This document shows, one piece after another, positions 1 through 64,000 of a DNA stretch of 64,000 nt. This DNA comes from Chloroflexota bacterium (GTDB taxonomy: Bacteria; Chloroflexota; Anaerolineae; Anaerolineales; Anaerolineaceae), in NCBI GenBank assembly GCA_012522475.1, contig JAAYKH010000029.1:1-64000 (forward strand), written 5' to 3'. The notes below the pieces were generated by a model that was not told the DNA's origin, made no database searches, and saw only the letters and a list, made by a program, of their open reading frames with translations. Position numbers and translations under genes: made by a program. Numbering within the stretch: the stretch's first letter is position 1; each line of letters begins with the position of its first letter.

Positions 1-311
1 CTGACACAAAGGGTTTCATACCCGTTCTGGACGGTGACCCGCGGGCTGGACTGGATATTCTGGAACCAGTCGGGCTGTTCGCCAAACCCGCTGATAATAT
101 AAAACCGATCTTCATGGAAGAAATACTCCACCGGTGTTCGGTGGACGTTCCCGGTATGGCGACCTGTGGTTGAAAGGATCAGGATATAATTTCCAAACAA
201 TTTTCCCAGGCCGAGTCGGTAAAGAAACAGGGGTGATTTGAGCAGTTTTTTTATCAACCAGCTCTCAGGGTAGGGCAGCAACCTTTGAAAATGGTAATTT
301 TCGATGGACAT
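1..311 (-). CDS. Deazaflavin-dependent nitroreductase-like protein (partial, C-terminus cut off)
   Basis: Only the first 103 residues are present; the gene runs off the left edge of the window. The visible part has the hallmarks of the Ddn/DUF385 family (F420- or flavin-dependent nitroreductases of about 140 residues): a hydrophobic segment ending in a T-T-G-R-H-T-G-N motif near residues 49-56, then R-T-P-V-E-Y, and a G-F-G-E-Q-P-D-W-F-Q-N stretch near residues 75-85. The family uses deazaflavin cofactors to reduce quinones or nitro compounds at the membrane; substrate here is unknown. The ATG at 311 is preceded by GGAGGA at good spacing. It lies 20 bp downstream of the cysteine desulfurase and may be read with it. 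Confidence 0.7.
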   Translation of the reverse strand, partial: MSIENYHFQRLLPYPESWLIKKLLKSPLFLYRLGLGKLFGNYILILSTTGRHTGNVHRTPVEYFFHEDRFYIISGFGEQPDWFQNIQSSPRVTVQNGYETLCV

Positions 312-331
312 GATGATTCCTCCAATTTGAA

Positions 332-1492
332 TTAATCGTCTTTAGAATTAACTAACCTGAAGGCTTGGGTGATGACCTCAACAGCACGATCAATTTCTTC
401 ACTGCTGGTCATTGTGCCGACGGAAAACCTTAGCGCACCTTTCGCCCACGCCATTGGAACATTCATGGCCCTGAGGACACCAGAGACCTCGATATGACCC
501 GCGTGACAGGCGGCACCCGCAGATGCGGCTATAAAACCTGAAATGCTGTCAAGCAGGGTGTTGGCTTCAATGTTATGGAAACTGAGGTTGAGGGTGTTGG
601 GTAGACGTTCATCGGAATGCCCGTTCAAGCGGAGCACTCCGGGCGGCAGGGCGACCTCCAAACCGAAGTGCAGACGGTCGCGCATGGTTGCAAGGTGTTG
701 CTTGCGTACATTCAGAGTTTGCTGGGCCTCTTCGGCTGCAGCACCCAGCCCGACGATTTCAAGCATGTTTTCCGTGCCTGGCCGCAGACCCTTTTCCTGA
801 CCCGTGCCAAAGGTAATTTTTTCAAGACGGACACCTGCGCGGATATAGAGCGCGCCGACGCCTTTGGGAGCATACAGCTTATGCCCGGCAATCGAGAGCA
901 GATCTATGCCCAGATCGCCTACATTGACCGGTATTTTCCCCGCGGATTGGGCGGCATCGGTATGAAACAGCGCGCCAGCTCGATGCGCCAGACTGGCTAA
1001 TTCGCGGATGGGTTGGATGGTGCCGACCTCATTGTTGGCATGCATGATGCTTACCAGAATTGTCTCTGGCGTCAGGGCGTCAGATAGCTCCTGTGGCGCG
1101 ACCCGGCCATACGAATCCACCGGCAAGGTGGTGATGCGGAAACCGCGTGATGATAAATATGCGCAGACCTCAGTTACAGCAGGGTGTTCAACGGCCGAGG
1201 TGATCATATGTTGGCCTTTTGAGCGATATGCCCGCGCTACTCCTAAAATTGCCAGGTTATTGGCTTCGGTGCCGCCGCTGGTGAAGATGATTTCGCCAGG
1301 CGAGGCGCCGATCAGGCGTGCGACCTGCCTTCGAGCTGTATCAAGGGCTGCTTTGGCGATTCGCCCGTAAGCGTGACTTGAAGAAGAGTTGCCAAAATAT
1401 TCCTCTAAAAAGGGACGCATGGCAGCAATCACCCCCGCGGATAACGGGGTTGTGGCGTTGTAATCGAGGTAGATGGGCTGGGTTTGGGGCAT
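332..1492 (-). CDS. Cysteine desulfurase (NifS/IscS family)
   Basis: A 386-residue PLP enzyme that takes sulfur from cysteine for Fe-S clusters and tRNA thiolation. Visible landmarks are the N-terminal Y-L-D-Y-N-A-T-T-P motif, G-G-T-E-A-N-N at 73-79, His103, H-T-D-A-A-Q near 177-182, the PLP lysine at about 205 (G-H-K-L) and the catalytic cysteine at about 329 in the loop S-A-G-A-A-C-H-A-G. The loop differs from the S-S-G-S-A-C-S form of housekeeping IscS, so I do not assign iscS or nifS. ATG at 1492 follows GGAGG. A TATAAT at 1524-1529 (minus) is a likely -10, so it has its own promoter after the transporter terminator. No iscU neighbour is seen. The MiaB and Elp3 iron-sulfur enzymes in this window would need such a sulfur source. 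Confidence 0.9.
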   Translation of the reverse strand: MPQTQPIYLDYNATTPLSAGVIAAMRPFLEEYFGNSSSSHAYGRIAKAALDTARRQVARLIGASPGEIIFTSGGTEANNLAILGVARAYRSKGQHMITSAVEHPAVTEVCAYLSSRGFRITTLPVDSYGRVAPQELSDALTPETILVSIMHANNEVGTIQPIRELASLAHRAGALFHTDAAQSAGKIPVNVGDLGIDLLSIAGHKLYAPKGVGALYIRAGVRLEKITFGTGQEKGLRPGTENMLEIVGLGAAAEEAQQTLNVRKQHLATMRDRLHFGLEVALPPGVLRLNGHSDERLPNTLNLSFHNIEANTLLDSISGFIAASAGAACHAGHIEVSGVLRAMNVPMAWAKGALRFSVGTMTSSEEIDRAVEVITQAFRLVNSKDD

Positions 1493-1542
1493 ATTCCTCC
1501 TTGGAATGGTGGAATTGCGTTTTATTATACCCTTTTAAAACG

Positions 1543-1577
1543 AAAACCACCTGACGAGCACATCGCCGGGTGGTTTT
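1543..1577 (-). terminator. Intrinsic terminator after the nucleoside transporter operon
   Basis: AAAACCACC at 1543-1551 pairs with GGTGGTTTT at 1569-1577. It lies between the stop of the last permease gene and the cysteine desulfurase gene, both on the minus strand, and is followed in that direction by a T-rich stretch. Confidence 0.6.
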
Positions 1578-1605
1578 TGCTGCATTAAAAGGATAATCTG
1601 ACGTT

Positions 1606-2883
1606 TTATTCCTTCTCGTAGGGCTCGCCGTCGGCGGCTGGGGCGTCGCCTTTGCCAATGAACCCGGCCAGGACGATCATGGTAATCAGGTAAGGCGCCA
1701 TCGCCATGATTTGCGGTGGGATGGCGCTGCCAAGCAGCAAAAGCTTTGAGCCAATTGCATCGGCAAAGCCAAATATCAAGCCAGCACCCATGGCCCCTAA
1801 AGGACGCCAGTTGCCGAAGATCATCGCTGCCAGGCCAATGAAACCCTTACCCGCCGTCATGCCTTCATTAAAGCGCCCCACCGAGCCCAGGGTGAAAAAT
1901 CCACCAGCCAGTCCAGCGACGATGCCGCTCAATAGAACAGCCTCATAGCGAGTTCTGATCACGTCAATGCCCAGGGTGTCGGCTGCCCGGGGATGTTCAC
2001 CAACGGATCGCAGACGCAATCCCCAGCGGGTGGAGAAAAGCGCCACCTGGATGACGATCAGCAGGATGAACGTCAGGTAAACAAACACGTTGGTATTGAA
2101 GAACATCGGCCCGAGTAATGGAATCTTCGCCAGACCAGGGATGGGGATGCGGGTGAACAAAGGTGGGCTGTTCAGCGCCTGATTGGTCTGCAAGTATTTT
2201 TGCGAGATAAAGGCGGTCATCCCTGCTGAGAAGATATTGATCACCGTGCCTGAAATAACCTGGTTGATTTTATATTTGATCGATAGAATTGCATGGATCA
2301 AGCTGAGTAAAAGCCCTGAGAGAATAGCGCCCACCAGGCCGATCCAGGCGTTGTTGGTAATGCTGCCAATTAGGGAGCCGATCATGGAGCCCATCAGCAT
2401 CATACCTTCAATGGCGATGTTGACGACGCCAGCCCGTTCGGAAAGCACACCCGAGAAGGCACCCAAGGTAATTGGGACTGCCAGCAAAACCGCGCTGGTA
2501 AACATCCCTGCCAGGTTTACCGAGGTGCCGCTGGCTTGCCAGGTAATAAAACCAAAAATCAGGCAAAGTGCACTTAAACCAACCATGCCATTGGTTGCCC
2601 GGCCAAAGCCACGCACAAGCTGGTAGAGACCGATTAATGCTGGGATAATGGTTAGAATAATCAACGTCGGCAGGGTGGGGATGACCCAATCGGGCATCTT
2701 ACCAATATCGATTCCGCCCGGGGTCATAACAAAGCGGGTCAGGGTGTTGGGTTCGGTGTTAATGACAAACCCAAGCAGGATCACCAGGGCGATAAGCAGC
2801 TCAACGATACCCAGGAAGAGTTTTCTGGTGGGTGGAATTTCATAGATCTTTTTGCGTTGAATGATTTGCGAACGGGTTGTCAT
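1606..2883 (-). CDS. BMP-type nucleoside ABC transporter, permease 2
   Basis: About 425 residues, many hydrophobic segments, of the branched-chain/RbsC-like permease family (BPD_transp_2), most like NupQ/YufQ. It ends with V-L-A-G-F-I-G-K-G and carries G-A-F-S-G-V-L-S-E-R-A-G-V-V-N-I-A-I-E-G-M, the conserved ATPase-contact segment of these permeases. With the gene before it, it should form the membrane channel for nucleoside uptake. I chose the ATG at 2883, which overlaps the preceding stop (ATGA) and has GGAGG just upstream; a more upstream ATG at 2901 would put that Shine-Dalgarno inside the gene. Last gene of the operon before the terminator at 1543. Confidence 0.85.
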   Translation of the reverse strand: MTTRSQIIQRKKIYEIPPTRKLFLGIVELLIALVILLGFVINTEPNTLTRFVMTPGGIDIGKMPDWVIPTLPTLIILTIIPALIGLYQLVRGFGRATNGMVGLSALCLIFGFITWQASGTSVNLAGMFTSAVLLAVPITLGAFSGVLSERAGVVNIAIEGMMLMGSMIGSLIGSITNNAWIGLVGAILSGLLLSLIHAILSIKYKINQVISGTVINIFSAGMTAFISQKYLQTNQALNSPPLFTRIPIPGLAKIPLLGPMFFNTNVFVYLTFILLIVIQVALFSTRWGLRLRSVGEHPRAADTLGIDVIRTRYEAVLLSGIVAGLAGGFFTLGSVGRFNEGMTAGKGFIGLAAMIFGNWRPLGAMGAGLIFGFADAIGSKLLLLGSAIPPQIMAMAPYLITMIVLAGFIGKGDAPAADGEPYEKE

Positions 2884-4166
2884 GATTGACCTCCTCCCCA
2901 ACCGCTGACAAAGGCTGTTTCTTCCTCTTGTTTAGGCTTACGCAGGCGGTAGAGACTTCGAATAATGGCCGGTGCGGCCACGAACATCAGAATGATAGCT
3001 TGCATGACGTCGACGATATCGACCGGGATTTTAGAAACGACCATCATACGGGTGGCACCGTTGCGCAGTGTGCCAAACAAAATCGAGGTCAGCACCACAC
3101 CCAGGGGGTGGTTGTTGCCAATTAAAGCCAGGGCAATGCTGTCAAACCCATACCCGGAAGATAGACCCAGGGCCATGCTGCGGTTGACGGCCAGAATTTG
3201 TACGCCCCCGGCCATTCCGGCTAACGCGCCAGAAATCGCCATTGCAATCGCATAGGATTTCCCTATACTCAGGCCGGCATATTTCGCAGCCCGTGGATTG
3301 GCACCCACGGTGCGCAAGTTTAATCCCCACTTGGTTTTGAAAAGTAGCCACCAAACGAGCCAGGCAACCCCCAGAGCAATGAAGAAACCCAGATGGAAAC
3401 GAATGGGGCTTTGGAAAAATTGAGGAATTTGTGCGCTTTCCTGGATTAGGGGGCTGATGGGCATACCACCGGACCCCGGCCGGGTCATTGCGCCAGAGAG
3501 CAGCCATTCGGTCAATCTGAAGGCGATATAGTTCATCATGATGGTGTTGATCACCTCGTGCCCTCCCGTGGTTGCTTTTAACAAGCCAGGGATGAACCCC
3601 CATAGGGCACCACCCAAGGCGCCAGCCAAGAAGGCTAAAGGCATGTGAATAATGAATGGTAGGCCCGTAATTGCGTAGCCAACATAGGTGGCACAGGCTG
3701 CGCCAATAAACAGCTGGCCTTCAACGCCGATATTGAATAAACCAGAACGGAAGCCAAGTGCTACAGCCAAACCTGCAAAGATATAGGGCGTGGCCTGTAC
3801 CAGGCTTTCGAGGAAGGGGTTGAATGCTGCGCGAATCAGGCGATCATCCCCAGAGCCCAGTGCGTTAGAAATCTTTGCCGGGTCACCAATTGAGCCCGTA
3901 AACAATGCTTTGTAGGCGGTAAAAACTTCTATAAAAATCGTCCTCAAGCCTTCACCAAAGGAGTGTTCAAATGCTTCATAAACTGATGTACTGGTTGCCG
4001 CGACGAGCACAGCACCAATAATTAACCCGGTCAGGATTGCCAGCACTGGAATGGCGATGGCGGACCACAATGAGCGTTTTTGGGTGGTGGGTTCATCTCC
4101 AGTTTCGTTGATTTCCTGGAGCAGGACCTGACCTGCCTCCTCAAATTTATTTGGTTCACGTTTCAT
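2880..4166 (-). CDS. BMP-type nucleoside ABC transporter, permease 1
   Basis: About 428 residues, a polytopic permease of the NupP/YufP type. An extra N-terminal cytoplasmic tail of about 35 residues precedes the first membrane helix. Conserved G-F-R-S-G-L-F-N-I-G-V-E-G-Q lies in the middle, matching the equivalent motif of the partner permease. The ATG at 4166 has GGAGG eight bases upstream; a GTG two codons earlier sits too close to that site. It overlaps the next permease by four bases and follows the ATPase gene by 12 bp, so the genes are translationally linked. Likely role: one half of a heterodimeric nucleoside channel. Confidence 0.85.
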   Translation of the reverse strand: MKREPNKFEEAGQVLLQEINETGDEPTTQKRSLWSAIAIPVLAILTGLIIGAVLVAATSTSVYEAFEHSFGEGLRTIFIEVFTAYKALFTGSIGDPAKISNALGSGDDRLIRAAFNPFLESLVQATPYIFAGLAVALGFRSGLFNIGVEGQLFIGAACATYVGYAITGLPFIIHMPLAFLAGALGGALWGFIPGLLKATTGGHEVINTIMMNYIAFRLTEWLLSGAMTRPGSGGMPISPLIQESAQIPQFFQSPIRFHLGFFIALGVAWLVWWLLFKTKWGLNLRTVGANPRAAKYAGLSIGKSYAIAMAISGALAGMAGGVQILAVNRSMALGLSSGYGFDSIALALIGNNHPLGVVLTSILFGTLRNGATRMMVVSKIPVDIVDVMQAIILMFVAAPAIIRSLYRLRKPKQEEETAFVSGWGGGQS

Positions 4167-4178
4167 AAACACTGCCTC

Positions 4179-5738
4179 CTAAAAGGTCCTTTCCACCACA
4201 CGGTTTTCATTGGCGTGAAAACCTTCTTCTGGAATTTCGCCTGTCATCATCAAACCAACCTGTTCTTTGGTGACCAATTGACTGTCTACAATGGCCAGTA
4301 TCTTTCCGCGAAACATGACTGCGATCCGATCAGAGAGTTCCATCACTTCATCCAGTTCGGGCGAAACAAGCAAAACAGCGCAACCTTCATCGCGTTTTTG
4401 TACGAGGCGTTTGTGAATATATTCGATTGAACCCACATCAAGGCCTCGGGTGGGTTGTGATGCCATAAGAAATTGAATGGGGCGGGAGAGCTCCCGGGCA
4501 ATAATGACTTTTTGTTGATTACCGCCTGAAAGGTTGCTGACAGGCGTCAACGCGCTGGGTGTGCGGATATCAAAGTCGTGGATTAATCGTTTTGCGTGTT
4601 CAAGAATAATTTGATATTGCAGCACAGCACCTTTTGAGAAGGGTTTTTTATAATAAGTACATAAAACCAGGTTTTCTGCTGTCGGGAATGGCAATACCAG
4701 GCCGTCCATTTGGCGGTCTTCGGGGACGTGAGCTGAACCCAGTTCGGTGATCTTACGAGGTGTAGCGTGGGTAATATCACGGCCCATCAGCGTCACCTGT
4801 CCACCGGCGCTTTTGCGTAGGCCAGTAATAGCTTCAACCAGTTCAGTTTGCCCATTGCCCTGAACGCCAGCAATGCCAACCACTTCGCCAGCGCGCACAT
4901 CCAGCGAGACGTGATCAACCACGATGTTTTGATATTTATCTGTCACAAGCAGGTCTCGGATGCTGACAACAATATCGCCTGGAACTTTTGTTTCTTTTTC
5001 AACCACCAGGCTGACTTCCCGTCCAACCATCATAGCAGCCAGACTGTTTTTATCGGCCTGTTGGGGTGTGGTCTCTCCGACGACAGCACCCAGCCGGATA
5101 ACCATAATGCGATCAGCCACTTCCAGTACTTCGCGCAGCTTGTGGGTGATGAAGATGATCGATTTACCTTGCTTGGCTAATGAGCGCATGATGTCAAAAA
5201 GTTCATCAGCTTCCTGCGGGGTGAGAACAGCGGTTGGTTCGTCAAAGATCAATATCTCCGCTTGTCGGTAGAGGAGTTTAATGATCTCTACTTTCTGTTG
5301 AATGCCCACCGGGATATCCCTGACCAAGTCGTTGGGATTAACGGGCAGGTTGAATTGTTCTGAAATCTCTAAAATCTTTTTGGAAGCATCAGCACGATCG
5401 AGAAAATCGCCAAATTTGACTGATTCCTGACCCAGCATGATGTTTTCAACCACAGTAAATACTGGGATCAGCATAAAATGCTGATGGACCATTCCAATGC
5501 CAGCATCGATGGCATCGGTGGGAGAATTGATCACAATCTTTTCATCATTAATGAAAATATCACCTTCATCAGGTTGATACAAGCCGTAAAGAATGTTCAT
5601 CAAGGTCGATTTTCCCGCGCCATTTTCACCCAGCAACGCCAGAATCTCACCTTTATTCAGGGCGAGATCGATGTGATCGTTTGCTAATACGCCAGGGAAC
5701 TGTTTCGTGATCCCCTTTAATTCAAGAATAGGCGCCAT
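4179..5738 (-). CDS. BMP-type nucleoside ABC transporter, ATP-binding protein
   Basis: A 519-residue protein with two fused ABC domains, as in NupO/YufO and RbsA-type ATPases. The first domain has a full Walker A (G-E-N-G-A-G-K-S-T near residue 38-46) and I-F-D-E-P-T Walker B, but a divergent signature (P-V-G-I-Q-Q-K). The second domain has a degenerate P-loop (G-V-Q-G-N-G-Q-T) but a proper L-S-G-G-N-Q-Q-K signature and A-S-Q-P-T-R-G-L-D instead of a D-E-P Walker B. This asymmetry is normal for the family. It energises the two permeases encoded downstream. A terminator-like hairpin separates it from the binding-protein gene, which fits higher expression of the binding protein. Confidence 0.9.
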   Translation of the reverse strand: MAPILELKGITKQFPGVLANDHIDLALNKGEILALLGENGAGKSTLMNILYGLYQPDEGDIFINDEKIVINSPTDAIDAGIGMVHQHFMLIPVFTVVENIMLGQESVKFGDFLDRADASKKILEISEQFNLPVNPNDLVRDIPVGIQQKVEIIKLLYRQAEILIFDEPTAVLTPQEADELFDIMRSLAKQGKSIIFITHKLREVLEVADRIMVIRLGAVVGETTPQQADKNSLAAMMVGREVSLVVEKETKVPGDIVVSIRDLLVTDKYQNIVVDHVSLDVRAGEVVGIAGVQGNGQTELVEAITGLRKSAGGQVTLMGRDITHATPRKITELGSAHVPEDRQMDGLVLPFPTAENLVLCTYYKKPFSKGAVLQYQIILEHAKRLIHDFDIRTPSALTPVSNLSGGNQQKVIIARELSRPIQFLMASQPTRGLDVGSIEYIHKRLVQKRDEGCAVLLVSPELDEVMELSDRIAVMFRGKILAIVDSQLVTKEQVGLMMTGEIPEEGFHANENRVVERTF

Positions 5739-5804
5739 ACGATCCCCTTTTCTCGTTTAATTGTATGAATGGAAAAAGCTGCTTCATTAGCAGGTCATAA
5801 TAAA

Positions 5805-5835
5805 AAATTCGGGTTGGAGTATTTTCTCCAACCCG
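5805..5835 (-). terminator. Attenuating terminator between binding protein and ABC genes
   Basis: A perfect 10-bp stem, CGGGTTGGAG (5810-5819) with CTCCAACCCG (5826-5835), loop of six, followed on the minus strand by AATTTTTTA. It sits right after the bmp stop codon and ahead of the ATPase gene. Such partial terminators are common in ABC operons to make binding protein in excess. Confidence 0.75.
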
Positions 5836-5854
5836 TTTCGTTTAGCTATTGCGC

Positions 5855-7000
5855 TTACTGCAGGACAATTTTCCCAGCAATAATATCCTCTTGGATTTGA
5901 TCGAGTTCTGCTTGCAATTCAGCAGAGATCAGGTCAGAGAGGTCGTGGAATGGGGCAAGCTCCAGGCCGCCATTGGCAAGCGTACCGACGATATTGCCAC
6001 CGGTAAAGGTGCCATCGAGGACGGATTCAATGACCTGGAAGGTGGTTGCATCCATCATCTTCATCACAGAAGTGAGGGTAATGGCGCCATATTCAGGAGC
6101 AGTCAGGTACCAATCTGAGTCGACACCGATCAAATAGGCATTGCCGCGTTCCTGAATAGCGGCAGCAGCACCCAGTCCAACCGGGCCAGCCACGGGCATG
6201 ATCACATCTGCACCTTCATCCATCAGAGAAACAGCCAGCTCACGACCTTTTTGTTGGTCATCAAAGTCCATGGAGAACAGGCCTTTGGTTTCATCTTCCA
6301 GATCATAACCAAGGACGACAACATCGGTGCCTTTAACTTCGTTGTAGTAGTTTACGCCTTCAACAAAGCCTTTCATGAAGATGGTTACCGTGGGGATCGG
6401 CAGGCCGCCAAAGGTGCCTACGATGCCGGTCTTGGTGACGGCCGCTGCAGCATAACCAGCCAGGAAGGCTGATTCATCCGTTTGGAAAATCTGGCCGACG
6501 ATGTTGTCAACAGGTGGATCGTAAGCGAAGTCAACGATCGAGAAATTGTTATCCGGGTTGGCTTCGGCGGCAGCAGCAGTGGCGTCGCCAATTAAGAAAC
6601 CAACGGTGACGATCAGGTCACAGCCTTCTTCGATGAATGCGTTGAGATATTTTTCGTAATCAGCAACTTCTTGCGATTCGAGATATTTACCTTCAATCCC
6701 AAGATCTGTTATGGCATCTTCAATGCCCTTCCAGGCGGTTTGGTTGAAGGATTTGTCGTCAATTCCGCCAGTGTCGGTGATCTGGCAAACCAGGAATTTG
6801 CTCTCTTCTACAACGGGCTCTTCTACAACGGGCTCTTCTACAACCGGTTCTTCTGCAACGGGTTCTTCGACGACCGGCTCTTCTACAGCCGGTTCTTCAA
6901 CGGCAGGCTCTTCAGCTTTTGGTGCGGCGGGGGCGCAGGCAGCCAGGATCAGACTGCCAATCATTAGAAAAGCGAAGATAAACAATGATTTTTTGGACAT
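5855..7000 (-). CDS. BMP family nucleoside-binding lipoprotein
   Basis: A 381-residue surface lipoprotein of the BMP/PnrA/Med family, which bind purine nucleosides and pass them to an ABC permease. It starts with a signal peptide ending in a lipobox (L-I-L-A-A-C near residue 21). Next comes a tether of about eight near-identical five-residue units of the E-E-P-V-V type (residues about 32-66), then the binding domain with C-Q-I-T-D-T-G-G-I-D-D-K-S-F-N, a classical BMP motif, and V-T-V-G-F-L-I-G. ATG at 7000 with GGAG upstream. First gene of the operon, with a good promoter at 7066-7094. The nucleoside assignment is from family knowledge, not from this sequence alone. Confidence 0.9.
   Translation of the reverse strand: MSKKSLFIFAFLMIGSLILAACAPAAPKAEEPAVEEPAVEEPVVEEPVAEEPVVEEPVVEEPVVEESKFLVCQITDTGGIDDKSFNQTAWKGIEDAITDLGIEGKYLESQEVADYEKYLNAFIEEGCDLIVTVGFLIGDATAAAAEANPDNNFSIVDFAYDPPVDNIVGQIFQTDESAFLAGYAAAAVTKTGIVGTFGGLPIPTVTIFMKGFVEGVNYYNEVKGTDVVVLGYDLEDETKGLFSMDFDDQQKGRELAVSLMDEGADVIMPVAGPVGLGAAAAIQERGNAYLIGVDSDWYLTAPEYGAITLTSVMKMMDATTFQVIESVLDGTFTGGNIVGTLANGGLELAPFHDLSDLISAELQAELDQIQEDIIAGKIVLQ
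6803..6912. repeat. Tandem 15-bp repeats encoding an acidic Pro-Glu tether
   Basis: Imperfect 15-base units (plus-strand form ggctcttctacaacg) are repeated about eight times and encode E-E-P-V-V or E-E-P-A-V units of the lipoprotein linker. Repeat number is likely to vary between strains. Confidence 0.8.
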
Positions 7001-7065
7001 AAGATTCTCCTCTATTAATTAAGTTATGGTTTTTGTGACAGGTTTTAACTAAAAAACCTTACGTA

Positions 7066-7094
7066 AGTATAATTCTTTCCTGGCTTTGTGGCAA
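7066..7094 (-). promoter_or_regulatory. Promoter of the nucleoside transporter operon
   Basis: On the minus strand TTGCCA (7089-7094), a 17-bp spacer and TATACT (7066-7071). A palindrome TTACGTAA at 7059-7066 lies at the expected start point and could be a regulator site. The leader to the bmp start is about 60 nt. Confidence 0.6.
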
Positions 7095-7110
7095 GATCAA
7101 CGGGTGCGCT

Positions 7111-8418
7111 TTAGACCGAGCTTTCTGGTGCGGAAGAGACGGATTTCATTTCTCCTCGTTTGACACCCCGCATCATGAAAAATGCTAGGATGAAGAAAAG
7201 CGGGGCAATGACCATCATCAGTCGGTAATCATTGCCAGCGAGCTGGATGGTCCAACCAAATAAGACCGGGCCGATAGTGGCCGCCAATTGCGAGAAGAAA
7301 TAATACAAGCCGGTATAGGTGCCGATGTGTTCATCATCGGTCATATCCACCACCATGGGCAGCGAGTTGACGTTGATCATGGCCCAACCAAAGCCAGCGA
7401 CAATCAGTATGATGGACAGAATATAAAAACCAGAGCCCATCAAAGATGCAAATTTCGTTGTCAGCACGCTTCCCGGAATGAAGTACATGAGGACGATCGT
7501 GATGATCATGACAAAGATGCCGGCGATGATCACGTTTTTCCGCTTGAATTTGCGCGCCAAAAGCCCGGCGGGAATGGCCATCAACATGAATGACAACCCG
7601 ATATAGGAGATTTGGAAGGCGCTGTCACCACCGGTTAAGCCAAGATGATTGACACCAAATAATGTAAAGAAGGTGTCGAGCGAATTATAAGCAATAAACC
7701 AGAACAAGATCGCTAACAGGATGAACATCGGGCTTTTTTCTTCTTGTGTGAACACATTAGAAAGGTTTTTGAACACCTTGTTTTCCATCTGACTGCCTTC
7801 GGCTTTGTCGGCCAGGTGCAGTTTAGCGGCGATGTATTCCTTGGGCTCTCGAATAAAGATCAACACCAGGAGGGCCGCCAAAATCACCAGCCCGGCGGCA
7901 AGAAAGAAGGGATAAGCCGGGTTGATGTTATAAAGGGGGCCGCCAATCAATGTGGCCAGCACAGTGCCCAGGCCGCCCATCAGGTTGATGACGCCGTTAG
8001 CAGGAGAACGCTGTTCTGAAGGTGTGATATCCGGCATCAATGCCACCACGGGCGTGCGCCAGAAAGCCATTGCCAGCAGCAGTGTGATGCAGCTGAAGAT
8101 GAATAATGGCAGTACCTGAGCAAAAGGGATCACTCCGAACGCGGCTGCAGCCAATGGGGCGCCGACCACGATAAAGGGTAACCGTCGACCGATAGGTGAC
8201 CGCAGTCGATCGGAAAAGACGCCCAGGGACGGTTGAATAAGGAGGGCGGCGATATTATCCAGTACCATGATAAATGAAATAAAGCCTGCGTGCAGCCCAA
8301 AGCGCTCGTCCAGGATTAGCGGAACAAAGGCATTGTAGACTGACCAGATGACGCTGACGCCAAAAAATCCAAAGCCCAGCAAAAACGTTTTCAGATAATT
8401 CATTTTTTTGGGTTCCAT
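7111..8418 (-). CDS. MFS transporter, SLC45/sugar-like
   Basis: About 435 residues with roughly twelve membrane helices. The loop between helices 2 and 3 reads F-S-D-R-L-R-S-P-I-G-R-R-L-P-F, resembling the S-D-x-x-x-S-x-x-G-R-R-R-P motif of the SLC45/sucrose-type branch of the major facilitator superfamily, so a sugar or glycoside cation symporter is possible; substrate cannot be told. I chose the ATG at 8418 because AAAGGAG lies five bases upstream; the longer frame from 8475 would run into trmD. It follows trmD by 10 bp and is probably co-transcribed with it, an unusual partner for a tRNA methyltransferase. Confidence 0.75.
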   Translation of the reverse strand: MEPKKMNYLKTFLLGFGFFGVSVIWSVYNAFVPLILDERFGLHAGFISFIMVLDNIAALLIQPSLGVFSDRLRSPIGRRLPFIVVGAPLAAAAFGVIPFAQVLPLFIFSCITLLLAMAFWRTPVVALMPDITPSEQRSPANGVINLMGGLGTVLATLIGGPLYNINPAYPFFLAAGLVILAALLVLIFIREPKEYIAAKLHLADKAEGSQMENKVFKNLSNVFTQEEKSPMFILLAILFWFIAYNSLDTFFTLFGVNHLGLTGGDSAFQISYIGLSFMLMAIPAGLLARKFKRKNVIIAGIFVMIITIVLMYFIPGSVLTTKFASLMGSGFYILSIILIVAGFGWAMINVNSLPMVVDMTDDEHIGTYTGLYYFFSQLAATIGPVLFGWTIQLAGNDYRLMMVIAPLFFILAFFMMRGVKRGEMKSVSSAPESSV

Positions 8419-8428
8419 AAATGCTCCT

Positions 8429-9190
8429 TTAATTCTGTGTAGGTGGGGGGATTGGTACGTCCGGTTGGTAACCAAGTGCTTCTAAAAAAGACAGGTCATC
8501 TCGGCTCAATGCAGCCGTTGACAATAAATCGGGCCTGAAAGTAAAGGTGCGACGCAGGGCTTCTTGTCGGCGCCAGCGCGCAATCTCGGCATGGTTGCCA
8601 GAAAGCAGGACATCCGGCACACGCCAACCACGAAATTCGGGTGGGCGGGTGTAGTGAGGATATTCCAAAAGTCCTGTGGCGTAGGAATCGTCCTGGGGGG
8701 CATCGGGGTCTCCGAGTACATCCGGCAGCAAGCGTGCGACGGCATCGATGATGACCATGGCCGGCAATTCACCGCCGGTGAGGACGTAATCACCGATGGA
8801 GATGGCATCGGTTGCCAGGTGCTGGCGAACGCGCTCATCCACGCTTTCGTAACGGCCGCAAATCAGGGCCAGACGGTCATACTCAGCCAGCGAGAAGGCG
8901 ATTTTTTGGTTGAAACTGCGCCCCTGGGGGGTCAGGAGGATTACCGGGCAGCTGGGTGGTGCACCAAGAACGTCCTCAACAGCCGCGAAGAGGGGCTCCG
9001 GTTTCATGACCATCCCACCGCCGCCCCCGTAGGGTGTGTCATCGGTGGTGTGATGATGATCGGTTGTCCAATCTCGGATATTGTGCAAGTGGACTTCGAG
9101 CACTTTGAGGCTCTGCGCCCGTTTCAGGATGCTGCTGTTAAGATATTCATGGAACACATCCGGGAAAAGCGAAAAAACATCAAAGCGCAT
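8429..9190 (-). CDS. trmD: tRNA (guanine-N1-)-methyltransferase
   Basis: A 253-residue SPOUT methyltransferase that makes m1G37 in tRNAs and prevents frameshifting. Near the N-terminus are F-S-L-F-P-D-V-F and the loop D-D-T-P-Y-G-G-G-G-G-M-V-M; the knot region shows G-D-Y-V-L-T-G-G-E-L-P-A-M-V-I-I-D, and later L-E-Y-P-H-Y-T-R-P, all typical of TrmD. Length matches the family. Unlike the common rpsP-rimM-trmD-rplS arrangement, its neighbours are pyrophosphatase and an MFS transporter. There is no ribosome-binding site; instead a promoter ends six bases before the ATG (see 9197-9225), suggesting a leaderless mRNA. Confidence 0.95.
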   Translation of the reverse strand: MRFDVFSLFPDVFHEYLNSSILKRAQSLKVLEVHLHNIRDWTTDHHHTTDDTPYGGGGGMVMKPEPLFAAVEDVLGAPPSCPVILLTPQGRSFNQKIAFSLAEYDRLALICGRYESVDERVRQHLATDAISIGDYVLTGGELPAMVIIDAVARLLPDVLGDPDAPQDDSYATGLLEYPHYTRPPEFRGWRVPDVLLSGNHAEIARWRRQEALRRTFTFRPDLLSTAALSRDDLSFLEALGYQPDVPIPPPTQN

Positions 9191-9196
9191 AAGTTA

Positions 9197-9225
9197 ATTT
9201 TAGTGTCAAGGTATGATCCTGACAA
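9197..9225 (-). promoter_or_regulatory. Promoter of trmD, apparently leaderless
   Basis: On the minus strand TTGTCA (9220-9225), a 17-bp spacer, TAAAAT (9197-9202), then only six bases to the ATG. Transcription would begin at or next to the start codon. No Shine-Dalgarno is present. Confidence 0.55.
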
Positions 9226-9249
9226 GCCTGTGTTTTGGAATCGTTGGGC

Positions 9250-9864
9250 TTAATGGTTTCCGAAGGTGAATTGATAATCCTCTATGGCCGCACAGATAAT
9301 CTCCTTTGCTTTTTCGGGGCCAGCTGTTCCGATGAATTTCATATCAGATTTAAGGTTTTCAATCATCTTATAGGTATGGAAGTAGTGCTTTAAGCGCTCT
9401 ACGATCACTTTTGGCAGTTCTCCAATGGAGGTGATACGCCCGTAGATATGGTCGTTTTCTAAAACGGAGATAATTTTATCGTCAGCTTCTTTGTTATCGA
9501 CAAACTGTAATACCCCCACAACGGTGGCGTTTAAAAAGATTTCAGAGCGGTTAATTGGGCGCTCGCTGACGATACAAATGTCAAGCGGATCGCCATCACC
9601 GCATTTGGCGCCCTGAGAGAGCGCCCTGACGCGTTCACCGGAATAGGTGCGCGGGATAAATCCATACAGGGTTGGTGTCAATGAAGATGTGCGTTGAGGG
9701 CGGTCAACATATAAATAGCCCGTGGTTTTATCCACCTCATATTTGATGTGATCAAATGGAGTCATCTCGATGAAAGCATGAACCACATCAGGGGGGTTCG
9801 GACCAACTTCAAGCCCGTGCCAGGGGTGCGGGCGCCAGCGATAGAAGGGAGAGGGAAAGCTCAT
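9250..9864 (-). CDS. ppa: Inorganic pyrophosphatase, family I
   Basis: A 204-residue soluble enzyme that hydrolyses pyrophosphate. The metal-binding signature [12 protein letters not shown] near residues 89-100 is intact, as are E-V-D-K and the P-x-x-Y-G-F-I-P-R segment. The length is slightly above the bacterial 175 residues because of an N-terminal stretch rich in Trp, His and Pro, similar to longer family I enzymes. ATG at 9864 has GGAG upstream. It is followed by trmD 59 bp downstream, which has its own promoter in the gap. Confidence 0.9.
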
Positions 9865-10081
9865 GGAGAACTCCTTTCAATTAAACCATTCGATACTTTT
9901 TACTTTGGCTGGTTTCATGCTGTTCTGTTTCGAAATGATCCTGCCTGGTTACCCTATTGTCAATGAGAATGGGGTCTTTGTCAAGCTGGGCGCAAAGCAA
10001 GGAACTGCCGTCGAATTATTTCAGACTTTGTGGCGCAAAACCGCGCTCGAATTAATTCGGTTGTGGTTTTTTAAGGCCTGG

Positions 10082-10417
10082 TTATGGCAGGAATCCAAAT
10101 AAATTCTTAGGGATGAAGTTCAACCCTAAAATTGGCAATCCAGCCATGATCAGGCAAGCGCACAGGCACACCACCACCAAAAGAATAATCAGGATAACCC
10201 ACCATTTTGAACCGCCCTTTTGACCTGCGGATGCTGAGGGTGATCCCCAGCGAGCAGGGTCGCTGGAAGCCATTTTATCGGCGATGGGTGACCCCCACCG
10301 GTCTGTTGGATCGGGTTTGACCGGTGGCCTTTCTGCAGGCGGTGTAGGCTTGCTCCATTCCTCTGCGGAAGCACTCATAAATTCGTCTTTATTGATTTCG
10401 TCTGAAAAATGTCCCAT
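10082..10417 (-). CDS. Small proline-rich single-span membrane protein
   Basis: A 111-residue protein of unknown function. Residues 1-70 are hydrophilic, rich in Pro, Ser and Asp, and hold two copies of a W-G-S-P unit (near 41-44 and 57-60). Residues about 72-98 form one membrane helix with several cysteines (V-V-V-C-L-C-A-C), followed by a short tail. The ATG at 10417 has AAAGG upstream. It stands alone between ppa and the HAAS gene. It may be a cytoplasmic-tail membrane anchor; no family is recognised. Confidence 0.6.
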   Translation of the reverse strand: MGHFSDEINKDEFMSASAEEWSKPTPPAERPPVKPDPTDRWGSPIADKMASSDPARWGSPSASAGQKGGSKWWVILIILLVVVCLCACLIMAGLPILGLNFIPKNLFGFLP

Positions 10418-10663
10418 AGTATAAACCTTTCTAAGGATATTCTATCAGCAAAGTCAGGTGTATTTATTTTTACTGGTTTTTATTAAGAAAGCCTTATTTT
10501 AATGACCATCAATCGAATAGTGCAGGCGCAGCTTTTATCACACCACATGTTTGAAAGCTTCAGATTATGTGTGGGTGGCAATCAGCGCTGCAAGGTCTAT
10601 CGATTAAAAAATCGAGCTGTTTCTTGAGACAGTTCTGTAAATCCGGCCATGAAAATGTATGGC

Positions 10664-11686
10664 TTACCCGGTTTTGATCTTCAGCCCTGCGGCCTCCTTT
10701 TTAACGAAGGTCTGTACCAGATGTCTCATGACGTCGATGGTCAGGCTTAATATGGTCAGACCCAGAACAGCACTCAGTGCGGTGTTTATAAGCTGATTGA
10801 AGCGCTGGGCAGTTAATGTGAGATCCAGGTTAAGTGCTTCCCAGGCTGTTGGTTCGATTGAGAGGATGGCAGGCCCAAAAATGATGGCAGCGAATAGAGC
10901 GATCTTAAACAGGTTAATGATGATTTTCGCCACAATCGCAGCTCGATTCCAAGCACCCTGGCGAATGAGATAAAGGTTCAAGCCAATATCCAGGACGATT
11001 GATGCTGTGAGCCGGGGAATATAACGGAGCACATGCATATTTAAAAAGGGGGTAAAGGCCCAACCTGTATCTTTCCGAAAGTAGATACCAATCTTTTCGA
11101 GAAATACGTTGATCAGCACAATGAAGATAACGCCCAGAGTGATCTCCGCGATAATCTCAGGAATTGAGATGCGCGTTTTGTCTTCAGTCAGGCTGAGATC
11201 ATCCGGTGACCAATCCTCTTTGACTTCCTTCTTGAATTCTTTCGACGCGAGACGCTCGAATAAGAAAAATACCAGGGTCACAATTCCAAAAACATTGACC
11301 AGGCTGCCGACCAAATCGAAAAATCGATCTACGATCGCAATGAAAAGGCTGGTTTCTATGAATACACCGCTGACGATGGCAATGAGCACACCGACAAGAT
11401 TGAGCGCGGCAATCACGATGAGCACGATTTTGAGCACCAGCTGGTAGATTGGATACAACTCTGGCCCGATTAAAGGCTGGTAATCGATATATTGCTGGGC
11501 AACCTGGTGGGGTGAACCGTAGTCTTTCAGTACAGCTTTGACCGTGGCCTCATCGGGGTTTGCCCCTGGGCTGCGCTCTTCGATGATATCCATCAGAAGG
11601 GAGCGGATCTCTTCAATAATATCGACTCGATTTTTTCTCGGCAGGCGGCGAGAAATTTCATTCAAATAAGTATTCAAGTATTCCAT
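10664..11686 (-). CDS. HAAS-domain integral membrane protein
   Basis: A 340-residue protein. The first 75 residues (Y-L-N-x-I-x-R-x-L-P, then E-I-R-S-L-L-M-D and L-K-D-Y-G-S-P-H-Q-V-A) match the HAAS signalling domain, a small cytoplasmic helical unit found in proteins encoded beside PadR regulators. About six membrane helices follow in two blocks (residues 80-150 and 175-325). In related systems the PadR protein represses the HAAS gene, but the signal and output are not known. It lies 16 bp downstream of padR and must share its promoter. Confidence 0.8.
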   Translation of the reverse strand: MEYLNTYLNEISRRLPRKNRVDIIEEIRSLLMDIIEERSPGANPDEATVKAVLKDYGSPHQVAQQYIDYQPLIGPELYPIYQLVLKIVLIVIAALNLVGVLIAIVSGVFIETSLFIAIVDRFFDLVGSLVNVFGIVTLVFFLFERLASKEFKKEVKEDWSPDDLSLTEDKTRISIPEIIAEITLGVIFIVLINVFLEKIGIYFRKDTGWAFTPFLNMHVLRYIPRLTASIVLDIGLNLYLIRQGAWNRAAIVAKIIINLFKIALFAAIIFGPAILSIEPTAWEALNLDLTLTAQRFNQLINTALSAVLGLTILSLTIDVMRHLVQTFVKKEAAGLKIKTG

Positions 11687-11702
11687 AATGATTATCTAGC
11701 TC

Positions 11703-12047
11703 CTAATCTTCGAATAATAAATTATCGATCGTGTTTTTGAGACGTGACCATTCCTCGGTCAATTCTTCCAGAATTTTTTTCCCGGTTTCACTCAGCACAT
11801 AGTAGCGGCGCGGCCGCGAGGAATCGACACGCCAATCGCTCTGGAGGAGGTTTTGTTCTTCCAATCGGCGAAGCAGCGGGTAGAGGGTACCCTGGTCAAT
11901 CTGCATGCCCCGATCTTCAAGCTGCTTCATGAGAGAGTAGCCATACTGCTCTTCGTGGAGTTGGCTGAGCGCTGCCAGGATGATCACCCCGCGGCGGAGT
12001 TCCTGGACGAGGCTCTGGGTTTGTTCGGAAATTGTAGGGTCTGTCAT
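11703..12047 (-). CDS. PadR family transcriptional regulator
   Basis: A winged-helix repressor of about 114 residues. The region L-R-R-G-V-I-I-L-A-A-L-S to Y-G-Y-S-L-M-K-Q-L is the PadR recognition fold, followed by D-Q-G-T-L-Y-P-L-L-R-R-L-E and R-R-Y-Y-V-L-S-E-T-G, both signature motifs. A C-terminal helix would make the dimer interface. Several in-frame ATGs exist at 12056, 12053 and 12047; I took 12047, nine bases after AGAAGG. It heads a two-gene operon with the HAAS protein. A dyad overlapping the promoter start point (12091-12116) suggests it represses itself. Confidence 0.9.
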   Translation of the reverse strand: MTDPTISEQTQSLVQELRRGVIILAALSQLHEEQYGYSLMKQLEDRGMQIDQGTLYPLLRRLEEQNLLQSDWRVDSSRPRRYYVLSETGKKILEELTEEWSRLKNTIDNLLFED

Positions 12048-12090
12048 AAGCATCATCCTTCTACATTGTGACACACATAATTGTTCGGCA

Positions 12091-12132
12091 TACAGTACTG
12101 TGTATTATACAGTATAAAAAGAAATTTTGCAA
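12091..12132 (-). promoter_or_regulatory. padR-HAAS promoter with overlapping PadR-type operator
   Basis: On the minus strand TTGCAA (12127-12132), 17-bp spacer, TATAAT (12104-12109). Directly downstream is the perfect palindrome ACAGTACTGT (12092-12101), inside a wider AT-rich dyad, and a related TATACTGTAT lies in the spacer. The position covers the start point, as expected for autorepression by PadR. Confidence 0.65.
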
Positions 12133-12306
12133 TACTTTAAGGTTGAGGATTAACGAGTGTTTCCTTGTAAGTTGCAGTGCACGGGAACGCCGCGGCTGAC
12201 ACGGCTGTAATTAATACGCAGATGCTTTGGAACTGGGATTTTTTGGAAAACCAGGCGCTATTTTCCAAATGCTTATACCAGAATTCTTGCGTGTCATTCA
12301 CCATCC

Positions 12307-12340
12307 TTGCGCCAATACGGTGTGATGCTAAAATAAGGCT
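12307..12340 (+). promoter_or_regulatory. Promoter of the DNA methyltransferase, apparently leaderless
   Basis: TTGCGC (12307-12312), 16-bp spacer, TAAAAT (12329-12334), then six bases to the ATG at 12341. An AAGG two bases before the ATG is too close to act as a ribosome-binding site. Confidence 0.5.
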
Positions 12341-13195
12341 ATGAAAAACAAGATTATTTTTGATGATAACCTGACTGTACTGCAGCAATTACCGGATGGG
12401 CTGATTGACCTGATCTACATTGACCCGCCTTTCAATACGGGCAGACAGCAGGCGCGCCAACAGATAGAAGTTGAAAAGGATGCTGAAGGCGATCGGGTGG
12501 GTTTTGGGGGGAATCGCTATCACACCCGTGTGATTGGTGAGAAGGCTTATCGCGACCATTTTGACGATTATCTGGGCTTTCTTGAACCGCGCCTGCTGGA
12601 GGCCTACCGGGTGCTTGCGGAGACAGGCAGCCTGTATTTCCATATTGATTATCGGGAAGTTCATTACTGTAAAATTTTATTAGATGAGATCTTTGGACGC
12701 GAATCTTTTCTCAATGAAATCATCTGGGCGTATGATTTTGGGGGGCGTTCGAAAACGCGCTGGCCTGCCAAACATGATAACATCCTGTTTTATGCGAAAA
12801 ACCCGAGCCAATACACCTTTAACTGGGCGTCGGTGGAGCGTATCCCTTACATGGCGCCGGGTTTGGTTGGCAAAGATAAAGCAGCCCGTGGGAAATTCCC
12901 CACCGATACCTGGTGGCATACAATTGTGGGCACCAACAGCAAAGAAAAAACCGGTTACCCCACACAAAAGCCGGTAGGCGTTTTGAAACGCATTGTCAGC
13001 GCTTCTTCCAACCCAGGCGATCTCGTCCTCGATTTTTTTGCCGGCAGCGGTACCGTTGGTGAGGTGTGCTTGGAGCTGGAGCGGCGTTTTATTTTAGTTG
13101 ACAACAACCCACAGGCGATTGCCGTGATGCAGACGCGCTTTAGCGAAAACGATTCAATTGAATGGGTGGGGGTTGAACCTCAGTCAGCGTTATAG
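12341..13195 (+). CDS. Orphan site-specific DNA methyltransferase (beta class)
   Basis: A 284-residue amino-methyltransferase of the N6-adenine/N4-cytosine type. The catalytic D-P-P-F-N-T-G (residues 28-34) comes first and the AdoMet-binding F-x-G-x-G in L-D-F-F-A-G-S-G-T (near 230-238) comes late, which is the beta-class order. T-Q-K-P just before motif I is also conserved. It is short for the class, leaving little room for a target-recognition domain. No restriction endonuclease gene is next to it, so it may be regulatory or a remnant of a restriction system. Its end overlaps the opposing interrupted gene by 16 bp. Target sequence unknown. Confidence 0.85.
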   Translation: MKNKIIFDDNLTVLQQLPDGLIDLIYIDPPFNTGRQQARQQIEVEKDAEGDRVGFGGNRYHTRVIGEKAYRDHFDDYLGFLEPRLLEAYRVLAETGSLYFHIDYREVHYCKILLDEIFGRESFLNEIIWAYDFGGRSKTRWPAKHDNILFYAKNPSQYTFNWASVERIPYMAPGLVGKDKAARGKFPTDTWWHTIVGTNSKEKTGYPTQKPVGVLKRIVSASSNPGDLVLDFFAGSGTVGEVCLELERRFILVDNNPQAIAVMQTRFSENDSIEWVGVEPQSAL

Positions 13196-13757
13196 AATAA
13201 GGGATGCTGCCTGAGCCGCTCGATAAGATCAGGGGAGAGTGCAAAAGGCTGGCCTTCTGGGTTGGGCGGGGGTTCCAAACCGCAGAATGTGATCATCTCC
13301 TCAATGATAGCTCTGGCCAGGGCTGTAAAATCGTCTTTGAAGACTGAGTAATTGACCAGAACGCAGGCATGCGGCGAGGTGGGTGAAAGGAGCATCCCGG
13401 GTGAACCGCTGCTTATGGAGGTAATTTCCGCCGCAGGGTTCCCTGTATCCAGGGACAGGCAATCGACCCAATCCCACGTTGAGGATGCGCCCGTCTTCGA
13501 TGCTTTCAGCGATCATATAACTGCAATCAGCCAGGTCAGTCTCGACATTGATACATGCAAATGCGGGCAGCTCATCGGGCGCAGGATGGTAAGTCTCTAT
13601 TCTGCCAGGGGTTATTTTCATGGGCGCTAACTGGGCTTTGAGCGCGGAACACAATTTGGCTTCAAATTCAACCAGGGCGTCGGGCGCATTAAAACGATCA
13701 TCTTCTAAGGCCAGCCACAGGTTCAGATCAAATTTTTGTATATTGGATGTATGTCAC
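13180..13757 (-). pseudogene. Unknown protein gene interrupted by two single-base shifts
   Basis: Three frames join into one sensible protein if one base is removed from TTTTT at 13733-13737 and one from CCC at 13490-13492 (plus-strand view). The start would be a GTG at 13757 that overlaps the stop of the gene before it (GTGA), giving about 191 residues and ending N-A-D at 13180. The pieces read F-D-L-N-L-W-L-A-L-E-D-D, then I-N-V-E-T-D-L-A-D-C-S-Y-M-I-A-E-S-I-E-D-G, then S-G-S-P-G-M-L-L-S-P-T-S and a helical tail. I recognise no family. Both changes are extra bases in short homopolymers, so sequencing error and true decay are both possible. Confidence 0.55.
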
Positions 13758-14641
13758 TGCCGGATGACCACCTGTACGTCTTGGAGGGGCTGACCGTTTT
13801 TAGAGGTAAATTTAAATCGGTAGTTCCCGGTTTGCAAGGTCTGCTACCCAGGAAAGGGTAGCAGCAAACACAGTTCACCATGGTTGCTGCAAAGCGGTTG
13901 CGTAAAGGTTTGACTGGTGAGCGTACTGCTCTCAGGATCATAGCGGTAGAGAATATCATTATTGGGTGTCATGATTTTAAGTAGTGTGATTTCATCCTGA
14001 ATGCTGGTGGCTCGAGCTGCCAACAACAGCGAAATATCATCCCGCAGTGTTGAAACAAGCAGGCTTTCATGCAGGTAGATCGACTCGAAAGTGTCAACAA
14101 TTAAATCAGGGTGTTTTTCAAACGCTTTTTGCTTGGTCTCCGGTGCAGATTTAGGGTGAAAGTGGATGTGATCTTTAATGGCTGTAAATACTTCCATGCC
14201 TTGTTCCCGCCAGTGTTCCGCGGTCGCAATTACCAGCAGGAAAAAGAATTGGTTAAGGTGTGGCGAACAGATCAAAGTTCTGCCCAACCCTTCTTCCTCG
14301 GCATTAATGAAATGGATTTCTTTCACCCAGCCTGTAATTCCCTGGAGCAGATCCTTGCCGGACTCAACTAAATTAACTTCATCGAAATTGATCATAAAAT
14401 CTGCGGCCAGCTCGTCATTGAGCTCGACAAGCGAAGCCTGGCTGGCAAGTTCGCCCCCGATGATACAGATTTTCAAGTTTCCATCTTCTGAATAGAGGTA
14501 AATGGATCCATCGACTTCCAATTCAAATCCAATGATGGGTCGGAATGAAAAACCAGCGCCTTCAATGAACAATTCATCACCAAACTGGAGCTTGGATGTA
14601 TTTGGTATCTTCTGGTCAGAGGGGTCTAAGGGTTCGTTCAT
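13754..14641 (-). pseudogene. Unknown protein gene with an in-frame TAG stop near the end
   Basis: The open part (14641 to 13844) encodes 265 residues of an acidic, soluble, unrecognised protein beginning M-N-E-P-L-D-P-S-D-Q-K. A TAG at 13844-13846 ends it after L-L-L-P-F-P-G, but the same frame continues for 29 more codons with well-formed coding sequence (T-L-Q-T-G-N-Y-R-F-K-F-T-S-K-N-G) to a TGA at 13754. That TGA overlaps the GTG of the next gene, as expected for a real gene end. I read this as a nonsense change in a two-gene operon. Loss of about 30 residues might still leave a working protein. Confidence 0.5.
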
Positions 14642-14819
14642 GCAATATTTTTCGTTGATATTGGTGTGGATTGCTGGTTTTATTTTTCACCAATTGGACA
14701 GGCTGCGTCACAAGACAGGCGGTTTGAGTTATGCTTTACAATTGGTTGAAATTCAATCCTTAATCTTTTGTGTTATCAACGCTGTTTTGACCTCACTGGC
14801 TCAGAAAAAATTATTTGCT

Positions 14820-15152
14820 ATGGAACGTACAGGTCGCCCGTTGCTTAACTTTGACCCCGTCCGCGAGATAATCATTGAACCTGGGGATCTCATCCACCCC
14901 AAGGGTGTGCCAAGTGTTATGTAATTTGCTTTTTTGCTAAAGTGTTTGAGTGAACAAAAGAGCGTCACACCGTGTGAGAAGTCTGGCGTTTGCGCTTTCC
15001 TGATGGAAATTTTGCTCGAGGAAATGATCGCTGCAAGCCGCCAGAAATTTATCGCCTGTGGCGGCTATGGCGTTTTGGATTGGAGAATTGCCCTGGACGA
15101 AATCGAGTATGATTATGATAAGATCCTCAAGGAGATAATATGCCAGACTTAA
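14820..15152 (+). pseudogene. Nucleoside phosphorylase relic
   Basis: One frame, broken by a TAA at 14925-14927, shows pieces of a PNP/UDP-type nucleoside phosphorylase. The first is G-R-P-L-L-N-F-D-P-V-R-E-I-I-I-E-P, like the family's N-terminal D-P-x-x-x-A-I-I-E-P. The second is L-L-E-E-M-I-A-A-S-R-Q-K-F-I-A-C-G-G-Y-G-V-L-D, like the L-E-E-L-I-A-L-G nucleotide-site segment. The middle part and the whole C-terminal part are missing, so at least two deletions are implied. The tail ends inside the ribosome-binding site of the next gene. A relic fits with the nucleoside importer elsewhere in the window, but that link is loose. Confidence 0.5.
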
Positions 15153-16435
15153 CGTCGCAATTTTTGTCGAAAATCATGGATCATCGTTTGCAGGGACTGT
15201 CACTGGGCGATGACCAGGTGTTGCCCTATTACGATGGCTTGTCGCTGGTTAACCTGCCGTCAACGGTGACCAGGTTGCTGGGGGCGCCAGATTTTGGTTG
15301 CCCGCCATTGGACGCCGCGATTATTGATCACCTTGGAGGGCCATATCAGAAGGTGGTGTTCTTGCTGGTGGACGCGTTGGGTTACGACCTGTTCAAGCAG
15401 GCGATCGACCCGGAAAACGGTTTGATCTGGGCGAAATATTTCGACCAGGGTGTATTCAGTCCGATCACCAGCATTTGTCCGAGCACAACAGCCTCTGCAT
15501 TGACGACCTTGTGGACAGGCGTCGGCGCTGGGACGCATGGCATTATCGGCTATGAGATGTGGTCGAAGACCTTTGGGATGGTGATTAATAATATTTCGCA
15601 TTCAGCCGCGAACATGCGGAGTGATGTCGGGGGGTTGTCGCGGGCTGGGTTTAATCCGACCCAGTTTATGAACCGACCGACACTGGGCCCCCATTTGCAA
15701 GCCCACGGCATTGTGCCAACCAGTTTTACCCATACATCGATTGCTCGCTCTGGGCTATCGATGATGCAAAAGAGCGAGGTTAATATTCAGGCTTATGTTA
15801 ACGAGGCGGAATTATGCGTCAGCCTGGTAGATTATTTGAATCATCGCAGTGCGCTGAAGGAGTTTATCTACATTTATTATTCTGACGTGGATACCCTTAT
15901 GCATCGTTATAACGCCGATGATCCCCGGGTTATGCTTCAGTTTGCGGCTTTTTCTACTTTATTTAAACGCGGGTTTTTTGATAATTTATCTCCTGCGGTA
16001 GCAAAAAAGACGCTTTTGATATTAACTGCCGACCATGGCTCGATTGCCACGCCACATCATGAACGATTTGACCTGGCCAACCATCCGGAGTTAGTCTCGC
16101 ATCTGGTCATGCAGCCCACCTGTGAAAATCGGCTGCCCTTCTTGTATATTAAACCCGGACAGGTTGAACAGGTACGGGATTATTTTGCCAGAACCTGGCC
16201 GGATGATTTCCTTCTGGTTGAGCCTGCAGAGGCACTTGAGGCAGGCTTGTTTGGACAGGCGCCGTTTGTAGAGGGCGTGCTTGATCGTTTGGGAGATTTA
16301 CTGGTTATCACGCGGGGCGATGCCTATTTGTGGTGGTCACCCAGGCCGAACCCGCTGGCAGGCCGACATGGGGGATTACACCCGGGGGAGATGTTGGTGC
16401 CGTTTTTTGCACTGCCCCTGGGAAATTTGTTCTGA
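15140..16435 (+). CDS. Alkaline phosphatase/nucleotide pyrophosphatase family protein
   Basis: A 431-residue soluble enzyme of the type I phosphodiesterase superfamily (Phosphodiest). The first metal site is V-D-A-L-G-Y-D (about residues 77-83), the nucleophile is probably Thr in C-P-S-T-T-A-S-A-L-T-T-L-W-T-G, followed by G-T-H-G-I-I-G-Y-E; the second metal site is S-D-V-D-T-L-M-H-R-Y, and the T-A-D-H-G motif lies near 294-298, with H-G-G-L at the C-terminal end. No signal peptide is seen, so it acts in the cytoplasm. Possible substrates are nucleotide or phosphosugar diesters. ATG at 15140 follows AAGGAG. A good terminator follows. Confidence 0.85.
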   Translation: MPDLTSQFLSKIMDHRLQGLSLGDDQVLPYYDGLSLVNLPSTVTRLLGAPDFGCPPLDAAIIDHLGGPYQKVVFLLVDALGYDLFKQAIDPENGLIWAKYFDQGVFSPITSICPSTTASALTTLWTGVGAGTHGIIGYEMWSKTFGMVINNISHSAANMRSDVGGLSRAGFNPTQFMNRPTLGPHLQAHGIVPTSFTHTSIARSGLSMMQKSEVNIQAYVNEAELCVSLVDYLNHRSALKEFIYIYYSDVDTLMHRYNADDPRVMLQFAAFSTLFKRGFFDNLSPAVAKKTLLILTADHGSIATPHHERFDLANHPELVSHLVMQPTCENRLPFLYIKPGQVEQVRDYFARTWPDDFLLVEPAEALEAGLFGQAPFVEGVLDRLGDLLVITRGDAYLWWSPRPNPLAGRHGGLHPGEMLVPFFALPLGNLF

Positions 16436-16512
16436 TACAACGGAAAAAACGGAACGACCTTGTAATTGTTATCACTTCCATTGATTTAGCTGCGTTGAAT
16501 TATTGAATAATG

Positions 16513-16543
16513 AACCACCTGGTGATTACCCCACCGGGTGGTT
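16513..16543 (+). terminator. Intrinsic terminator after the phosphodiesterase gene
   Basis: AACCACCTGGTG (16513-16524) pairs with CACCGGGTGGTT (16532-16543), including one T-G pair, with a seven-base loop, followed by TGTTGATT. It uses the same ACCACC/GGTGGT core as the terminator at 1543. Confidence 0.7.
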
Positions 16544-16739
16544 TGTTGATTACAAACAAGTTTAAATTATTGGCTGAATATTAACGTAACCTTTTATCTT
16601 TGAATACTGTATGCTCAGCGCCCGGTGTTTTGTCAGGTGGGTGATTATTTTCTCGTGCGGCTGGCGCTGCAATCTCCCTTTCAACAGGCGATTCCCATTG
16701 TCAAAAAAGATTGTTAAAAAGTTCCCGATCCTGAAGCTC

Positions 16740-16781
16740 TTGACATAGAACAAAAGTTCTGTATAATTAGAACATAAATTC
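16740..16781 (+). promoter_or_regulatory. Promoter with tandem LexA/SOS-type boxes
   Basis: TTGACA (16740-16745), 16-bp spacer, TATAAT (16762-16767). The spacer contains AGAAC-AAAA-GTTCT, an exact GAAC-N4-GTTC (16748-16759), the LexA box of Firmicutes and Actinobacteria. A second, one-mismatch copy GAAC-ATAA-ATTC follows at 16770-16781. The two centres are 22 bp apart, close to two helical turns. Binding would block RNA polymerase, so the next gene is probably DNA-damage inducible. Confidence 0.65.
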
Positions 16782-16805
16782 TATTAAAGATGATTGGAGT
16801 GTCAA

Positions 16806-17639
16806 ATGGGTGCGTTAAATACGATTATGACCGAAATAAAAATTGATCATCAGACCTCAATTTCAGGGCTGACACGAGCCCGAGTGCGGCAGCCAAAATT
16901 GATGAAGTCGGAATTGTTTCGCCAAACCGCCACTGTTGGCGGATTAATCGATAAAATCCAGGTGAGCAACTCGCCAACCGTATTGCTGGGCGAATGTGCG
17001 GATGGCCTACCTTTTATTATTGAATTGGGAAACCCGCAGATGGGCGCAATGTTAATCGGCTGCGACCATGGTGCCGGTAAAACACACCATTTGCAGGTTT
17101 TAGCCGAATCGGCAGTCAGGATGAATGCTCCCAGTGCATTGCAGCTGGGTGTGATTACCTTCAAACCTGGCGAGTGGCAATCCTGGGTAGAGCGACCTGA
17201 AAACAAGCAACATTTGCAAGGGATCTTTGCCTGGTACGACCCGTGGGCGGAAAGTTTGATCAAAAATTTGATTGCCTTGGCTGAAGCTCGGTATGACGGC
17301 AGGCAGTCCGGCGCCCAGGTTTTGCTTTTACTGGATGATAAGAGCTTTATTGAAGAACTGAGTTATGAAGCCCAAATGAACTTGCACTGGCTGCTGGAGT
17401 ATGGTGCCCGGGTGGGTATTTCTCTTGTGGCGACAATCAATGCGCACCAGGCAGCCCAATTTCGGTTCTGGATGCAACCCTTCCGAACGCGGATCATCGG
17501 CCGGGTTTTGGATCAATCTGCAGCTAAAATACTCACACAACGGGGCGACTCTGCAGCCGATGGTTTGGATCCATCCATATTTAGGGTCTGGACAGGCGCT
17601 GGCTGGCGTACCTATCGATTACCGCTTTTAGGTGATTAA
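16806..17639 (+). CDS. Small FtsK/HerA-like P-loop ATPase, probably SOS-regulated
   Basis: A 277-residue protein. A Walker A motif G-C-D-H-G-A-G-K-T lies at 85-93 and a Walker B-like L-L-L-L-D-D at 173-178, with Asp where FtsK has Glu. The layout after the P-loop (L-L-E-Y-G-A-R-V-G-I-S-L-V-A-T, then F-R-T-R-I-I-G-R-V-L-D) follows the motor domain of FtsK/SpoIIIE, but the membrane helices and gamma domain are absent. It probably acts on DNA in the cytoplasm. ATG at 16806 follows GGAG; the TTG at 16794 is less likely. The promoter carries LexA-type boxes. Coding-like sequence continues in frame past the stop to 17900 (see findings). Confidence 0.65.
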   Translation: MGALNTIMTEIKIDHQTSISGLTRARVRQPKLMKSELFRQTATVGGLIDKIQVSNSPTVLLGECADGLPFIIELGNPQMGAMLIGCDHGAGKTHHLQVLAESAVRMNAPSALQLGVITFKPGEWQSWVERPENKQHLQGIFAWYDPWAESLIKNLIALAEARYDGRQSGAQVLLLLDDKSFIEELSYEAQMNLHWLLEYGARVGISLVATINAHQAAQFRFWMQPFRTRIIGRVLDQSAAKILTQRGDSAADGLDPSIFRVWTGAGWRTYRLPLLGD

Positions 17640-17900
17640 TCTCAAGGGGAAGAGGAAAAAGAAAGTGGAATGTTCTGATTCGATGAGGACTTAAGCTCAA
17701 CCTTGGCGGCAGAGCCCTCAGAGCAGTGGCCTAATGATCAACACAGATATCACCAAGAGCCAAATTTGTATCTTGTGCACCCCGGTATAAGGTACCCAGG
17801 TGGGTTCGCTTGCGGTTTGATACACCATCAATCGGCGTATCATTTGTGGGTTGGCTTGGCTGAGGAAAATGAATTAGCGCGTCAACATGGGCTTGAGTAA

Positions 17901-18554
17901 TCAGGTTGAGGATTTTGACGGAAAGTCAAAGCTCAGCTCTCGGTAGCAATAAACATTATGGATCATGGTATCCCCAAGCTGAGTCTCCCTGACGGTGGTT
18001 GGCGAATAAATATGGATATGCCCGTGTAAATGAAACCGGGGTTGAAAGACTTTAATCAGCCAAAGAAAAGCTTTCACACCATGATGAGCGCGATCTGTTT
18101 GGTCGTGGATGCCCCAGGGTGAGGCGTGGGTTACAAAGATATCCAGAAAGCGGCCGAAGCGGATCTTGTTCAAAAGGAAGCTGGGGACTAATTTTATAAC
18201 CTGTAACCACATTTCTTGTTGTGAGTATTGATAATCACCCTGGTTATATCGTATGCAGCCCTGGATGCCTGAAAGAATCAGGCCAGAATCTTTATCCCGG
18301 ATTACTTTTCCGTGCAGGTTGATGCCACCCCAGGGTGCGGTACGAACACCACCGCCGCAGCCATACTCCATTTCTTTGGCGTGGTTACCTCGTACATAGT
18401 AGAGGGGGATATCTAAAGTACTGATGATATATTCCAGGTAGAAATATGAAAGATCCCCACAACTGATGGCAACATCAATATCATGAAATCGCTTTTTTAT
18501 ATTTGCACTGTAGATCAGGGGACTTTCAGCATCGCTGACTGCCAATAAGTTCAT
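17901..18554 (-). CDS. Metallophosphoesterase
   Basis: A 217-residue calcineurin-like phosphoesterase. Motifs in order: S-D-A-E at 7-10 (the usual D-x-H with the His replaced), C-G-D-L at 32-35, R-G-N-H at 55-58, T-H-A-S-P-W-G-I-H-D near 140-149 and H-L-H-G-H-I-H near 175-181. The family cleaves phosphodiesters or phosphomonoesters with two metal ions; substrate is unknown. It follows acpS by 41 bp on the same strand, with a TAAAAT six bases before its ATG, so it may also have its own leaderless start. Its stop codon abuts the end of the opposing open stretch from the ATPase gene. Confidence 0.8.
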   Translation of the reverse strand: MNLLAVSDAESPLIYSANIKKRFHDIDVAISCGDLSYFYLEYIISTLDIPLYYVRGNHAKEMEYGCGGGVRTAPWGGINLHGKVIRDKDSGLILSGIQGCIRYNQGDYQYSQQEMWLQVIKLVPSFLLNKIRFGRFLDIFVTHASPWGIHDQTDRAHHGVKAFLWLIKVFQPRFHLHGHIHIYSPTTVRETQLGDTMIHNVYCYRELSFDFPSKSST

Positions 18555-18560
18555 GAATAT

Positions 18561-18566
18561 ATTTTA
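18561..18566 (-). promoter_or_regulatory. Possible -10 box of the metallophosphoesterase gene, leaderless
   Basis: TAAAAT on the minus strand, exactly six bases before the ATG at 18554. The -35 match is poor, so this is a weak call, made because the same spacing recurs at trmD, the DNA methyltransferase and the M23 peptidase. Confidence 0.35.
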
Positions 18567-18595
18567 TGACAAAAACATTAATTTTGGTAGCCTGG

Positions 18596-18985
18596 TTATG
18601 GCTTGGTGATGTTTGGTTCCCCGCCAGCGGCTACGGCCAGGGCGACGGCTTTATCTCGATCGTGGCTGATACTGACCGACCAGGTATGAATACCCAATTG
18701 ATCAGCGGTTATTTTTGCTTGACCGTGTAAGTGGACTACGGGTTGCCCTGTGGGCAGATGAAGAATTTCAATATCCTGCCAGTGGACACGACCGATGCCC
18801 GTTCCCAGAGCTTTCGATACGGCTTCTTTTGCTGCAAAAAGGCCCGTTAAGGATTCCGTGCGGTCATTAGCCTGGGCAATTTCATTGGCTGTGTAGACGC
18901 GGTTGATGAAGCGTTTACGGATGGCAGGGTTGACCTCATCCAAACGTGAAATTTCCACGGTATCTATGCCGCTGTACAGGAACAT
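18596..18985 (-). CDS. acpS: Holo-[acyl-carrier-protein] synthase
   Basis: A 129-residue phosphopantetheinyl transferase that activates acyl carrier protein for fatty acid synthesis. G-I-D-T-V-E (Asp8) and F-A-A-K-E-A-V-S-K-A-L (Glu54) supply the Mg-binding residues and coenzyme A contacts. Length is typical. The ATG at 18985 follows GGAGGT. It lies 11 bp downstream of the second M16 peptidase gene, so the three genes probably form one transcript. Confidence 0.95.
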   Translation of the reverse strand: MFLYSGIDTVEISRLDEVNPAIRKRFINRVYTANEIAQANDRTESLTGLFAAKEAVSKALGTGIGRVHWQDIEILHLPTGQPVVHLHGQAKITADQLGIHTWSVSISHDRDKAVALAVAAGGEPNITKP

Positions 18986-18996
18986 AAGACCACCTC

Positions 18997-20283
18997 CTAA
19001 GGCCCGGCGACGGCGACGGCCAAATGGTTTGGATCGAGATATTTGCGGCTGGCCTCAAAAATATCTCTGCGAGTGACGGCTTGGACATGCTTTTGATATT
19101 GAAGAAAATAATCAAGTCCAAGGTTGAAGTATTCAATATTTACCAGTGAACCAGCGACACCGCTGTTCGATTCCAGGAGCAATGGCATGCGTCCAAGGAA
19201 GTACGACTTGCTATCCGAAAGCTCTTCCTCGGTTACCGGTTCTGAGACGTAATTACGGACTTCTTCGGTGATTAACGCGATGGTCTGATCAATGTTAATG
19301 GGGTTTACGCCAGCGATCATTTCCCATGCGCCGGGGCCATGCCCGATACTCAGGGATGAATAGGCGTAATAAGCCAGTCCGGCTTCTTCGCGCACGCGTT
19401 GCCCCAGGCGCCCCATCATCCCAAACTCGCCGAGGATGTTGTTTCCCAGACGCAAGGCATGGAAATCTGGCGAATGCCTGTCCGGTGCATGGCTGCCCAT
19501 GACAATATCCGCCTGGGTTTTCCCGGGGATGATGAGCCTTTTTTCAGCCTGATTTTCCAGGGGTTGAATCGTTTCAATTACCGGTAATGGTTGCTGGTTG
19601 GGATTTTCCCAATCTCCAAAGTGCTGTTCGACGGCGTTTATAGCTCTTTTCGGTTCAACCGAGCCGACAATAACAAAAACCATGTTTTTGGGGCTGTAAA
19701 CACGGTGATAGAAATTCACCAGGTCATCTCGCTGGATTGTCTGTACGGTTTCCGTATAGCCGCCGTCAGGGTGTTGATAGGGGTGGTTTCTGTAGAGGAT
19801 CTGATCAAAGAGCAAGCTGGCCATTGCCGCAGTATCCTGGGCGCGAATGGCCAAAGCAGTGAGCATTTGTTTTTTCTGGCGATTGAACTCTTTTTCAGGA
19901 AAGCTGGGCGAGCGAAGGCAATCTGCGATCAAACTTAATATCAAATCAAGATCCTCACTCAGACAATGTGCGCTGAACGAGGTTCTTAAAGTGCTGGACG
20001 TAAAATTCAAGCTGGCGCCAATCGATTCAATCTGGTTGTGCAGGCTTTGAAAATTGTGATTGGCTGTACCGGTCATCAGCCCAAAAGCTGTCAGGTAGCT
20101 TAACCCCAGCTTGTCTTCAGGGTCTGACAGGCTGCCACCGTGGATATAACCTTTGATGGAAAGGGTCGGGCTGCTAAAATTAGAGCGTGAAAGGATGATT
20201 ACCCCATTGGGTAATTGTTTCCGGGTAATATTTTCCGGGTTGGGCAGGGAATGTTGGTATGCGTCGTTTGTGAGATTGTTCAT
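18997..20283 (-). CDS. M16 family peptidase-like protein, zinc motif lost
   Basis: A 428-residue protein of the pitrilysin/processing-peptidase fold. At the place of the zinc motif H-x-x-E-H it reads L-G-L-S-Y-L-T-A-F-G-L, so it cannot bind zinc there. The C-terminal half keeps R-V-R-E-E-A-G-L-A-Y-Y, the conserved R-Y substrate-binding pair region. It starts nine bases after the end of the active paralogue, and such active/inactive pairs form heterodimers in which the inactive partner helps bind the peptide. Cytoplasmic; no signal peptide. Confidence 0.85.
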   Translation of the reverse strand: MNNLTNDAYQHSLPNPENITRKQLPNGVIILSRSNFSSPTLSIKGYIHGGSLSDPEDKLGLSYLTAFGLMTGTANHNFQSLHNQIESIGASLNFTSSTLRTSFSAHCLSEDLDLILSLIADCLRSPSFPEKEFNRQKKQMLTALAIRAQDTAAMASLLFDQILYRNHPYQHPDGGYTETVQTIQRDDLVNFYHRVYSPKNMVFVIVGSVEPKRAINAVEQHFGDWENPNQQPLPVIETIQPLENQAEKRLIIPGKTQADIVMGSHAPDRHSPDFHALRLGNNILGEFGMMGRLGQRVREEAGLAYYAYSSLSIGHGPGAWEMIAGVNPINIDQTIALITEEVRNYVSEPVTEEELSDSKSYFLGRMPLLLESNSGVAGSLVNIEYFNLGLDYFLQYQKHVQAVTRRDIFEASRKYLDPNHLAVAVAGP

Positions 20284-20292
20284 GCGTTGTAA

Positions 20293-21573
20293 TTACCCCT
20301 GTTCTGGAACAAAGAATCCGACCACACGGTTATTAGGGTGCAAGTAAGTTTGGGCGATTTGGAGGACTTTTTCCGGCGTAATCTCGGCAAGATGGGCAAC
20401 ATAGTTTTCAAACCAATCATAATCAGCAAACATCGCCGTGTAGCCTAACCAAAAAGCCTGGTTGGAGATGTTTTCGCTGCTGAAAACAAAGAGGGCTTTG
20501 GCTTGTTTAGTCGCCCGGTCGATTTCAGCTTTAGTGATCGGGGAATCAAGAACTCGTTTAATTTCATGGTCAACAGCGGCCAGGATTTCCTCTGGTGTGC
20601 GGTCTGGGTGTACCGTCAGGTTGATGGTATAGAGGTAGGGGTCGCGGGTTGCCTGCAATGAGCCCCGGCAGGAAACAGAAAATTCACCTTCGACAAGGGC
20701 TCGGTAAAGCCGGCTGGTTTTATTGCTGGTTCCACCGGAACCAAACATATTCAGGCTGCTTGGCCCGGTGAGCAGGCTGTCGAGCACTGTCAGGGCAAAG
20801 AAATCTGTATTGTTGGCACTGGGCGCTCGGTAGGCAATTTGTAAATAACTGGTTTCGCCTGGCCCGGTGACAAATACCCGCTTTTCTTGCTGAATGGGTG
20901 GTTCTGTTGTGATGGTTGGTTTAACGGGTTTGCTGGAAGGGAGTTCGCCAAAAATCTCTTCAATGCTTTGCATGATCTCCCGGGTCTTAAAATCGCCGGC
21001 AATGGCTAAAACAGCGTTGGCAGGTTGATAGTACTGACGGTAATGCTGATAAAGATCGTTGCGGGTGATTGTTTGCAGGTCTTCTTTTAAGCCAATCACC
21101 TCGTATTTGTAGGGATGGTGTGAAAATGCTGCGTCTTGAACTGCCTCTGCCAGCAAAAACTGGGGTTGGTTTTCGCTGCCCTCTCTTTCCGAGATAACCA
21201 CTGTGCGTTCCCGTTCGACTTCCTCGGGCAAGAATTGGCTGTTCAACATCCGATCTGCTTCCAACGTGAGACTGAGATTATAAAGGTGGGCCGGCATCGT
21301 CTCAAAATAAGTGGTCCAGTCCATATGGGTGAGTGCATTCCAGGCGCCGCCGACCCGGGAAATTTCGCGATCAAGAATTCCGGCTGGAAAGGCTTGTGTT
21401 CCCTTGAACTGCATGTGTTCTACCCAATGTGAAATACCGGTTGTGCCCCGGGTCTCGTTGCGCGAACCAACGCGATACCAGATCCAGGTACTGATGATGG
21501 GTGCGGTATGGATCTCTTTCAGGTGAATTGAAAGCCCGTTCGGTAAGGAAGTGAATTGTGCAGTATTTGTCAT
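20293..21573 (-). CDS. M16 family zinc metallopeptidase, active subunit
   Basis: A 426-residue enzyme with the inverted zinc motif H-W-V-E-H near residues 46-50 and the downstream glutamate region V-I-S-E-R-E. The order G-T-x-G-I-S-H-W-V-E-H-M-x-F-K-G-T-Q is classical for the family, which degrades or processes peptides in a closed chamber. It heads an operon with the inactive partner and acpS. The ATG at 21573 is preceded by a GAGAG stretch. No signal peptide. Confidence 0.9.
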   Translation of the reverse strand: MTNTAQFTSLPNGLSIHLKEIHTAPIISTWIWYRVGSRNETRGTTGISHWVEHMQFKGTQAFPAGILDREISRVGGAWNALTHMDWTTYFETMPAHLYNLSLTLEADRMLNSQFLPEEVERERTVVISEREGSENQPQFLLAEAVQDAAFSHHPYKYEVIGLKEDLQTITRNDLYQHYRQYYQPANAVLAIAGDFKTREIMQSIEEIFGELPSSKPVKPTITTEPPIQQEKRVFVTGPGETSYLQIAYRAPSANNTDFFALTVLDSLLTGPSSLNMFGSGGTSNKTSRLYRALVEGEFSVSCRGSLQATRDPYLYTINLTVHPDRTPEEILAAVDHEIKRVLDSPITKAEIDRATKQAKALFVFSSENISNQAFWLGYTAMFADYDWFENYVAHLAEITPEKVLQIAQTYLHPNNRVVGFFVPEQG

Positions 21574-21613
21574 AGCATACTCTCAACTGGTGTGCATTGT
21601 CCTTTGTGAAATT

Positions 21614-21643
21614 TTGAGATGTCCCTGCTCAATCCAGTATAAT
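21614..21643 (+). promoter_or_regulatory. Promoter of the FAD-dependent oxidoreductase gene
   Basis: TTGAGA (21614-21619), 18-bp spacer, TATAAT (21638-21643), about 80 nt ahead of the GTG start of the oxidoreductase. Confidence 0.45.
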
Positions 21644-21729
21644 ACAACCTGGTTTGTCTGCACTCATTATATGCGAAGATGTGGATTAGGAATTTGCAGA
21701 CCACCGCGATATTTTTGGAGAGGTGACTT

Positions 21730-23079
21730 GTGACAGTTGACCCTGAAAAACATTATCTTGTGGGGGTGATTGGTGCTGGGCCGGCGGGTTTGTATGCAGC
21801 GCAGCACCTTGCCCGAAAGGGTGTGCAGGTGGTCCTGTTCAACCGCGATATCAAACCCGGTGGTTTGGCTGAATACGGGATTTTTCCGGATAAGATTAAA
21901 ATGCGCGACGGGCTGAAGGCGCAATTTAAGCGCATCTTAGCGCTGCCAAACGTACATTACCAGGGAAATGTCAGCATTGGCCAATCCGGAGATCTTCAAC
22001 TGGATCAACTCAGGAAGGTAGGGTTTCAAGCCTTTATGATCACTACCGGCGCCCAGCAGAATAATTGGCTGGGTTTGCCCGGTGAAGACCTGGCAGGGGT
22101 TTACCATGCGAATGAGATTGCCTTTCATTACAACCATATGCCTGAATATGCCGACCTGGCGCTTGAGTTTGGTCAGCAGGTGGTGGTGATTGGCGCTGGC
22201 AATGTGATGCTGGACATTGTCAACTACCTGAAATGCGAACAGCACGCTTGTGTTGTAACGGCTTATGCCCGGCGCGGGCCAGGCGAGGTTAAGTTTGACC
22301 CGCAAACCCTGGAATCCGTGGCAAACTGCCTGGATGTAAAAGCAGTTGAAGAGGCTGTGAAAGCCGCACAACCACTTGTGGCCGGTGTGGGTGGCGATCC
22401 CCGGGCAATTTGTGCGTTAATAAAACAAGCCCAGCACAGGGCGGGGGGTTGTGATTCCGGGTTGCGGTTTCGGTTAGCCTTTTTACGTTCTCCAAAGCGA
22501 TTAATTGGGGATTCGAAGGGGCGGGCGAAAGCCATCACTTTTGAGGTGAATGAATTGGTGCGCGAGGGCGAGTTGATCCGCGCCCGCGGTACGGGAGCGC
22601 TGGAGACAGTACCTGCTGATACGGTGATCTTTTCTATTGGCTCGCAGGTCGATCCAGGTTTTGGCTTGCCTGTTTCAGCCGGGAATTATGTGACCACACC
22701 TTATCCTCGCTTTCCAGTGCACGGCATTTCTTACGAGGTGTACAACCCAGACCTGTGTTCCCATTGTGAGGATCTTTTTGTCAGTGGTTGGGCACGACTG
22801 GCCAGTGAGGGCATTGTTGGATTGGCTCGCAAAGATGCCGAGCGGGGCGCCCAGGCTTTGTTACATTACCTGGAAACATTAGTACCAACGGCAACCGGCA
22901 CAGTTGATCAGGCATTGTTGCGTTTGCCAAAGACGGATAAGCGGGTGGTAGCTCTATCTGACCTTGAGACTTTGTGGGCGGTTGAGGAAAAGAAAGCCGA
23001 AGAACTCGGCCTGTGGGCATTTAAGTTTAAAACAAATCAGGAGATGCTGGCGGTTATCGAAAAAGCGTCGAAAGCTTAA
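21730..23079 (+). CDS. FAD-dependent NAD(P) oxidoreductase, adrenodoxin-reductase type
   Basis: A 449-residue flavoprotein. The FAD site G-A-G-P-A-G lies at about 16-21, the NAD(P) site G-A-G-N-V-M-L-D near 157-164, and the C-terminal G-W-A-R-L-A-S-E-G-I-V-G matches the ferredoxin-NADP reductases of the adrenodoxin-reductase branch, where this segment closes the FAD site. It likely moves electrons between NAD(P)H and an iron-sulfur protein. No ferredoxin gene is next to it. GTG at 21730 with GGAGAGG upstream. Its end overlaps the opposing membrane protein gene by 26 bp. Confidence 0.8.
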   Translation: MTVDPEKHYLVGVIGAGPAGLYAAQHLARKGVQVVLFNRDIKPGGLAEYGIFPDKIKMRDGLKAQFKRILALPNVHYQGNVSIGQSGDLQLDQLRKVGFQAFMITTGAQQNNWLGLPGEDLAGVYHANEIAFHYNHMPEYADLALEFGQQVVVIGAGNVMLDIVNYLKCEQHACVVTAYARRGPGEVKFDPQTLESVANCLDVKAVEEAVKAAQPLVAGVGGDPRAICALIKQAQHRAGGCDSGLRFRLAFLRSPKRLIGDSKGRAKAITFEVNELVREGELIRARGTGALETVPADTVIFSIGSQVDPGFGLPVSAGNYVTTPYPRFPVHGISYEVYNPDLCSHCEDLFVSGWARLASEGIVGLARKDAERGAQALLHYLETLVPTATGTVDQALLRLPKTDKRVVALSDLETLWAVEEKKAEELGLWAFKFKTNQEMLAVIEKASKA

Positions 23080-23671
23080 TTTTGAACTGGTCTGATTGGG
23101 TTTGATCTTGGGGTGGCGTTTCGTTTGGAGGGGGCGGGGTGGGGTTAACTGTTTTTTTATAATCGCGCGGGTAGCGGCGATACCTGATGAGGAGTAAAAA
23201 GCCTATGGCAATGGTCATGATCCCTAAGTTCATCCCACGGGCTTGCAGGGGGCCAAAGAGGACATTGGGTAAAGGATGGCTTCCTAAGCCAAAAATATCC
23301 GCCATGCCCGCAAAAACACAAATAACATAACCGGTGCTGATCAGGCGAGAACCAATCTCTGCGGCGATGGTCTTCTGACCTTCAGGCCAAAGGGCGTTCA
23401 GGACCAGATAATTTCCCAGGCTGATGACAGCCAGACCCAGCAGAAAAACGGAAATTTGAACAAATCCCACCACAGGGCTGCGGTCTAACCCAAACATGCT
23501 TGGACGAGCGCCAAGCAAAAAGATCAGGTAACCAATAAACGCCATAACCAAACCGACCCGGATACGGTTTTTACGATAGGCAAGCGCGATATCCGAAGTA
23601 TTGTTTTCCACCTGATTAAGGGGTTGGTTTTCTTCAGATTCTATTAATGGTTCGATTTCCGGCTGTTTCAT
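23054..23671 (-). CDS. Four-helix membrane protein of unknown function
   Basis: About 205 residues. A charged N-terminal tail of some 40 residues is followed by four membrane helices (about 47-65, 75-97, 110-130 and 145-165) and a Pro/Gln-rich tail. I recognise no family. The ATG at 23671 overlaps the dipeptidase stop (ATGA), so it is translated with it; longer starts upstream would overlap more deeply and have no ribosome-binding site. Confidence 0.65.
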   Translation of the reverse strand: MKQPEIEPLIESEENQPLNQVENNTSDIALAYRKNRIRVGLVMAFIGYLIFLLGARPSMFGLDRSPVVGFVQISVFLLGLAVISLGNYLVLNALWPEGQKTIAAEIGSRLISTGYVICVFAGMADIFGLGSHPLPNVLFGPLQARGMNLGIMTIAIGFLLLIRYRRYPRDYKKTVNPTPPPPNETPPQDQTQSDQFKIKLSTLFR

Positions 23672-24768
23672 GAAGTAGGCAGGTTGTTTTGTAAAATCCT
23701 GAGCCAATTTCCGCTTAAGATGCGATCAACATCATCCTGATTGTAACCTTTTTCTTCTAGAAGTGGGATCAATTTCGGTAAGTCTGCGATGGTATCAATT
23801 TCATGGGGCACACTTTCTACGCCAAATCCGCCGTCAAAATCTGTGCCGATGGCGACGTGATGAGTATTGCCGGCAAGCTGGCAGACGTGATCAATTTGTG
23901 CAATATATTTGTCCAAGCCAATCGCGTCGCGACCGCCGAGATCACGCCAATTCCACGCTAAAAACGAATTGAGTGGAACGATTCCCATGACACCATTGCG
24001 CTCAATCAATTGATGAATGGTTTCATTTTTCAGATGGCGGTTGATCGGGATATGATTGATCAGGGCTTCAGCGTTCGCATGGGAAGCGATGACCTGGCCT
24101 GCATAATGATCTAAAGCCTGACGTGCAGATTGATGATCCATGTGGCTGATATCTAAAATTAAACCCAGGTCTGCCATGTGATCGAGAAGTGTATACCCCG
24201 CTTTGGTTAACGGGCCCGGTTCGCGCGTGCCCCCGCAATAGCGTGTCCCTGCCCAGGCAGGCCCGATTAATCGGACACCCCAGGTATGCCATTGTTCGAC
24301 CTCTTCCGGCGCCTGAATGCCATCAGCACCTTCCATGAGGATGATGATCCCAACGGGCGGGGGAGGTGAACTCTGCTCTTGTAGATGGTCCTGCCACTTT
24401 TCAAGATGCTCATTCAAATCGGCTTGGCTGAATAAAAGGCAGAATTTCTGCGGATGCTGGTCAATCAGCCTGAAATAAGCCTCTAGATTCTGACGATAGC
24501 AGGCATGTGCTTCCTGTGGGGTTTCATAGTTCTGAGTTTTAAATTCGCCCTGATCAAGACGGCGCGGCGTGCAATAGAGTGTACCAAACACGATCGCGAC
24601 ATTAGCTTGTTGATACTGTGGCCAACCCAGCAAGGTGTTGCCATTAAAAGCAGGGATGGGGGTGTTTTTTTCGTCCTGCCGAATTTCATAGGCCGACCGT
24701 GTGTAATCGCGGCCCAAGTTGACCATATTCCAGGCCAGGTCTTGATGTGCATCAATAATCAGGGTCAT
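23668..24768 (-). CDS. Membrane dipeptidase (peptidase M19)
   Basis: A 366-residue amidohydrolase-fold enzyme of the renal dipeptidase family, which cleaves dipeptides with L- or D-residues. Metal ligands are visible as D-A-H-Q-D near residue 6-10, M-E-G-A-D in the middle, D-I-S-H-M near 205-209 and S-H-A-N-A near 228-232. G-T-D-F-D-G-G near the C-terminus is a family hallmark. No signal peptide, so it is probably cytoplasmic. The gap to the upstream S1 gene holds a strong terminator, so a separate promoter is needed; none is obvious. Confidence 0.9.
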   Translation of the reverse strand: MTLIIDAHQDLAWNMVNLGRDYTRSAYEIRQDEKNTPIPAFNGNTLLGWPQYQQANVAIVFGTLYCTPRRLDQGEFKTQNYETPQEAHACYRQNLEAYFRLIDQHPQKFCLLFSQADLNEHLEKWQDHLQEQSSPPPPVGIIILMEGADGIQAPEEVEQWHTWGVRLIGPAWAGTRYCGGTREPGPLTKAGYTLLDHMADLGLILDISHMDHQSARQALDHYAGQVIASHANAEALINHIPINRHLKNETIHQLIERNGVMGIVPLNSFLAWNWRDLGGRDAIGLDKYIAQIDHVCQLAGNTHHVAIGTDFDGGFGVESVPHEIDTIADLPKLIPLLEEKGYNQDDVDRILSGNWLRILQNNLPTS

Positions 24769-24787
24769 GGGTTTTGTAAAAATGGTG

Positions 24788-24821
24788 GCAAAAAAGGCGC
24801 ACCAGCTTTCCGGTACGCCTT
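24788..24821 (-). terminator. Intrinsic terminator after the ribosomal protein S1 gene
   Basis: On the minus strand AAGGCGTACC (24821-24812) pairs with GGTGCGCCTT (24803-24794), one G-T pair, eight-base loop, followed by TTTTTT. A strong rho-independent terminator. Confidence 0.85.
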
Positions 24822-24837
24822 ATCGTTGATCAAAACT

Positions 24838-26295
24838 TTAGGCTTTGCTGCTGTCTTCAGGAATTTCTTCGGCGGCTTCAGGGACGGGATGTTCTTCTTC
24901 GACTTCTTGCACCGCATCCTCCGTGACCACCTCTTCGTCATCCTTGTTCTCAGGGGCAACCTCGGCTTCTTCTGTTTCTGCCTCTTCTTCAGGCTCTACT
25001 ATGGGGGCCTCTTCTTCAGCAGCCTCGCCATCCAATGCTTCCTCAGGAAGATCTGGCAATTCCTCTGGTTCCTCAACCTTGAGTTCATCGATATCAAACT
25101 TGTCGGCCAGGATCTTCAAATCAAGTTCGGTATAAGCAGGCGAATCAACCCGGCGAATACTTAAACCAATTCGATGTGTATCCTCTTCAATTTTGATAAT
25201 CCGCAGGGTGAGGACGTCACCTTCTTTGAGCAGCTCTTTTGGGTGCTCGATGCGTTGCTCGCTGATTTCGGAAATGTGGACTAAGCCTTCAAGATCACCT
25301 TCATCATTATCTAAAACTAAACGAGCAAAAGCTCCGAAATTGGTCAGGCGGGTAATTTTCCCCTCCACCAGTTGACCCTCGGTCAGAGAAGCGATCTGTT
25401 CCTCCCAGGGATCATCCTGTAAGCGTCGGATAGAGAGACCAATACGTTTTCGTTCCGGGTCAACACTGATCACTTTAACTTTGATTTCCTGTCCAACTTC
25501 TAAAACTTCGCTGGGGTGGTTAATATGCTCCCAGGATATCTCGGAAAGGTGGACGAGCCCATCCGCGCCGCTGATATTTACAAAGGCGCCGAAATCTGCC
25601 AGACTGGTCACGCGGCCAGTTCGAATTTCACCTTCTTTCAAATCCTCGATGACACGTTCTTTGATCGTGTCACGTGTTTCGCTGCTGGCAGCGCGTTCAG
25701 AGAGGATCAACCGACGACGTTCACGGTCAACTTCAATAACACATACTTCGATTTCCTTATTGACCATATCACCATAGCGTTCTTCAGGTGTATTACCAGA
25801 GATCGACAATCGGCGGCCCAGCCCAATTTGAGAAGCAGGGACAAACCCGCGGATTGAACCCAGAGATACCAGAAGACCGCCTTTGTTGTAACCCTCGATC
25901 TTTGATACGAAGGCTTCTTCCGATTCCAGTAAGTCTTCGGCAGTTTGCCAATTTTCTTCTTCCAGTGCACGGGTGAATGAAAGAATCAAGTTCCCGTTTG
26001 CGTCTTCCGGCGTGATGACGTAAACCGTAATTTCTTCACCTACCTGAAAACCTTGCCGAATTTCTTCATCGACGGCATCTAATTCTTTGCCGGCAATGAT
26101 CCCTTCGGATTTTGCGCCAACACTGACGAGAACCTGTCCTTCGCTGACGCTGGCGATGGTGCCTTTACGAATCTCTCCGCGCTTTGGAAAGTCGATGGTC
26201 AGACCTTCCTGGGCCAATAAAGCTTCCATCTTGCTTATAGGTTGTTCCTGGCTTTCTTCTTCCCCCATCTCATTAATAATATCATTTTGGTCCAT
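24838..26295 (-). CDS. rpsA: Ribosomal protein S1-like RNA-binding protein
   Basis: A 485-residue protein with four S1 (OB-fold) repeats, at about residues 38-108, 125-200, 218-287 and 303-378, each with the G-x-V-x-x-x-x-x-x-G-A-F-V motif and V-x-x-x-D-x-x-x-x-R-x-x-L-S-x-R ends. The rest, from about 400, is a highly acidic tail of Glu, Ala, Pro and Val, like the acidic S1 tails in several non-proteobacterial phyla. S1 helps mRNA bind the 30S subunit. Four rather than six domains is normal outside Proteobacteria. The gene has two candidate promoters (26329-26357 and 26405-26432). Confidence 0.88.
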   Translation of the reverse strand: MDQNDIINEMGEEESQEQPISKMEALLAQEGLTIDFPKRGEIRKGTIASVSEGQVLVSVGAKSEGIIAGKELDAVDEEIRQGFQVGEEITVYVITPEDANGNLILSFTRALEEENWQTAEDLLESEEAFVSKIEGYNKGGLLVSLGSIRGFVPASQIGLGRRLSISGNTPEERYGDMVNKEIEVCVIEVDRERRRLILSERAASSETRDTIKERVIEDLKEGEIRTGRVTSLADFGAFVNISGADGLVHLSEISWEHINHPSEVLEVGQEIKVKVISVDPERKRIGLSIRRLQDDPWEEQIASLTEGQLVEGKITRLTNFGAFARLVLDNDEGDLEGLVHISEISEQRIEHPKELLKEGDVLTLRIIKIEEDTHRIGLSIRRVDSPAYTELDLKILADKFDIDELKVEEPEELPDLPEEALDGEAAEEEAPIVEPEEEAETEEAEVAPENKDDEEVVTEDAVQEVEEEHPVPEAAEEIPEDSSKA

Positions 26296-26328
26296 AAAAT
26301 AGATTACTCCAGAGTTGAATTCTTACTG

Positions 26329-26357
26329 ATTATAAAGTTTATTTTCAAACCTGACAA
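26329..26357 (-). promoter_or_regulatory. Proximal promoter of rpsA
   Basis: Minus strand TTGTCA (26352-26357), 17-bp spacer, TATAAT (26329-26334), about 28 nt before the start codon, with a weak GGAG in the leader. Confidence 0.6.
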
Positions 26358-26404
26358 CCCCCAAAATTTAACAGGCGTTAAACCGTACATTAATCAGTCT
26401 TACA

Positions 26405-26432
26405 ATTGTACTGGTTTCAGAATAATTGTCAA
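26405..26432 (-). promoter_or_regulatory. Distal promoter of rpsA
   Basis: Minus strand TTGACA (26427-26432), 16-bp spacer, TACAAT (26405-26410). With the proximal promoter this makes a tandem arrangement common for ribosomal protein genes. Confidence 0.55.
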
Positions 26433-26462
26433 TTAATCTTGACCTCATTTATTGACTTGTTT

Positions 26463-28712
26463 TTATTGATCCTCCTCAGTTTCAAGAAGGGACCGTAATT
26501 GAGTTCTGGGGTCCGGTGGGCCAATGATACCATCTTCTTCCATTTGGTCGATCAGTCGGGCTGCGCGGGTGTAACCGACGCGCAATTTACGCTGCAGCAT
26601 GGAGGTGGAGGCATACCCTTCGGTGCGTATAATTTCAAGGGCTTCGATGTATTTTTCATCTTGGTCAGAATCAACGTCTTCCCAGAGTGCCGTTTGTTGA
26701 AAGGAAACACCGGAACGAGATTGAAAAGCAACAGGCTGGTCTGGACGTTCAGGGGCGCCCGTTGAAACGCTAAACCCGCGCCAATAAGCTGCCAGGCGGT
26801 TTAATTCAGCATCTGAAACGTAGGCGCCCTGGATGCGAACAGGGGCTGGAGCGTCGGGCGCCTGGAAAAGCATATCACCGTTCCCAAGCAGGCGTTCTGC
26901 GCCAGGCTGGTCGAGGATCACGCGGCTGTCCACCGAAGAGGCAACGGCAAAAGCAATTCGAGCAGGGAAATTGGCTTTGATCAGGCCTGTTAAAATATCT
27001 GTAGACGGGCGTTGCGTGGCGATGATCAAATGAATTCCTGTAGCACGGGATAATTGCGCCAATCGGGTTAACGAGCGTTCGGTTTCATCTGGCGCCAGCA
27101 TCATCAAATCGGAAAGCTCATCAATCACCACAATAAGATAAGGAATTTTCTTAGCCTGATTTTCATCGCAGTAGCGATTGAATTCGGTGATATTACGAGC
27201 GCTCACCTCGGCGAACTTTCGATAGCGATTTTCCATTTCACGCAGCATCCATTGCAATGCACCGACGACTTGTTCGGCTTCAACAATAACCGGCGATAAT
27301 AAATGGGGGATGCCATTATATCCGGTCAACTCCACGCGTTTGGGGTCAACCAGGACCAAACGCAATTCGTCCGGTGTTTTATTGAGTAAAAAACAGCTCA
27401 GGATACCATTGATGCAAACCGATTTACCGGCGCCCGTTGTTCCGGCAATTAACAGATGGGGTAAGGCTGTCAGGTCCGCTGCAACAGGGTGCCCTGACAT
27501 GTCCTTGCCAAGAGCGATTTTTAATGGGGAATTCAACTGCTGATAAGAGGGGCTTAAAAGCACCTCCTGTAACGCCACGATAGAAATCTGCTGGTTGGGA
27601 ACTTCGATGCCAATGTAACCTTTGCCTGGCACCGGCGCTTGAATACGTATACGTGCCGCTGCCAGGGCTAATGCGATGTCGTCGGCCAGCGCTACAATTT
27701 TCGATACGCGCACCTTTGTACGGCCATTGCGAGAGGCAACAAAATCTGGTTCAACGCCGAATAAAGTCACCGAGGGTCCCCGCTTGATTTCCACCACACG
27801 GGCAGGAGCGCCAAAGGAGCGCAAGGTCTCCTCGATAACCCTCGCTCGGTGGCGATCATTTTCCGAATCATCCGGGGGTTCGATAGCCGGGTTAAGGATT
27901 TCCTCCGGGTTTGGAAGGACCCAGACGGGTTCTTGTGGGGGGTCCTCCTGTGTGGCCGCCTGGTTAGTCGCGGTTGTGGGGTCGATGGGCGTGATCGCTG
28001 GTGAGGACAGTCTTTGGCTCGACTCTGCAACCAGGGTCGGTTTTTCGGGTTGTTTGGCCTGTTTACGGGCGTTCCAGCGGGAGTGAATAGAGGATAGAGC
28101 TTTGTTGCCGGTTTGAGAAATGAACCTCGCCAACTGGGTGACCCATTCAGCAGCCCATTTGACGATGTTTGCCATTGCCAGGTCGAGGGTGAGCATCAAG
28201 CTGACCAACAACCAGGCAATCAGGGCAACGATCGCGCCCGGTTTGCCAAGCAATTGGACGAACCCAATTTTGAAGGCAGCGCCAAGATAACCGCCGCCCT
28301 GGCCCGCCCTGGCATCTAAAAAACTGCCATCAACAATGAGATGAAACCAGGTGGTTAAATTAACAAAGAGCAGAAGGATCCCAAAAATGCGCACCAAGGA
28401 TAGCTTTGGGATACGTTCAAGGTTTTTGAACAAGACCCAAAGACCGATGAGTATGATTGCCAATGGTAGAATAAAGACGCCCCAACCCACAAGAACAGAC
28501 AGGTTTTTTACCCACCAGGCAGTCAATTGGTTGCTGCTTTGAGTGAAAAGGCTGATTAAAGTTAACAACCCGACCAATACCAGCAGAATTGCAAAAATTT
28601 CAATCTGTCTTTGTGGCGTGACCTTTGAAAGGAGGTGTTCCTGGGGTTTCGCTTTTGACTTTTGCTTTCTGCGGTGTCCTGCTTCGGATTGTTTAACTGA
28701 TCGGCGCGCCAT
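26463..28712 (-). CDS. ftsK: DNA translocase FtsK
   Basis: A 749-residue chromosome-segregation motor. Four membrane helices at about residues 37-190 anchor it at the septum. A short Pro/Thr/Gln linker follows (only about 90 residues, much shorter than in E. coli). The motor has Walker A G-T-T-G-A-G-K-S near 425 and Walker B I-V-V-I-D-E-L near 520, then A-T-Q-R-P-S. The last 65 residues are the winged-helix gamma domain (R-V-G-Y-T-R-A-A-R-L-I-D-Q-M-E) that reads KOPS-type sequences. The ATG at 28712 has GGAG upstream, and a TATAAT at 28754-28759 (minus) is a likely -10. It is a full-length relative of the mini-ATPase at 16806. Confidence 0.95.
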   Translation of the reverse strand: MARRSVKQSEAGHRRKQKSKAKPQEHLLSKVTPQRQIEIFAILLVLVGLLTLISLFTQSSNQLTAWWVKNLSVLVGWGVFILPLAIILIGLWVLFKNLERIPKLSLVRIFGILLLFVNLTTWFHLIVDGSFLDARAGQGGGYLGAAFKIGFVQLLGKPGAIVALIAWLLVSLMLTLDLAMANIVKWAAEWVTQLARFISQTGNKALSSIHSRWNARKQAKQPEKPTLVAESSQRLSSPAITPIDPTTATNQAATQEDPPQEPVWVLPNPEEILNPAIEPPDDSENDRHRARVIEETLRSFGAPARVVEIKRGPSVTLFGVEPDFVASRNGRTKVRVSKIVALADDIALALAAARIRIQAPVPGKGYIGIEVPNQQISIVALQEVLLSPSYQQLNSPLKIALGKDMSGHPVAADLTALPHLLIAGTTGAGKSVCINGILSCFLLNKTPDELRLVLVDPKRVELTGYNGIPHLLSPVIVEAEQVVGALQWMLREMENRYRKFAEVSARNITEFNRYCDENQAKKIPYLIVVIDELSDLMMLAPDETERSLTRLAQLSRATGIHLIIATQRPSTDILTGLIKANFPARIAFAVASSVDSRVILDQPGAERLLGNGDMLFQAPDAPAPVRIQGAYVSDAELNRLAAYWRGFSVSTGAPERPDQPVAFQSRSGVSFQQTALWEDVDSDQDEKYIEALEIIRTEGYASTSMLQRKLRVGYTRAARLIDQMEEDGIIGPPDPRTQLRSLLETEEDQ

Positions 28713-28934
28713 GCTGATCTCCTGAATGCTGTTTGCCCTTGGCTACTGATTGGATTATAGCATAGCAATTATTAAGGAGAATAAATATGAGATTATAAAT
28801 ATGCTTCTCGGTAACCTCAGGTGTTTTTAATACTTCTAAAAATTCATGCTTTTCAGGGCTTGACCTAAAAAGAATTTCTAGTATCATGAAGAGAGAAAGA
28901 TATCAGCACATCCTGATAATAGAAAATTATTCAC

Positions 28935-28962
28935 TTGCGAGGGATTTAAAACCTGTTATACT
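28935..28962 (+). promoter_or_regulatory. Probable rho promoter
   Basis: TTGCGA (28935-28940), 16-bp spacer, TATACT (28957-28962). Transcription from here would give a leader of about 300 nt. Confidence 0.45.
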
Positions 28963-28983
28963 ACTTTTGATACCCATCGATAA

Positions 28984-29202
28984 GACAGCCGACTCAGTGA
29001 CATGAACTCAGTTTCGGCAAAAACCGATGGTAATTATCCCGCCTGTCCTTAACAACTAAAGTGGCTAACGATATCAATGAAAAACCGCGTTTGTGGGACA
29101 GCACAAGGGATAACCACTTGCCTGAAAAAATAAAATTAATAAAAGAACGTTCCCGAATTTGTTTATAAATCCTTTCTATGCCCCACCTGTATTGGGTGTG
29201 GG
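28984..29202 (+). ncRNA. Candidate structured leader of rho
   Basis: Pairings seen by eye: GACAG (28984-28988) with CTGTC (29043-29047), enclosing GCCGA (28988-28992) with TCGGC (29014-29018); AAGTGG-CTA (29059-29067) with TAA-CCACTT (29111-29119); and CCCAC (29182-29186) with GTGGG (29198-29202). CTGTCC at 29043-29048 can instead pair with GGACAG at 29096-29101, so the first two elements exclude each other. Autogenous control of rho through its leader is known in other bacteria. No known riboswitch class is recognised. Confidence 0.4.
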
Positions 29203-29268
29203 AATAATTAACAAAAAGTCTCCTGTGACATTATTTAATTAACACTTCAAATATAAAAGAGAAAAACT

Positions 29269-30543
29269 ATGGATATACTTCAATTAGAACAAAAATCATT
29301 GTCAGAATTACGTTCTATTGCTAAGGAGCTAAACCTCCCAAGGCCTCAACGTTATAAAAAAGAAAGCCTGATATTGCACGTCGCCCGTGCCTGGGGCGAG
29401 AGCGAAGGCCTGGAAATTAGGGGGGGTATCCTTGAAATAATGAACGAAGGCATCGGTTTCTTGCGACAGGATTATCGAATTGGGGCTGAGGATGTCTATG
29501 TTTCTCAGGCACAACTACGTCGCTATGAATTACGTTCTGGCGATATGGTTATTGGCCACGTTCGACCGCCGCGTGAATCTGAGCGGCATTATGGTTTGTT
29601 GAAGGTTGAATACGTTAACGGCCTGACCCCTGAGGAAGCCCGTCACCGCCCCAGGTTTGAAAGCCTGACCCCGATTTTCCCTGACAATCGATTTGATTTA
29701 GAATATGATCCAAAAGTGCTCTCGACTCGGATTATTAACTTGGTTGCCCCAATCGGCCGCGGACAGCGGGCGATGATCGTTTCCCCACCTAAGGCGGGGA
29801 AGACAACCATCCTAAAAGAAATTGCCAACGCGATTTTTCAAAATCACCCGGATGTGCGACAAATCATGTCGCTAATCGGTGAGCGCCCGGAAGAAGTGAC
29901 AGATATGGATCGTTCGGTTGAAGCTGAGGTTGTGGCATCGACTTTTGACGAACCCGTCACGGCACATGTCCGTATGGCAGAAATTGCGCTGGAAAGATCA
30001 AAGCGCCTGGTGGAATCGGGGCATGATGTTGTGATTTTAATGGACTCGCTCACAAGGCTGGCCCGAGCATATAACCTGGTGGTCAATCCCTCCGGTCGGA
30101 CGCTTTCTGGCGGATTGGACCCTTCGGCGCTCTACCCGCCCAAGCGTTTCTTTGGTGCGGCGCGCAATCTGGAAGAAGGGGGCTCGTTGACCATCATTGC
30201 CACCGCCCTGGTTGATACAGGCTCTCGATTGGACGACGTGGTCTTTGAAGAGTTCAAAGGAACGGGTAATATGGAATTGCATCTTTCGCGCCGGTTGCAG
30301 GAACGTCGTACATTCCCGGCGATTGATATTGAACGTTCGTCCACCCGTCGAGAAGACCTGCTACTGGGGCCTGATATCCTGCGGCGGGCCTGGTTGATGC
30401 GGCGCATGTATCTGCAGATGGTGGCGAACGCCCCGCAGGGCGCTGGAATGGACCCATCTGTGGCGACTGAGGCTGTTCTGCAACAATTGATGCGGTCTAA
30501 AAACAATCTTGAATTCTTAGAAACACTCACGGATGAGATGTAG
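29269..30543 (+). CDS. rho: Transcription termination factor Rho
   Basis: A 424-residue hexameric RNA helicase. The N-terminal helix-extension-helix part ([12 protein letters not shown]) and cold-shock-like RNA domain ([14 protein letters not shown]) are followed by Walker A P-P-K-A-G-K-T-T near 175, I-L-M-D-S-L-T-R Walker B and Q-loop region, and the R-loop S-G-G-L-D-P-S-A-L. It has no long insertion between the domains, unlike Actinobacteria and Bacteroidetes. The Shine-Dalgarno is weak (AAAGAGAAA). Downstream by 27 bp is an M23 peptidase gene that may be co-transcribed. Confidence 0.97.
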
Positions 30544-30570
30544 CTGTTGCTGCTATTGAGGTGATGAGTT

Positions 30571-31662
30571 TTGTCTGGTCAGTCTGAAGAAAAAATAGAA
30601 AATCCAAAGATGGTGCGCTGGCACATTTGGTTGTCCTGGCTGGTTACAGGGATCTTGGTGGCTGTGTTAATTTCCGTGCTTTACTGGCAGCCGATCGTCG
30701 CCCAGGAAATGGCCGAGCGTAACGGTGGATCCCAATCCCTGGCTGGTAACCCTGAGTGGAATTCATCTAAGGATGCCCTGGCAAATATGCCCTATTTTGA
30801 GGTGGCGCAGGAAGACCCCTCTGTGCTGCGATTCCCTGAAACAAACACGATTGCACCCACACGCCCACGCAGCTTTGCGGTTGATTACGAAGTGTTATCA
30901 GGCGATGCTGTCTTCAGTATTGCCCAGAAATTTAATATTTCACCAGAAACATTGCTTTGGTCGAATTATAATGTGTTGCGTGATGACCCCCATAGCTTGG
31001 ATGTTGGGCAGGTACTGCGTATCCCTCCCGCCAATGGCATTCTTTATGAGTGGAAAGATGGCGATACATTGGAGGTGGTAGCCGCGCTGTTTAAAGCGCC
31101 CGTTGAAGACATCCTGAATTGGGCGGGAAACAACCTGGATCTGACCAACCCGGAGATCGAACCCGGCGCCATGGTGATGATCCCGGGCGGCCAACGTGAA
31201 TTTCAACAATGGGTGGTACCCACTTATGCTGTCGGTCGATCTGGTACATCATCGCTGCCTGGTGGCTGCGAGGTATCTGGCCCATTTTTTTATGGTGGAG
31301 GCTGGTTTATTTGGCCTGCTGACAATCATTATCTTTCTGGAAACGATTACTGGTCAGGCCATCTGGCAATTGATATTGCTGCGGGCACAGGCGCCCCAAT
31401 TTATGCGTCTGATGCCGGTGTGGTGGTTTTTTCCGGCTGGAATAGCAATGGCTATGGCAATGTGGTGATGATTGATCACATGAATGGATACCACACTGTG
31501 TACGCCCACCTGAGTTCGATCACTGTTTCTTGTGGATCGAATGTAGGGCAGGGAAACATCATCGGGTATGCCGGCTCGACAGGCAATTCGACCGGACCCC
31601 ATTTGCATTTTGAAGTCAGGTATTTTGGCGGATTCATCAATCCCTGGACGGTCTTACCCTGA
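30571..31662 (+). CDS. Membrane-anchored LysM and M23 peptidase
   Basis: A 363-residue cell-wall protein. An N-terminal helix (about 15-38) anchors it in the membrane. A LysM repeat at about 107-152 ([13 protein letters not shown]) binds peptidoglycan, and a second, more divergent LysM lies at about 158-208. The M23 domain at about 255-355 holds H-L-A-I-D and the H-x-H ligands in G-P-H-L-H-F-E, so it should cleave peptide cross-links or act as an amidase activator. The TTG at 30571 is preceded by GAGGTGATG. It follows rho closely. A tRNA promoter overlaps its end. Confidence 0.88.
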
Positions 31663-31675
31663 CGCGTGATATAAT
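31645..31675 (+). promoter_or_regulatory. Promoter of tRNA-Arg
   Basis: TATAAT at 31670-31675 lies 16 bases before the tRNA. The -35 is poor (TGGACG at 31645-31650, 19-bp spacer) and overlaps the end of the M23 gene. Confidence 0.4.
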
Positions 31676-31691
31676 GACCCTGCAGAATCAT

Positions 31692-31765
31692 GCTCCAGTA
31701 GCTCAAACGGATAGAGCAAGGCACTCCTAACGCCTAGGTTGGGGGTTCGAGTCCCTCCTGGAGTA
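31692..31765 (+). tRNA. tRNA-Arg (anticodon CCT)
   Basis: A cloverleaf of 74 nt. Acceptor GCTCCAG (31692-31698) pairs with CTGGAGT (31758-31764), the outer pair being G-T; D-stem GCTC/GAGC; anticodon loop CTCCTAA; T-arm GGGGG-TTCGAGT-CCCTC; discriminator A; CCA is not encoded. The anticodon stem AGGCA/CGCCT has an A-C mismatch next to the loop. It reads AGG codons. Confidence 0.9.
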
Positions 31766-31778
31766 TCAAGCAACAAAA

Positions 31779-31807
31779 AACGCCTGTGAAACAGGCGTTG
31801 TTTTTTA
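31779..31807 (+). terminator. Strong bidirectional terminator
   Basis: AACGCCTGT (31779-31787) pairs with ACAGGCGTT (31791-31799), loop GAA, followed by GTTTTTT; an A-run on the other side gives a T-run on the minus strand. It ends the tRNA transcript and the opposing gene at 31821. Confidence 0.9.
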
Positions 31808-31820
31808 CATGGGGTTAGTT

Positions 31821-32201
31821 TCACCACTCGCTGTCGATGTCATCAAAATCGATGTCATCTTCTATTTCCTCGAATTCTTCAGGGTCTTGTCTGACCCATA
31901 AAATGAGCAGATGACCTTCTTCGGAATCGACCGTTCGAGCTGCGACGATGGGAATTTCTTGTTTTAACCCAATTGAGTCGCGATATTCGAGGTACATGGT
32001 GAGCTTGTGAGCCCAGGCTTTATGACAGCGTTCTAAAAGCGCCTCACCATTGAGAGTCCGTAGGGTTGTGCGTGCGGTATCGTAGAGATAAGGGCCTTCG
32101 GTCAAACCAGCCGTCCAACCGTTAACGCCCATGATGAAGTCGGTCTCCACGGAATCAAAACTTGGGGTTGGGCCTTCGATGATGGTAATTTTGTTGTCCA
32201 T
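31821..32201 (-). CDS. Conserved-looking acidic protein of unknown function
   Basis: A 126-residue soluble protein. The first 100 residues mix strands and helices (I-T-I-I-E-G-P-T-P-S-F near the start, then H-K-A-W-A-H-K-L-T-M-Y-L-E-Y-R-D); the last 25 residues are a very acidic tail of Glu, Asp and Ile. I chose the ATG at 32201, which has AGGTT upstream and gives M-D-N-K; the longer start at 32222 has no such site. No family is recognised. It stands alone, between a terminator and a secreted repeat protein. Confidence 0.6.
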   Translation of the reverse strand: MDNKITIIEGPTPSFDSVETDFIMGVNGWTAGLTEGPYLYDTARTTLRTLNGEALLERCHKAWAHKLTMYLEYRDSIGLKQEIPIVAARTVDSEEGHLLILWVRQDPEEFEEIEDDIDFDDIDSEW

Positions 32202-32316
32202 GTTGATTAACCTCGGAAGCATATTACTACATAAAACGATGTTAGACTAGACCCTCCCATTGATAATGGTCGAACGATTTTATTAGTTAAATCAGATTGC
32301 TCTCGCGAATGGCAGT

Positions 32317-33324
32317 TTACGGATAGGTGTTGTTATAAAACCAATTGTAAGCGTAGAATCCGCCACTGGTTGCTTGAAGGCGAATGGCAATCCGGCTTTC
32401 ATCGGCCAGGGCCGAGGGCACATCAAACGTTTGTGTGAAGGCGCCGCCTTTGTCAGAATTGATGGTTGATACCAGGATGCCGTCGATGCCTTTGGTGCCC
32501 ATTTTTCCCATCAGGACTTTAAAGTCGTAGTTGGCGGGAAAATTACTGGTTTGAATGGTGACAGTGCTATCTTTAACAACGGCTGTAATTGAGAAAGTTG
32601 GGATGCCGGCAAAGCCGCCTGTGCTTCCGCCAGTGCCTGGTTGAAGGGTGGTGTTGTTGAAAAACCAGTTGTAAGCATAGAATCCGCCGCTGGTTGATGC
32701 AAGACGAATGGCAATCTGGTAGTTACCTTTCAATTCTGCTGGAATGCTAAAGGTCGCATTAAAAGATCCACCAGTGCCGGATGAGATGGTGGCGACATGA
32801 ATGCCGTCGATGCCCTTGGTGCCCATTTTTCCCATCAGGACTTTAAAGTCGTAGTTGGCGGGAAAATTATGGGTTTGAATGGTGACGGAATCATCCATTG
32901 CAACATCGGTGATTGAGAAGGTCGGGATACCCGTAGTTCCGTCAGTGATTGGGGGTGACGCTGTGGTAGCGTTGTAAAACCAATTGTAGGCGTAGAAACC
33001 ACCGCTGGTTGATGCAAGACGGATGGCAATCTGGTAATCACCTTTTAATTCTGGTGGAATGCTAAAGGTCGCATCAAAAGATCCACCAGTACCGGATGAA
33101 ATGGTGGCGACATGAATGCCGTTTACACCTTTGGTGCCCATTTTCCCCATCAGAACCGAAAACTCATAATTGGCCGGGAAATTATGTGATCGAATGGTTA
33201 CCGTTTCATCGGCGTTGACAGAAACGATTGATATTGTTGGCATGGTTTTAGCTACAACCGAGCTATGCATGAATGCAAAGGTTATGATCAGTACACTTAT
33301 GATTATCAGAGAGATTTTTTTCAT
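32317..33324 (-). CDS. Secreted protein with three tandem 100-residue repeats
   Basis: A 335-residue protein with a signal peptide (residues 1-25, cleavage probably after V-V-A). Three near-identical units follow at about 28-118, 136-226 and 246-335. Each starts P-T-x-S-I-x-x-V, has N-F-P-A-N-Y-x-F-x-V-L-M-G-K-M-G-T-K-G in the middle and ends S-G-G-F-Y-A-Y-N-W-F-x-N. The pattern is all-beta, like an Ig-type fold; a surface or matrix role is a guess. Short Thr/Gly-rich linkers join the units. ATG at 33324 with GAGGTGA upstream and a consensus promoter at 33491-33519. It is preceded by a 160-nt leader with a perfect hairpin. Confidence 0.75.
   Translation of the reverse strand: MKKISLIIISVLIITFAFMHSSVVAKTMPTISIVSVNADETVTIRSHNFPANYEFSVLMGKMGTKGVNGIHVATISSGTGGSFDATFSIPPELKGDYQIAIRLASTSGGFYAYNWFYNATTASPPITDGTTGIPTFSITDVAMDDSVTIQTHNFPANYDFKVLMGKMGTKGIDGIHVATISSGTGGSFNATFSIPAELKGNYQIAIRLASTSGGFYAYNWFFNNTTLQPGTGGSTGGFAGIPTFSITAVVKDSTVTIQTSNFPANYDFKVLMGKMGTKGIDGILVSTINSDKGGAFTQTFDVPSALADESRIAIRLQATSGGFYAYNWFYNNTYP
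32330..33240. repeat. Three tandem DNA repeats of about 315-324 bp
   Basis: The three protein units are also close at DNA level: stretches around 32505-32560 and 32829-32884 differ by only a few bases over 50 bp, and units 2 and 3 are offset by about 324 bp, units 1 and 2 by about 315 bp. The similarity points to recent duplication or gene conversion. Confidence 0.7.
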
Positions 33325-33490
33325 CAGGTCACCTCGTATATTTCGGTAAATTCTTGTTAACGTTGATCTTTTTATTTCAATATGATCCTAAATTGATTGC
33401 AGACGAAATAAAACCGAACAATTTTACGTTGACTTCTTCACGTCATCCACAAGATTGCATAGGGATATGCAATTGGTAATCTCTTTTAGC

Positions 33491-33519
33491 ATTATACGAG
33501 GTTTCATGCCTGAATTCAA
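33491..33519 (-). promoter_or_regulatory. Promoter of the triple-repeat protein gene
   Basis: Minus strand TTGAAT (33514-33519), 17-bp spacer, TATAAT (33491-33496), about 160 nt ahead of the start codon. Confidence 0.6.
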
Positions 33520-33593
33520 TTATAGACTTCAAAAGATGAAAACAAGAAATTTGTTTCATCCTATTAAAGATTCTTGAGGATACGTCGCTAACA

Positions 33594-33628
33594 AAAAAGC
33601 AGCCCGACCAAGATCGGGGCTGCTTTTT
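33594..33628 (-). terminator. Terminator after hsp20
   Basis: AGCAGCCCGA (33598-33607) pairs with TCGGGGCTGCT (33614-33624) with one bulged G, flanked by A- and T-runs, so it can work in both directions. Confidence 0.85.
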
Positions 33629-33642
33629 ATCAAACGATGGTC

Positions 33643-34059
33643 TTATTTTTTTGTAACTTTAATGGTGCGGGGCTTGGCTTCTTCAGCTTTGGGGATAACC
33701 AGAGTTAGGATGCCGTTTTCGAGTTCAGCCTGCACCTTGGTTGGATTGAGCGGGGTGGGCAGTGTCAGTACCCTGTGGAACTTGCCACTGGGGCATTCTG
33801 CCAACAGATAATCATCGCTTTCGTCGCGGTCGATTTTTAGCTCGCCCGAGATGGTTACAAGCTCATTCACAATATTGATCTCAAGCTCTTCAGGTTGGAC
33901 GCCAGGTAAGAGCGCTTTTATAGTAAACGAGTCCTTGTCGGCAATCACGTCAATTGGGAAAGTCAGGTTGGGAGAATAATCCTCATCCCAATCGCGCATC
34001 ATTTCATCCATCATTCGCCGTCGTAAAGATCGTCTCGCAGGTGTGATATATAGGGTCAT
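33643..34059 (-). CDS. Hsp20/alpha-crystallin family small heat-shock protein
   Basis: A 138-residue chaperone that holds unfolding proteins. The alpha-crystallin domain spans about residues 38-128, with F-T-I-K-A-L-L-P-G-V near the start and the conserved A-E-L-E-N-G-I-L-T-L-V-I-P-K near the end; the C-terminal I-x-V motif (I-K-V) follows. The ATG at 34059 has GGAGG five bases upstream; a start at 34071 is less likely. No CIRCE element (TTAGCACTC-type dyad) is visible upstream. Confidence 0.92.
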   Translation of the reverse strand: MTLYITPARRSLRRRMMDEMMRDWDEDYSPNLTFPIDVIADKDSFTIKALLPGVQPEELEINIVNELVTISGELKIDRDESDDYLLAECPSGKFHRVLTLPTPLNPTKVQAELENGILTLVIPKAEEAKPRTIKVTKK

Positions 34060-34169
34060 ATGTGCCTCCATTAGATGATTGATTTTTATTTCTTACTTAT
34101 GATCATAGATTAAAATTATTAACAGCAGGTTGGAAAAGAATTGGAGATGTATAAGAATTGCTCCCCGGG

Positions 34170-34204
34170 TGGATACCTTGCACAAATTTTGATAGAATGG
34201 GGGT
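34170..34204 (+). promoter_or_regulatory. Promoter of the M23 peptidase gene, apparently leaderless
   Basis: TGGATA (34170-34175), 17-bp spacer, TAGAAT (34193-34198), then six bases to the ATG at 34205. The GGGGG in that gap is too close to the ATG to serve as a ribosome-binding site. Confidence 0.5.
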
Positions 34205-34945
34205 ATGTTTTCGATCAATCGAGGCGCGATAAACCAAAAATGGGTTTTTACACTGGCATTGATTGTGCTTGCTGGCGTTATTGTGGGAGGTTTTCTTCTT
34301 TATCGAGTTTATTTTTCCAGTGCAACGCGTAATCGCAAGGTATTTGAATTTTTACGCAACCCTGACCTTTACGGTGATGTGATTACCTTGGCCTTAACGC
34401 GTTGCGACGAAGCACCGTTTTTGATGCCGACATCAGGGTTGATCGGCTTTTTGTGGGGAGATTCATTTCGACCAGGCCATCGGCATCAGGGGATCGATAT
34501 CTTTGGGAGCAACAAGGTTGGTGAAACGCCTGTTTACGCCGTATATGATGGTTTTCTCAGCCGTTTGCCAGATTGGAAATCGACAGTGATTATCCGGATT
34601 CCCTCTGACCCTTTACAACCCGGGCGCCAAATTTGGACCTATTACACGCACATGGCCGATCAAAATGGCCGTTCATTGATTGTTGATAGCTTTCCCGCTG
34701 GAAGCTCGGAAGTTTTTGTTTCGGCGGGCACCCTTTTGGGGCACCAGGGAAATTACTCGGGCAACCCGGATAACCCAACTGGTGTTCATTTACATTTTTC
34801 AATTGTGGTCGACGATGGACAGGGCTGCTATAAAAATGAACTGAAGATTGACAATACACTGGACCCATCGCCTTATTTTGGTTTACCGTTGAATGGCTAC
34901 AGCAACAAAAACGGTATTCCGCTTTGTGAACAGACATATGAGTGA
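34205..34945 (+). CDS. Membrane-anchored M23 family peptidase
   Basis: A 246-residue protein with one N-terminal helix (about 13-37) and an extracellular M23 domain. Zinc ligands are H-R-H-Q-G-I-D-I-F-G near 97-106 and H-L-H-F-S near 198-202. It probably cuts peptidoglycan cross-bridges or is a regulatory member of the fold. No LysM is present, unlike the peptidase at 30571. Stands alone. The start looks leaderless (see the promoter entry). Confidence 0.85.
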   Translation: MFSINRGAINQKWVFTLALIVLAGVIVGGFLLYRVYFSSATRNRKVFEFLRNPDLYGDVITLALTRCDEAPFLMPTSGLIGFLWGDSFRPGHRHQGIDIFGSNKVGETPVYAVYDGFLSRLPDWKSTVIIRIPSDPLQPGRQIWTYYTHMADQNGRSLIVDSFPAGSSEVFVSAGTLLGHQGNYSGNPDNPTGVHLHFSIVVDDGQGCYKNELKIDNTLDPSPYFGLPLNGYSNKNGIPLCEQTYE

Positions 34946-35026
34946 GCCAATCGTTAAGGTGCGTTATTTAATCGTATAATGAAGGTGTTGTTTTGGTTGA
35001 TCTTGATGTAAAAGGATGGTTGTCTT

Positions 35027-35893
35027 ATGGAGGAAATCGCACAGCAAGTATTTATCGAGCAATGTTTCTCAGGTGTTGTGACGGGTGCGCTGAAATTGCA
35101 TCGGGGGTTAATTATTATTGATAGCCCTTGCAGGCCAGATGAGTGGAAAGCCTGGCAGAAAAAACTGATTCATCTGGGTAGCGGTGCGGCACAATTGATG
35201 ATTTTGCTGGATACTCATCCAGACCGATTGTTGAACATGCCGCCGATTGAAGCGCCGATTCTGGTTCAGGAAAATGCCCTGGAAATCTTCCACAACCTGC
35301 CGATTGCTACCCGACCGCTGGAAAAACCTTCAACACTGGAACCCGAACCAGACGATATGCCCCAGCAAACGCGCTGGTCTTTACCAGATTTGTGCTATAC
35401 CCAGCAGATAAGCCTGTATTGGGATGATGAACCCGTTGTTGTGACCCACCAACCCGGCGCACATTTAGCGGGGAGCTGGGTAAGATATGAGACTGAAAAG
35501 GTGATTTTCATCGGTGATAGTGTTGTGGTTAATCAACCCCCTTTTCTGGCCTGGTGTTCAATCGATCGCTGGATTGAGGAATTAACCTGGTTGGGGTCTG
35601 ATTTTTTCAAGCATCATAAAATTATCAGCGGGCGAGATGGGGTTATCTCGCAAAGATCAATTAATAATATGGTGAAATTTCTTTTTCATCTTAAAGAAGT
35701 TGTCAGTGAATTGTTGTTGATGGATGACCCCGACAAAGACATTGTGCAGGAATTACCCGGCTTATTAAAATATTTCCATTTCGAACGTGAGCTAAAAGAG
35801 CAGTATCAGAAGCGATTGAGCGAAGAACTGCATCTACTCCTCAAACGGTTGAAAACAGATAGGATGCAAGGAGAATCACATGCGGATGAATGA
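35027..35893 (+). CDS. Degenerate metallo-beta-lactamase-fold protein
   Basis: A 288-residue soluble protein. The layout resembles the metallo-beta-lactamase fold: G-L-I-I-I-D-S-P at 28-35, a strand ending L-L-D-T-H-P-D-R where an active enzyme has H-x-H-x-D-H, G-A-H-L-A-G-S where G-H-T-P-G-S is usual, and V-I-F-I-G-D-S-V-V matching F-x-G-D. Most metal ligands are lost, so it is probably not a hydrolase; the C-terminal 90 residues are helical. Function unknown. The ATG at 35027 has AAAGGA upstream. It overlaps the asparaginase gene by 14 bp. Confidence 0.6.
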   Translation: MEEIAQQVFIEQCFSGVVTGALKLHRGLIIIDSPCRPDEWKAWQKKLIHLGSGAAQLMILLDTHPDRLLNMPPIEAPILVQENALEIFHNLPIATRPLEKPSTLEPEPDDMPQQTRWSLPDLCYTQQISLYWDDEPVVVTHQPGAHLAGSWVRYETEKVIFIGDSVVVNQPPFLAWCSIDRWIEELTWLGSDFFKHHKIISGRDGVISQRSINNMVKFLFHLKEVVSELLLMDDPDKDIVQELPGLLKYFHFERELKEQYQKRLSEELHLLLKRLKTDRMQGESHADE

Positions 35894-36941
35894 TTATGTG
35901 CCACTGGTTGAGGCGACCCGGGGAGAGATTGTGGAATCAATCCATTACGGCGCGTTTTGTGTGGTTGATTCTCAAGGACGTATGCTGACTGAAGCAGGGG
36001 ATCCTCATTTGATGACTTACCCTCGCAGCTCATTGAAACCCTTGCAGGTTTTACGGTTAATTGAGGAAGGGGGTGTTGAAACCTTTGGGTTCACTGCTGA
36101 AGAAATTGCGATCATGTGTGCATCGCATTCTGGCACCCTTCAGCACACGAGCGTGCTGACAAAGATGCATCAAAAAATCGGCATTACTGAGGCAGACCTT
36201 GCTTGCGGCGTTCACTGGCCTTATGATGCTGCCGCACGCGATGAAATGAAACTGGTGGGGAAACAACCAACAGCATTGAACCACAATTGTTCCGGTAAAC
36301 ATACGGGTATGCTGGCCTATGCACGCTTGAAAGGTTACCCTTTGGAAAATTATCTCGACCCGTCTCATCCGGTACAGGCAGCTATTCGAGAGACGCTCGG
36401 TGAAATGGTGGGAATGGACCCCATGCAAATGCCCCTGGGGATTGACGGTTGTTCGGCGCCTGTTTATGGGGTTCCTTTGAGGAATATGGCGCAGGCGGTG
36501 GCCATCCTGGCCGACCCAACCGGCTTGGAAGAAAGCCGGGCCAGGGCCTGTGGGGTGATCACGTCTGCTATGATGGCTCATCCTGTGATGATTGCCGGGC
36601 CAAATCAATTTGATACGGATTTGATGACGTCAGCCCATGGGAAGGTGTTTTCAAAAGGCGGTGCAGAGGGTTACCAGATTATAGGTGTGATGCCAGGTGT
36701 TGTCGCGAAAGAGGCGCCAGGGATTGGGGTGGCGATAAAAATTTCGGACGGTGATGCTCGCAACCGGGCACGGACATCGGTTGGTCTGACCCTGTTGGAA
36801 GCGATGGGTGTGTTGAGCCCTGCAGCGATCAGGGAATTGAGTGCTTATGGCAATTTGCCTATAAAAAATTGGCGTGAATTTCAGGTGGGTGAGGTGCGAC
36901 CTGTATTTGATTTACCTGATTTCATAGAAATGTGGAACTGA
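35880..36941 (+). CDS. L-asparaginase II-like protein
   Basis: A 353-residue protein of the asparaginase_II family (the Rhizobium AnsA type), which hydrolyses asparagine. Family motifs include P-R-S-S-L-K-P-L-Q near 44-52, C-A-S-H-S-G near 76-81, N-H-N-C-S-G-K-H-T-G-M near 137-147 and I-D-G-C-S-A-P near 184-190; the Cys and Lys in C-S-G-K-H are family hallmarks. ATG at 35880 follows AAGGAG. Second gene of a three-gene operon. Confidence 0.88.
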   Translation: MRMNDYVPLVEATRGEIVESIHYGAFCVVDSQGRMLTEAGDPHLMTYPRSSLKPLQVLRLIEEGGVETFGFTAEEIAIMCASHSGTLQHTSVLTKMHQKIGITEADLACGVHWPYDAAARDEMKLVGKQPTALNHNCSGKHTGMLAYARLKGYPLENYLDPSHPVQAAIRETLGEMVGMDPMQMPLGIDGCSAPVYGVPLRNMAQAVAILADPTGLEESRARACGVITSAMMAHPVMIAGPNQFDTDLMTSAHGKVFSKGGAEGYQIIGVMPGVVAKEAPGIGVAIKISDGDARNRARTSVGLTLLEAMGVLSPAAIRELSAYGNLPIKNWREFQVGEVRPVFDLPDFIEMWN

Positions 36942-37630
36942 TGAATAAATCTCAAGCGGAATTGACACATTGGATCGGCCAGATCAGGAATCGCCTGATT
37001 GAAGCGTTTGGTGCACCGGAGTGGCGAGATCCCCTGCCGGCCGTTGACGAATTGGTTTCAACAATTTTGTCACAAAATACCAATGATATTAACCGGGATG
37101 CGGCTTTCTACTCATTGAAAGCGGCTTTCTCCAGCTGGCAAGCGGTGATGGACGCGAAAACGGAAGACGTCATCGAGGCGATCCGCACGGCCGGCCTGGC
37201 CAATCAAAAAGGCCCCAGGATTCAACAGGCATTGCGAGTGATCGTAGATTACACGCATGGTGAACTCAGCCTTGAATTTTTGCGCGAAATGTCCAGGGAT
37301 GAAGCCGGTGAATGGTTGACTGCGGTTAACGGGGTGGGGCCCAAGACTGCTGCGATTGTCTTGCTGTTTTCGCTGGGCATTCCAGCCTTCCCGGTTGATA
37401 CGCATGTTTATCGCGTTTCTGGACGACTGGGGATTCGTCCAGAAAAAATGACCGTGGAAAACACGCATGCTTATCTTGAAGCATTGATTCCTGAAGACGC
37501 CTATTACGATTTACACTTAAACCTGATTAGACTGGGGCGGGAGGTCTGCGGTGCGCGTAAATGGCATTGCTATCGCTGCCCGGTCCTGGACCTGTGCGAA
37601 TTTGAGAACAAAAACCTCTCACCCGATTGA
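36941..37630 (+). CDS. nth: Endonuclease III-like DNA glycosylase
   Basis: A 229-residue HhH-GPD glycosylase/AP lyase for oxidised pyrimidines. The helix-hairpin-helix V-N-G-V-G-P-K-T-A (with the catalytic Lys) lies near 130-138, the catalytic Asp is in P-V-D-T-H-V near 153-158, and four cysteines at the end (C-x6-C-x2-C-x5-C) bind a 4Fe-4S cluster. The start overlaps the asparaginase stop as TGATG; a GTG at 36932 is an alternative. It is part of the same operon as the asparaginase. Confidence 0.88.
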   Translation: MNKSQAELTHWIGQIRNRLIEAFGAPEWRDPLPAVDELVSTILSQNTNDINRDAAFYSLKAAFSSWQAVMDAKTEDVIEAIRTAGLANQKGPRIQQALRVIVDYTHGELSLEFLREMSRDEAGEWLTAVNGVGPKTAAIVLLFSLGIPAFPVDTHVYRVSGRLGIRPEKMTVENTHAYLEALIPEDAYYDLHLNLIRLGREVCGARKWHCYRCPVLDLCEFENKNLSPD

Positions 37631-37690
37631 CACTAACTTATCAGCAGTTTTCAATCGATAGCAATAGCATAGCTTTGCCAGCAGTACAGC

Positions 37691-39007
37691 TTAAGCCTGG
37701 AGAGAACCGATCAGCGACCAGGGCCCAGCCCATTCAATGGTGACAGGCTCTTCCCGGCCCAGCAGATTTTCCGAAGTTTCAACGAAAACCAGTTTATTGG
37801 TGGGCGTCCGCCCGCGCCAGCGGCCGCGTTTTTGGGCTTCGAACAGCACAGTGATTGTCTGTCCCAGCAAGCGGGTATTAATTTCATTGGCGATTTCTTC
37901 CTGCAAAGTCTCCAGCGCACGAAAGCGGCGCATTTTTTCAGTTTCGGACACATCATCGGCCAGTAATCGAGCGGAATAAGTACCGGTGCGGGGCGAATAA
38001 CGTGCCAAATGAGCCACATCCATCCGAAGACCAGTCAGAAGATTGTAGGTATTGGTGAATTGCTCCCTGGTTTCACCGGGGAAACCAACAATAATATCGG
38101 TGGCGATGGCAACCTGGGGAATACGCTGGCGAATTTTGCCAATCAGGTCGCGGTAAAACGCCACCGAGTAACCCCGTCGCATAGCTTGCAGGATGGTATC
38201 ATCACCGGATTGAATGGGGACCTCAATATGTGGGCAGACTTTAGGCAGTTCTTGGACGGCATCTAAGAGTTCATCGGTCATCCAGTTTGGGTGCGAGGTT
38301 AAAAACCGGATCCGCGAGAGGCCCTCTATCTTGTGCAGATCGTGCAACAACATTGCCAGTGTGGGCCGTTCTGGCAGGTCGAGACCGTAGCGATCGACGA
38401 TTTGCCCTAACAGGGTTACCTCCTTAACGCCCTGCTGTGCCAGACTGTTAACTTCGCGCAGGATCTCAACATAGGAACGGGACCGTTCAACGCCGCGTTT
38501 GTGTGGAATGATACAATATGTACAGGCGTGGGAACAACCGTAAACGATGGGAACAAAGGCTGAAATGAGCTTGCCCTGGTCTGCCCTGGGGAGGATGGGG
38601 TCACCATCGAGAATGGCGTTAACCTGTGCTTGAGCGATTTGGCTGGTTTGTTTTGCGGTGCGCTCTATGAGGTAATGTAAGAGGGGACTGGGGTCTGACG
38701 GCGGCGAAACTACATCTACCCAGGGGAAGCGCTCAAGGATTTTTTGGTTGCCTCGCACACCGATCAGGCAACCCATCAGGTTGATGACCAGGTTTGGATT
38801 GCGCTCTTTGAGGGGCTTTAAAGAACTGAGCCGCCCAATGGCTTTGTCCTCAGCGCTCTGGCGCACCACGCAGGTATTTAATACAATCACATCCGCGTTG
38901 TCAGGAAGGCGGGTGGGTTCGTATTCCAGTTGTTCTAAGGCGGATGCCAGGCGTTGAGAATCAGCCACGTTCATCTGGCAACCTTCTGTCCAAATATGAT
39001 ATTTCAT
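37691..39007 (-). CDS. miaB: tRNA-2-methylthio-N6-dimethylallyladenosine synthase
   Basis: A 438-residue radical SAM methylthiotransferase that modifies A37 of tRNAs reading U-starting codons. The N-terminal cluster ligands are in T-E-G-C-Q-M-N (Cys10), V-L-N-T-C-V-V-R and N-L-M-G-C-L, and the radical SAM cluster is C-S-H-A-C-T-Y-C near 154-161, followed by I-I-P-H-K-R-G. A TRAM-like domain ends the protein. T-E-G-C-Q-M-N fits MiaB rather than RimO or MtaB. The ATG at 39007 has no ribosome-binding site and a TATAAT eight bases upstream. Confidence 0.9.
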   Translation of the reverse strand: MKYHIWTEGCQMNVADSQRLASALEQLEYEPTRLPDNADVIVLNTCVVRQSAEDKAIGRLSSLKPLKERNPNLVINLMGCLIGVRGNQKILERFPWVDVVSPPSDPSPLLHYLIERTAKQTSQIAQAQVNAILDGDPILPRADQGKLISAFVPIVYGCSHACTYCIIPHKRGVERSRSYVEILREVNSLAQQGVKEVTLLGQIVDRYGLDLPERPTLAMLLHDLHKIEGLSRIRFLTSHPNWMTDELLDAVQELPKVCPHIEVPIQSGDDTILQAMRRGYSVAFYRDLIGKIRQRIPQVAIATDIIVGFPGETREQFTNTYNLLTGLRMDVAHLARYSPRTGTYSARLLADDVSETEKMRRFRALETLQEEIANEINTRLLGQTITVLFEAQKRGRWRGRTPTNKLVFVETSENLLGREEPVTIEWAGPWSLIGSLQA

Positions 39008-39015
39008 AGCAGGTT

Positions 39016-39037
39016 ATTATACCCAATAGAATTGGGT
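39016..39037 (-). promoter_or_regulatory. miaB promoter with inverted repeat
   Basis: Minus strand TATAAT (39016-39021), eight bases before the ATG at 39007. Directly upstream is a dyad, ACCCAAT (39021-39027) with ATTGGGT (39031-39037), inside the -10/-35 spacer. The -35 match is poor, which would fit an activator or repressor site. Confidence 0.45.
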
Positions 39038-39172
39038 GCTAAAAATGGTCCAAGACTGAAATTTGTATACCATAGAAACATGATCATAAATTTATCATGG
39101 ATAATGCGATCGTTGCAGAATTCGGTTATAATTGAAACGGGAACTTATCCACGAGATTGATGGAGAAATGGA

Positions 39173-39508
39173 ATGAATTTCGAAATTACTGAATATAAAC
39201 GCAGTACCGTGTTGTACACCAGCGGTCGGATTGACAGCTATACAGCGCCTGAGGTTGAAGGCGCTTTGAACCAATTAATTGAAAAAGGCCAATATAATAT
39301 CATCTTCGATATGCGCGATGTGACCTTTGTTTCCAGCGCTGGTTGGTGGGCTTTGATTCGTGTCCAAAAAGAAGTGAAAAAGATGAATCGTGGTGAATTG
39401 ATCTTAGTGAGTATGGATGAAAGAATTCGAGAATCGATGGACTTGGTTGGGATTGCACCATATTTCACTGTTTACAAAGACCTGATCGATGCTGTTGGGA
39501 ACGTGTAG
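39173..39508 (+). CDS. STAS domain anti-sigma factor antagonist-like protein
   Basis: A 111-residue single-domain STAS protein, like SpoIIAA and RsbV, which free sigma factors or control partner-switching modules. The usual D-S-S-G motif at the phosphorylation site reads S-S-A-G at 54-57; Ser55 is in the position of the phosphorylated serine and the preceding acid is lost. No anti-sigma kinase or phosphatase gene is nearby, so the partner is elsewhere. It is followed by a terminator. The start codon at 39173 has GGAG upstream. Confidence 0.85.
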   Translation: MNFEITEYKRSTVLYTSGRIDSYTAPEVEGALNQLIEKGQYNIIFDMRDVTFVSSAGWWALIRVQKEVKKMNRGELILVSMDERIRESMDLVGIAPYFTVYKDLIDAVGNV

Positions 39509-39553
39509 GCACAGGACAAAATTTTCTTAACAATCGCCCCCTAAAAACCTGTT

Positions 39554-39587
39554 AAAAAGGCTGTTTTGTAAATCGAGCAGCCTTTTT
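39554..39587 (+). terminator. Terminator after the STAS gene
   Basis: AAAAAGGCTG (39554-39563) pairs with CAGCCTTTTT (39578-39587), loop of 14, with A- and T-runs, so bidirectional for the opposing GH2 gene. Confidence 0.85.
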
Positions 39588-39602
39588 GTGATTAGCAATT
39601 GA

Positions 39603-41420
39603 TTAATTAATCTCATCCATATTTTGACTGACTTGCATTAAGCGTTGATGGGCAGCGACTATGGCCTGTAGGTCCATCTTCACCACTTTGCGATCATAAG
39701 TTAACAGGCCGTTGACTTCGGTCTCGACATCGGTGGTTTGTGTGTAAACCGCAGCTGATAAGCCTGCTTCAATCCACGGGATGAGCTGTTTTTCAAGAAG
39801 ATCAACATAGCCCTGTGTGAGGGCTGGGATGGTATCAAATTTTTTATAGCCAAAATCCTTCTGTGGATTCCAGGCGTGCTGGGACAGGTTCAGACTGTAA
39901 CCACCAAATTCTGAAAGCACCCAGCCTCGCTGTGGGTCTGGTTCAGGGTTGGGGAGCGGCTTGAAGTAAACATGTTCGCTTTTAAAATCGCCGACACCCT
40001 GGTCAAACCAGCCGCTGGCATGATCGACTAGACGAGAAGGGTCAAAGACTTTGGTCCACTCAGTGATTTCTGAACTATCGAATTGGCCCCAGCCCTCGTT
40101 GAAGGGACACCAAATGGCAATTGAAACTGTGTTGATCAGCGCCGAGAGCACGCGCTGATATTCCAGTTTGAAATGATCCCGATTGCTTTTTTGAGCGCGT
40201 CCCAAACGCCAGTAAAAACGATCATCGCGTAAGGATTTAAACAGGGGCGCGAATAAAAACCAGATTGGTTTGGGGCTGATGCCACCGCTGACCATATCTT
40301 GCCAGACGATGATGCCAGCTCTATCACAATGGTAATAATAACGCGCGGATTCAACCTTAACGTGTTTGCGGAGCACATTGAATCCCGCTTGCTTAAGGAA
40401 GTTGATTTCCCATTGGATGGCCTGGTCGGTAGGTGGTGTGGATAAGCCATCTGGCCAGTATCCCTGGTCTAAAGGACCATACAGGAACTGTGGCCGGTTG
40501 TTCAGGTAGAAACGGGGTCGGCCCTGCTTGTCTTTTTCAAGGCTGAATTTTCGCATTCCGAAATAGCTTTTTACCTGATCGAGGGTTGATTGACCATCTT
40601 TCAAGGTGATTTTCAGATCGAGAAGGTGTGGGTTTTCCGGGGACCATAACTGTACGCCTTCTAACGGGATGGTAAGCGGTTCTTCCGGGCTTGTTTCTCC
40701 TTCTGCGATGATGATGCCTTCATCGGTGACCTGCACATTAACCACCAGATCACCGTCGGCGTGGGCGACGCTCGCCTTAATCCTGACGCAGCACTGATCA
40801 ATATCCGGTGTGATGAGGAACCCTTGCAGGTAGGTCTGGGGCACATGTTCCAGCCAAACCGTTTGCCAGATGCCCGAATGGGCGTTATACCAGATAAACC
40901 CTGGTTTGAGGACCTGCTTACCGCGCTGGATGGGCTGTGTATCGGTTGGGTCGGAAACACACACAATCAATTCGTTTTCATGATGGGTTAGGGCATCGGT
41001 AATTTCAAAGAAGAAAGGGTCATAACCGCCGGTGTGTTCACCAATCAATGCACCATTGACATAAACTTTGCATTGATAGTCAACGGCCCCAAAATGCAGC
41101 AGCGTCCGCCCGGAATGCCGCGCTGGATGAATCTTGAAATGCCGACGATACCATAGCAACTCGCCCGGGTTCAGTCTGTGCTTGACACCGGAGAGTGCGC
41201 TTTCAAGTGGGAAAGGTACCAGGATTTGCCCGGAAAAAGATTGAGGTCTGGAGGCGGCTTTTTGAGTGATTTGATAATCCCACAGGCCATTCAGGTTTTG
41301 CCAGTCATCCCGAACCATTTGCGGGCGAGGGTATTCAGGATGGGGCAAATGTGGGTCAACATCCTGTGACCAAAGTGTGGTGATTTGATCGTGATCAATT
41401 TGATTGTGTTTTGATGCCAT
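39603..41420 (-). CDS. Glycoside hydrolase family 2 protein
   Basis: A 605-residue enzyme of the beta-galactosidase/glucuronidase type. The sugar-binding domain has W-Y-R-R-H-F near 91-96 and A-V-D-Y-Q-C-K-V-Y-V-N-G near 119-130; an Ig-like domain follows, then the TIM barrel. The acid/base Glu is in C-P-F-N-E-G-W-G near 440 and the nucleophile Glu in L-S-E-F-G-G near 503. No signal peptide, so it acts inside the cell on imported oligosaccharide. Substrate is unknown. It fits carbohydrate fermentation together with the GH13 gene at 46569. Confidence 0.88.
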   Translation of the reverse strand: MASKHNQIDHDQITTLWSQDVDPHLPHPEYPRPQMVRDDWQNLNGLWDYQITQKAASRPQSFSGQILVPFPLESALSGVKHRLNPGELLWYRRHFKIHPARHSGRTLLHFGAVDYQCKVYVNGALIGEHTGGYDPFFFEITDALTHHENELIVCVSDPTDTQPIQRGKQVLKPGFIWYNAHSGIWQTVWLEHVPQTYLQGFLITPDIDQCCVRIKASVAHADGDLVVNVQVTDEGIIIAEGETSPEEPLTIPLEGVQLWSPENPHLLDLKITLKDGQSTLDQVKSYFGMRKFSLEKDKQGRPRFYLNNRPQFLYGPLDQGYWPDGLSTPPTDQAIQWEINFLKQAGFNVLRKHVKVESARYYYHCDRAGIIVWQDMVSGGISPKPIWFLFAPLFKSLRDDRFYWRLGRAQKSNRDHFKLEYQRVLSALINTVSIAIWCPFNEGWGQFDSSEITEWTKVFDPSRLVDHASGWFDQGVGDFKSEHVYFKPLPNPEPDPQRGWVLSEFGGYSLNLSQHAWNPQKDFGYKKFDTIPALTQGYVDLLEKQLIPWIEAGLSAAVYTQTTDVETEVNGLLTYDRKVVKMDLQAIVAAHQRLMQVSQNMDEIN

Positions 41421-41615
41421 TAGCGGTTCCCTTGTTATTGATCGTATTCATTGCAATCATTCAGGCCTTTTTGTTTCAGGTTGGAACCTGGTAAAAGTAA
41501 TTTGATTACGGTGACCGGGTTGATTTATTCAGGCTGAATTGAAATTAATCAGTCCATTGAGCGTTCGTCGATCGTCGGTAGATCGTGAGGTAAGCAGGGG
41601 CATCCACAGGTGTGG

Positions 41616-43667
41616 TTATTGCTGAGGTTCGACCTCCAGTTGATAGGACGCGCGTTGTCTGGTAAAGGGGGTAGTGCCGCTGATCACCAGGACAATAGAT
41701 TCAACCTCTTCACCGATATTTATTTCAATCTCTGCATGGTTCATTTCATCTAAGTGAATGGGTTGGACGATAACCTCGTCGCTATAGGTGACCATGGTGA
41801 CCCTGAAAAATTGTGGCAGGCTGTTGTTGATGCGCACAAAACCCTCACCTTCCCAACCGCCGGAATCCAATTCGAAATCGGTGAAATAGTTGATCGCATC
41901 CACCCGTATATCATCAATGGCCAACCCCTGACCATGGACGGCAGCATCGGTGACGTAGTCGAAGCGGATTTTTACCACCTTTCCAGCATAGGGTGAAAGG
42001 TCGACACTTTCCAACCGCCAACTGCCAGAAGAACCGTTCAATCCACAACCATAGTTGTTACCGGAGGGGTTATTCATGGTACACGAAGACGTGTTCAGGA
42101 TTTCCCAATGATCACCATCGGTTGAAGCAGAGATATAAGCATAGTCGTAATCGATTTCAAGGTCATACCAGGCCTGATAGGTCATGGTAACCGGGCTGCT
42201 AACATCCGTGAGGTCAAATTGCCGTTCCAAATACATATTGGATTGATCGCCGATATTAGACCAGAAAAAGTTTTTACCTGAATACGGAGTCAGGGGAAGC
42301 AGGTTGATGGTAGTATTTCCATCGAAGTTGAGGGTCAGCGCTCCCGGACAGGAAATTTTGATGTAATCCACGCCAAATTGCGCCACATCATCAGCAATCG
42401 GTTCGTTAGGACAAGAGGTGACGTGGGGGTTGGGAGAAAGCGGAGAGGCTTGTGGATAAACGCTGTAGTGATAGCGCCCGTCGGCGACGTCGGGGTCGTT
42501 TAGAAGATTAGCGACTGTCCAATCAACGAAAACCTCTTCAGCAGTGAAAATTTTATTGGTGAGCGGATCGCGTAGTTCGAGCTCTTCCAGGACGGCATCA
42601 ATGCTCTGCATTCCGTTTTTTTCCTCAGAGACCAATGCTTGAGTGGCTATTTGACCAAAACGCTCATAAAAATAAGCGGTAAACAGCATGGACGCACCGT
42701 AATGGGGCCCATTTCTCCCAATGCTTGTTCCCCAATCCGTCAATTGTAAGTCTGTATTCTGAAGATAGAGCTGATCGAACCCCCCTGGATCATACCCGTT
42801 AACAATTTCCGCTAGCATTGAAAAGCCTTCGTTCAGCCACGTATCTTCATTTTTGTCGATGTTCCAATGGATCATGTGTTGAAGCTCGTGGGCCAGGGTG
42901 CTGTAAGCGCTCTTATGCCACAGCCGAACGTTGTCGGCATTGATTAAGAACATTTCGTGGGCATTGGAAAAAGCGTGCGCTTCTGGATGGAGCTGATCAG
43001 CAGATGAATAGTAGCCAGCCAGAGATTCGCCCAATTTGCCCGCATAGAGGATATGTATCCTCGGGTCATGGTCGACGCCGGGTGACCATTCACTCCCAAA
43101 GAAGGCGCGGGTTGTGGGGTAGATCCCCTGATCAAAGGCATCTCCCAGCAATACCAGGTCTGCTGGATCATAATCGACGCTATTTTCAATCCAGAAATAA
43201 GTATGCTCACCAAGGTAACGGACCGTTGCGGTTATCTGGAAATTCTCACGGCTGTCAACATTGGTGACCCAAAAAGTCTTTGAATCCCCGACCTGATAGG
43301 GCGCGTTGAGATCGGGCAAGGTTCGGGGGATCGCGCTTTTTCCGCCCAGACGCACTGCCAGAGTGATGGGGTCGTTAATGGGAACATTTTCTTCTTTAAG
43401 CGTTTCCAGGGTGTTGACATTTTCCTCAATTGCTGGCATCGGTGAGAGAGTAATTTGAGCGATTGGCGTGTTAACAACCAGGGTGGGTTGTACGAGGTTG
43501 GCCTGAGGATGTTCGATGGCGGCTAACGTATTCAACGGCGGCGGGTCAGACTGTGCTAGGAGGGCTGAGCCGCTGACGAAAATTATGAGTGAGATACATA
43601 AACAGCATAAGGACAAAACTAACAGAATGGTGAGAAAAACGGGCAGGCGTGAAGATTTGTTTCGCAT
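41616..43667 (-). CDS. Secreted or membrane-tethered zinc peptidase
   Basis: A large protein of about 683 residues from the ATG at 43667; an in-frame ATG at 43751 would add 28 residues. I prefer 43667 because it gives a signal-type start (R-N-K-S-S-R-L, then a 25-residue helix). A zinc site H-E-L-Q-H-M-I-H-W near 258-266 with N-E-G-F about 17 residues later is the gluzincin pattern. The last 250 residues hold an immune-inhibitor-A-like region with two beta-sandwich modules (Y-D-Y-A-Y-I-S-A-S-T-D-G; A-I-D-D-I-R-V). It probably digests extracellular protein. No neighbour gives the target. Confidence 0.75.
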   Translation of the reverse strand: MRNKSSRLPVFLTILLVLSLCCLCISLIIFVSGSALLAQSDPPPLNTLAAIEHPQANLVQPTLVVNTPIAQITLSPMPAIEENVNTLETLKEENVPINDPITLAVRLGGKSAIPRTLPDLNAPYQVGDSKTFWVTNVDSRENFQITATVRYLGEHTYFWIENSVDYDPADLVLLGDAFDQGIYPTTRAFFGSEWSPGVDHDPRIHILYAGKLGESLAGYYSSADQLHPEAHAFSNAHEMFLINADNVRLWHKSAYSTLAHELQHMIHWNIDKNEDTWLNEGFSMLAEIVNGYDPGGFDQLYLQNTDLQLTDWGTSIGRNGPHYGASMLFTAYFYERFGQIATQALVSEEKNGMQSIDAVLEELELRDPLTNKIFTAEEVFVDWTVANLLNDPDVADGRYHYSVYPQASPLSPNPHVTSCPNEPIADDVAQFGVDYIKISCPGALTLNFDGNTTINLLPLTPYSGKNFFWSNIGDQSNMYLERQFDLTDVSSPVTMTYQAWYDLEIDYDYAYISASTDGDHWEILNTSSCTMNNPSGNNYGCGLNGSSGSWRLESVDLSPYAGKVVKIRFDYVTDAAVHGQGLAIDDIRVDAINYFTDFELDSGGWEGEGFVRINNSLPQFFRVTMVTYSDEVIVQPIHLDEMNHAEIEINIGEEVESIVLVISGTTPFTRQRASYQLEVEPQQ

Positions 43668-43884
43668 AGAATAATTGCTTAGCTGAGACTCGATGAGGGC
43701 ATCATTCCGAAGTTGTGGTATAAATTTACCGCATTTCTGTGGATTTGACATCCCCTGATTAATTGTTCGTTAAGAACAGGTGGTTGTTTTCAACAGGCAG
43801 GCTTGAGACTCATTGGTTAAGGTACGATATAATTGACCTGTTTAGCGTGCATGTTTTATATGCTGAGCTAGGAAGGATATTCCG

Positions 43885-44538
43885 ATGCAGGATGTTTTGG
43901 ACCCGATCATCACTTTCAAACGTTTATTAACAGCATGGTGGAAAATTGTTCTAATTGCCACCCTCGGTGGTTTAATTGGCCTCCTGGTTTCATTGATTCG
44001 TCCGCCCAAATTCCAGGCGGAGGCGACGATTCATGCCAGCATTGATTTTACACAAATTAATTTTGAGAATTTAGTCGGTCAATATGATACCCCGGTGATC
44101 TTCACCCAGTATGATGAAGACCTTGCTTTACAGGTTGTTGAACGTGTTCTTCTTTCTACGTGGAAGCAAGCCTATCAATTTGCCAACACGCTTGATAATA
44201 ATTTAAATCAGGAAACCTTTTGGGAGGATCAACAAATTCAGCGGTTTTTAGGCCGCTGGCAACTGCGTTACCGGCACCAGGATCCTGAAATTGCCCAGGC
44301 GATTGTCAATTACTGGACTGATGTTGGGATGCAAGCCCTGAGAGAAGCTCAAGAATCTGGAGAGGCTGAATCCTTTGTGATCATCGACCTGGTTTCCGAA
44401 GCCGAGTTGCCCGTAAAGCCAATTTATCATTCGCGAGCAAACCTGATTGTAGCGGGAATGCTGGTGGGGTTGGCTGGTGGCATTATCCTGGTGGATTTTT
44501 CTGGTCGCTACATAACCCATAAAAATAAGGAGGGCTGA
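43885..44538 (+). CDS. Wzz-like polysaccharide chain-length/co-polymerase protein
   Basis: A 217-residue inner-membrane protein with one helix near each end (about 20-37 and 188-206) and a large outer loop, the Wzz layout. L-I-R-P-P-K-F-Q-A-E-A after the first helix is the typical P-x-x-Y-x-A-x-A/T motif. These proteins set chain length of exported polysaccharide. It is followed after two bases by a Wzy/ligase-like gene, so the pair probably acts together. No glycosyltransferases are next to it. Confidence 0.72.
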   Translation: MQDVLDPIITFKRLLTAWWKIVLIATLGGLIGLLVSLIRPPKFQAEATIHASIDFTQINFENLVGQYDTPVIFTQYDEDLALQVVERVLLSTWKQAYQFANTLDNNLNQETFWEDQQIQRFLGRWQLRYRHQDPEIAQAIVNYWTDVGMQALREAQESGEAESFVIIDLVSEAELPVKPIYHSRANLIVAGMLVGLAGGIILVDFSGRYITHKNKEG

Positions 44539-44540
44539 GG

Positions 44541-46076
44541 ATGCTCTCTTCGTTATCCAAGCATTCAGCTTATCGCATCGCGGTTTCCTTGTTGTGGTTT
44601 CTGGTAATGCTTGGGCTGCCATTGACCAGCTTTCCACCCATTACCCATTTGCTGGGCGCAATTGTGGCACCTTTTTCGGCTATTCCCCTGGCGCTATTGG
44701 TATTTATTTGGATGGTGCCATTTTTGATTGATCGAGGAACGCTTCCAGGCGAAACGATTCCTTACCTGTATTTCATCCTGGTAGCAATACTCGTCACCGG
44801 ACTGGGCTTCTTTCTCAACGGTTATTATGCCTGTGGTCGAGATTTCTTTGATCAGAGCTTACGGGCTTTTTTCTCTGTTGCAATCGGGTTAAATTTTTAT
44901 TTATTGTTTTCTGCTTTCCCGCGTGACCTGGCCACCTTGCGAAAGCTGTTATCACTTGGCAATATTTCCGCCCTGTTTGTATTTATTTGGATCGGTTTAG
45001 AGGTTTTAATCTTCCGTTCACAACTTAATATAAAAGAAATATCAATATTCATGCATAGGGTGCGAGATATGCTTGCTGTTCAATCGCCCAGCATGATCGA
45101 CACAACCCGGGTCGTTGGTTTTGCTTATGAACCGTCCTGGTTTGTAAGACAGTTCAACCTGTTGTTTTTACCAATTTGGATGGCTGCATCCTTTCAGAGG
45201 CTGTCTTTATACAAGTTTCGATTATGGTTTTTAACCATTGAAGACCTTTTACTGGTTGCAGGCTTGCTCGTATTTGGCGCCAGTTCACCCCGGATCGGAC
45301 TGGTGGCGCTGTTGGCTTCGCTTGCTTACCTGGCGCTGTTGTTATTAATTCAACTTCATCGAAATATGATCGGCGGGTACCTTAAAAGGCGAAAAAAGCA
45401 TACCAAATATCTGTTGGGGGTGAAAATTGTCCTGGCTATTTTGATCTTGGCTACAATGATAGGTTTGGCTGCCAGTGCGTTAATGGGTTACGCTGAACTG
45501 GCCAGTCGTTGGGATTATCGCTACGCGCTGTTGACAAAAAACGCGTTCAAGAAATTGGATGTGTTTTCGATGTCAACGACTGACTTGATATACCGGGCAC
45601 GTGATCTGGCTTTTTTTGAACGGATGATTTATTGGCTTGGCGGATGGGAGATATTTGCCGATTATCCCTTTGGCGTGGGCTTGGGGAACGCTGGGTTTTA
45701 TTTTTACGATCGGATGCATGGTGCTGGGTTTCAATCTTACGAGATACGTGATCTGATTTATCGAGCAAACAGTATTCCAAACGCAAAAAACTTATGGGTA
45801 CGTCTGCTGGCAGAAACCGGTTTTATCGGTTTAACAATTTTCCTGGTCTGGCTGTATATTTTGTGGCGCAGCGCCGGGTTAACCCGTCGTAGTAATTCAC
45901 CAGAGCTACGTATTATCGGGCTGGCTGGTCAACTATTTATACTGGCTTTTCTACTGGAGGGTTTCAGTACGGACTCTTTTGCCATGCCGTATGAATGGAT
46001 CATGGCTGGTCTTGTCTCAGCTGGCGGGTGGCTGTATCGGCAGGAACTGGCAACGGAGGAGCGACGATCCGGTTAG
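44541..46076 (+). CDS. O-antigen ligase/polymerase-like membrane protein
   Basis: A 511-residue protein with about 11 membrane helices and one large loop near 330-410, the general layout of Wzy/WaaL. The loop ends with the G-V-G-L-G-N-A-G-F segment typical of the Wzy_C family. It may polymerise or attach polysaccharide repeat units. ATG at 44541 follows GGAGGG. Last gene of the pair; the following 490 bp hold the selenocysteine tRNA. Confidence 0.75.
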   Translation: MLSSLSKHSAYRIAVSLLWFLVMLGLPLTSFPPITHLLGAIVAPFSAIPLALLVFIWMVPFLIDRGTLPGETIPYLYFILVAILVTGLGFFLNGYYACGRDFFDQSLRAFFSVAIGLNFYLLFSAFPRDLATLRKLLSLGNISALFVFIWIGLEVLIFRSQLNIKEISIFMHRVRDMLAVQSPSMIDTTRVVGFAYEPSWFVRQFNLLFLPIWMAASFQRLSLYKFRLWFLTIEDLLLVAGLLVFGASSPRIGLVALLASLAYLALLLLIQLHRNMIGGYLKRRKKHTKYLLGVKIVLAILILATMIGLAASALMGYAELASRWDYRYALLTKNAFKKLDVFSMSTTDLIYRARDLAFFERMIYWLGGWEIFADYPFGVGLGNAGFYFYDRMHGAGFQSYEIRDLIYRANSIPNAKNLWVRLLAETGFIGLTIFLVWLYILWRSAGLTRRSNSPELRIIGLAGQLFILAFLLEGFSTDSFAMPYEWIMAGLVSAGGWLYRQELATEERRSG

Positions 46077-46196
46077 CTTGTTGCAGAAGCAGTAGACCCA
46101 TAAACCGCGCTTGTAAAACACATCTTTTTTATCCTATTAATTAATCTTACTATTTGTTACTAACCCCGATAAAGCTGGTGATTCTGTGCTAAATGA

Positions 46197-46230
46197 CACT
46201 AAAGACCTTGCGCGAAGAAGGTCTTTAGTG
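46197..46230 (-). terminator. Long hairpin after the tRNA-Sec gene
   Basis: A perfect 13-bp stem CACTAAAGACCTT (46197-46209) with AAGGTCTTTAGTG (46218-46230), loop of eight. It lies directly downstream of the tRNA on the minus strand. There is no T-run, so it may be a processing or weak termination site. Confidence 0.55.
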
Positions 46231-46233
46231 AAA

Positions 46234-46327
46234 CGGGAATGGATGGGAGTCGAACCCACCACGGCTCGCAACGCGACCCGACACCGATTTTGAAGACCGG
46301 GAGGCCCACCGGGACCTAACCACTCCC
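46234..46327 (-). tRNA. selC: tRNA-Sec (selenocysteine, anticodon TCA)
   Basis: A 94-nt tRNA with the special selenocysteine form: 8-bp acceptor GGGAGTGG/CCATTCCC, 6-bp D-stem AGGTCC/GGGCCT with a 4-base loop CGGT, anticodon loop CTTCAAA (anticodon TCA), a long variable arm (CGGGTCGC/GCGAGCCG, one mismatch) and T-arm GTGGG-TTCGACT-CCCAT. Discriminator G; CCA not encoded. This implies that UGA is read as selenocysteine in some genes of this organism; selA, selB and selD are not in the window. Confidence 0.93.
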
Positions 46328-46334
46328 ATCTATA

Positions 46335-46363
46335 AGGATAATGACCAAAGCCAGGATTGTCAA
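46335..46363 (-). promoter_or_regulatory. Promoter of selC
   Basis: Minus strand TTGACA (46358-46363), 17-bp spacer, TATCCT (46335-46340), seven bases ahead of the mature 5' end of the tRNA. Confidence 0.7.
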
Positions 46364-46568
46364 TCCGTTTGGGAAGGAATTTTTTATAAAAGAGGATTTG
46401 GTTTAACAATTCGGACCTTGGCATGAGATGAAGAAAATATTTGAATAATGAGACGAAGCCCAGGCTATATTCCATCCGCCAGTAGAAAATTTATTTTGTT
46501 TTCACTCTGATACCATTGAGGGTAGAATTTGATGGACTTATAAAGACTACTGAGGAGCAAAATAGAAA

Positions 46569-48029
46569 TTGATAACTGATATCACCGATACACCCGGCTG
46601 GGTTAAAAATGCGATCTTTTACCAAATTTTTCCGGACCGTTTTGCTAAGTCTGAACATATAGAGAAACCGACTTTTCTTGAGCCCTGGGACTACCCGGTG
46701 ACCCACTTTGGTTTCAAGGGCGGCGATCTGCTGGGCGTGTATGAGAAATTGGATTATTTACAAGACCTTGGCATTACTGCGCTTTATTTCAATCCGATCT
46801 TTGCTTCTGCGGCGAATCATCGCTATCATACCTATGATTACTACCAGGTAGACCCTATTTTAGGTGGCAACGAAGCTTATTTTACGCTGCTTGATGAAGT
46901 ACACCGGCGAGGAATGCACCTGATCTTGGATGGTGTGTTCAATCACGCCAGCCGTGGCTTTTTTCAATTCCACCATATTCTGGAAAATGGAGAAAAATCC
47001 CCCTACCTGGATTGGTTCATCGTTTATGGTTACCCGATGAATGCTTACCAGGGGAAACCCAATTATTCTGCCTGGTGGAATCTGCCTGCCCTGCCACAAT
47101 TTAATACGAACAACCCCCGTGTGCGAGAATTTTTGTTTGGTGTTGCCCGTTACTGGATTGAAAAAGGCGCCGACGGCTGGCGGTTGGACGTACCCTTTGA
47201 AATTAAGGATGAATCATTCTGGCGTCAATTCCGGGCGGTGACCAAAGAACCCAATCCTGATGCCTATCTGGTAGGTGAAATTCCTTCGGAAGCCCAGGAA
47301 TGGCTGCAAGGAGATATGTTTGATGGCGTGATGAATTATCAATTCAGTGCCGCTTGCGTGGGATTTTTTGGTGCTGGCAGCCGGGATGAAGCGATGATCT
47401 CTGGAATGATGGGACTTACAGAAGTTCCTGAATTGGATGCAGCGGCTTTCGCCCACCGTACAAAACAACTGCTGGAAATTTATCCCCCTGAAAACGCATT
47501 GGCGCAGCTTAACCTTTTGGATAGTCACGATATGCCGCGCTTTTTAAGCATGGTCAGCGGCAAGAAAGCAGCTTACCGGTTGGCAAGCCTATTTCAAATG
47601 ACGTATCCCGGCGCACCCTGTATTTATTACGGTGATGAGATTGGCATGATGGGTGGACGTGACCCTGATTGCCGGGGACCTTTCCCCTGGGATGAAAATC
47701 ATTGGGATCATGAGCTGCGTAATGCCATTAAAACCTATACCCATCTGCGCTTGAAGCATGCAGCTTTGTGCAGTGGTGAATATACACCGATATTTGCTGA
47801 GGGGCGGTGTCTGGCTTACCTCCGCCATTTACAGGACGAGCGGTTGTTGGTGTTAATTAACGCCGGTGATGCGCCCTGGGATCTGAACCTGCCGGTTGAA
47901 TCATTTTTCAATGATGGGGTTGTCTTCGAGGACCTGTTGGGGGGCCAGGGTGCGGTGATCGAAGAAGGACATGTGCGCAAAGGGCAACTGGGGCCCTGGC
48001 AGGGTGCGGTGTTAATGCCCACCTCCTGA
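46569..48029 (+). CDS. GH13 alpha-glucanase (cyclomaltodextrinase/neopullulanase-like)
   Basis: A 486-residue TIM-barrel enzyme acting on alpha-glucans. Conserved regions: G-V-F-N-H in D-G-V-F-N-H-A-S near 118-125, G-W-R-L-D-V-P with the nucleophile Asp near 207, L-V-G-E-I-P with the acid/base Glu near 238, and D-S-H-D near 317-320. The usual N-terminal CBM34-type domain of cyclomaltodextrinases is missing, so it is a short member. No signal peptide, so it acts in the cytoplasm on imported oligosaccharide. Start TTG at 46569, with GAGGAG about 11 bases upstream; an internal start is possible. Confidence 0.85.
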   Translation: MITDITDTPGWVKNAIFYQIFPDRFAKSEHIEKPTFLEPWDYPVTHFGFKGGDLLGVYEKLDYLQDLGITALYFNPIFASAANHRYHTYDYYQVDPILGGNEAYFTLLDEVHRRGMHLILDGVFNHASRGFFQFHHILENGEKSPYLDWFIVYGYPMNAYQGKPNYSAWWNLPALPQFNTNNPRVREFLFGVARYWIEKGADGWRLDVPFEIKDESFWRQFRAVTKEPNPDAYLVGEIPSEAQEWLQGDMFDGVMNYQFSAACVGFFGAGSRDEAMISGMMGLTEVPELDAAAFAHRTKQLLEIYPPENALAQLNLLDSHDMPRFLSMVSGKKAAYRLASLFQMTYPGAPCIYYGDEIGMMGGRDPDCRGPFPWDENHWDHELRNAIKTYTHLRLKHAALCSGEYTPIFAEGRCLAYLRHLQDERLLVLINAGDAPWDLNLPVESFFNDGVVFEDLLGGQGAVIEEGHVRKGQLGPWQGAVLMPTS

Positions 48030-48342
48030 TCAATTTGTTTTGGATGCGTTCGCCCTAGTTTTGTGTGAAGAAGCAGGCGCTTTATGTTTCACAGGGTCAT
48101 CAACTCACAACGCTTTTTAAATAACCAGCTTATGGTGAAGATTGTGGCAGGGTAATCGATAGATGTTTGGGGCTCAAACTCGTTTGTGCCGGGAATAACC
48201 TGCCAGGTACCGCTTAGTCTGAGATGGCATGATCACACCAAGTATTTGTCGTTGATAAATTTAGGTGTTTATAAATTAAAGATAAAATATCCCAACCTGG
48301 GATGTGAGTAAGAAGAATTGAACAGAAAGGTAACTATCGGAC
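48030..48342. other. Intergenic region before the ZIP transporter
   Basis: About 313 bp. The only clear element is an inverted repeat, ATCCCA (48289-48294) with TGGGAT (48298-48303), about 40 bp before the ZIP start; it may be an operator. No gene is supported. Confidence 0.45.
48289..48303 (+). promoter_or_regulatory. Inverted repeat upstream of the ZIP transporter
   Basis: ATCCCA-acc-TGGGAT, a 6-3-6 dyad, 40 bp ahead of the start codon. Metal-transport genes are often controlled by a metal sensor, so an operator role is plausible but not shown. Confidence 0.4.
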
Positions 48343-49155
48343 ATGATTGCATTTTTAGAACAATTTTCGCCCATTATTCAGGCGCTTTTAGCCACATTGT
48401 TTACATGGTTTGTGACGGCATTAGGGGCCTCTCTGATATTTTTGACCAAGGATATTGATCAAAGGATTCTGGATGGTTTATTAGGCCTTGCTTCGGGCGT
48501 GATGATTGCGGCCAGTTTTTGGTCGTTACTGGAACCCGCGATCGAGCTTTCACACGGTCTGCCGGTGCCGATCTGGTTTCCAGCAGCTGTTGGGTTTCTT
48601 TTGGGCGGCGGGTTTTTGTTTCTGGTGGATAAGCTCCTCCCCCACCTGCACATGGGTTTGGAGATGAGCGAAGCAGAGGGCTTAAAATCCTCCTGGCAGC
48701 GCAGCGTTTTGCTGATTACGGCGATCACCCTGCACAATATCCCAGAAGGTCTGGCTGTTGGTGTTGCTTTTGGTGCGGCTGCGGCCGGCATTGATGGGGC
48801 CGGTATCGCCAGTGCTATTGCTCTGGCTGTGGGGATTGGCTTGCAGAACTTTCCGGAAGGGCTGGCTGTATCAGCGCCGTTACGACGCGAAGGTTGGCCG
48901 CGCGGCAAGGCATTTTTCTATGGACAGCTTTCAGGAGCGGTGGAACCAATTGCGGGAGTGATTGGCGCAGCCCTGACGATGCTGATGCGATCGTTTTTAC
49001 CTTATGCCCTGGCGTTTGCAGCTGGCGCGATGATCTACGTGGTGGCAGAGGAGTTGATTCCCGCCACAAAATGTGAGGGGCATTCCGATATCCCCACAAT
49101 AGGGGTCATGCTTGGATTTGCCATTATGATGATTTTGGACGTTGGTTTAGGATAA
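48343..49155 (+). CDS. ZIP family metal transporter
   Basis: A 270-residue protein with about eight membrane helices. The metal pathway motifs H-N-I-P-E-G (about 130-135) and Q-N-F-P-E-G (about 168-173) of the ZIP family are intact. It imports zinc or other divalent metals. The His-rich cytoplasmic loop common in ZIPs is short here. An inverted repeat lies upstream at 48289. It runs toward the Trm9-like gene, with a terminator between. Confidence 0.9.
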   Translation: MIAFLEQFSPIIQALLATLFTWFVTALGASLIFLTKDIDQRILDGLLGLASGVMIAASFWSLLEPAIELSHGLPVPIWFPAAVGFLLGGGFLFLVDKLLPHLHMGLEMSEAEGLKSSWQRSVLLITAITLHNIPEGLAVGVAFGAAAAGIDGAGIASAIALAVGIGLQNFPEGLAVSAPLRREGWPRGKAFFYGQLSGAVEPIAGVIGAALTMLMRSFLPYALAFAAGAMIYVVAEELIPATKCEGHSDIPTIGVMLGFAIMMILDVGLG

Positions 49156-49187
49156 TCAATGATTTTCTGTTAATAAAAAAGACAGTG

Positions 49188-49212
49188 AGCCTGAGCCCGT
49201 TGGCTTTTTTTA
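49188..49212 (+). terminator. Terminator after the ZIP gene
   Basis: A short stem AGCC (49188-49191) with GGCT (49202-49205), followed by TTTTTTT. Weak, but placed between two converging genes. Confidence 0.45.
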
Positions 49213-49215
49213 TTT

Positions 49216-49947
49216 TTAATTTGGTTGCCAAACCTGATACAACGCGAGCCTGTCATTTCTTCCATCAGAATAAAAAGTTTCACAAACTTTGAACCCGCCT
49301 CTGACAGCTAGTTCACCCAGGCTGTTTTCTGTGAAAGTATGAATGTAGCGTATGCCAGGTGATTCGCCGGCACGCCAGTCCAGCAAAACATCCCCTTCGT
49401 CAACATCACCTGGTTCAAGTTCTACAGTTGACCAGGGCAAAATGCGCGCCCGGAGACGAGCGCTATTCTGCCACTGCCATACGGATACTGCGACCAGTCC
49501 GTGAGGAGCGATTAATTTTCTGAAGGCCTGGATGGTTTGAGCGCGCAGTTCAGCGCCTGGCAGGTGGTGTAGCACGGCGAACGCAACCAGATAATCGTAA
49601 TTTGTCGGGGAAAGAAACTTTTGCCAACCCAGCTCAGCCAGGTCGATCAACTGGAATGAAAACGCCCCGGACGGTGGCTGGTTCAGCAGACGTTGGGCAT
49701 CAGCGAGTAAGCCGGCGCTCAGGTCAACGCCGAGGTATTGCCCTGAAAAACCCTTTGCTATCAAATGCCTTGCCAGGGTGCCGTTGCCACAGCCGACATC
49801 AACAACGCTGGCCTTGGGTAGAATTTTTTGAGCGATGCGGCGCACGCCCGGCTGGACCTGGTGTCGGGTTGTACTGAATGACTCCGAGTGCTGTTGATAA
49901 AAATGATCGTTGATGGCGAGCAACCTCGCTTGTATATTTGGGTCCAT
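49216..49947 (-). CDS. Trm9/ALKBH8-like SAM-dependent methyltransferase
   Basis: A 243-residue class I methyltransferase. The AdoMet motif V-V-D-V-G-C-G-N-G lies at 48-56. What marks it as Trm9-like is the N-terminal segment F-S-T-T-R-H near 24-29 (Trm9 has F-S-x-T-R), V-L-H-H in the middle, and the end I-R-Y-I-H-T-F-T-E-N-S-L-G-E-L, like the H-x-F-x-x-x-E-L-E of Trm9. Eukaryotic Trm9 and ALKBH8 methylate cm5U34 to mcm5U34 in tRNA. The divergent neighbour at 50314 is elp3, which makes cm5U, so the two may act in one pathway. The Trm112 partner needed in eukaryotes is not visible here. Confidence 0.65.
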   Translation of the reverse strand: MDPNIQARLLAINDHFYQQHSESFSTTRHQVQPGVRRIAQKILPKASVVDVGCGNGTLARHLIAKGFSGQYLGVDLSAGLLADAQRLLNQPPSGAFSFQLIDLAELGWQKFLSPTNYDYLVAFAVLHHLPGAELRAQTIQAFRKLIAPHGLVAVSVWQWQNSARLRARILPWSTVELEPGDVDEGDVLLDWRAGESPGIRYIHTFTENSLGELAVRGGFKVCETFYSDGRNDRLALYQVWQPN

Positions 49948-50313
49948 AATCGTATTTCTATAAATTTGCTTTATTCAAGCTGGGTTCGGGCCAAATCCAT
50001 GGGACAACCAGTCCAGATAAAACCAATCAAGGACCCCAAATATCGATCTAATCAGGGTGTAACAACCCCAGCGTTTCATTCAATCGCTCCAGATGATTAA
50101 TAATTGCCTGTGTTGATTATACTGGTAATTAAAGGTCGGTCGTCAGCTCGCAGCTTTATTTTGCGTTGACCAATCGTTCAGGGTTGCAAGGGGGCTTAGC
50201 TTGGATTCAGCTCCCAACAATCAAGATATCAACTTGGTATCGCTGACGGTCTTTCAAGAGCAGCTTTGGTATAGTTTTGCCCGGTGAATATTTACTGAGT
50301 ACAATTAATGCTG
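49948..50313. other. Divergent intergenic region between Trm9-like gene and elp3
   Basis: About 366 bp. On the plus side it holds the elp3 promoter (50277-50305). On the minus side a TTGAAT and a TACGAT (18-bp spacer) lie just before the Trm9-like start, too close for a normal leader. The remainder shows no supported feature. Confidence 0.5.
50277..50305 (+). promoter_or_regulatory. Promoter of elp3
   Basis: TTGCCC (50277-50282), 17-bp spacer, TACAAT (50300-50305). The ATG at 50314 lies eight bases after the -10, so the mRNA probably begins at or very near the start codon. Confidence 0.5.
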
Positions 50314-51930
50314 ATGAAAGCAGAAAGTTGGAAGAAAAAACGAGATTATACTCAGGCAGAGCTGGACTTGGCACGCCAAATCTTGAAAGCTGTCAAAGCC
50401 GGGGAAGACCTGCATACAGCCCAGCGTGAACACCCCAAACCGGAAGGGGGTGGTTTCGTTCCCAAACACGCTTTAGTAGCGGTTTACACACACATGGTGG
50501 AAAGCGGCGCATGGCCTGAAGACGAAACCTTGCTGGCAAAAATTCGTATGAAACCAACACGGACCCTTTCCGGTGTGACCACGGTGACCGTTTTGACAAA
50601 TTTTCACCCCTGCCCGGGGGAATGTATTTTTTGTCCGCAGGAAGATCAGCTGCCTCAAAGCTATCTGAGCGAGGAACCCGGCGCAAAGCGCGGCGTTCAA
50701 AACCAATTTGACCCCTATTTGCAAACCAGCAACCGGATTAAAGCCCTGGCTGCCGTTGGTCACCCCACGGATAAAATTGAGCTATTGATTTTAGGGGGCA
50801 GCTTTTGTGCTTACCCCAAGGATTATCAGGCCTGGTTTGTTCAACGCTGTTTTGATGCGATGAATGCAGGCGAACCCGGGGTGGAGCAGGATTCCCAGTC
50901 GCTTGAGGAAGCGCAAACGATCAACGTTCACGCGGCACACCGCAATGTGGGTTTGGTGATTGAAACCCGACCCGACCTGGTTGAGCAGGAGTCGTTGCCC
51001 TGGTATCGCCATCTGGGTGTGACCAAAGTCCAGCTGGGCGCGCAGAGTTTGGATGATCGGATCCTGCGGCTTAATCAGCGCGGACACACGGCGCAGCAAA
51101 CCCTGGAAGCTACGGCGTTGCTGCGGGCAGCAGGGTTTAAGGTTGTATTGCACTGGATGCCAAACCTCTTGGGGGCAGCACCGGAAAGTGATCGTGAAGA
51201 TTTCTTACGCTTATGGGGCAATGGTACTTACTGTCCAGATGAGATCAAAATTTACCCCTGTCAGCTTTTAGAGGGCACGGAATTGTATCAACGCTGGCTT
51301 AAAGGGGACTATCAGCCCTACCCAGAGGAAACGCTGCTGGACCTGATTGCGGATATTAAAACCACCGTTCCCCGCTATTGCCGGATCAATCGTGTCATCC
51401 GGGATATACCCTCTACTTATGTGGTTGCTGGCAATAAGAACACCAGTTTACGTCAGGACATTCAGCAAGAAATGAGGCGGCGCGGCACCCGGTGCGAGTG
51501 CATCCGCTGCCGAGAAATCCGCAAAAAACGCGTGAGCACAGAAAAACTCGACCTGCACGACCTGGTGTATCACCCCGCTCATGCGGAAGAACATTTTCTA
51601 TCCTACGATACCCCGGATGATCATCTGGCCGGTTTTTTGCGGTTATCCTTACCCGAAGATACCCATTTCACGAGCATGACTGATTTGGCGGGAGCAGCGA
51701 TCATCCGCGAAGTGCATGTGTATGGGCAATCTTTAGCGTTGGGCGAGGAACGCTCCGGCGTGGCGCAACACAGCGGTTTGGGTACCCAATTGATCCTCGC
51801 AGCAGAAGAGATCGCCCGGAAGGCAGGCTACCAGAGAATGGCGGTAATTGCCGCGGTGGGCACTCGAGCGTATTATGTTGAAAGGGGTTACGAAATGGGG
51901 ACAGCTTATATGGTTAAATCGTTGGATTAA
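50314..51930 (+). CDS. elp3: Elp3-like tRNA uridine-34 carboxymethyl-modifying enzyme
   Basis: A 538-residue protein that uses acetyl-CoA and a radical to add carboxymethyl to U34 of tRNA. The radical SAM cluster is C-P-G-E-C-I-F-C at 100-107, after T-N-F-H-P, and the acetyltransferase (GNAT) domain fills the C-terminal 120 residues, with G-L-G-T-Q-L-I near the acetyl-CoA loop and the family ending Y-Y-x-x-x-G-Y-x. I chose the ATG at 50314; an ATG six bases upstream (50308) lies inside the likely untranscribed stretch. No ribosome-binding site is seen. Bacterial Elp3 is present in only some phyla; its neighbour is a Trm9-like methyltransferase. Confidence 0.92.
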   Translation: MKAESWKKKRDYTQAELDLARQILKAVKAGEDLHTAQREHPKPEGGGFVPKHALVAVYTHMVESGAWPEDETLLAKIRMKPTRTLSGVTTVTVLTNFHPCPGECIFCPQEDQLPQSYLSEEPGAKRGVQNQFDPYLQTSNRIKALAAVGHPTDKIELLILGGSFCAYPKDYQAWFVQRCFDAMNAGEPGVEQDSQSLEEAQTINVHAAHRNVGLVIETRPDLVEQESLPWYRHLGVTKVQLGAQSLDDRILRLNQRGHTAQQTLEATALLRAAGFKVVLHWMPNLLGAAPESDREDFLRLWGNGTYCPDEIKIYPCQLLEGTELYQRWLKGDYQPYPEETLLDLIADIKTTVPRYCRINRVIRDIPSTYVVAGNKNTSLRQDIQQEMRRRGTRCECIRCREIRKKRVSTEKLDLHDLVYHPAHAEEHFLSYDTPDDHLAGFLRLSLPEDTHFTSMTDLAGAAIIREVHVYGQSLALGEERSGVAQHSGLGTQLILAAEEIARKAGYQRMAVIAAVGTRAYYVERGYEMGTAYMVKSLD

Positions 51931-51938
51931 CCGCTCAT

Positions 51939-52490
51939 TCAAAGCATGAATTGAAAAACCTGTAAGATATAGGGGTGCAGCGCGACGGCGATGATGCCCA
52001 TCACGACCCCCGTCAGCCAACCCGCGACAACGTCGGAAAAGTAATGCACGCCCAGTGCCACGCGTGAGATGCCAACCCACGGCGCCCAAATTAACACAGC
52101 AATTGCAAACCAGGGTGGTGCGAAGGCAAATGCCAGCACAACCAGAGTGGTTGAACGGGCAGCATGCCCGCTTGGGAAGGAATGCGGGTCCGTAATGCGA
52201 TAGATTTGTCCCCACTCACCTTCCGGGCGCGGTCGTCGAATGGAAAATTTAAGCAGAATGACTGCCGCAGCCATGATTACCAGGCCAACTGAAACAAAGA
52301 GAAGCCGCTGACGCCATTCCCCCTTGCTGAGCAACCAGGCAATTAATAAACCTGCCAGACAGAACCAGGAATCGGCGGAATGGGCAAAAATTTTTAAAAG
52401 CAATGTGAGCACTTTACGTTGCGGGTTGATTCGTAAAGCTTTGGATAGTTTTGCGTCTAATTTGAGCAGTTGACTCTTCCAGTATTTCAC
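51939..52490 (-). CDS. PAP2 family phosphatase
   Basis: A 183-residue membrane phosphatase. The three acid-phosphatase motifs are intact: K-F-S-I-R-R-P-R-P near 82-90, P-S-G-H-A near 107-111 and S-R-V-A-L-G-V-H-Y-F-S-D near 143-154. It has about four to five helices. Family members dephosphorylate undecaprenyl-PP, phosphatidic acid or similar lipids at the outer face. The start is a GTG at 52490 that overlaps the nucleotidyltransferase stop (GTGA). Last gene of a three-gene operon. Confidence 0.85.
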   Translation of the reverse strand: MKYWKSQLLKLDAKLSKALRINPQRKVLTLLLKIFAHSADSWFCLAGLLIAWLLSKGEWRQRLLFVSVGLVIMAAAVILLKFSIRRPRPEGEWGQIYRITDPHSFPSGHAARSTTLVVLAFAFAPPWFAIAVLIWAPWVGISRVALGVHYFSDVVAGWLTGVVMGIIAVALHPYILQVFQFML

Positions 52491-53263
52491 AGCACCCCCT
52501 GCAGGTGCTGTCGCAAAATTGCCAGCTGGTGAGGTTTATCGGCGTCCATGCCCATTTCAGCGTATGGGCAGACGAGTGCCTTGGCGTCTAAATCAAGTCT
52601 TTTGCACACCCTTTTGACGGTTGTCTCCAGGGTGATCAGGCGTAAAGCAACCAGCAGGAGGGTATCAATCCCGATCAGGCCGGCTTGTTTGAGGGGTGTT
52701 TTTCTGGCGTCACTCAGCTTTTTCCAGACTGGCCGCTCGGCAGAAAAAATGTTCTTATCAACCGCATTCAGGTCACCGCCACAGACAGAAATATCTTTGA
52801 AATGAACATAGGAGCGGTTGGCATTGGGAAAGCGTGCTTCCATGGTCTCTTTTTGAATAACATTGTAGTAGAGCAGTTGCTGTGGGTCATCAGCGACCTG
52901 GCCAGCTAACCAGTCGATCATGTACGGTTCTACGGCAGGAATATCTGTCGATACGATCAATGCTTTTTGCCGGTCTGGATGATCTTGATGAGATTGAAGG
53001 ACCCCATAACGGATGTTCTCGACCATTTCGCTCTGATCTGGCAGGAAATGTAGGGGTTTCACCGCCTTAAGGCCGCGATCTGCGGGCACCCCGATCAGGT
53101 ACAAATCGGCTACCGAGGCAGCCTTGTCCAGTGCATCGATGACCCATTGTGCCATCGGTTTTCCGTGAAATTCGATCAAACTGCGAGAGCCATGCGGGCT
53201 TTCGTGGTAAAGTGTGTCGTCAATGCCCAGCTTGCCCCCGGCCAGGATAACAGCATCAAGCAT
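52487..53263 (-). CDS. MobA-like nucleotidyltransferase
   Basis: A 258-residue NTP-transferase-fold enzyme. The nucleotide loop L-D-A-V-I-L-A-G-G starts at residue 2, with S-L-I-E-F-H-G-K-P-M-A-Q-W-V-I-D-A-L following and D-I-P-A-V near 105 as a metal/substrate site. It probably couples a nucleotide to a small phosphorylated molecule; the substrate is unknown and a cofactor or lipid-precursor role is only a guess. The ATG at 53263 lies just after the stop of the preceding gene. It overlaps the PAP2 gene. Confidence 0.75.
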   Translation of the reverse strand: MLDAVILAGGKLGIDDTLYHESPHGSRSLIEFHGKPMAQWVIDALDKAASVADLYLIGVPADRGLKAVKPLHFLPDQSEMVENIRYGVLQSHQDHPDRQKALIVSTDIPAVEPYMIDWLAGQVADDPQQLLYYNVIQKETMEARFPNANRSYVHFKDISVCGGDLNAVDKNIFSAERPVWKKLSDARKTPLKQAGLIGIDTLLLVALRLITLETTVKRVCKRLDLDAKALVCPYAEMGMDADKPHQLAILRQHLQGVL

Positions 53264-53265
53264 GA

Positions 53266-54192
53266 TCAATTTAATGCCCGCAGTTCTGGTTTTAAACCTA
53301 CGGACTTCACTAACTCTGCCATCATCTTAAAATATGGCTGATGGTAGCGGTAATCAACTTTTTGTTTGTAACCGCTGACTGCCAGCAGGGCCGCTTCCAT
53401 CATGTTGGTGCCGAACGAGCGCCCTTCATAAACGGGCGTGGTGGTCATCAGATATTTCACGCCAGCCTTTGTAAACAAGTCCACATCATTGGGGGTGGTG
53501 GTATTGGTTACAACCACTTTGCCTTCAAGGCTGTCTGGCATATAACGGGTGATGTAATGGCTGTCGCCGGCGATGACGCTCGCCCGCTGAAATGCCCAGG
53601 GATATTTTGGTTTTCGCTGGTGTTGTTTTTCACCCGTTGGATAGACCCACTCAAAAGGCAGACGACCGACGATTGGGATCAGTGTGATCAGGGCGCGTTT
53701 AAGGCTACGTTCACTGTTCAAAGGGAATGGCATGCCCAGTGAAAAGAGGACATCGCCAAACATACACTGATAACCTGCGTCGACAAATGAGCGCAGCAAG
53801 CCGTAACGGTCAACCCCCGTCATCACCAGGACTGTGCGCCCGATTTGATCAAGATAATCACCGATTTCAGTTTCTAATATGCTGGCGGACTGTGTTTCAA
53901 GGGTGTTTTTCAGACCTAATCCATCTACCACCGGGGTTTTGCGAACATCCTGCACCATCGGCAGTACCGAGTGAAGGGGATACCATTTTTCATCAAAGTA
54001 AAAACCTAAATCTGTGCCGCCAACCCCAAACGCATCAACCTTGCCGTCCAGATCGCGGAATTTTTCCCGAGCAGCTTTCATATCACCATCAGTTGCAATC
54101 CGGCTAATACGCACGTCTTCCCCCAGCAGGTTGACGACGACCGATTTATTGCGAGTTGACGAACCAATACTAATACTGAGTGCTTCTTTCAT
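53266..54192 (-). CDS. Uncharacterised protein sometimes labelled quinate 5-dehydrogenase
   Basis: A 308-residue soluble protein. It begins S-I-S-I-G-S-S-T-R-N-K, then D-A-F-G-V-G-G-T-D-L-G-F near 53-64 and P-V-V-D-G-L-G-L-K-N-T near 87-97. I recall this family being labelled quinate 5-dehydrogenase in databases, but I see no dinucleotide fold that supports it. The ends of the protein (T-T-P-V-Y-E-G-R-S-F-G-T-N-M-M-E-A) look like an enzyme site. It heads an operon with a nucleotidyltransferase and a PAP2 phosphatase. Confidence 0.6.
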   Translation of the reverse strand: MKEALSISIGSSTRNKSVVVNLLGEDVRISRIATDGDMKAAREKFRDLDGKVDAFGVGGTDLGFYFDEKWYPLHSVLPMVQDVRKTPVVDGLGLKNTLETQSASILETEIGDYLDQIGRTVLVMTGVDRYGLLRSFVDAGYQCMFGDVLFSLGMPFPLNSERSLKRALITLIPIVGRLPFEWVYPTGEKQHQRKPKYPWAFQRASVIAGDSHYITRYMPDSLEGKVVVTNTTTPNDVDLFTKAGVKYLMTTTPVYEGRSFGTNMMEAALLAVSGYKQKVDYRYHQPYFKMMAELVKSVGLKPELRALN

Positions 54193-54349
54193 CGCCTACT
54201 TCTTTCTAAAGATTAGTTGCAGAAGTATACCATATACCAGATTGAGAGGGGCTTTTTGCCAAATTATTTCTGCGGATTAATAAATTGCTGATATAGTAAA
54301 AATTGCATAGAGTATAATTTAGGTCTTGATCAAAGGAGAGCATAATTTC

Positions 54350-55006
54350 ATGATAAAAACTCGCGCAATTTTGTGGGATCTGGACGGCACCATTGTTGAT
54401 ACCAGTGCCTGTCATATATACACCTGGGAGAAGGCCCTGATTAAACATGGGATTGAGTTTGATCGATCTGCATTTGTTGAAAATTTTGGGCGGAAGAGTG
54501 CCAGCTTGTTAACGGCTTTACTTGGTTTTGAGCCCGATAACGATTTGATGATCAAAATTATTGATGAAAAAGAAAGTTTATTTCGGCAAATTGCTGCCGA
54601 TTGGATCACACTCATTCCGGGCGTAGAAACTTGGCTGAACGATGCACAGAGGTTAAATTATCGTCAGGCGATTGCATCTTCAGCACCGATGGAAAACATT
54701 AATACCATGCTGGAAATCATGAATTTGGAAAACTATTTTGACACACTTGTTTCCGGAGATGATTTGCCAGCTAAGCCACACCCGGATGTCTTTCTCCTTG
54801 CGGCAGATACTCTGGGCGTTCCTCCGAAGAATTGCCTGGTCATTGAAGATGCGATTGCTGGTGTTGTCGGAGCACAGCGTGCAGGTATGACCTGTATTGC
54901 AGTTTCAACAACTCACCCTCCAGAAGAGTTGGAACAAGCAGACCTTGTGATCCAAGATTTTACCGCGCCATTATTAGAAACCCTTCAAAGCCTGTTCTCG
55001 AATTGA
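54350..55006 (+). CDS. HAD superfamily hydrolase, phosphoglucomutase-like
   Basis: A 218-residue cytoplasmic HAD phosphatase. Motif I is D-L-D-G-T (nucleophile Asp10), the cap domain is helical (residues 16-85), motif II is S-S-A-P near 112, and motif III/IV is K-P-H-P-D and I-E-D-A-I-A-G near 143 and 165-171. The fold resembles beta-phosphoglucomutase and phosphoglycolate phosphatase; the substrate is not determinable. I chose the ATG at 54350, which follows AAGGAG, over a TTG at 54326. A TATAAT lies at 54313-54318. Confidence 0.85.
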   Translation: MIKTRAILWDLDGTIVDTSACHIYTWEKALIKHGIEFDRSAFVENFGRKSASLLTALLGFEPDNDLMIKIIDEKESLFRQIAADWITLIPGVETWLNDAQRLNYRQAIASSAPMENINTMLEIMNLENYFDTLVSGDDLPAKPHPDVFLLAADTLGVPPKNCLVIEDAIAGVVGAQRAGMTCIAVSTTHPPEELEQADLVIQDFTAPLLETLQSLFSN

Positions 55007-55028
55007 GCGTTCTTTTTGTGAGTTGATT

Positions 55029-55056
55029 TTCACAGCTATTTCTTTTGCTTTATAAT
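55029..55056 (+). promoter_or_regulatory. Promoter of the alpha-2-macroglobulin-like gene
   Basis: TTCACA (55029-55034), 16-bp spacer, TATAAT (55051-55056), about 95 nt ahead of the GTG start. Confidence 0.4.
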
Positions 55057-55153
55057 TGTTGTTAAGTTCGTTTTATTCCACATGCCAGCGGGAAACCTGT
55101 TTCCATTTAATAAATTGGAATAGAAACCTTCAGGATTTAACAAGGAGTGCTTT

Positions 55154-58100
55154 GTGGATAATCCAAAAATATCGCGAAAGACCCATCACAGATTCCAGAT
55201 TATTTTTACGATCATTATGATCTCCAGCTTGGTTGCGGGGTGTCGTTTGCCCTGGCAAACGCAGTCCGAAGTTACCACTGAAGTTGTTGACGACCTGAAC
55301 GAACATCCGATGCTGACGCCAACCCGGGAGCCACGCTCTGATTTACCGCCTGCATTGGTAGAAGTCAGACCTTTGCCTGCCAGCGTGATTGGTTTGCATG
55401 AATCCATCACGCTTTATTTTAACCAGGCGATGGATCATAGCGCCGTAGAAGCTGCCTTGCACTTTGAACCGCGCATCAGTGGACGGTTTGATTGGGAAGA
55501 TTCTCAAATATTGACGTTTTCTCCGGACCAGAAATTAGAACCTGGTAGTCGTTTGGGATTGACCATCGATACCAGCGCACAAGCCGTTAATCAGAAAAAT
55601 TTTCTTGAACCCGTTGCATTAAGTTTTCAGGTGGCCGACCTCCTGACAGCTGTTCAGGTGATGCCTGATGAGGGTACACAGGATGTGGACCCGGAAAGTG
55701 TCATTTTTGTGGCCTTCAACCAGCCCGTGGTGTCTTTAAGTGAAAACATCAACGTAGAACCGGGGTTCTCCTTGACACCGTTTGTACCTGGTTCAGGGGC
55801 ATGGTTAAATGCCAGCACCTATGTGTTTACGCCAGACCCCGGCATGGATGGCAACACAACCTACACAATACAGTTGAATGAAAGCTTAGTGGCTACTTCT
55901 GGTGCTGCATTGTCGCCAACTCAAACCATTGAATACAGTTTTACAACCAAACAACCGGAGATTATCAAGGTTTTGCCCATATCGGACGAGCTTCTCAGTC
56001 TGGATGGGCCGGTGGAAATGGTCTTTAATCTGCGTATGGATGTTGAAAGCGTGGAGGAGAATTTCAGCCTGACAGATCAGAATGGATCGCCTGTTCCGGG
56101 AAGTTTTGAGTGGGAGCAGAATGACCGTCACCTCGTGTTCACGCCAGCAAGACATCTTTCCAGGGATACAACCTACACTATTCGCCTGGGGTCGGAAACA
56201 CGTTCCGCTGGTGGTTTACAGGCACTTGCTGAATTTGAGACGATCCGGCAAACATACCCTGACTTTGCCGTCAATACAGGTGTTGCGCCGCAATTTGAAT
56301 CCTATTATGCTGGCTTTGGTCAATACATGCTTGAATTTACTGCTCCGCCAGATCCTGAGACAATGGATGAATATATCAAACTTAAACCGGAGGTTACCGG
56401 GGCCCGGTTTTATACCTATTCGGACGAAAGTACCCTGATGGTAAACGGGTTTTTTCAACCTAAAACCATCTTTACCCTGACATTAGACCCGGGATTAAAA
56501 GATATTTGGGGTGGAAAACTGGCGGCACCCTTTGAGATTACGTTTACGACACCGCCTGCTGAACCTTCTTTAAAGATTGCCAGCCGTTATGTCAGTTACA
56601 ACCTGGTCTTCGTACCAGCATCGGTATCGGAATTGATTCTGCAGGCAACGAATATCCGCACCGTTTCCGTGGAAATAGCACCGATCAGCCTGGAAGATCT
56701 GATTACATTACTGAATCCAGATAATTACCTGTATCGAGAAATCTTCCTGCCGGAGGTCAGAGAGGTGGCAACGCATCAACTGAACCTGACCAGTAATCAG
56801 CGTGAAGTTGCCACCCTGCCGTTGACCTATCGGGGCGGACCTTTGTCCCCTGGTTTCTACTATTTGGGGCTGCAAACCCCGGATATCTCAACTGAAGACC
56901 ACGAACACTACCAGAAATACTTTTTAGTTGTGAGTGAAAACAACCTGGTAATGAAGGTGTCTCCGGAACAGATATTTGTCTGGGCAACGCATGTGGATGA
57001 TTTCAGTCCATTGGAAGGTGCCCCAATTTCAGTGTACAACGATGAGGGCGAGCTCCTGCACAGGGGTCATCTGGATGTTGACGGTCAGTTTGTGGCTGAA
57101 TTGGAACGATTGGAAGATTCATTCTCTACCTATTTCTCAGTCGTTGGAACGCCTGATGCGCCAGATTTTGGCTTTTCCATTTCCTCTTGGCAAGAGGGTT
57201 ATTTGCTTTACGAGCAGGGCATCGACGTGAACCCTTTGCCCGAATTGATGGACGCTTATATTTATACTGACCGCCCAATTTATCGCCCTGGCGATACGAT
57301 TTATTTCAAGACCCTTGTTTTTTCCAGGGAAGATGGACTGCCAGCTTCACCCGGCCTTGACGCAGTTACGCTCAGCGTGCATGGCGACCCCGGTATGGTG
57401 GGCCGATCGGCAACGCTTTTTCAGGAACGCCTGGTGTTGAGTCGGTTTGGAACCGCAGTCGGTTCCGTGGACCTGCCTGCGGATGCACCGACAGGATACT
57501 ATTGGATTGAAGTCTCTGTTGATGATACATTGATTAAAACTTTGTATTTCGATGTGGCAACCTATCGCAAACCTGAAATTGATTTATCCGTCAAGTTTAA
57601 AGATGAAGTGCTTCTGTCTGGCGGAAAAGCCTTTGCACAAACCCGGGCTGATTATTATTTTGGTTTACCTGCAGGCGGATTGAACTTTTCATGGACGCTC
57701 TACCGTAAAAATGTTGAGTTTATCGTGCCAGGTTACCAGGTTGGCCCGTTACCGGATTATTGGCAGACACCCTTTTCTTTGGGCTTTTTCCCGTTGGGGG
57801 TTATGGTTACCTATGGTGATGGGGTTACTGATGGGGAAGGTCTGGCTTCGCTGACCTTTTCTGGCACTGATTTTGACAAGGAGAAATCCATCCCAGGAGG
57901 GTTAGAAAAATATAGTTTAGAAGTGACACTGATGGATGAAAGTGGCTTCTTGGTGAGCAGTACCGATTCGTTTCTGGTTCATCCGGAGAAATTTTATATT
58001 GGATTGAAACCCGATTCGTATTTTGGTAATGCTAACTCCTTATTTAATTTTTCAATTTTAACTGTGGATTGGAATCAAGCGCCTGTAAGCGGTGTAAACC

Positions 58101-61100
58101 TCGAGGCGACCTTCGAGTCGATTTATTGGGATGTGAAAGCGACCGGCAACCCGGAAACGCCCTATGAATATGTGGAAGTCACCAACCTGGTTGGCGGTGC
58201 CAGCCCGGTTAGCAACCAGGAAGGCAAAGCGCGGGTCAGTTTTACCCCACCAGATCCCGGCACGTACCGCCTGACTTTAAAAGCGGGTAACGCCCTGACC
58301 CAGGTGCTGGTTTGGGTAAGCGGTGAGAGCGGAGCGCTTTGGCCACAGTCCTTGTATAACCAGATTGACATCATACCTGATCAAAATGAATATCAACCCG
58401 GTCAGGACGCGCATATTTTCATCCCCAATCCATTTGCCCAGGGCGCAAAAGCCATCGTAACGGTTGAACGGGGTTCAGTCCTGACCAGCCAGGTGTTGGA
58501 AATGCCCGATTCAGGAACCACCGTATCCGTACCGATTACGGATGAATCGATTCCCAATTTATATATCTCAGCCATTCTTCTTGGAAAAGATGAGAATGGC
58601 AGACCGAATTATCGACAGGGAACAGTAAAGCTTCCTGTTTCAAGCGCCAGTAAAGCCTTGAATATCGACCTGAAAGCTGTTCCTGAACTGACAGTGCCGG
58701 GTGAGCGGGTGACCCTGAGGATGGAAATTACAGACCAGGCTGGCGACCCAATCCAGGGTGAATTTTCGGTGGCCGTTGTGGACAAAGCCTTGCTCGCACT
58801 GGTACCGCCCAACACACAATCGATTATCGATGGGTTGTACCGGGAAACTCCACTTTCTGTACAAACCAGTTTGTCTCTATTTTCCTATGCCAGGCAGCTT
58901 TCAATTCTGCCATTAGAGGCTGGTGGATTAGGCGGTGGGGATGATGGCATGGTTGACTTTGACATCAGGGAAGACTTCCCGGATACCGCCTTCTGGCAGG
59001 CCAGCGTGGTCACGGCTGTGGACGGTACCGCCCAACTGACAATTCCCCTGCCTGACAGCTTGACCACATGGGTTGTTGAGGTGCGCGGTCTGACTGAAGA
59101 CTACCTTGTGGGGCAGGCCGAGGTTGAGGTTCAGACTCAAAAACCTCTCATGATTCGGCCAGTGACGCCACGTTTCCTGGTGGATGGCGACCTGGTGGAG
59201 ATGGCTGCGATTGTGCATAACAACACTACTGAAACACTTAAAGCGGATGTGACCCTGGTGGCAACCGGATTTACTTTAATCGATACGAACCCTTCTCAAC
59301 AGATGACAATGGAGCCAGGTCAGAGTTATCGGGTTGTTTGGTGGGGAAAGGTGGAAAGTGTTGACTCTGTTAATCTTGTCTTTCAGGCTGTGGCTGGTAA
59401 TTATTCCGATGCCAGCGCCCCAATATGGGGCGATCTGCAGGTTAAACGTTATGCAATGCCCGCCACCTTCAGTACAGCCGGTCAGCTATCTGAAGCGGGT
59501 GAGCGGCTTGAATTGGTTAGTTTGCCAATCGCAAGCGATCCACTCTCTGGCGAACTGGTTTTGGTGATGAATCCATCGCTGTTGACCAGCCTGGTGGAAG
59601 GGTTGGAAGCGCTTGAAGAACCTCCCTATGGGGATACGATTTCGGTGCTCGCACGTTTGCTGGCCAACCTGAATGTCTACCTGGTTTTACAGGAACTTGA
59701 CCTCGACACAACCCCATTGGGGTCGTCTTTGGAAAATGCAGCCAGCTCGGATATCAATCGGTTGTTGTCAATTCAGAATTATGATGGCGGCTGGTCGTGG
59801 TGGGGAAGTTCCAATTATGAGGAGCAACAATCCAACCCGTTTATTACTGCGTATGTGTTGTTGGGATTGGAGTTGGCTAATCAAGCTGGTTTTGGAATTG
59901 GTGAGTATATCGTTGATTGGGCAAGAGACTATTTGATTTTCCAGATTGCATCTCCCGGCGAAGTTGAATCTGCGTGGAAGCTGGATGAAATCGCCTTCTT
60001 GGTTTATGCTCTTCGGGATTACGATTTCAACCTAAGCCCGACAATTGACAGCCTTTACACCCGCCGAACGGAATTGAGCCCCTGGGCGCTGGGCTTACTG
60101 GCTTTGACATTGAAAGAACAAAGCGGCAGATCCCCTCGATTAAGCACGTTGGTCGCTGATATTGAAGCCAGGGCCATTCGCTCCGCCACGGGTGTGCATT
60201 GGGAGAGCGAACACTCGGCGTGGATGTTGCCCGGAACGCCTGTGTTCAACACCGCTGCCGTCATGTTTGCATTGGCGCAGCTTGACCCGGCGTCAACCAG
60301 CCTGCCCCTGGCGTTGGGTTACCTGATGAGCCATCGCGATTCGCGCGGCATATGGGCTTCCAGCTTTGAATCTTCCTGGGTGTCAATGGCAGTTGCTCAA
60401 GCAATTAAGGGAGCTGGTTACTACCAGGCCGATTATGCCTTCAAGGCAGTTTTAAACGATTCTTTAATAGCTAAAGGCCAGAGCGCAGGCCCTGAATCTG
60501 CCGAAATGGTTAGCACAAAGACCCCCATTGAAACCCTGTACGCAGATTCACCTAATACGCTTTTAATTCAAAGAGATGAAGGCGCGGGCATCTTGTATTA
60601 CCGGGTAGACCTTCACACTTATCAACCCGCGGATTCTGCGCCAGCAATTAACCGTGGAATCAACCTGCAACGCGCTTACTACCTGGCGGGTGAGGGCTGT
60701 CCGGCAGCTGATGGATGCGTGCCAATTGACTCAATTTCCCTCAACACGGATGCTGAACCTCAATTCATCACCGTTGTCCTGACGATCAACCTGCCAAACA
60801 GCATGTACAACCTGATGATTGAGGACTTTATTCCGGCTGGCACGGAAATTATCAATCCGCGACTGTTGACATCGCCGACGCTTTCAGAAAATTTAGATGG
60901 GCTATTTGACCCGACTGCGCCTTTTGCGCAGGGTTGGGGATGGTGGCATTTTAACCAACCGAAGTTTTATGACGATTTTGTGTTGTGGACAGCAGATTAT
61001 GTGCCCGCGGGCACGTATTTACTAACCTATAATTTATTGCCCTACCAACGCGGTACTTACCAGGTGCTGCCCGCCCATGCCTGGCAAATGTTCTACCCGG

Positions 61101-61144
61101 AAGTTCAGGGAACAACTCAAGGCGATTTATTTACCATCGAATAA
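55154..61144 (+). CDS. Giant alpha-2-macroglobulin-like lipoprotein, thioester lost
   Basis: A 1996-residue lipoprotein, the largest gene of the window. The signal peptide ends in a lipobox V-A-G-C near 27-30. Two or three bacterial Ig-like domains follow (residues about 70-380), then MG-type domains: T-D-R-P-I-Y-R-P-G-D-T near 705-715 is the MG2 marker and P-L-P-D-S-L-T-T-W near 1300 marks the A2M domain. Where family members hold the C-x-E-Q thioester, the sequence reads P-Y-G-D-T-I-S-V-L near 1490, so the reactive bond is gone. The TED-like helices and a C-terminal receptor-type domain are kept. Function is a guess: trapping of proteases, or envelope structure. No pbpC is adjacent. Confidence 0.88.
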   Translation: MDNPKISRKTHHRFQIIFTIIMISSLVAGCRLPWQTQSEVTTEVVDDLNEHPMLTPTREPRSDLPPALVEVRPLPASVIGLHESITLYFNQAMDHSAVEAALHFEPRISGRFDWEDSQILTFSPDQKLEPGSRLGLTIDTSAQAVNQKNFLEPVALSFQVADLLTAVQVMPDEGTQDVDPESVIFVAFNQPVVSLSENINVEPGFSLTPFVPGSGAWLNASTYVFTPDPGMDGNTTYTIQLNESLVATSGAALSPTQTIEYSFTTKQPEIIKVLPISDELLSLDGPVEMVFNLRMDVESVEENFSLTDQNGSPVPGSFEWEQNDRHLVFTPARHLSRDTTYTIRLGSETRSAGGLQALAEFETIRQTYPDFAVNTGVAPQFESYYAGFGQYMLEFTAPPDPETMDEYIKLKPEVTGARFYTYSDESTLMVNGFFQPKTIFTLTLDPGLKDIWGGKLAAPFEITFTTPPAEPSLKIASRYVSYNLVFVPASVSELILQATNIRTVSVEIAPISLEDLITLLNPDNYLYREIFLPEVREVATHQLNLTSNQREVATLPLTYRGGPLSPGFYYLGLQTPDISTEDHEHYQKYFLVVSENNLVMKVSPEQIFVWATHVDDFSPLEGAPISVYNDEGELLHRGHLDVDGQFVAELERLEDSFSTYFSVVGTPDAPDFGFSISSWQEGYLLYEQGIDVNPLPELMDAYIYTDRPIYRPGDTIYFKTLVFSREDGLPASPGLDAVTLSVHGDPGMVGRSATLFQERLVLSRFGTAVGSVDLPADAPTGYYWIEVSVDDTLIKTLYFDVATYRKPEIDLSVKFKDEVLLSGGKAFAQTRADYYFGLPAGGLNFSWTLYRKNVEFIVPGYQVGPLPDYWQTPFSLGFFPLGVMVTYGDGVTDGEGLASLTFSGTDFDKEKSIPGGLEKYSLEVTLMDESGFLVSSTDSFLVHPEKFYIGLKPDSYFGNANSLFNFSILTVDWNQAPVSGVNLEATFESIYWDVKATGNPETPYEYVEVTNLVGGASPVSNQEGKARVSFTPPDPGTYRLTLKAGNALTQVLVWVSGESGALWPQSLYNQIDIIPDQNEYQPGQDAHIFIPNPFAQGAKAIVTVERGSVLTSQVLEMPDSGTTVSVPITDESIPNLYISAILLGKDENGRPNYRQGTVKLPVSSASKALNIDLKAVPELTVPGERVTLRMEITDQAGDPIQGEFSVAVVDKALLALVPPNTQSIIDGLYRETPLSVQTSLSLFSYARQLSILPLEAGGLGGGDDGMVDFDIREDFPDTAFWQASVVTAVDGTAQLTIPLPDSLTTWVVEVRGLTEDYLVGQAEVEVQTQKPLMIRPVTPRFLVDGDLVEMAAIVHNNTTETLKADVTLVATGFTLIDTNPSQQMTMEPGQSYRVVWWGKVESVDSVNLVFQAVAGNYSDASAPIWGDLQVKRYAMPATFSTAGQLSEAGERLELVSLPIASDPLSGELVLVMNPSLLTSLVEGLEALEEPPYGDTISVLARLLANLNVYLVLQELDLDTTPLGSSLENAASSDINRLLSIQNYDGGWSWWGSSNYEEQQSNPFITAYVLLGLELANQAGFGIGEYIVDWARDYLIFQIASPGEVESAWKLDEIAFLVYALRDYDFNLSPTIDSLYTRRTELSPWALGLLALTLKEQSGRSPRLSTLVADIEARAIRSATGVHWESEHSAWMLPGTPVFNTAAVMFALAQLDPASTSLPLALGYLMSHRDSRGIWASSFESSWVSMAVAQAIKGAGYYQADYAFKAVLNDSLIAKGQSAGPESAEMVSTKTPIETLYADSPNTLLIQRDEGAGILYYRVDLHTYQPADSAPAINRGINLQRAYYLAGEGCPAADGCVPIDSISLNTDAEPQFITVVLTINLPNSMYNLMIEDFIPAGTEIINPRLLTSPTLSENLDGLFDPTAPFAQGWGWWHFNQPKFYDDFVLWTADYVPAGTYLLTYNLLPYQRGTYQVLPAHAWQMFYPEVQGTTQGDLFTIE

Positions 61145-61168
61145 ATTGGTATTGGCGAAACAATAAAA

Positions 61169-61200
61169 AACGCTCCTCGGCGTTCCGAGGAGTGTTTTGT
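61169..61200 (+). terminator. Strong terminator after the alpha-2-macroglobulin-like gene
   Basis: AACGCTCCTCGG (61169-61180) pairs with CCGAGGAGTGTT (61185-61196), loop CGTT, followed by TTGTG. An upstream A-run gives a T-run on the minus strand for the converging rhomboid gene. Confidence 0.85.
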
Positions 61201-61238
61201 GCTTAACAGTTTATTCTCCTGCTTCAACCTGGTAAAAG

Positions 61239-62000
61239 TCAGGTTTTGAGAAAGGGAATTAACGCGATGATAATAAAACCGATAAAAACCACCAGACTGG
61301 CCGCAAGGACGTCTTTGCGTTCCCGGCTGTCAGCTACGCTGAAATAGGGCGGAGCACCCACCAGTTTCAAGATCGGGCCGGCTTTCCAGGCAAAGAAAAT
61401 TCCGCCCAGCAAGCCGCCAATATGCCCCATGTTGTCGATCATAACGCTGGCTATAAAGCCGAAAGCCAGGTTCATCGTCAAAATCAGAGCCAGGTTTGTG
61501 ATCGCCTGGCGAGTGCGCATTTGACCGAATAACCGGCGGTTTTGATAGATAAGAATGCCTTCTGCAGCAAAGATCCCGAAAATCGCGGTAGATGCACCCA
61601 ATGAGGGGGCCGGTGTGAAGACAAAAGAAAACACATTACCAGCAAACGCCGAAAGGACATACAACAATAAAAACCGCTTTGGGCCATAAAAACGTTCCAG
61701 CCGGCTGCCGATGATGAACAGCGCATACATGTTCATGACAAGATGAAGGATGCCGCCATGCAATAACGCCGGTGTCAACAGACGCCACACCTGGCCTTGC
61801 ATGATCGCTTCGTTAACTTTTTTGCCAAAAAGGCCGATAAAATCTATGCCGGTTGCCATCAGGAGCAGATGCTGCAATATGAATACACCCACGGTGATTG
61901 CCACCAGGATGATGGTTACTACCGGCTTGCGATCGGGCATCTGCACCCGTACAACCTGGCGTTGTTGTTCTTCGCCTGAAGGCGGCGTCTCGTGGATCAT
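61239..62000 (-). CDS. Rhomboid family intramembrane serine protease
   Basis: A 253-residue protein with six or seven helices. The catalytic Ser is in G-A-S-T-A-I-F-G and the His in D-N-M-G-H-I-G-G; the L1 W-R region reads Q-V-W-R-L-L-T-P-A. H-L-x-x-N-M in helix 2 is also present. It cuts membrane-spanning substrates. The ATG overlaps the gmk stop (ATGA), so it is translated with guanylate kinase; the pairing is conserved-looking but unexplained. Confidence 0.9.
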   Translation of the reverse strand: MIHETPPSGEEQQRQVVRVQMPDRKPVVTIILVAITVGVFILQHLLLMATGIDFIGLFGKKVNEAIMQGQVWRLLTPALLHGGILHLVMNMYALFIIGSRLERFYGPKRFLLLYVLSAFAGNVFSFVFTPAPSLGASTAIFGIFAAEGILIYQNRRLFGQMRTRQAITNLALILTMNLAFGFIASVMIDNMGHIGGLLGGIFFAWKAGPILKLVGAPPYFSVADSRERKDVLAASLVVFIGFIIIALIPFLKT

Positions 62001-62620
62001 AGTTGTACTCTTCTGGGGTGGACGCGGTGATGTTCTGCTGTGATGATGTCTTCAATGATATCCAACGTGCGTTCCAGTTTCCCGTCCTCGTTAACGACAA
62101 TATAATCGAAAATATCCAGGGAATCATATTCTTGTTTGGCGGTTTGGATGCGCAGAGCCAACTCCTCTTCTGATTCGCTGCGCCGACCTTTCAAACGCTG
62201 GATCCATTCCTCGTTGTTGCTGGCGGTCAGGAAGATCAGGACGGCATCTGGGCTTAATTCACGCACAGTTTTTGCCCCCTGAAAATCCAGACGCATGACC
62301 ACATCTTTCCCTGAATCCAGCGCTTCCCTGACCTGGACTTTTGGTACGCCCTTATAATCTGAATAAACCCAGGCGTGTTCAAGGAATTCGCCTGCTGCAA
62401 TCATTGCTTCAAACGTCTCCTTGGTGTAAAAGAAATAATCCTCACCGGGCACCTCGTTTTCCCGCGGTTGACGGGTGGTGGCGGTGATTACAAAATGAAA
62501 GGGCAAATTTCTTTTTTGTAAACCCTGAACGACGGTGTCTTTACCGATTCCAGAAGGACCGGAGATAACAATCAGCAGAGACGTGTGCTGTGGTTGTTTT
62601 ATTTTAAAATGGATTTCCAT
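61997..62620 (-). CDS. gmk: Guanylate kinase
   Basis: A 207-residue enzyme that converts GMP to GDP. The P-loop is G-P-S-G-I-G-K-D-T at 20-28, in which the usual second hydroxyl residue is replaced by Asp. T-T-R-Q-P-R near 48-53 binds GMP, and F-Y-T-K-E-T-F and G-E-F-L-E-H are family motifs. Length is typical. It is followed by a rhomboid gene that overlaps it. Confidence 0.92.
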   Translation of the reverse strand: MEIHFKIKQPQHTSLLIVISGPSGIGKDTVVQGLQKRNLPFHFVITATTRQPRENEVPGEDYFFYTKETFEAMIAAGEFLEHAWVYSDYKGVPKVQVREALDSGKDVVMRLDFQGAKTVRELSPDAVLIFLTASNNEEWIQRLKGRRSESEEELALRIQTAKQEYDSLDIFDYIVVNEDGKLERTLDIIEDIITAEHHRVHPRRVQL

Positions 62621-62743
62621 AAATAATTCCCATCAAACTGTGTTTAACATCTTTATCAAAATCCTGGCATCCTTTTAACCCTGCTGGATAAAAACCAGTC
62701 CTTGGTTATAATCTATTTTAGAACATGAACCGGAGAAATGCCA

Positions 62744-63124
62744 ATGCCCACCTATGATTATCATTGTAAATCCTGCAAAACTCGTTTCGAGTGTTACCTG
62801 ACCTATGCTGAATATGAACGAACCAGGGTCATCTGCCCAAACTGCGGCAGCGACCAGGTTCAACGGCGGATCGGCAGGGTGCGCATTGCGAAATCTGAAG
62901 ACCGACGGATTGATGATCTGGTAGACCCAACTCAACTGGCCGGTCTTGAAGATGACCCTCAAGCCCTTGGCCGGTTAATGCGAAAAATGGGAAATGAGTT
63001 GGGTGAGGACACTGGTCCCGAATTTGATGAAGTTGTCTCGCGCCTAGAAAAAGGGGAAGACCCTGAACAAATTGAGCGGGATATGCCGGATTTGGGAGGA
63101 AGCTTTTCAGATTTTGATGATTGA
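62744..63124 (+). CDS. FmdB family zinc ribbon protein
   Basis: A 126-residue regulatory-type protein. It starts P-T-Y-D-Y-H-C-K-S-C, with a second pair C-P-N-C-G near 30-34, together a zinc ribbon of the FmdB/Zn_ribbon_8 family. The rest is acidic and charged, with no recognised domain. I chose the ATG at 62744, eight bases after GGAG; the ATG at 62738 is too close to it. A TATAAT lies at 62707-62712. Role unknown. Confidence 0.82.
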   Translation: MPTYDYHCKSCKTRFECYLTYAEYERTRVICPNCGSDQVQRRIGRVRIAKSEDRRIDDLVDPTQLAGLEDDPQALGRLMRKMGNELGEDTGPEFDEVVSRLEKGEDPEQIERDMPDLGGSFSDFDD

Positions 63125-63126
63125 AA

Positions 63127-64000
63127 TTATGGTTCCAGCAGTTTCAACAGGGCATCGTAAGAGGTAACGCGGGAAATCGCGTTGAGAAAGTCCGCTAATT
63201 CAGGGTAACGCGCACGCAAGGCCTGCACAGCGGGGCCAACCGGGTCTTCTCCGGCTGCACCACCTTCAACCTCCGTACTGTAAGCGCCATAAAAGGCAAA
63301 ATAAGCCTGGTTCAGCTTGCGAATGGGGTAGCCGTTTTCCCAAAAGGTCAGACGACGGGCTTCCATATAGGCTTCGGCGCCTGCAACATCACCCTTAGCC
63401 AGTAAACGGTCGGCTTCCACCCGTGTTTTGTGAATCTCAGCTTGAAAATTAAAAATTTCTTCCTGCGAAATATCCTCAATAGGTGAGGATGCCATCTTGG
63501 TATGCAATGGCACGGCGGAAGCTGGCAGAAATTCGGGATAGTATTTTTCCAACACCAAGAAGCCCAGTTCCTGGCCAGCCAGTGAGGCTGTGGTTTCATT
63601 GATCGTGCGCAGCGCTTCGTTGGTAAAATAGTTGATTCCTAACGGCCGCAGGCTGAGGAAGTTGTGGACCCACTCGTGGGCGATGGTATCCGTCAGCCAG
63701 ACCAGGTCGGTGGTTTGCATCACCATCGTTGGATAGGTGCCGATCCCGCCGATGGGGACGACCAGGGCGGCATGATCGAGTTTTGAGAAAATGGCAGTTT
63801 CCAGTTGATCTTTGAAAGCGAGACTGATGGACGGGGTGAGCGATACCTCGAATACCTGGCGGATTTCGGTGCGAGGAGAAACCACCAGGGATTGGGGGAT
63901 ATCACTGACCTGATAAAGTGAGGGCGGAAGGGCTTGTCCTAGAAAGCTAAGGCTGCTTTCTTGAATCACAGCCATTAACTGGGCTTGGAGAACAGCCTCA
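63127..64000 (-). CDS. Zinc-peptidase-like protein, 5' end beyond the window
   Basis: The frame stays open through the right edge of the window, so only the C-terminal part (291 codons) is visible. A zinc site H-E-W-V-H lies in the middle of the visible part, with E-T-T-A-S-L-A-G-Q-E-L-G about 25 residues later, as in gluzincins. The C-terminal half is helical. It is likely a secreted or membrane peptidase, but the N-terminus that would show this is missing. It ends two bases after the FmdB gene, converging with it. Confidence 0.7.
   Translation of the reverse strand, partial: EAVLQAQLMAVIQESSLSFLGQALPPSLYQVSDIPQSLVVSPRTEIRQVFEVSLTPSISLAFKDQLETAIFSKLDHAALVVPIGGIGTYPTMVMQTTDLVWLTDTIAHEWVHNFLSLRPLGINYFTNEALRTINETTASLAGQELGFLVLEKYYPEFLPASAVPLHTKMASSPIEDISQEEIFNFQAEIHKTRVEADRLLAKGDVAGAEAYMEARRLTFWENGYPIRKLNQAYFAFYGAYSTEVEGGAAGEDPVGPAVQALRARYPELADFLNAISRVTSYDALLKLLEP

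Follow-up and report, generated by a model that had tools for sequence, protein, structure and literature searches.

A conserved elp3–methyltransferase gene pair suggests an mcm5U wobble modification in Chloroflexota bacteria

Described systems for wobble uridine modification

The Trm9 methyltransferase of yeast depends on Trm112, and Trm9 modifications of the mcm5U type are termed exclusive to eukaryotes in a 2019 review (PMC6382703). A 2017 review names R29, H115 and R241 among the functional residues of Trm9, and its search for relatives of the methyltransferases that depend on Trm112 found none in bacteria (PMC5372719). In the archaeon Sulfolobus solfataricus, the genes for Elp3 and Trm9 are described as clustered (PMC2584109, PMC5372719). 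A 2020 review assigns mcm5U to archaea and eukaryotes and not to bacteria (PMC7694415). Another 2020 review mentions no bacterial clade with Elp3 other than Dehalococcoides, and states that direct proof of xcm5U34 from bacteria with Elp3 is lacking (PMC7663514). For the Elp3 of Dehalococcoides mccartyi (DmcElp3), the acetyl-CoA-site residues are given as K77, K193, E386 and Y441 (PMC6367351). No description of a bacterial Trm9 or of an Elp3–methyltransferase pair in Chloroflexota was found in the titles and abstract openings of the open-access literature.

The window, the whole stretch of 64,000 nucleotides of DNA that was analysed, carries elp3 next to a gene for a Trm9-like methyltransferase. 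As in the archaeal case, which we liken to it by description, a stand-alone Elp3 is clustered with a Trm9-like gene; the pair in the window differs in being bacterial and in its conserved divergent arrangement. Compared with Trm9–Trm112 of yeasts (PDB 5cm2), the class I fold, the TR, HH, D...W and RYxH positions, a two-stranded lid (predicted in the window protein) and the functional tie to Elp3 are common to both, whereas the window protein is bacterial, is the divergent partner of a stand-alone Elp3 and shares 24% identity. The usual bacterial pathway, MnmE/MnmG, acts on the same target, C5 of the wobble U34, with other enzymes.

The divergent gene pair and its conservation

The features of the locus are as follows.

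49216..49947, minus strand: Trm9-like SAM-dependent methyltransferase of class I (243 aa), for which we propose the role of a cm5U34 carboxyl methyltransferase
49339..49392, minus strand: C-terminal lid hairpin, residues 186-203, placed by alignments and predicted strands
49564..49569, minus strand: codons of H127-H128, equivalent to yeast Trm9 H115-H116 in alignments
49864..49866, minus strand: codon of R28 (in FSTTR), equivalent to yeast Trm9 R29 in alignments
49948..50307, no strand: intergenic region of 360 bp separating the two outward-facing start codons, presumed to carry the divergent promoters
50308..51930, plus strand: Elp3 (radical SAM and GNAT), 540 aa, assigned by TIGR01211, PDB 5l7j and catalytic residues

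Both open reading frames of the original prediction were present as it had placed them, divergent and 360 bp apart. A scan of the intergenic region for promoter consensus sequences found 4 matches against 3.1 expected, which is at chance level. The window Elp3 scored 502.8 bits against TIGR01211 (curated cut-off 350) and 389.8 bits against PDB 5l7j, which we take to be DmcElp3, and it belongs to the same enzyme family. Its residues K156, K278, E468 and Y522 correspond to K77, K193, E386 and Y441 of DmcElp3, respectively, and all were kept, as were C102, C106 and C109, a CxxxCxxC motif taken as the cluster cysteines. The window protein is longer than DmcElp3 (540 versus 459 aa) and has an extra N-terminal extension. 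Aligned with its counterpart from locus L068, it is identical at 203 positions; L068 carries an elp3 near-identical to 5l7j, and the gene divergent from it there belongs to a second Trm9-like family.

In the window's order, Elp3 was over the cut-off in 55 of 61 genomes; three genomes had Elp3 without the methyltransferase and one had the methyltransferase without Elp3. The original prediction had pointed to gene linkage in relatives, and of the 54 genomes that carry both genes, the window's own counted, 43 indeed have them divergent and at most 2.3 kb apart, a repetition indicating that the pairing is not due to chance. The linkage was lost in some genomes, for example in G031, where the genes lie 641 kb apart. 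By coordinates, the divergent pair was also found in 26 of the 28 Elp3-positive genomes in a sample of 151 genomes of the phylum. In Dehalococcoidia, Dehalococcoides included, a second and dissimilar methyltransferase family is divergent from elp3 (14/14 genomes). Among the best 80 of 176 loci, all named, 72 had this arrangement, and three of the eight others had at most 31 bases upstream. The two families matched each other with an hhalign E value of 1.1e-26 at 20% identity. The elp3–methyltransferase pairing spans two classes of Chloroflexota.

The usual bacterial U34 pathway was predicted to be absent, and this was borne out: MnmG was over the cut-off in none of the 61 relatives, 48 of which gave weak matches of up to 68.4 bits. 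In the 151-genome sample, Elp3 was found in 28 genomes and MnmG in 64-65 with no overlap (Fisher p 1.6e-8, kinship ignored). Since searches of these genomes gave no MnmG, we propose that the pair replaces MnmE/MnmG, with Elp3 making cm5U34 and its neighbour esterifying it to mcm5U34, a reading that we consider probable. In the first step, Elp3 would attach a carboxymethyl group to C5 of tRNA U34 by radical SAM chemistry with acetyl-CoA, giving cm5U34. In the second step, the divergent methyltransferase would transfer the methyl group of SAM to the carboxylate of cm5U34, giving the methyl ester mcm5U34, which parallels the Trm9/ALKBH8 reaction of eukaryotes. We infer the substrate, the product, the tRNA targets and any further 2-thiolation of this pathway.

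Resemblance of the methyltransferase to Trm9

Pfam places the window methyltransferase in Methyltransf_23 (60.1 bits), and it belongs to the class I SAM methyltransferases. The Trm9 hallmarks claimed for it were present, namely FSTTR (R28), HH (H127-H128), D186...W191 and R200-Y201-x-H203, the last two lying in the lid hairpin. With the yeast numbering mapped as we assume it, R28, H127-H128 and R200 stand for R29, H115-H116 and R241, the last also by alignment. In the 41 loci of the window family (40 genomes), R28, D186, W191, R200 and Y201 were kept in all, H127 in 40 and H203 in 39; neither H127 nor H203 is present in L051 (G193), a divergent member whose gene does not adjoin elp3. Of five yeast functional residues, R29, H115 and R241 were thus kept in 41, 40 and 41 loci, respectively, and one was replaced. 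At the position of Y243, the window protein has I202, and the family has I, V, A, L or T over the 41 loci and never Tyr. The fifth, N271, has no placed counterpart: the family shows no Asn at a clear place, and the printed alignments stop short of the 5cm2 C-terminus. Because Y243 is replaced, in contrast to Trm9, we name the window protein Trm9-like and not Trm9.

The difference at the Y243 position leaves some room, though we consider it improbable, for a methyltransferase that follows Elp3 in a U34 pathway but methylates the wobble nucleoside otherwise, or a neighbouring position, with no methyl ester formed. Linkage with elp3 speaks for a U34 pathway but not specifically for the ester, and with 20% identity between them the families could differ in substrate. 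However, the R, H and R residues and the Trm9-type C-terminal module are kept, and in the Dehalococcoidia family two further residues are invariant, a Tyr (Y174) where Trm9 has Y243 and an Asn close to the C-terminus (RNIC). The Dehalococcoidia family is the more Trm9-like of the two; its profile had 5cm2 as best PDB match, with 78.6 versus 75.2 bits for the next.

For the window family, too, the profile comparison raised with the original prediction gave 5cm2 (Yarrowia lipolytica Trm9) as best PDB match, with 54.6 versus 48.4 bits for the next; the single sequence likewise gave Trm9, by a narrow margin (E 9.8e-6 versus 1.1e-5). No other methyltransferase group was clearly closer, but generic methyltransferases equalled Trm9 over the whole domain: in hhalign, the window family was no nearer to Trm9 than to 12 controls, which were its best matches from other genomes or paralogues. 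As these controls score equally high, the whole-domain comparison was rejected as proof of kinship with Trm9. When a Yarrowia Trm9 fragment was searched against the 151 genomes, all 14 elp3 neighbours from Dehalococcoidia took ranks 1-14, followed at 15-16 by two from the window's order. With a Trm9 query, the elp3 neighbour was the top methyltransferase in only 7 of 14 window-type genomes, and in the window's own genome another methyltransferase scored higher (23.5 versus 20.1 bits). The outcome of this search was clear-cut for the Dehalococcoidia family and mixed for the window family. The Dehalococcoidia profile often placed generic methyltransferases of the window's relatives above the elp3 neighbour, among the matches listed. 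A genome-contig scan gave no locus titled archaeal among the best 80 of 176 loci when archaeal Trm9 was looked for.

The predicted fold of the window protein matched METTL6 with a Z of 20.5 and Trm9 with 18.7. Foldseek put Trm9 at rank 9 for the window model and rank 5 for the Dehalococcoidia model; by Z the ranks were 20 and 14, respectively. For neither model did any of the 50 rows listed show a smaller rmsd or a higher identity than 5cm2 (2.4 A and 24%; 1.7 A and 26%, respectively). The rank of Trm9 among these modelled folds is not decisive, because the class I fold is too common to discriminate. A quick tree was built from Trm9, 32 controls and part of each family (12 of 23 window-type and 10 of 14 Dehalococcoidia members); it had long branches and did not unite the two families with Trm9, nor did it reject their union (p-AU 0.347). 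A motif pattern matched 15/23 window-type and 14/14 Dehalococcoidia members, Trm9 and 0/64 open reading frames of control loci; it was not counted as evidence because it was written post hoc with the families in view.

The C-terminal module is the sole feature that sets the window family apart from generic methyltransferases. Scored by this module alone, Trm9 and the window protein reached 24.7 and 16.0 bits, respectively, against a maximum of 14.2 (next 8.5) for 32 controls, and in the reverse test Trm9 reached 15.0 bits and the best of the 32 controls 8.9. With module-only profiles, 21 of 23 window-family members scored above every control. The Trm9-type module is thus common to both families and largely missing from the 32 control methyltransferases. 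Models of both families predict a two-stranded hairpin at the Trm9 lid position, with strands 186-193 and 196-203 in the window model.

A generic small-molecule or protein methyltransferase, standing beside elp3 by accident and resembling Trm9 in its class I fold only, would account for the equal whole-domain scores, the unspecific fold rank and the tree. This is rather unlikely given the module test, which separates the family from controls, and a divergent pairing that is conserved in both classes although the methyltransferase families there are dissimilar; furthermore, window-type homologues (at least 194 bits) occurred in 14 of the 151 genomes, all of them Elp3-positive, with the next score at 63.9. 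A CmoM-like enzyme converting cmo5U34 to mcmo5U34, adjacent to elp3 through a shared wobble function only, is very improbable: CmoM, too, is a methyltransferase of class I and forms an ester on a wobble carboxylate, but the reading was rejected because CmoB, the maker of cmo5U, was matched in 0/61 relatives at E <= 1e-20, with a positive E. coli control. Esterification of cm5U34 by the Elp3 partner, the pathway originally predicted, is partly supported: the linkage, the Trm9 profile match and the lack of MnmG agree with it, while generic methyltransferases rival Trm9 as the nearest match outside the C-terminal module.

Trm112 and the meaning of the pair

At another place in its genome (L079:2741-2962), the window's bacterium has a gene for a Trm112 of 73 aa, which may be the partner of the window methyltransferase. 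Its presence says little because the family is common, being over the cut-off in 7 of 14 control genomes. Unlike the Trm9–Trm112 system, eight Dehalococcoides-type genomes had no short Trm112 over the cut-off, and the Dehalococcoides pathway, if real, would work without Trm112.

The range of bacterial Elp3 is extended here to the window's order, and its exclusion with MnmG is shown in the sample. The conserved pair suggests that the many Chloroflexota bacteria which carry it make the mcm5U wobble modification, and we lean towards the view that two Chloroflexota classes have replaced MnmE/MnmG with an Elp3 and Trm9-like mcm5U34 pathway of the type of eukaryotes and archaea. If true, no such pathway would have been seen in bacteria before, and the role of bacterial Elp3 would be explained; the pair supplies a candidate enzyme, and the product becomes a definite, measurable nucleoside.

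Gene presence and pairing of elp3 and the methyltransferase

Two back-to-back ORFs with a gap of 360 bp were identified in the window:

49216-49947, reverse strand (-), methyltransferase ORF, 243 aa
50308-51930, forward strand (+), Elp3 ORF, 540 aa

Judged by its sequence, the product of the 540-aa ORF is Elp3, as the original prediction had called it: it scored 502.8 bits against TIGR01211 (cut-off, 350), its top PDB match was 5l7j, which we take to be DmcElp3, and it retained the CxxxCxxC cysteines and 3 more cysteines compatible with a Zn site. The residues that form the acetyl-CoA pocket of Elp3 according to the available text of PMC6367351 (K77, K193, E386 and Y441 in its naming) were all present. 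The 243-aa product is, likewise by sequence, a class I SAM methyltransferase. It reached none of the NCBIfam models at their own cut-offs; the top model, CpaM, gave 52.1 of 180 bits and covered residues 27-155 only.

Among 61 relatives, the window's own genome included, a strong match to the methyltransferase was found in 55 and a clear Elp3 in 57 (55 over the cut-off and 2 fragmentary). Both genes were present in 54 genomes, Elp3 alone in 3, the methyltransferase alone in 1, and neither gene in 3. The two genes shared a contig in 44 of the 54 and lay on different contigs in 10. The linkage that was to be checked in relatives was borne out, with a divergent pair no more than 2.3 kb apart in 43 of these 44, and so in 43 of the 54 two-gene genomes; in the remaining genome, G031, the genes were 641 kb apart on one contig. 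Inspection of the ORFs around Elp3 in six unpaired genomes (G027, G031, G033, G058, G146 and G193) revealed no such methyltransferase gene, and linkage has therefore truly been lost in some lineages. In five genus relatives (loci L206-L210), the two genes were separated by a further ORF on the methyltransferase strand, 369-386 aa long and containing a HEFGHAL motif, presumably for an M50-type metalloprotease; the 360-bp gap of the window is too small for such an ORF.

In a sample of 151 genomes of the phylum, the window-type methyltransferase (at least 194 bits; next score, 63.9 bits) was found in 14, all Elp3-positive, as the divergent neighbour of elp3 in 12 and on another contig in 2. The remaining 14 Elp3-positive genomes all carried a different methyltransferase, divergent from and adjoining elp3. 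The Elp3 of one of them matched 5l7j over 458 residues with 985 bits, so this group includes Dehalococcoides; the rest are probably Dehalococcoidia. A scan of named genomes was consistent in arrangement: among the best 80 of 176 confirmed loci, most of them titled Dehalococcoidia, Dehalococcoidales or Chloroflexi, Elp3 was found in the fetched stretch of 73 (72 divergent, 1 tandem), and 3 of the 7 loci without it had at most 31 bases upstream. Kinship with these named genomes suggests the phylum Chloroflexota for the window; its order is probably Anaerolineales. Three loci with the Dehalococcoidia-type enzyme (L114, L131 and L154) are titled Deltaproteobacteria MAGs and are probably mislabelled. 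The two methyltransferase families aligned at E 1.1e-26, sharing 20% identity. The strongest case for a joint function with Elp3 is that two Trm9-like families so dissimilar occur in one and the same arrangement.

Likeness to Trm9

A phmmer search of the PDB with the window methyltransferase placed 5cm2, the Yarrowia lipolytica Trm9 structure, first by a narrow margin (E 9.8e-6, against 1.1e-5 for 3sm3). A1, a profile built from 23 members of the window's family, gave 54.6 and 48.4 bits for 5cm2 and 3sm3, respectively; its alignment with 5cm2 spanned positions 25-224, and the next two matches ended at 161 and 155. In the 5cm2 alignment, R28 stood opposite TR of Trm9, H127-H128 opposite HH, D186...W191 opposite D...VPW, and R200-Y201-x-H203 opposite RYYH. 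We take R28, H127 and R200 to correspond to yeast R29, H115 and R241, respectively, and I202 to occupy the place of Y243. Across 41 loci from 40 genomes these three counterparts were kept in 41, 40 and 41, as the predicted Trm9 hallmarks would have it; the Y243 place differed from yeast, with I in the window and V, A, L or T in other loci. A divergent member, L051 of genome G193, lacked H127 and H203 and did not adjoin elp3. Yeast R29, H115, R241, Y243 and N271 are required for tRNA binding and activity, according to the available part of PMC5372719. The N271 counterpart could not be placed in the alignment of the window's methyltransferase.

The profile comparison with Trm9 favoured the prediction in the PDB search; over the whole domain, controls scored equally. 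With hhalign, the window's family gave 104.2 for Trm9 and 84-148 for 12 controls, most of which were chosen as its best matches in other genomes; by this sequence measure generic methyltransferases are at least as near to it as Trm9. When a Trm9 fragment was searched against the 151 genomes, the 14 Dehalococcoidia-family neighbours took ranks 1-14; in the 14 window-type genomes the neighbour was top in 7, second in 2, the window's own among them (20.1 vs 23.5 bits), and absent among the matches listed in 5. In these ranks and in its PDB profile score, the Dehalococcoidia family is the better match to Trm9 of the two; its profile gave 78.6 bits for Trm9 in the PDB (next 75.2, core only). At the Y243 place Tyr is invariant in this family, as is an Asn close to the C-terminal end. 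Among the matches listed for this profile in the 61 genomes, core-only methyltransferases often outscored the elp3 neighbour.

Because whole-domain controls rival Trm9, the test was narrowed to what sets Trm9 apart, the stretch that follows the SAM-binding core. The Dehalococcoidia profile of this C-terminal module gave 24.7 bits for Trm9, 16.0 for the window and 11.6-26.8 for the 23 A1 members; of 32 control methyltransferases one reached 14.2 and the next 8.5 bits, and 21 of the 23 members exceeded every control. The reverse profile, from the window's family, gave 15.0 bits for Trm9, 13.9-27.9 for 14 Dehalococcoidia members and at most 8.9 for controls. Of the 32 controls, 29 scored at or above the report limit with the forward profile and 25 with the reverse one.

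The AlphaFold model of the window methyltransferase (pLDDT 79.7; alignment of 36 rows) contained a two-stranded hairpin at 186-203 bearing the D...W and RYxH motifs. The modelled hairpin agrees with the lid that the available part of PMC5372719 reports for Trm9. VIA-align superposed the model on 5cm2 with Z 18.7, 24% identity and an rmsd of 2.4 A (173 of 184 residues), the lowest rmsd and highest identity among the 50 rows listed; METTL6 had a higher Z of 20.5. The model of one Dehalococcoidia protein (pLDDT 87.6) matched 5cm2 with 26% identity, an rmsd of 1.7 A and Z 21.2 against a top Z of 21.7; here too, 5cm2 had the lowest rmsd and highest identity among the 50 rows listed. A quick tree of 55 rows did not join the two families and Trm9, and forcing them together was not rejected (p-AU 0.347). 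We therefore call the window protein Trm9-like and not a Trm9 orthologue.

Trm112 and other wobble-uridine enzymes

Yeast Trm9 is inactive without Trm112, as stated in the available text of PMC6382703. A Trm112 of 73 aa is coded elsewhere in the window's genome (L079:2741-2962). Among the 28 Elp3-positive genomes, short frames (at most 127 aa) with a Trm112 match were found in 13 of the 14 window-type and 4 of the 14 second-family genomes (G132, G163, G179 and G187). In family f24 (8 genomes, Dehalococcoides type) no short-frame Trm112 exceeded the cut-off, and matches were only weak or within long frames; either the Dehalococcoides enzymes act alone or their partner goes unrecognised.

The usual U34 pathway was judged by MnmG, which exceeded its cut-off in none of the 61 genomes; weak matches in 48, of at most 68.4 bits, are probably TrmFO and other flavoproteins. 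Of the 151 phylum genomes, 28 had Elp3, 65 had MnmG (64 over the cut-off) and 0 had both (Fisher p 1.6e-8, uncorrected for shared ancestry). Neither was found in 58 of the 151 at the limits used. CmoB was found in 0 of 61 genomes at E <= 1e-20; the substrate for a CmoM-like role is therefore missing, and we consider such a role for the neighbour highly improbable.

Proposed pathway

Archaeal Elp3 forms cm5U34 in vitro (PMC13315578 and PMC7663514, available parts), and by analogy the bacterial Elp3 would make cm5U34. As in Trm9, the neighbour would grip the anticodon loop with its lid and its R28/H127/R200 cluster, and would pass the methyl group of SAM to the side-chain carboxylate; its putative substrate and product would thus be cm5U34 and mcm5U34. 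A tRNA-Sec gene lies near the methyltransferase in the window and its genus relatives:

46234-46327, reverse strand (-), tRNA-Sec (UCA), window, about 3 kb from the methyltransferase
L206:15821-15914, tRNA-Sec of a relative
L207:16937-17032, tRNA-Sec of a relative
L208:4807-4901, tRNA-Sec of a relative
L209:4647-4742, tRNA-Sec of a relative

It was within 4 kb of the methyltransferase in all 4 genus relatives with 19 kb stretches; the L210 stretch, of 6.8 kb only, contained none. By analogy, tRNA-Sec is a tempting substrate because mammalian selenoprotein expression requires mcm5U in tRNA-Sec (PMC7694415, available part). The proximity may be plain genus-level synteny.

In the archaeon Sulfolobus the genes for Elp3 and Trm9 lie clustered (PMC2584109 and PMC5372719, available parts), so conversion of cm5U34 to mcm5U34 by the Elp3 neighbour would be a pathway of a kind already known. 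Within the literature searched, three things appear to be new: the bacterial version, the conservation of the divergent pair and the mutual exclusion of Elp3 and MnmG.
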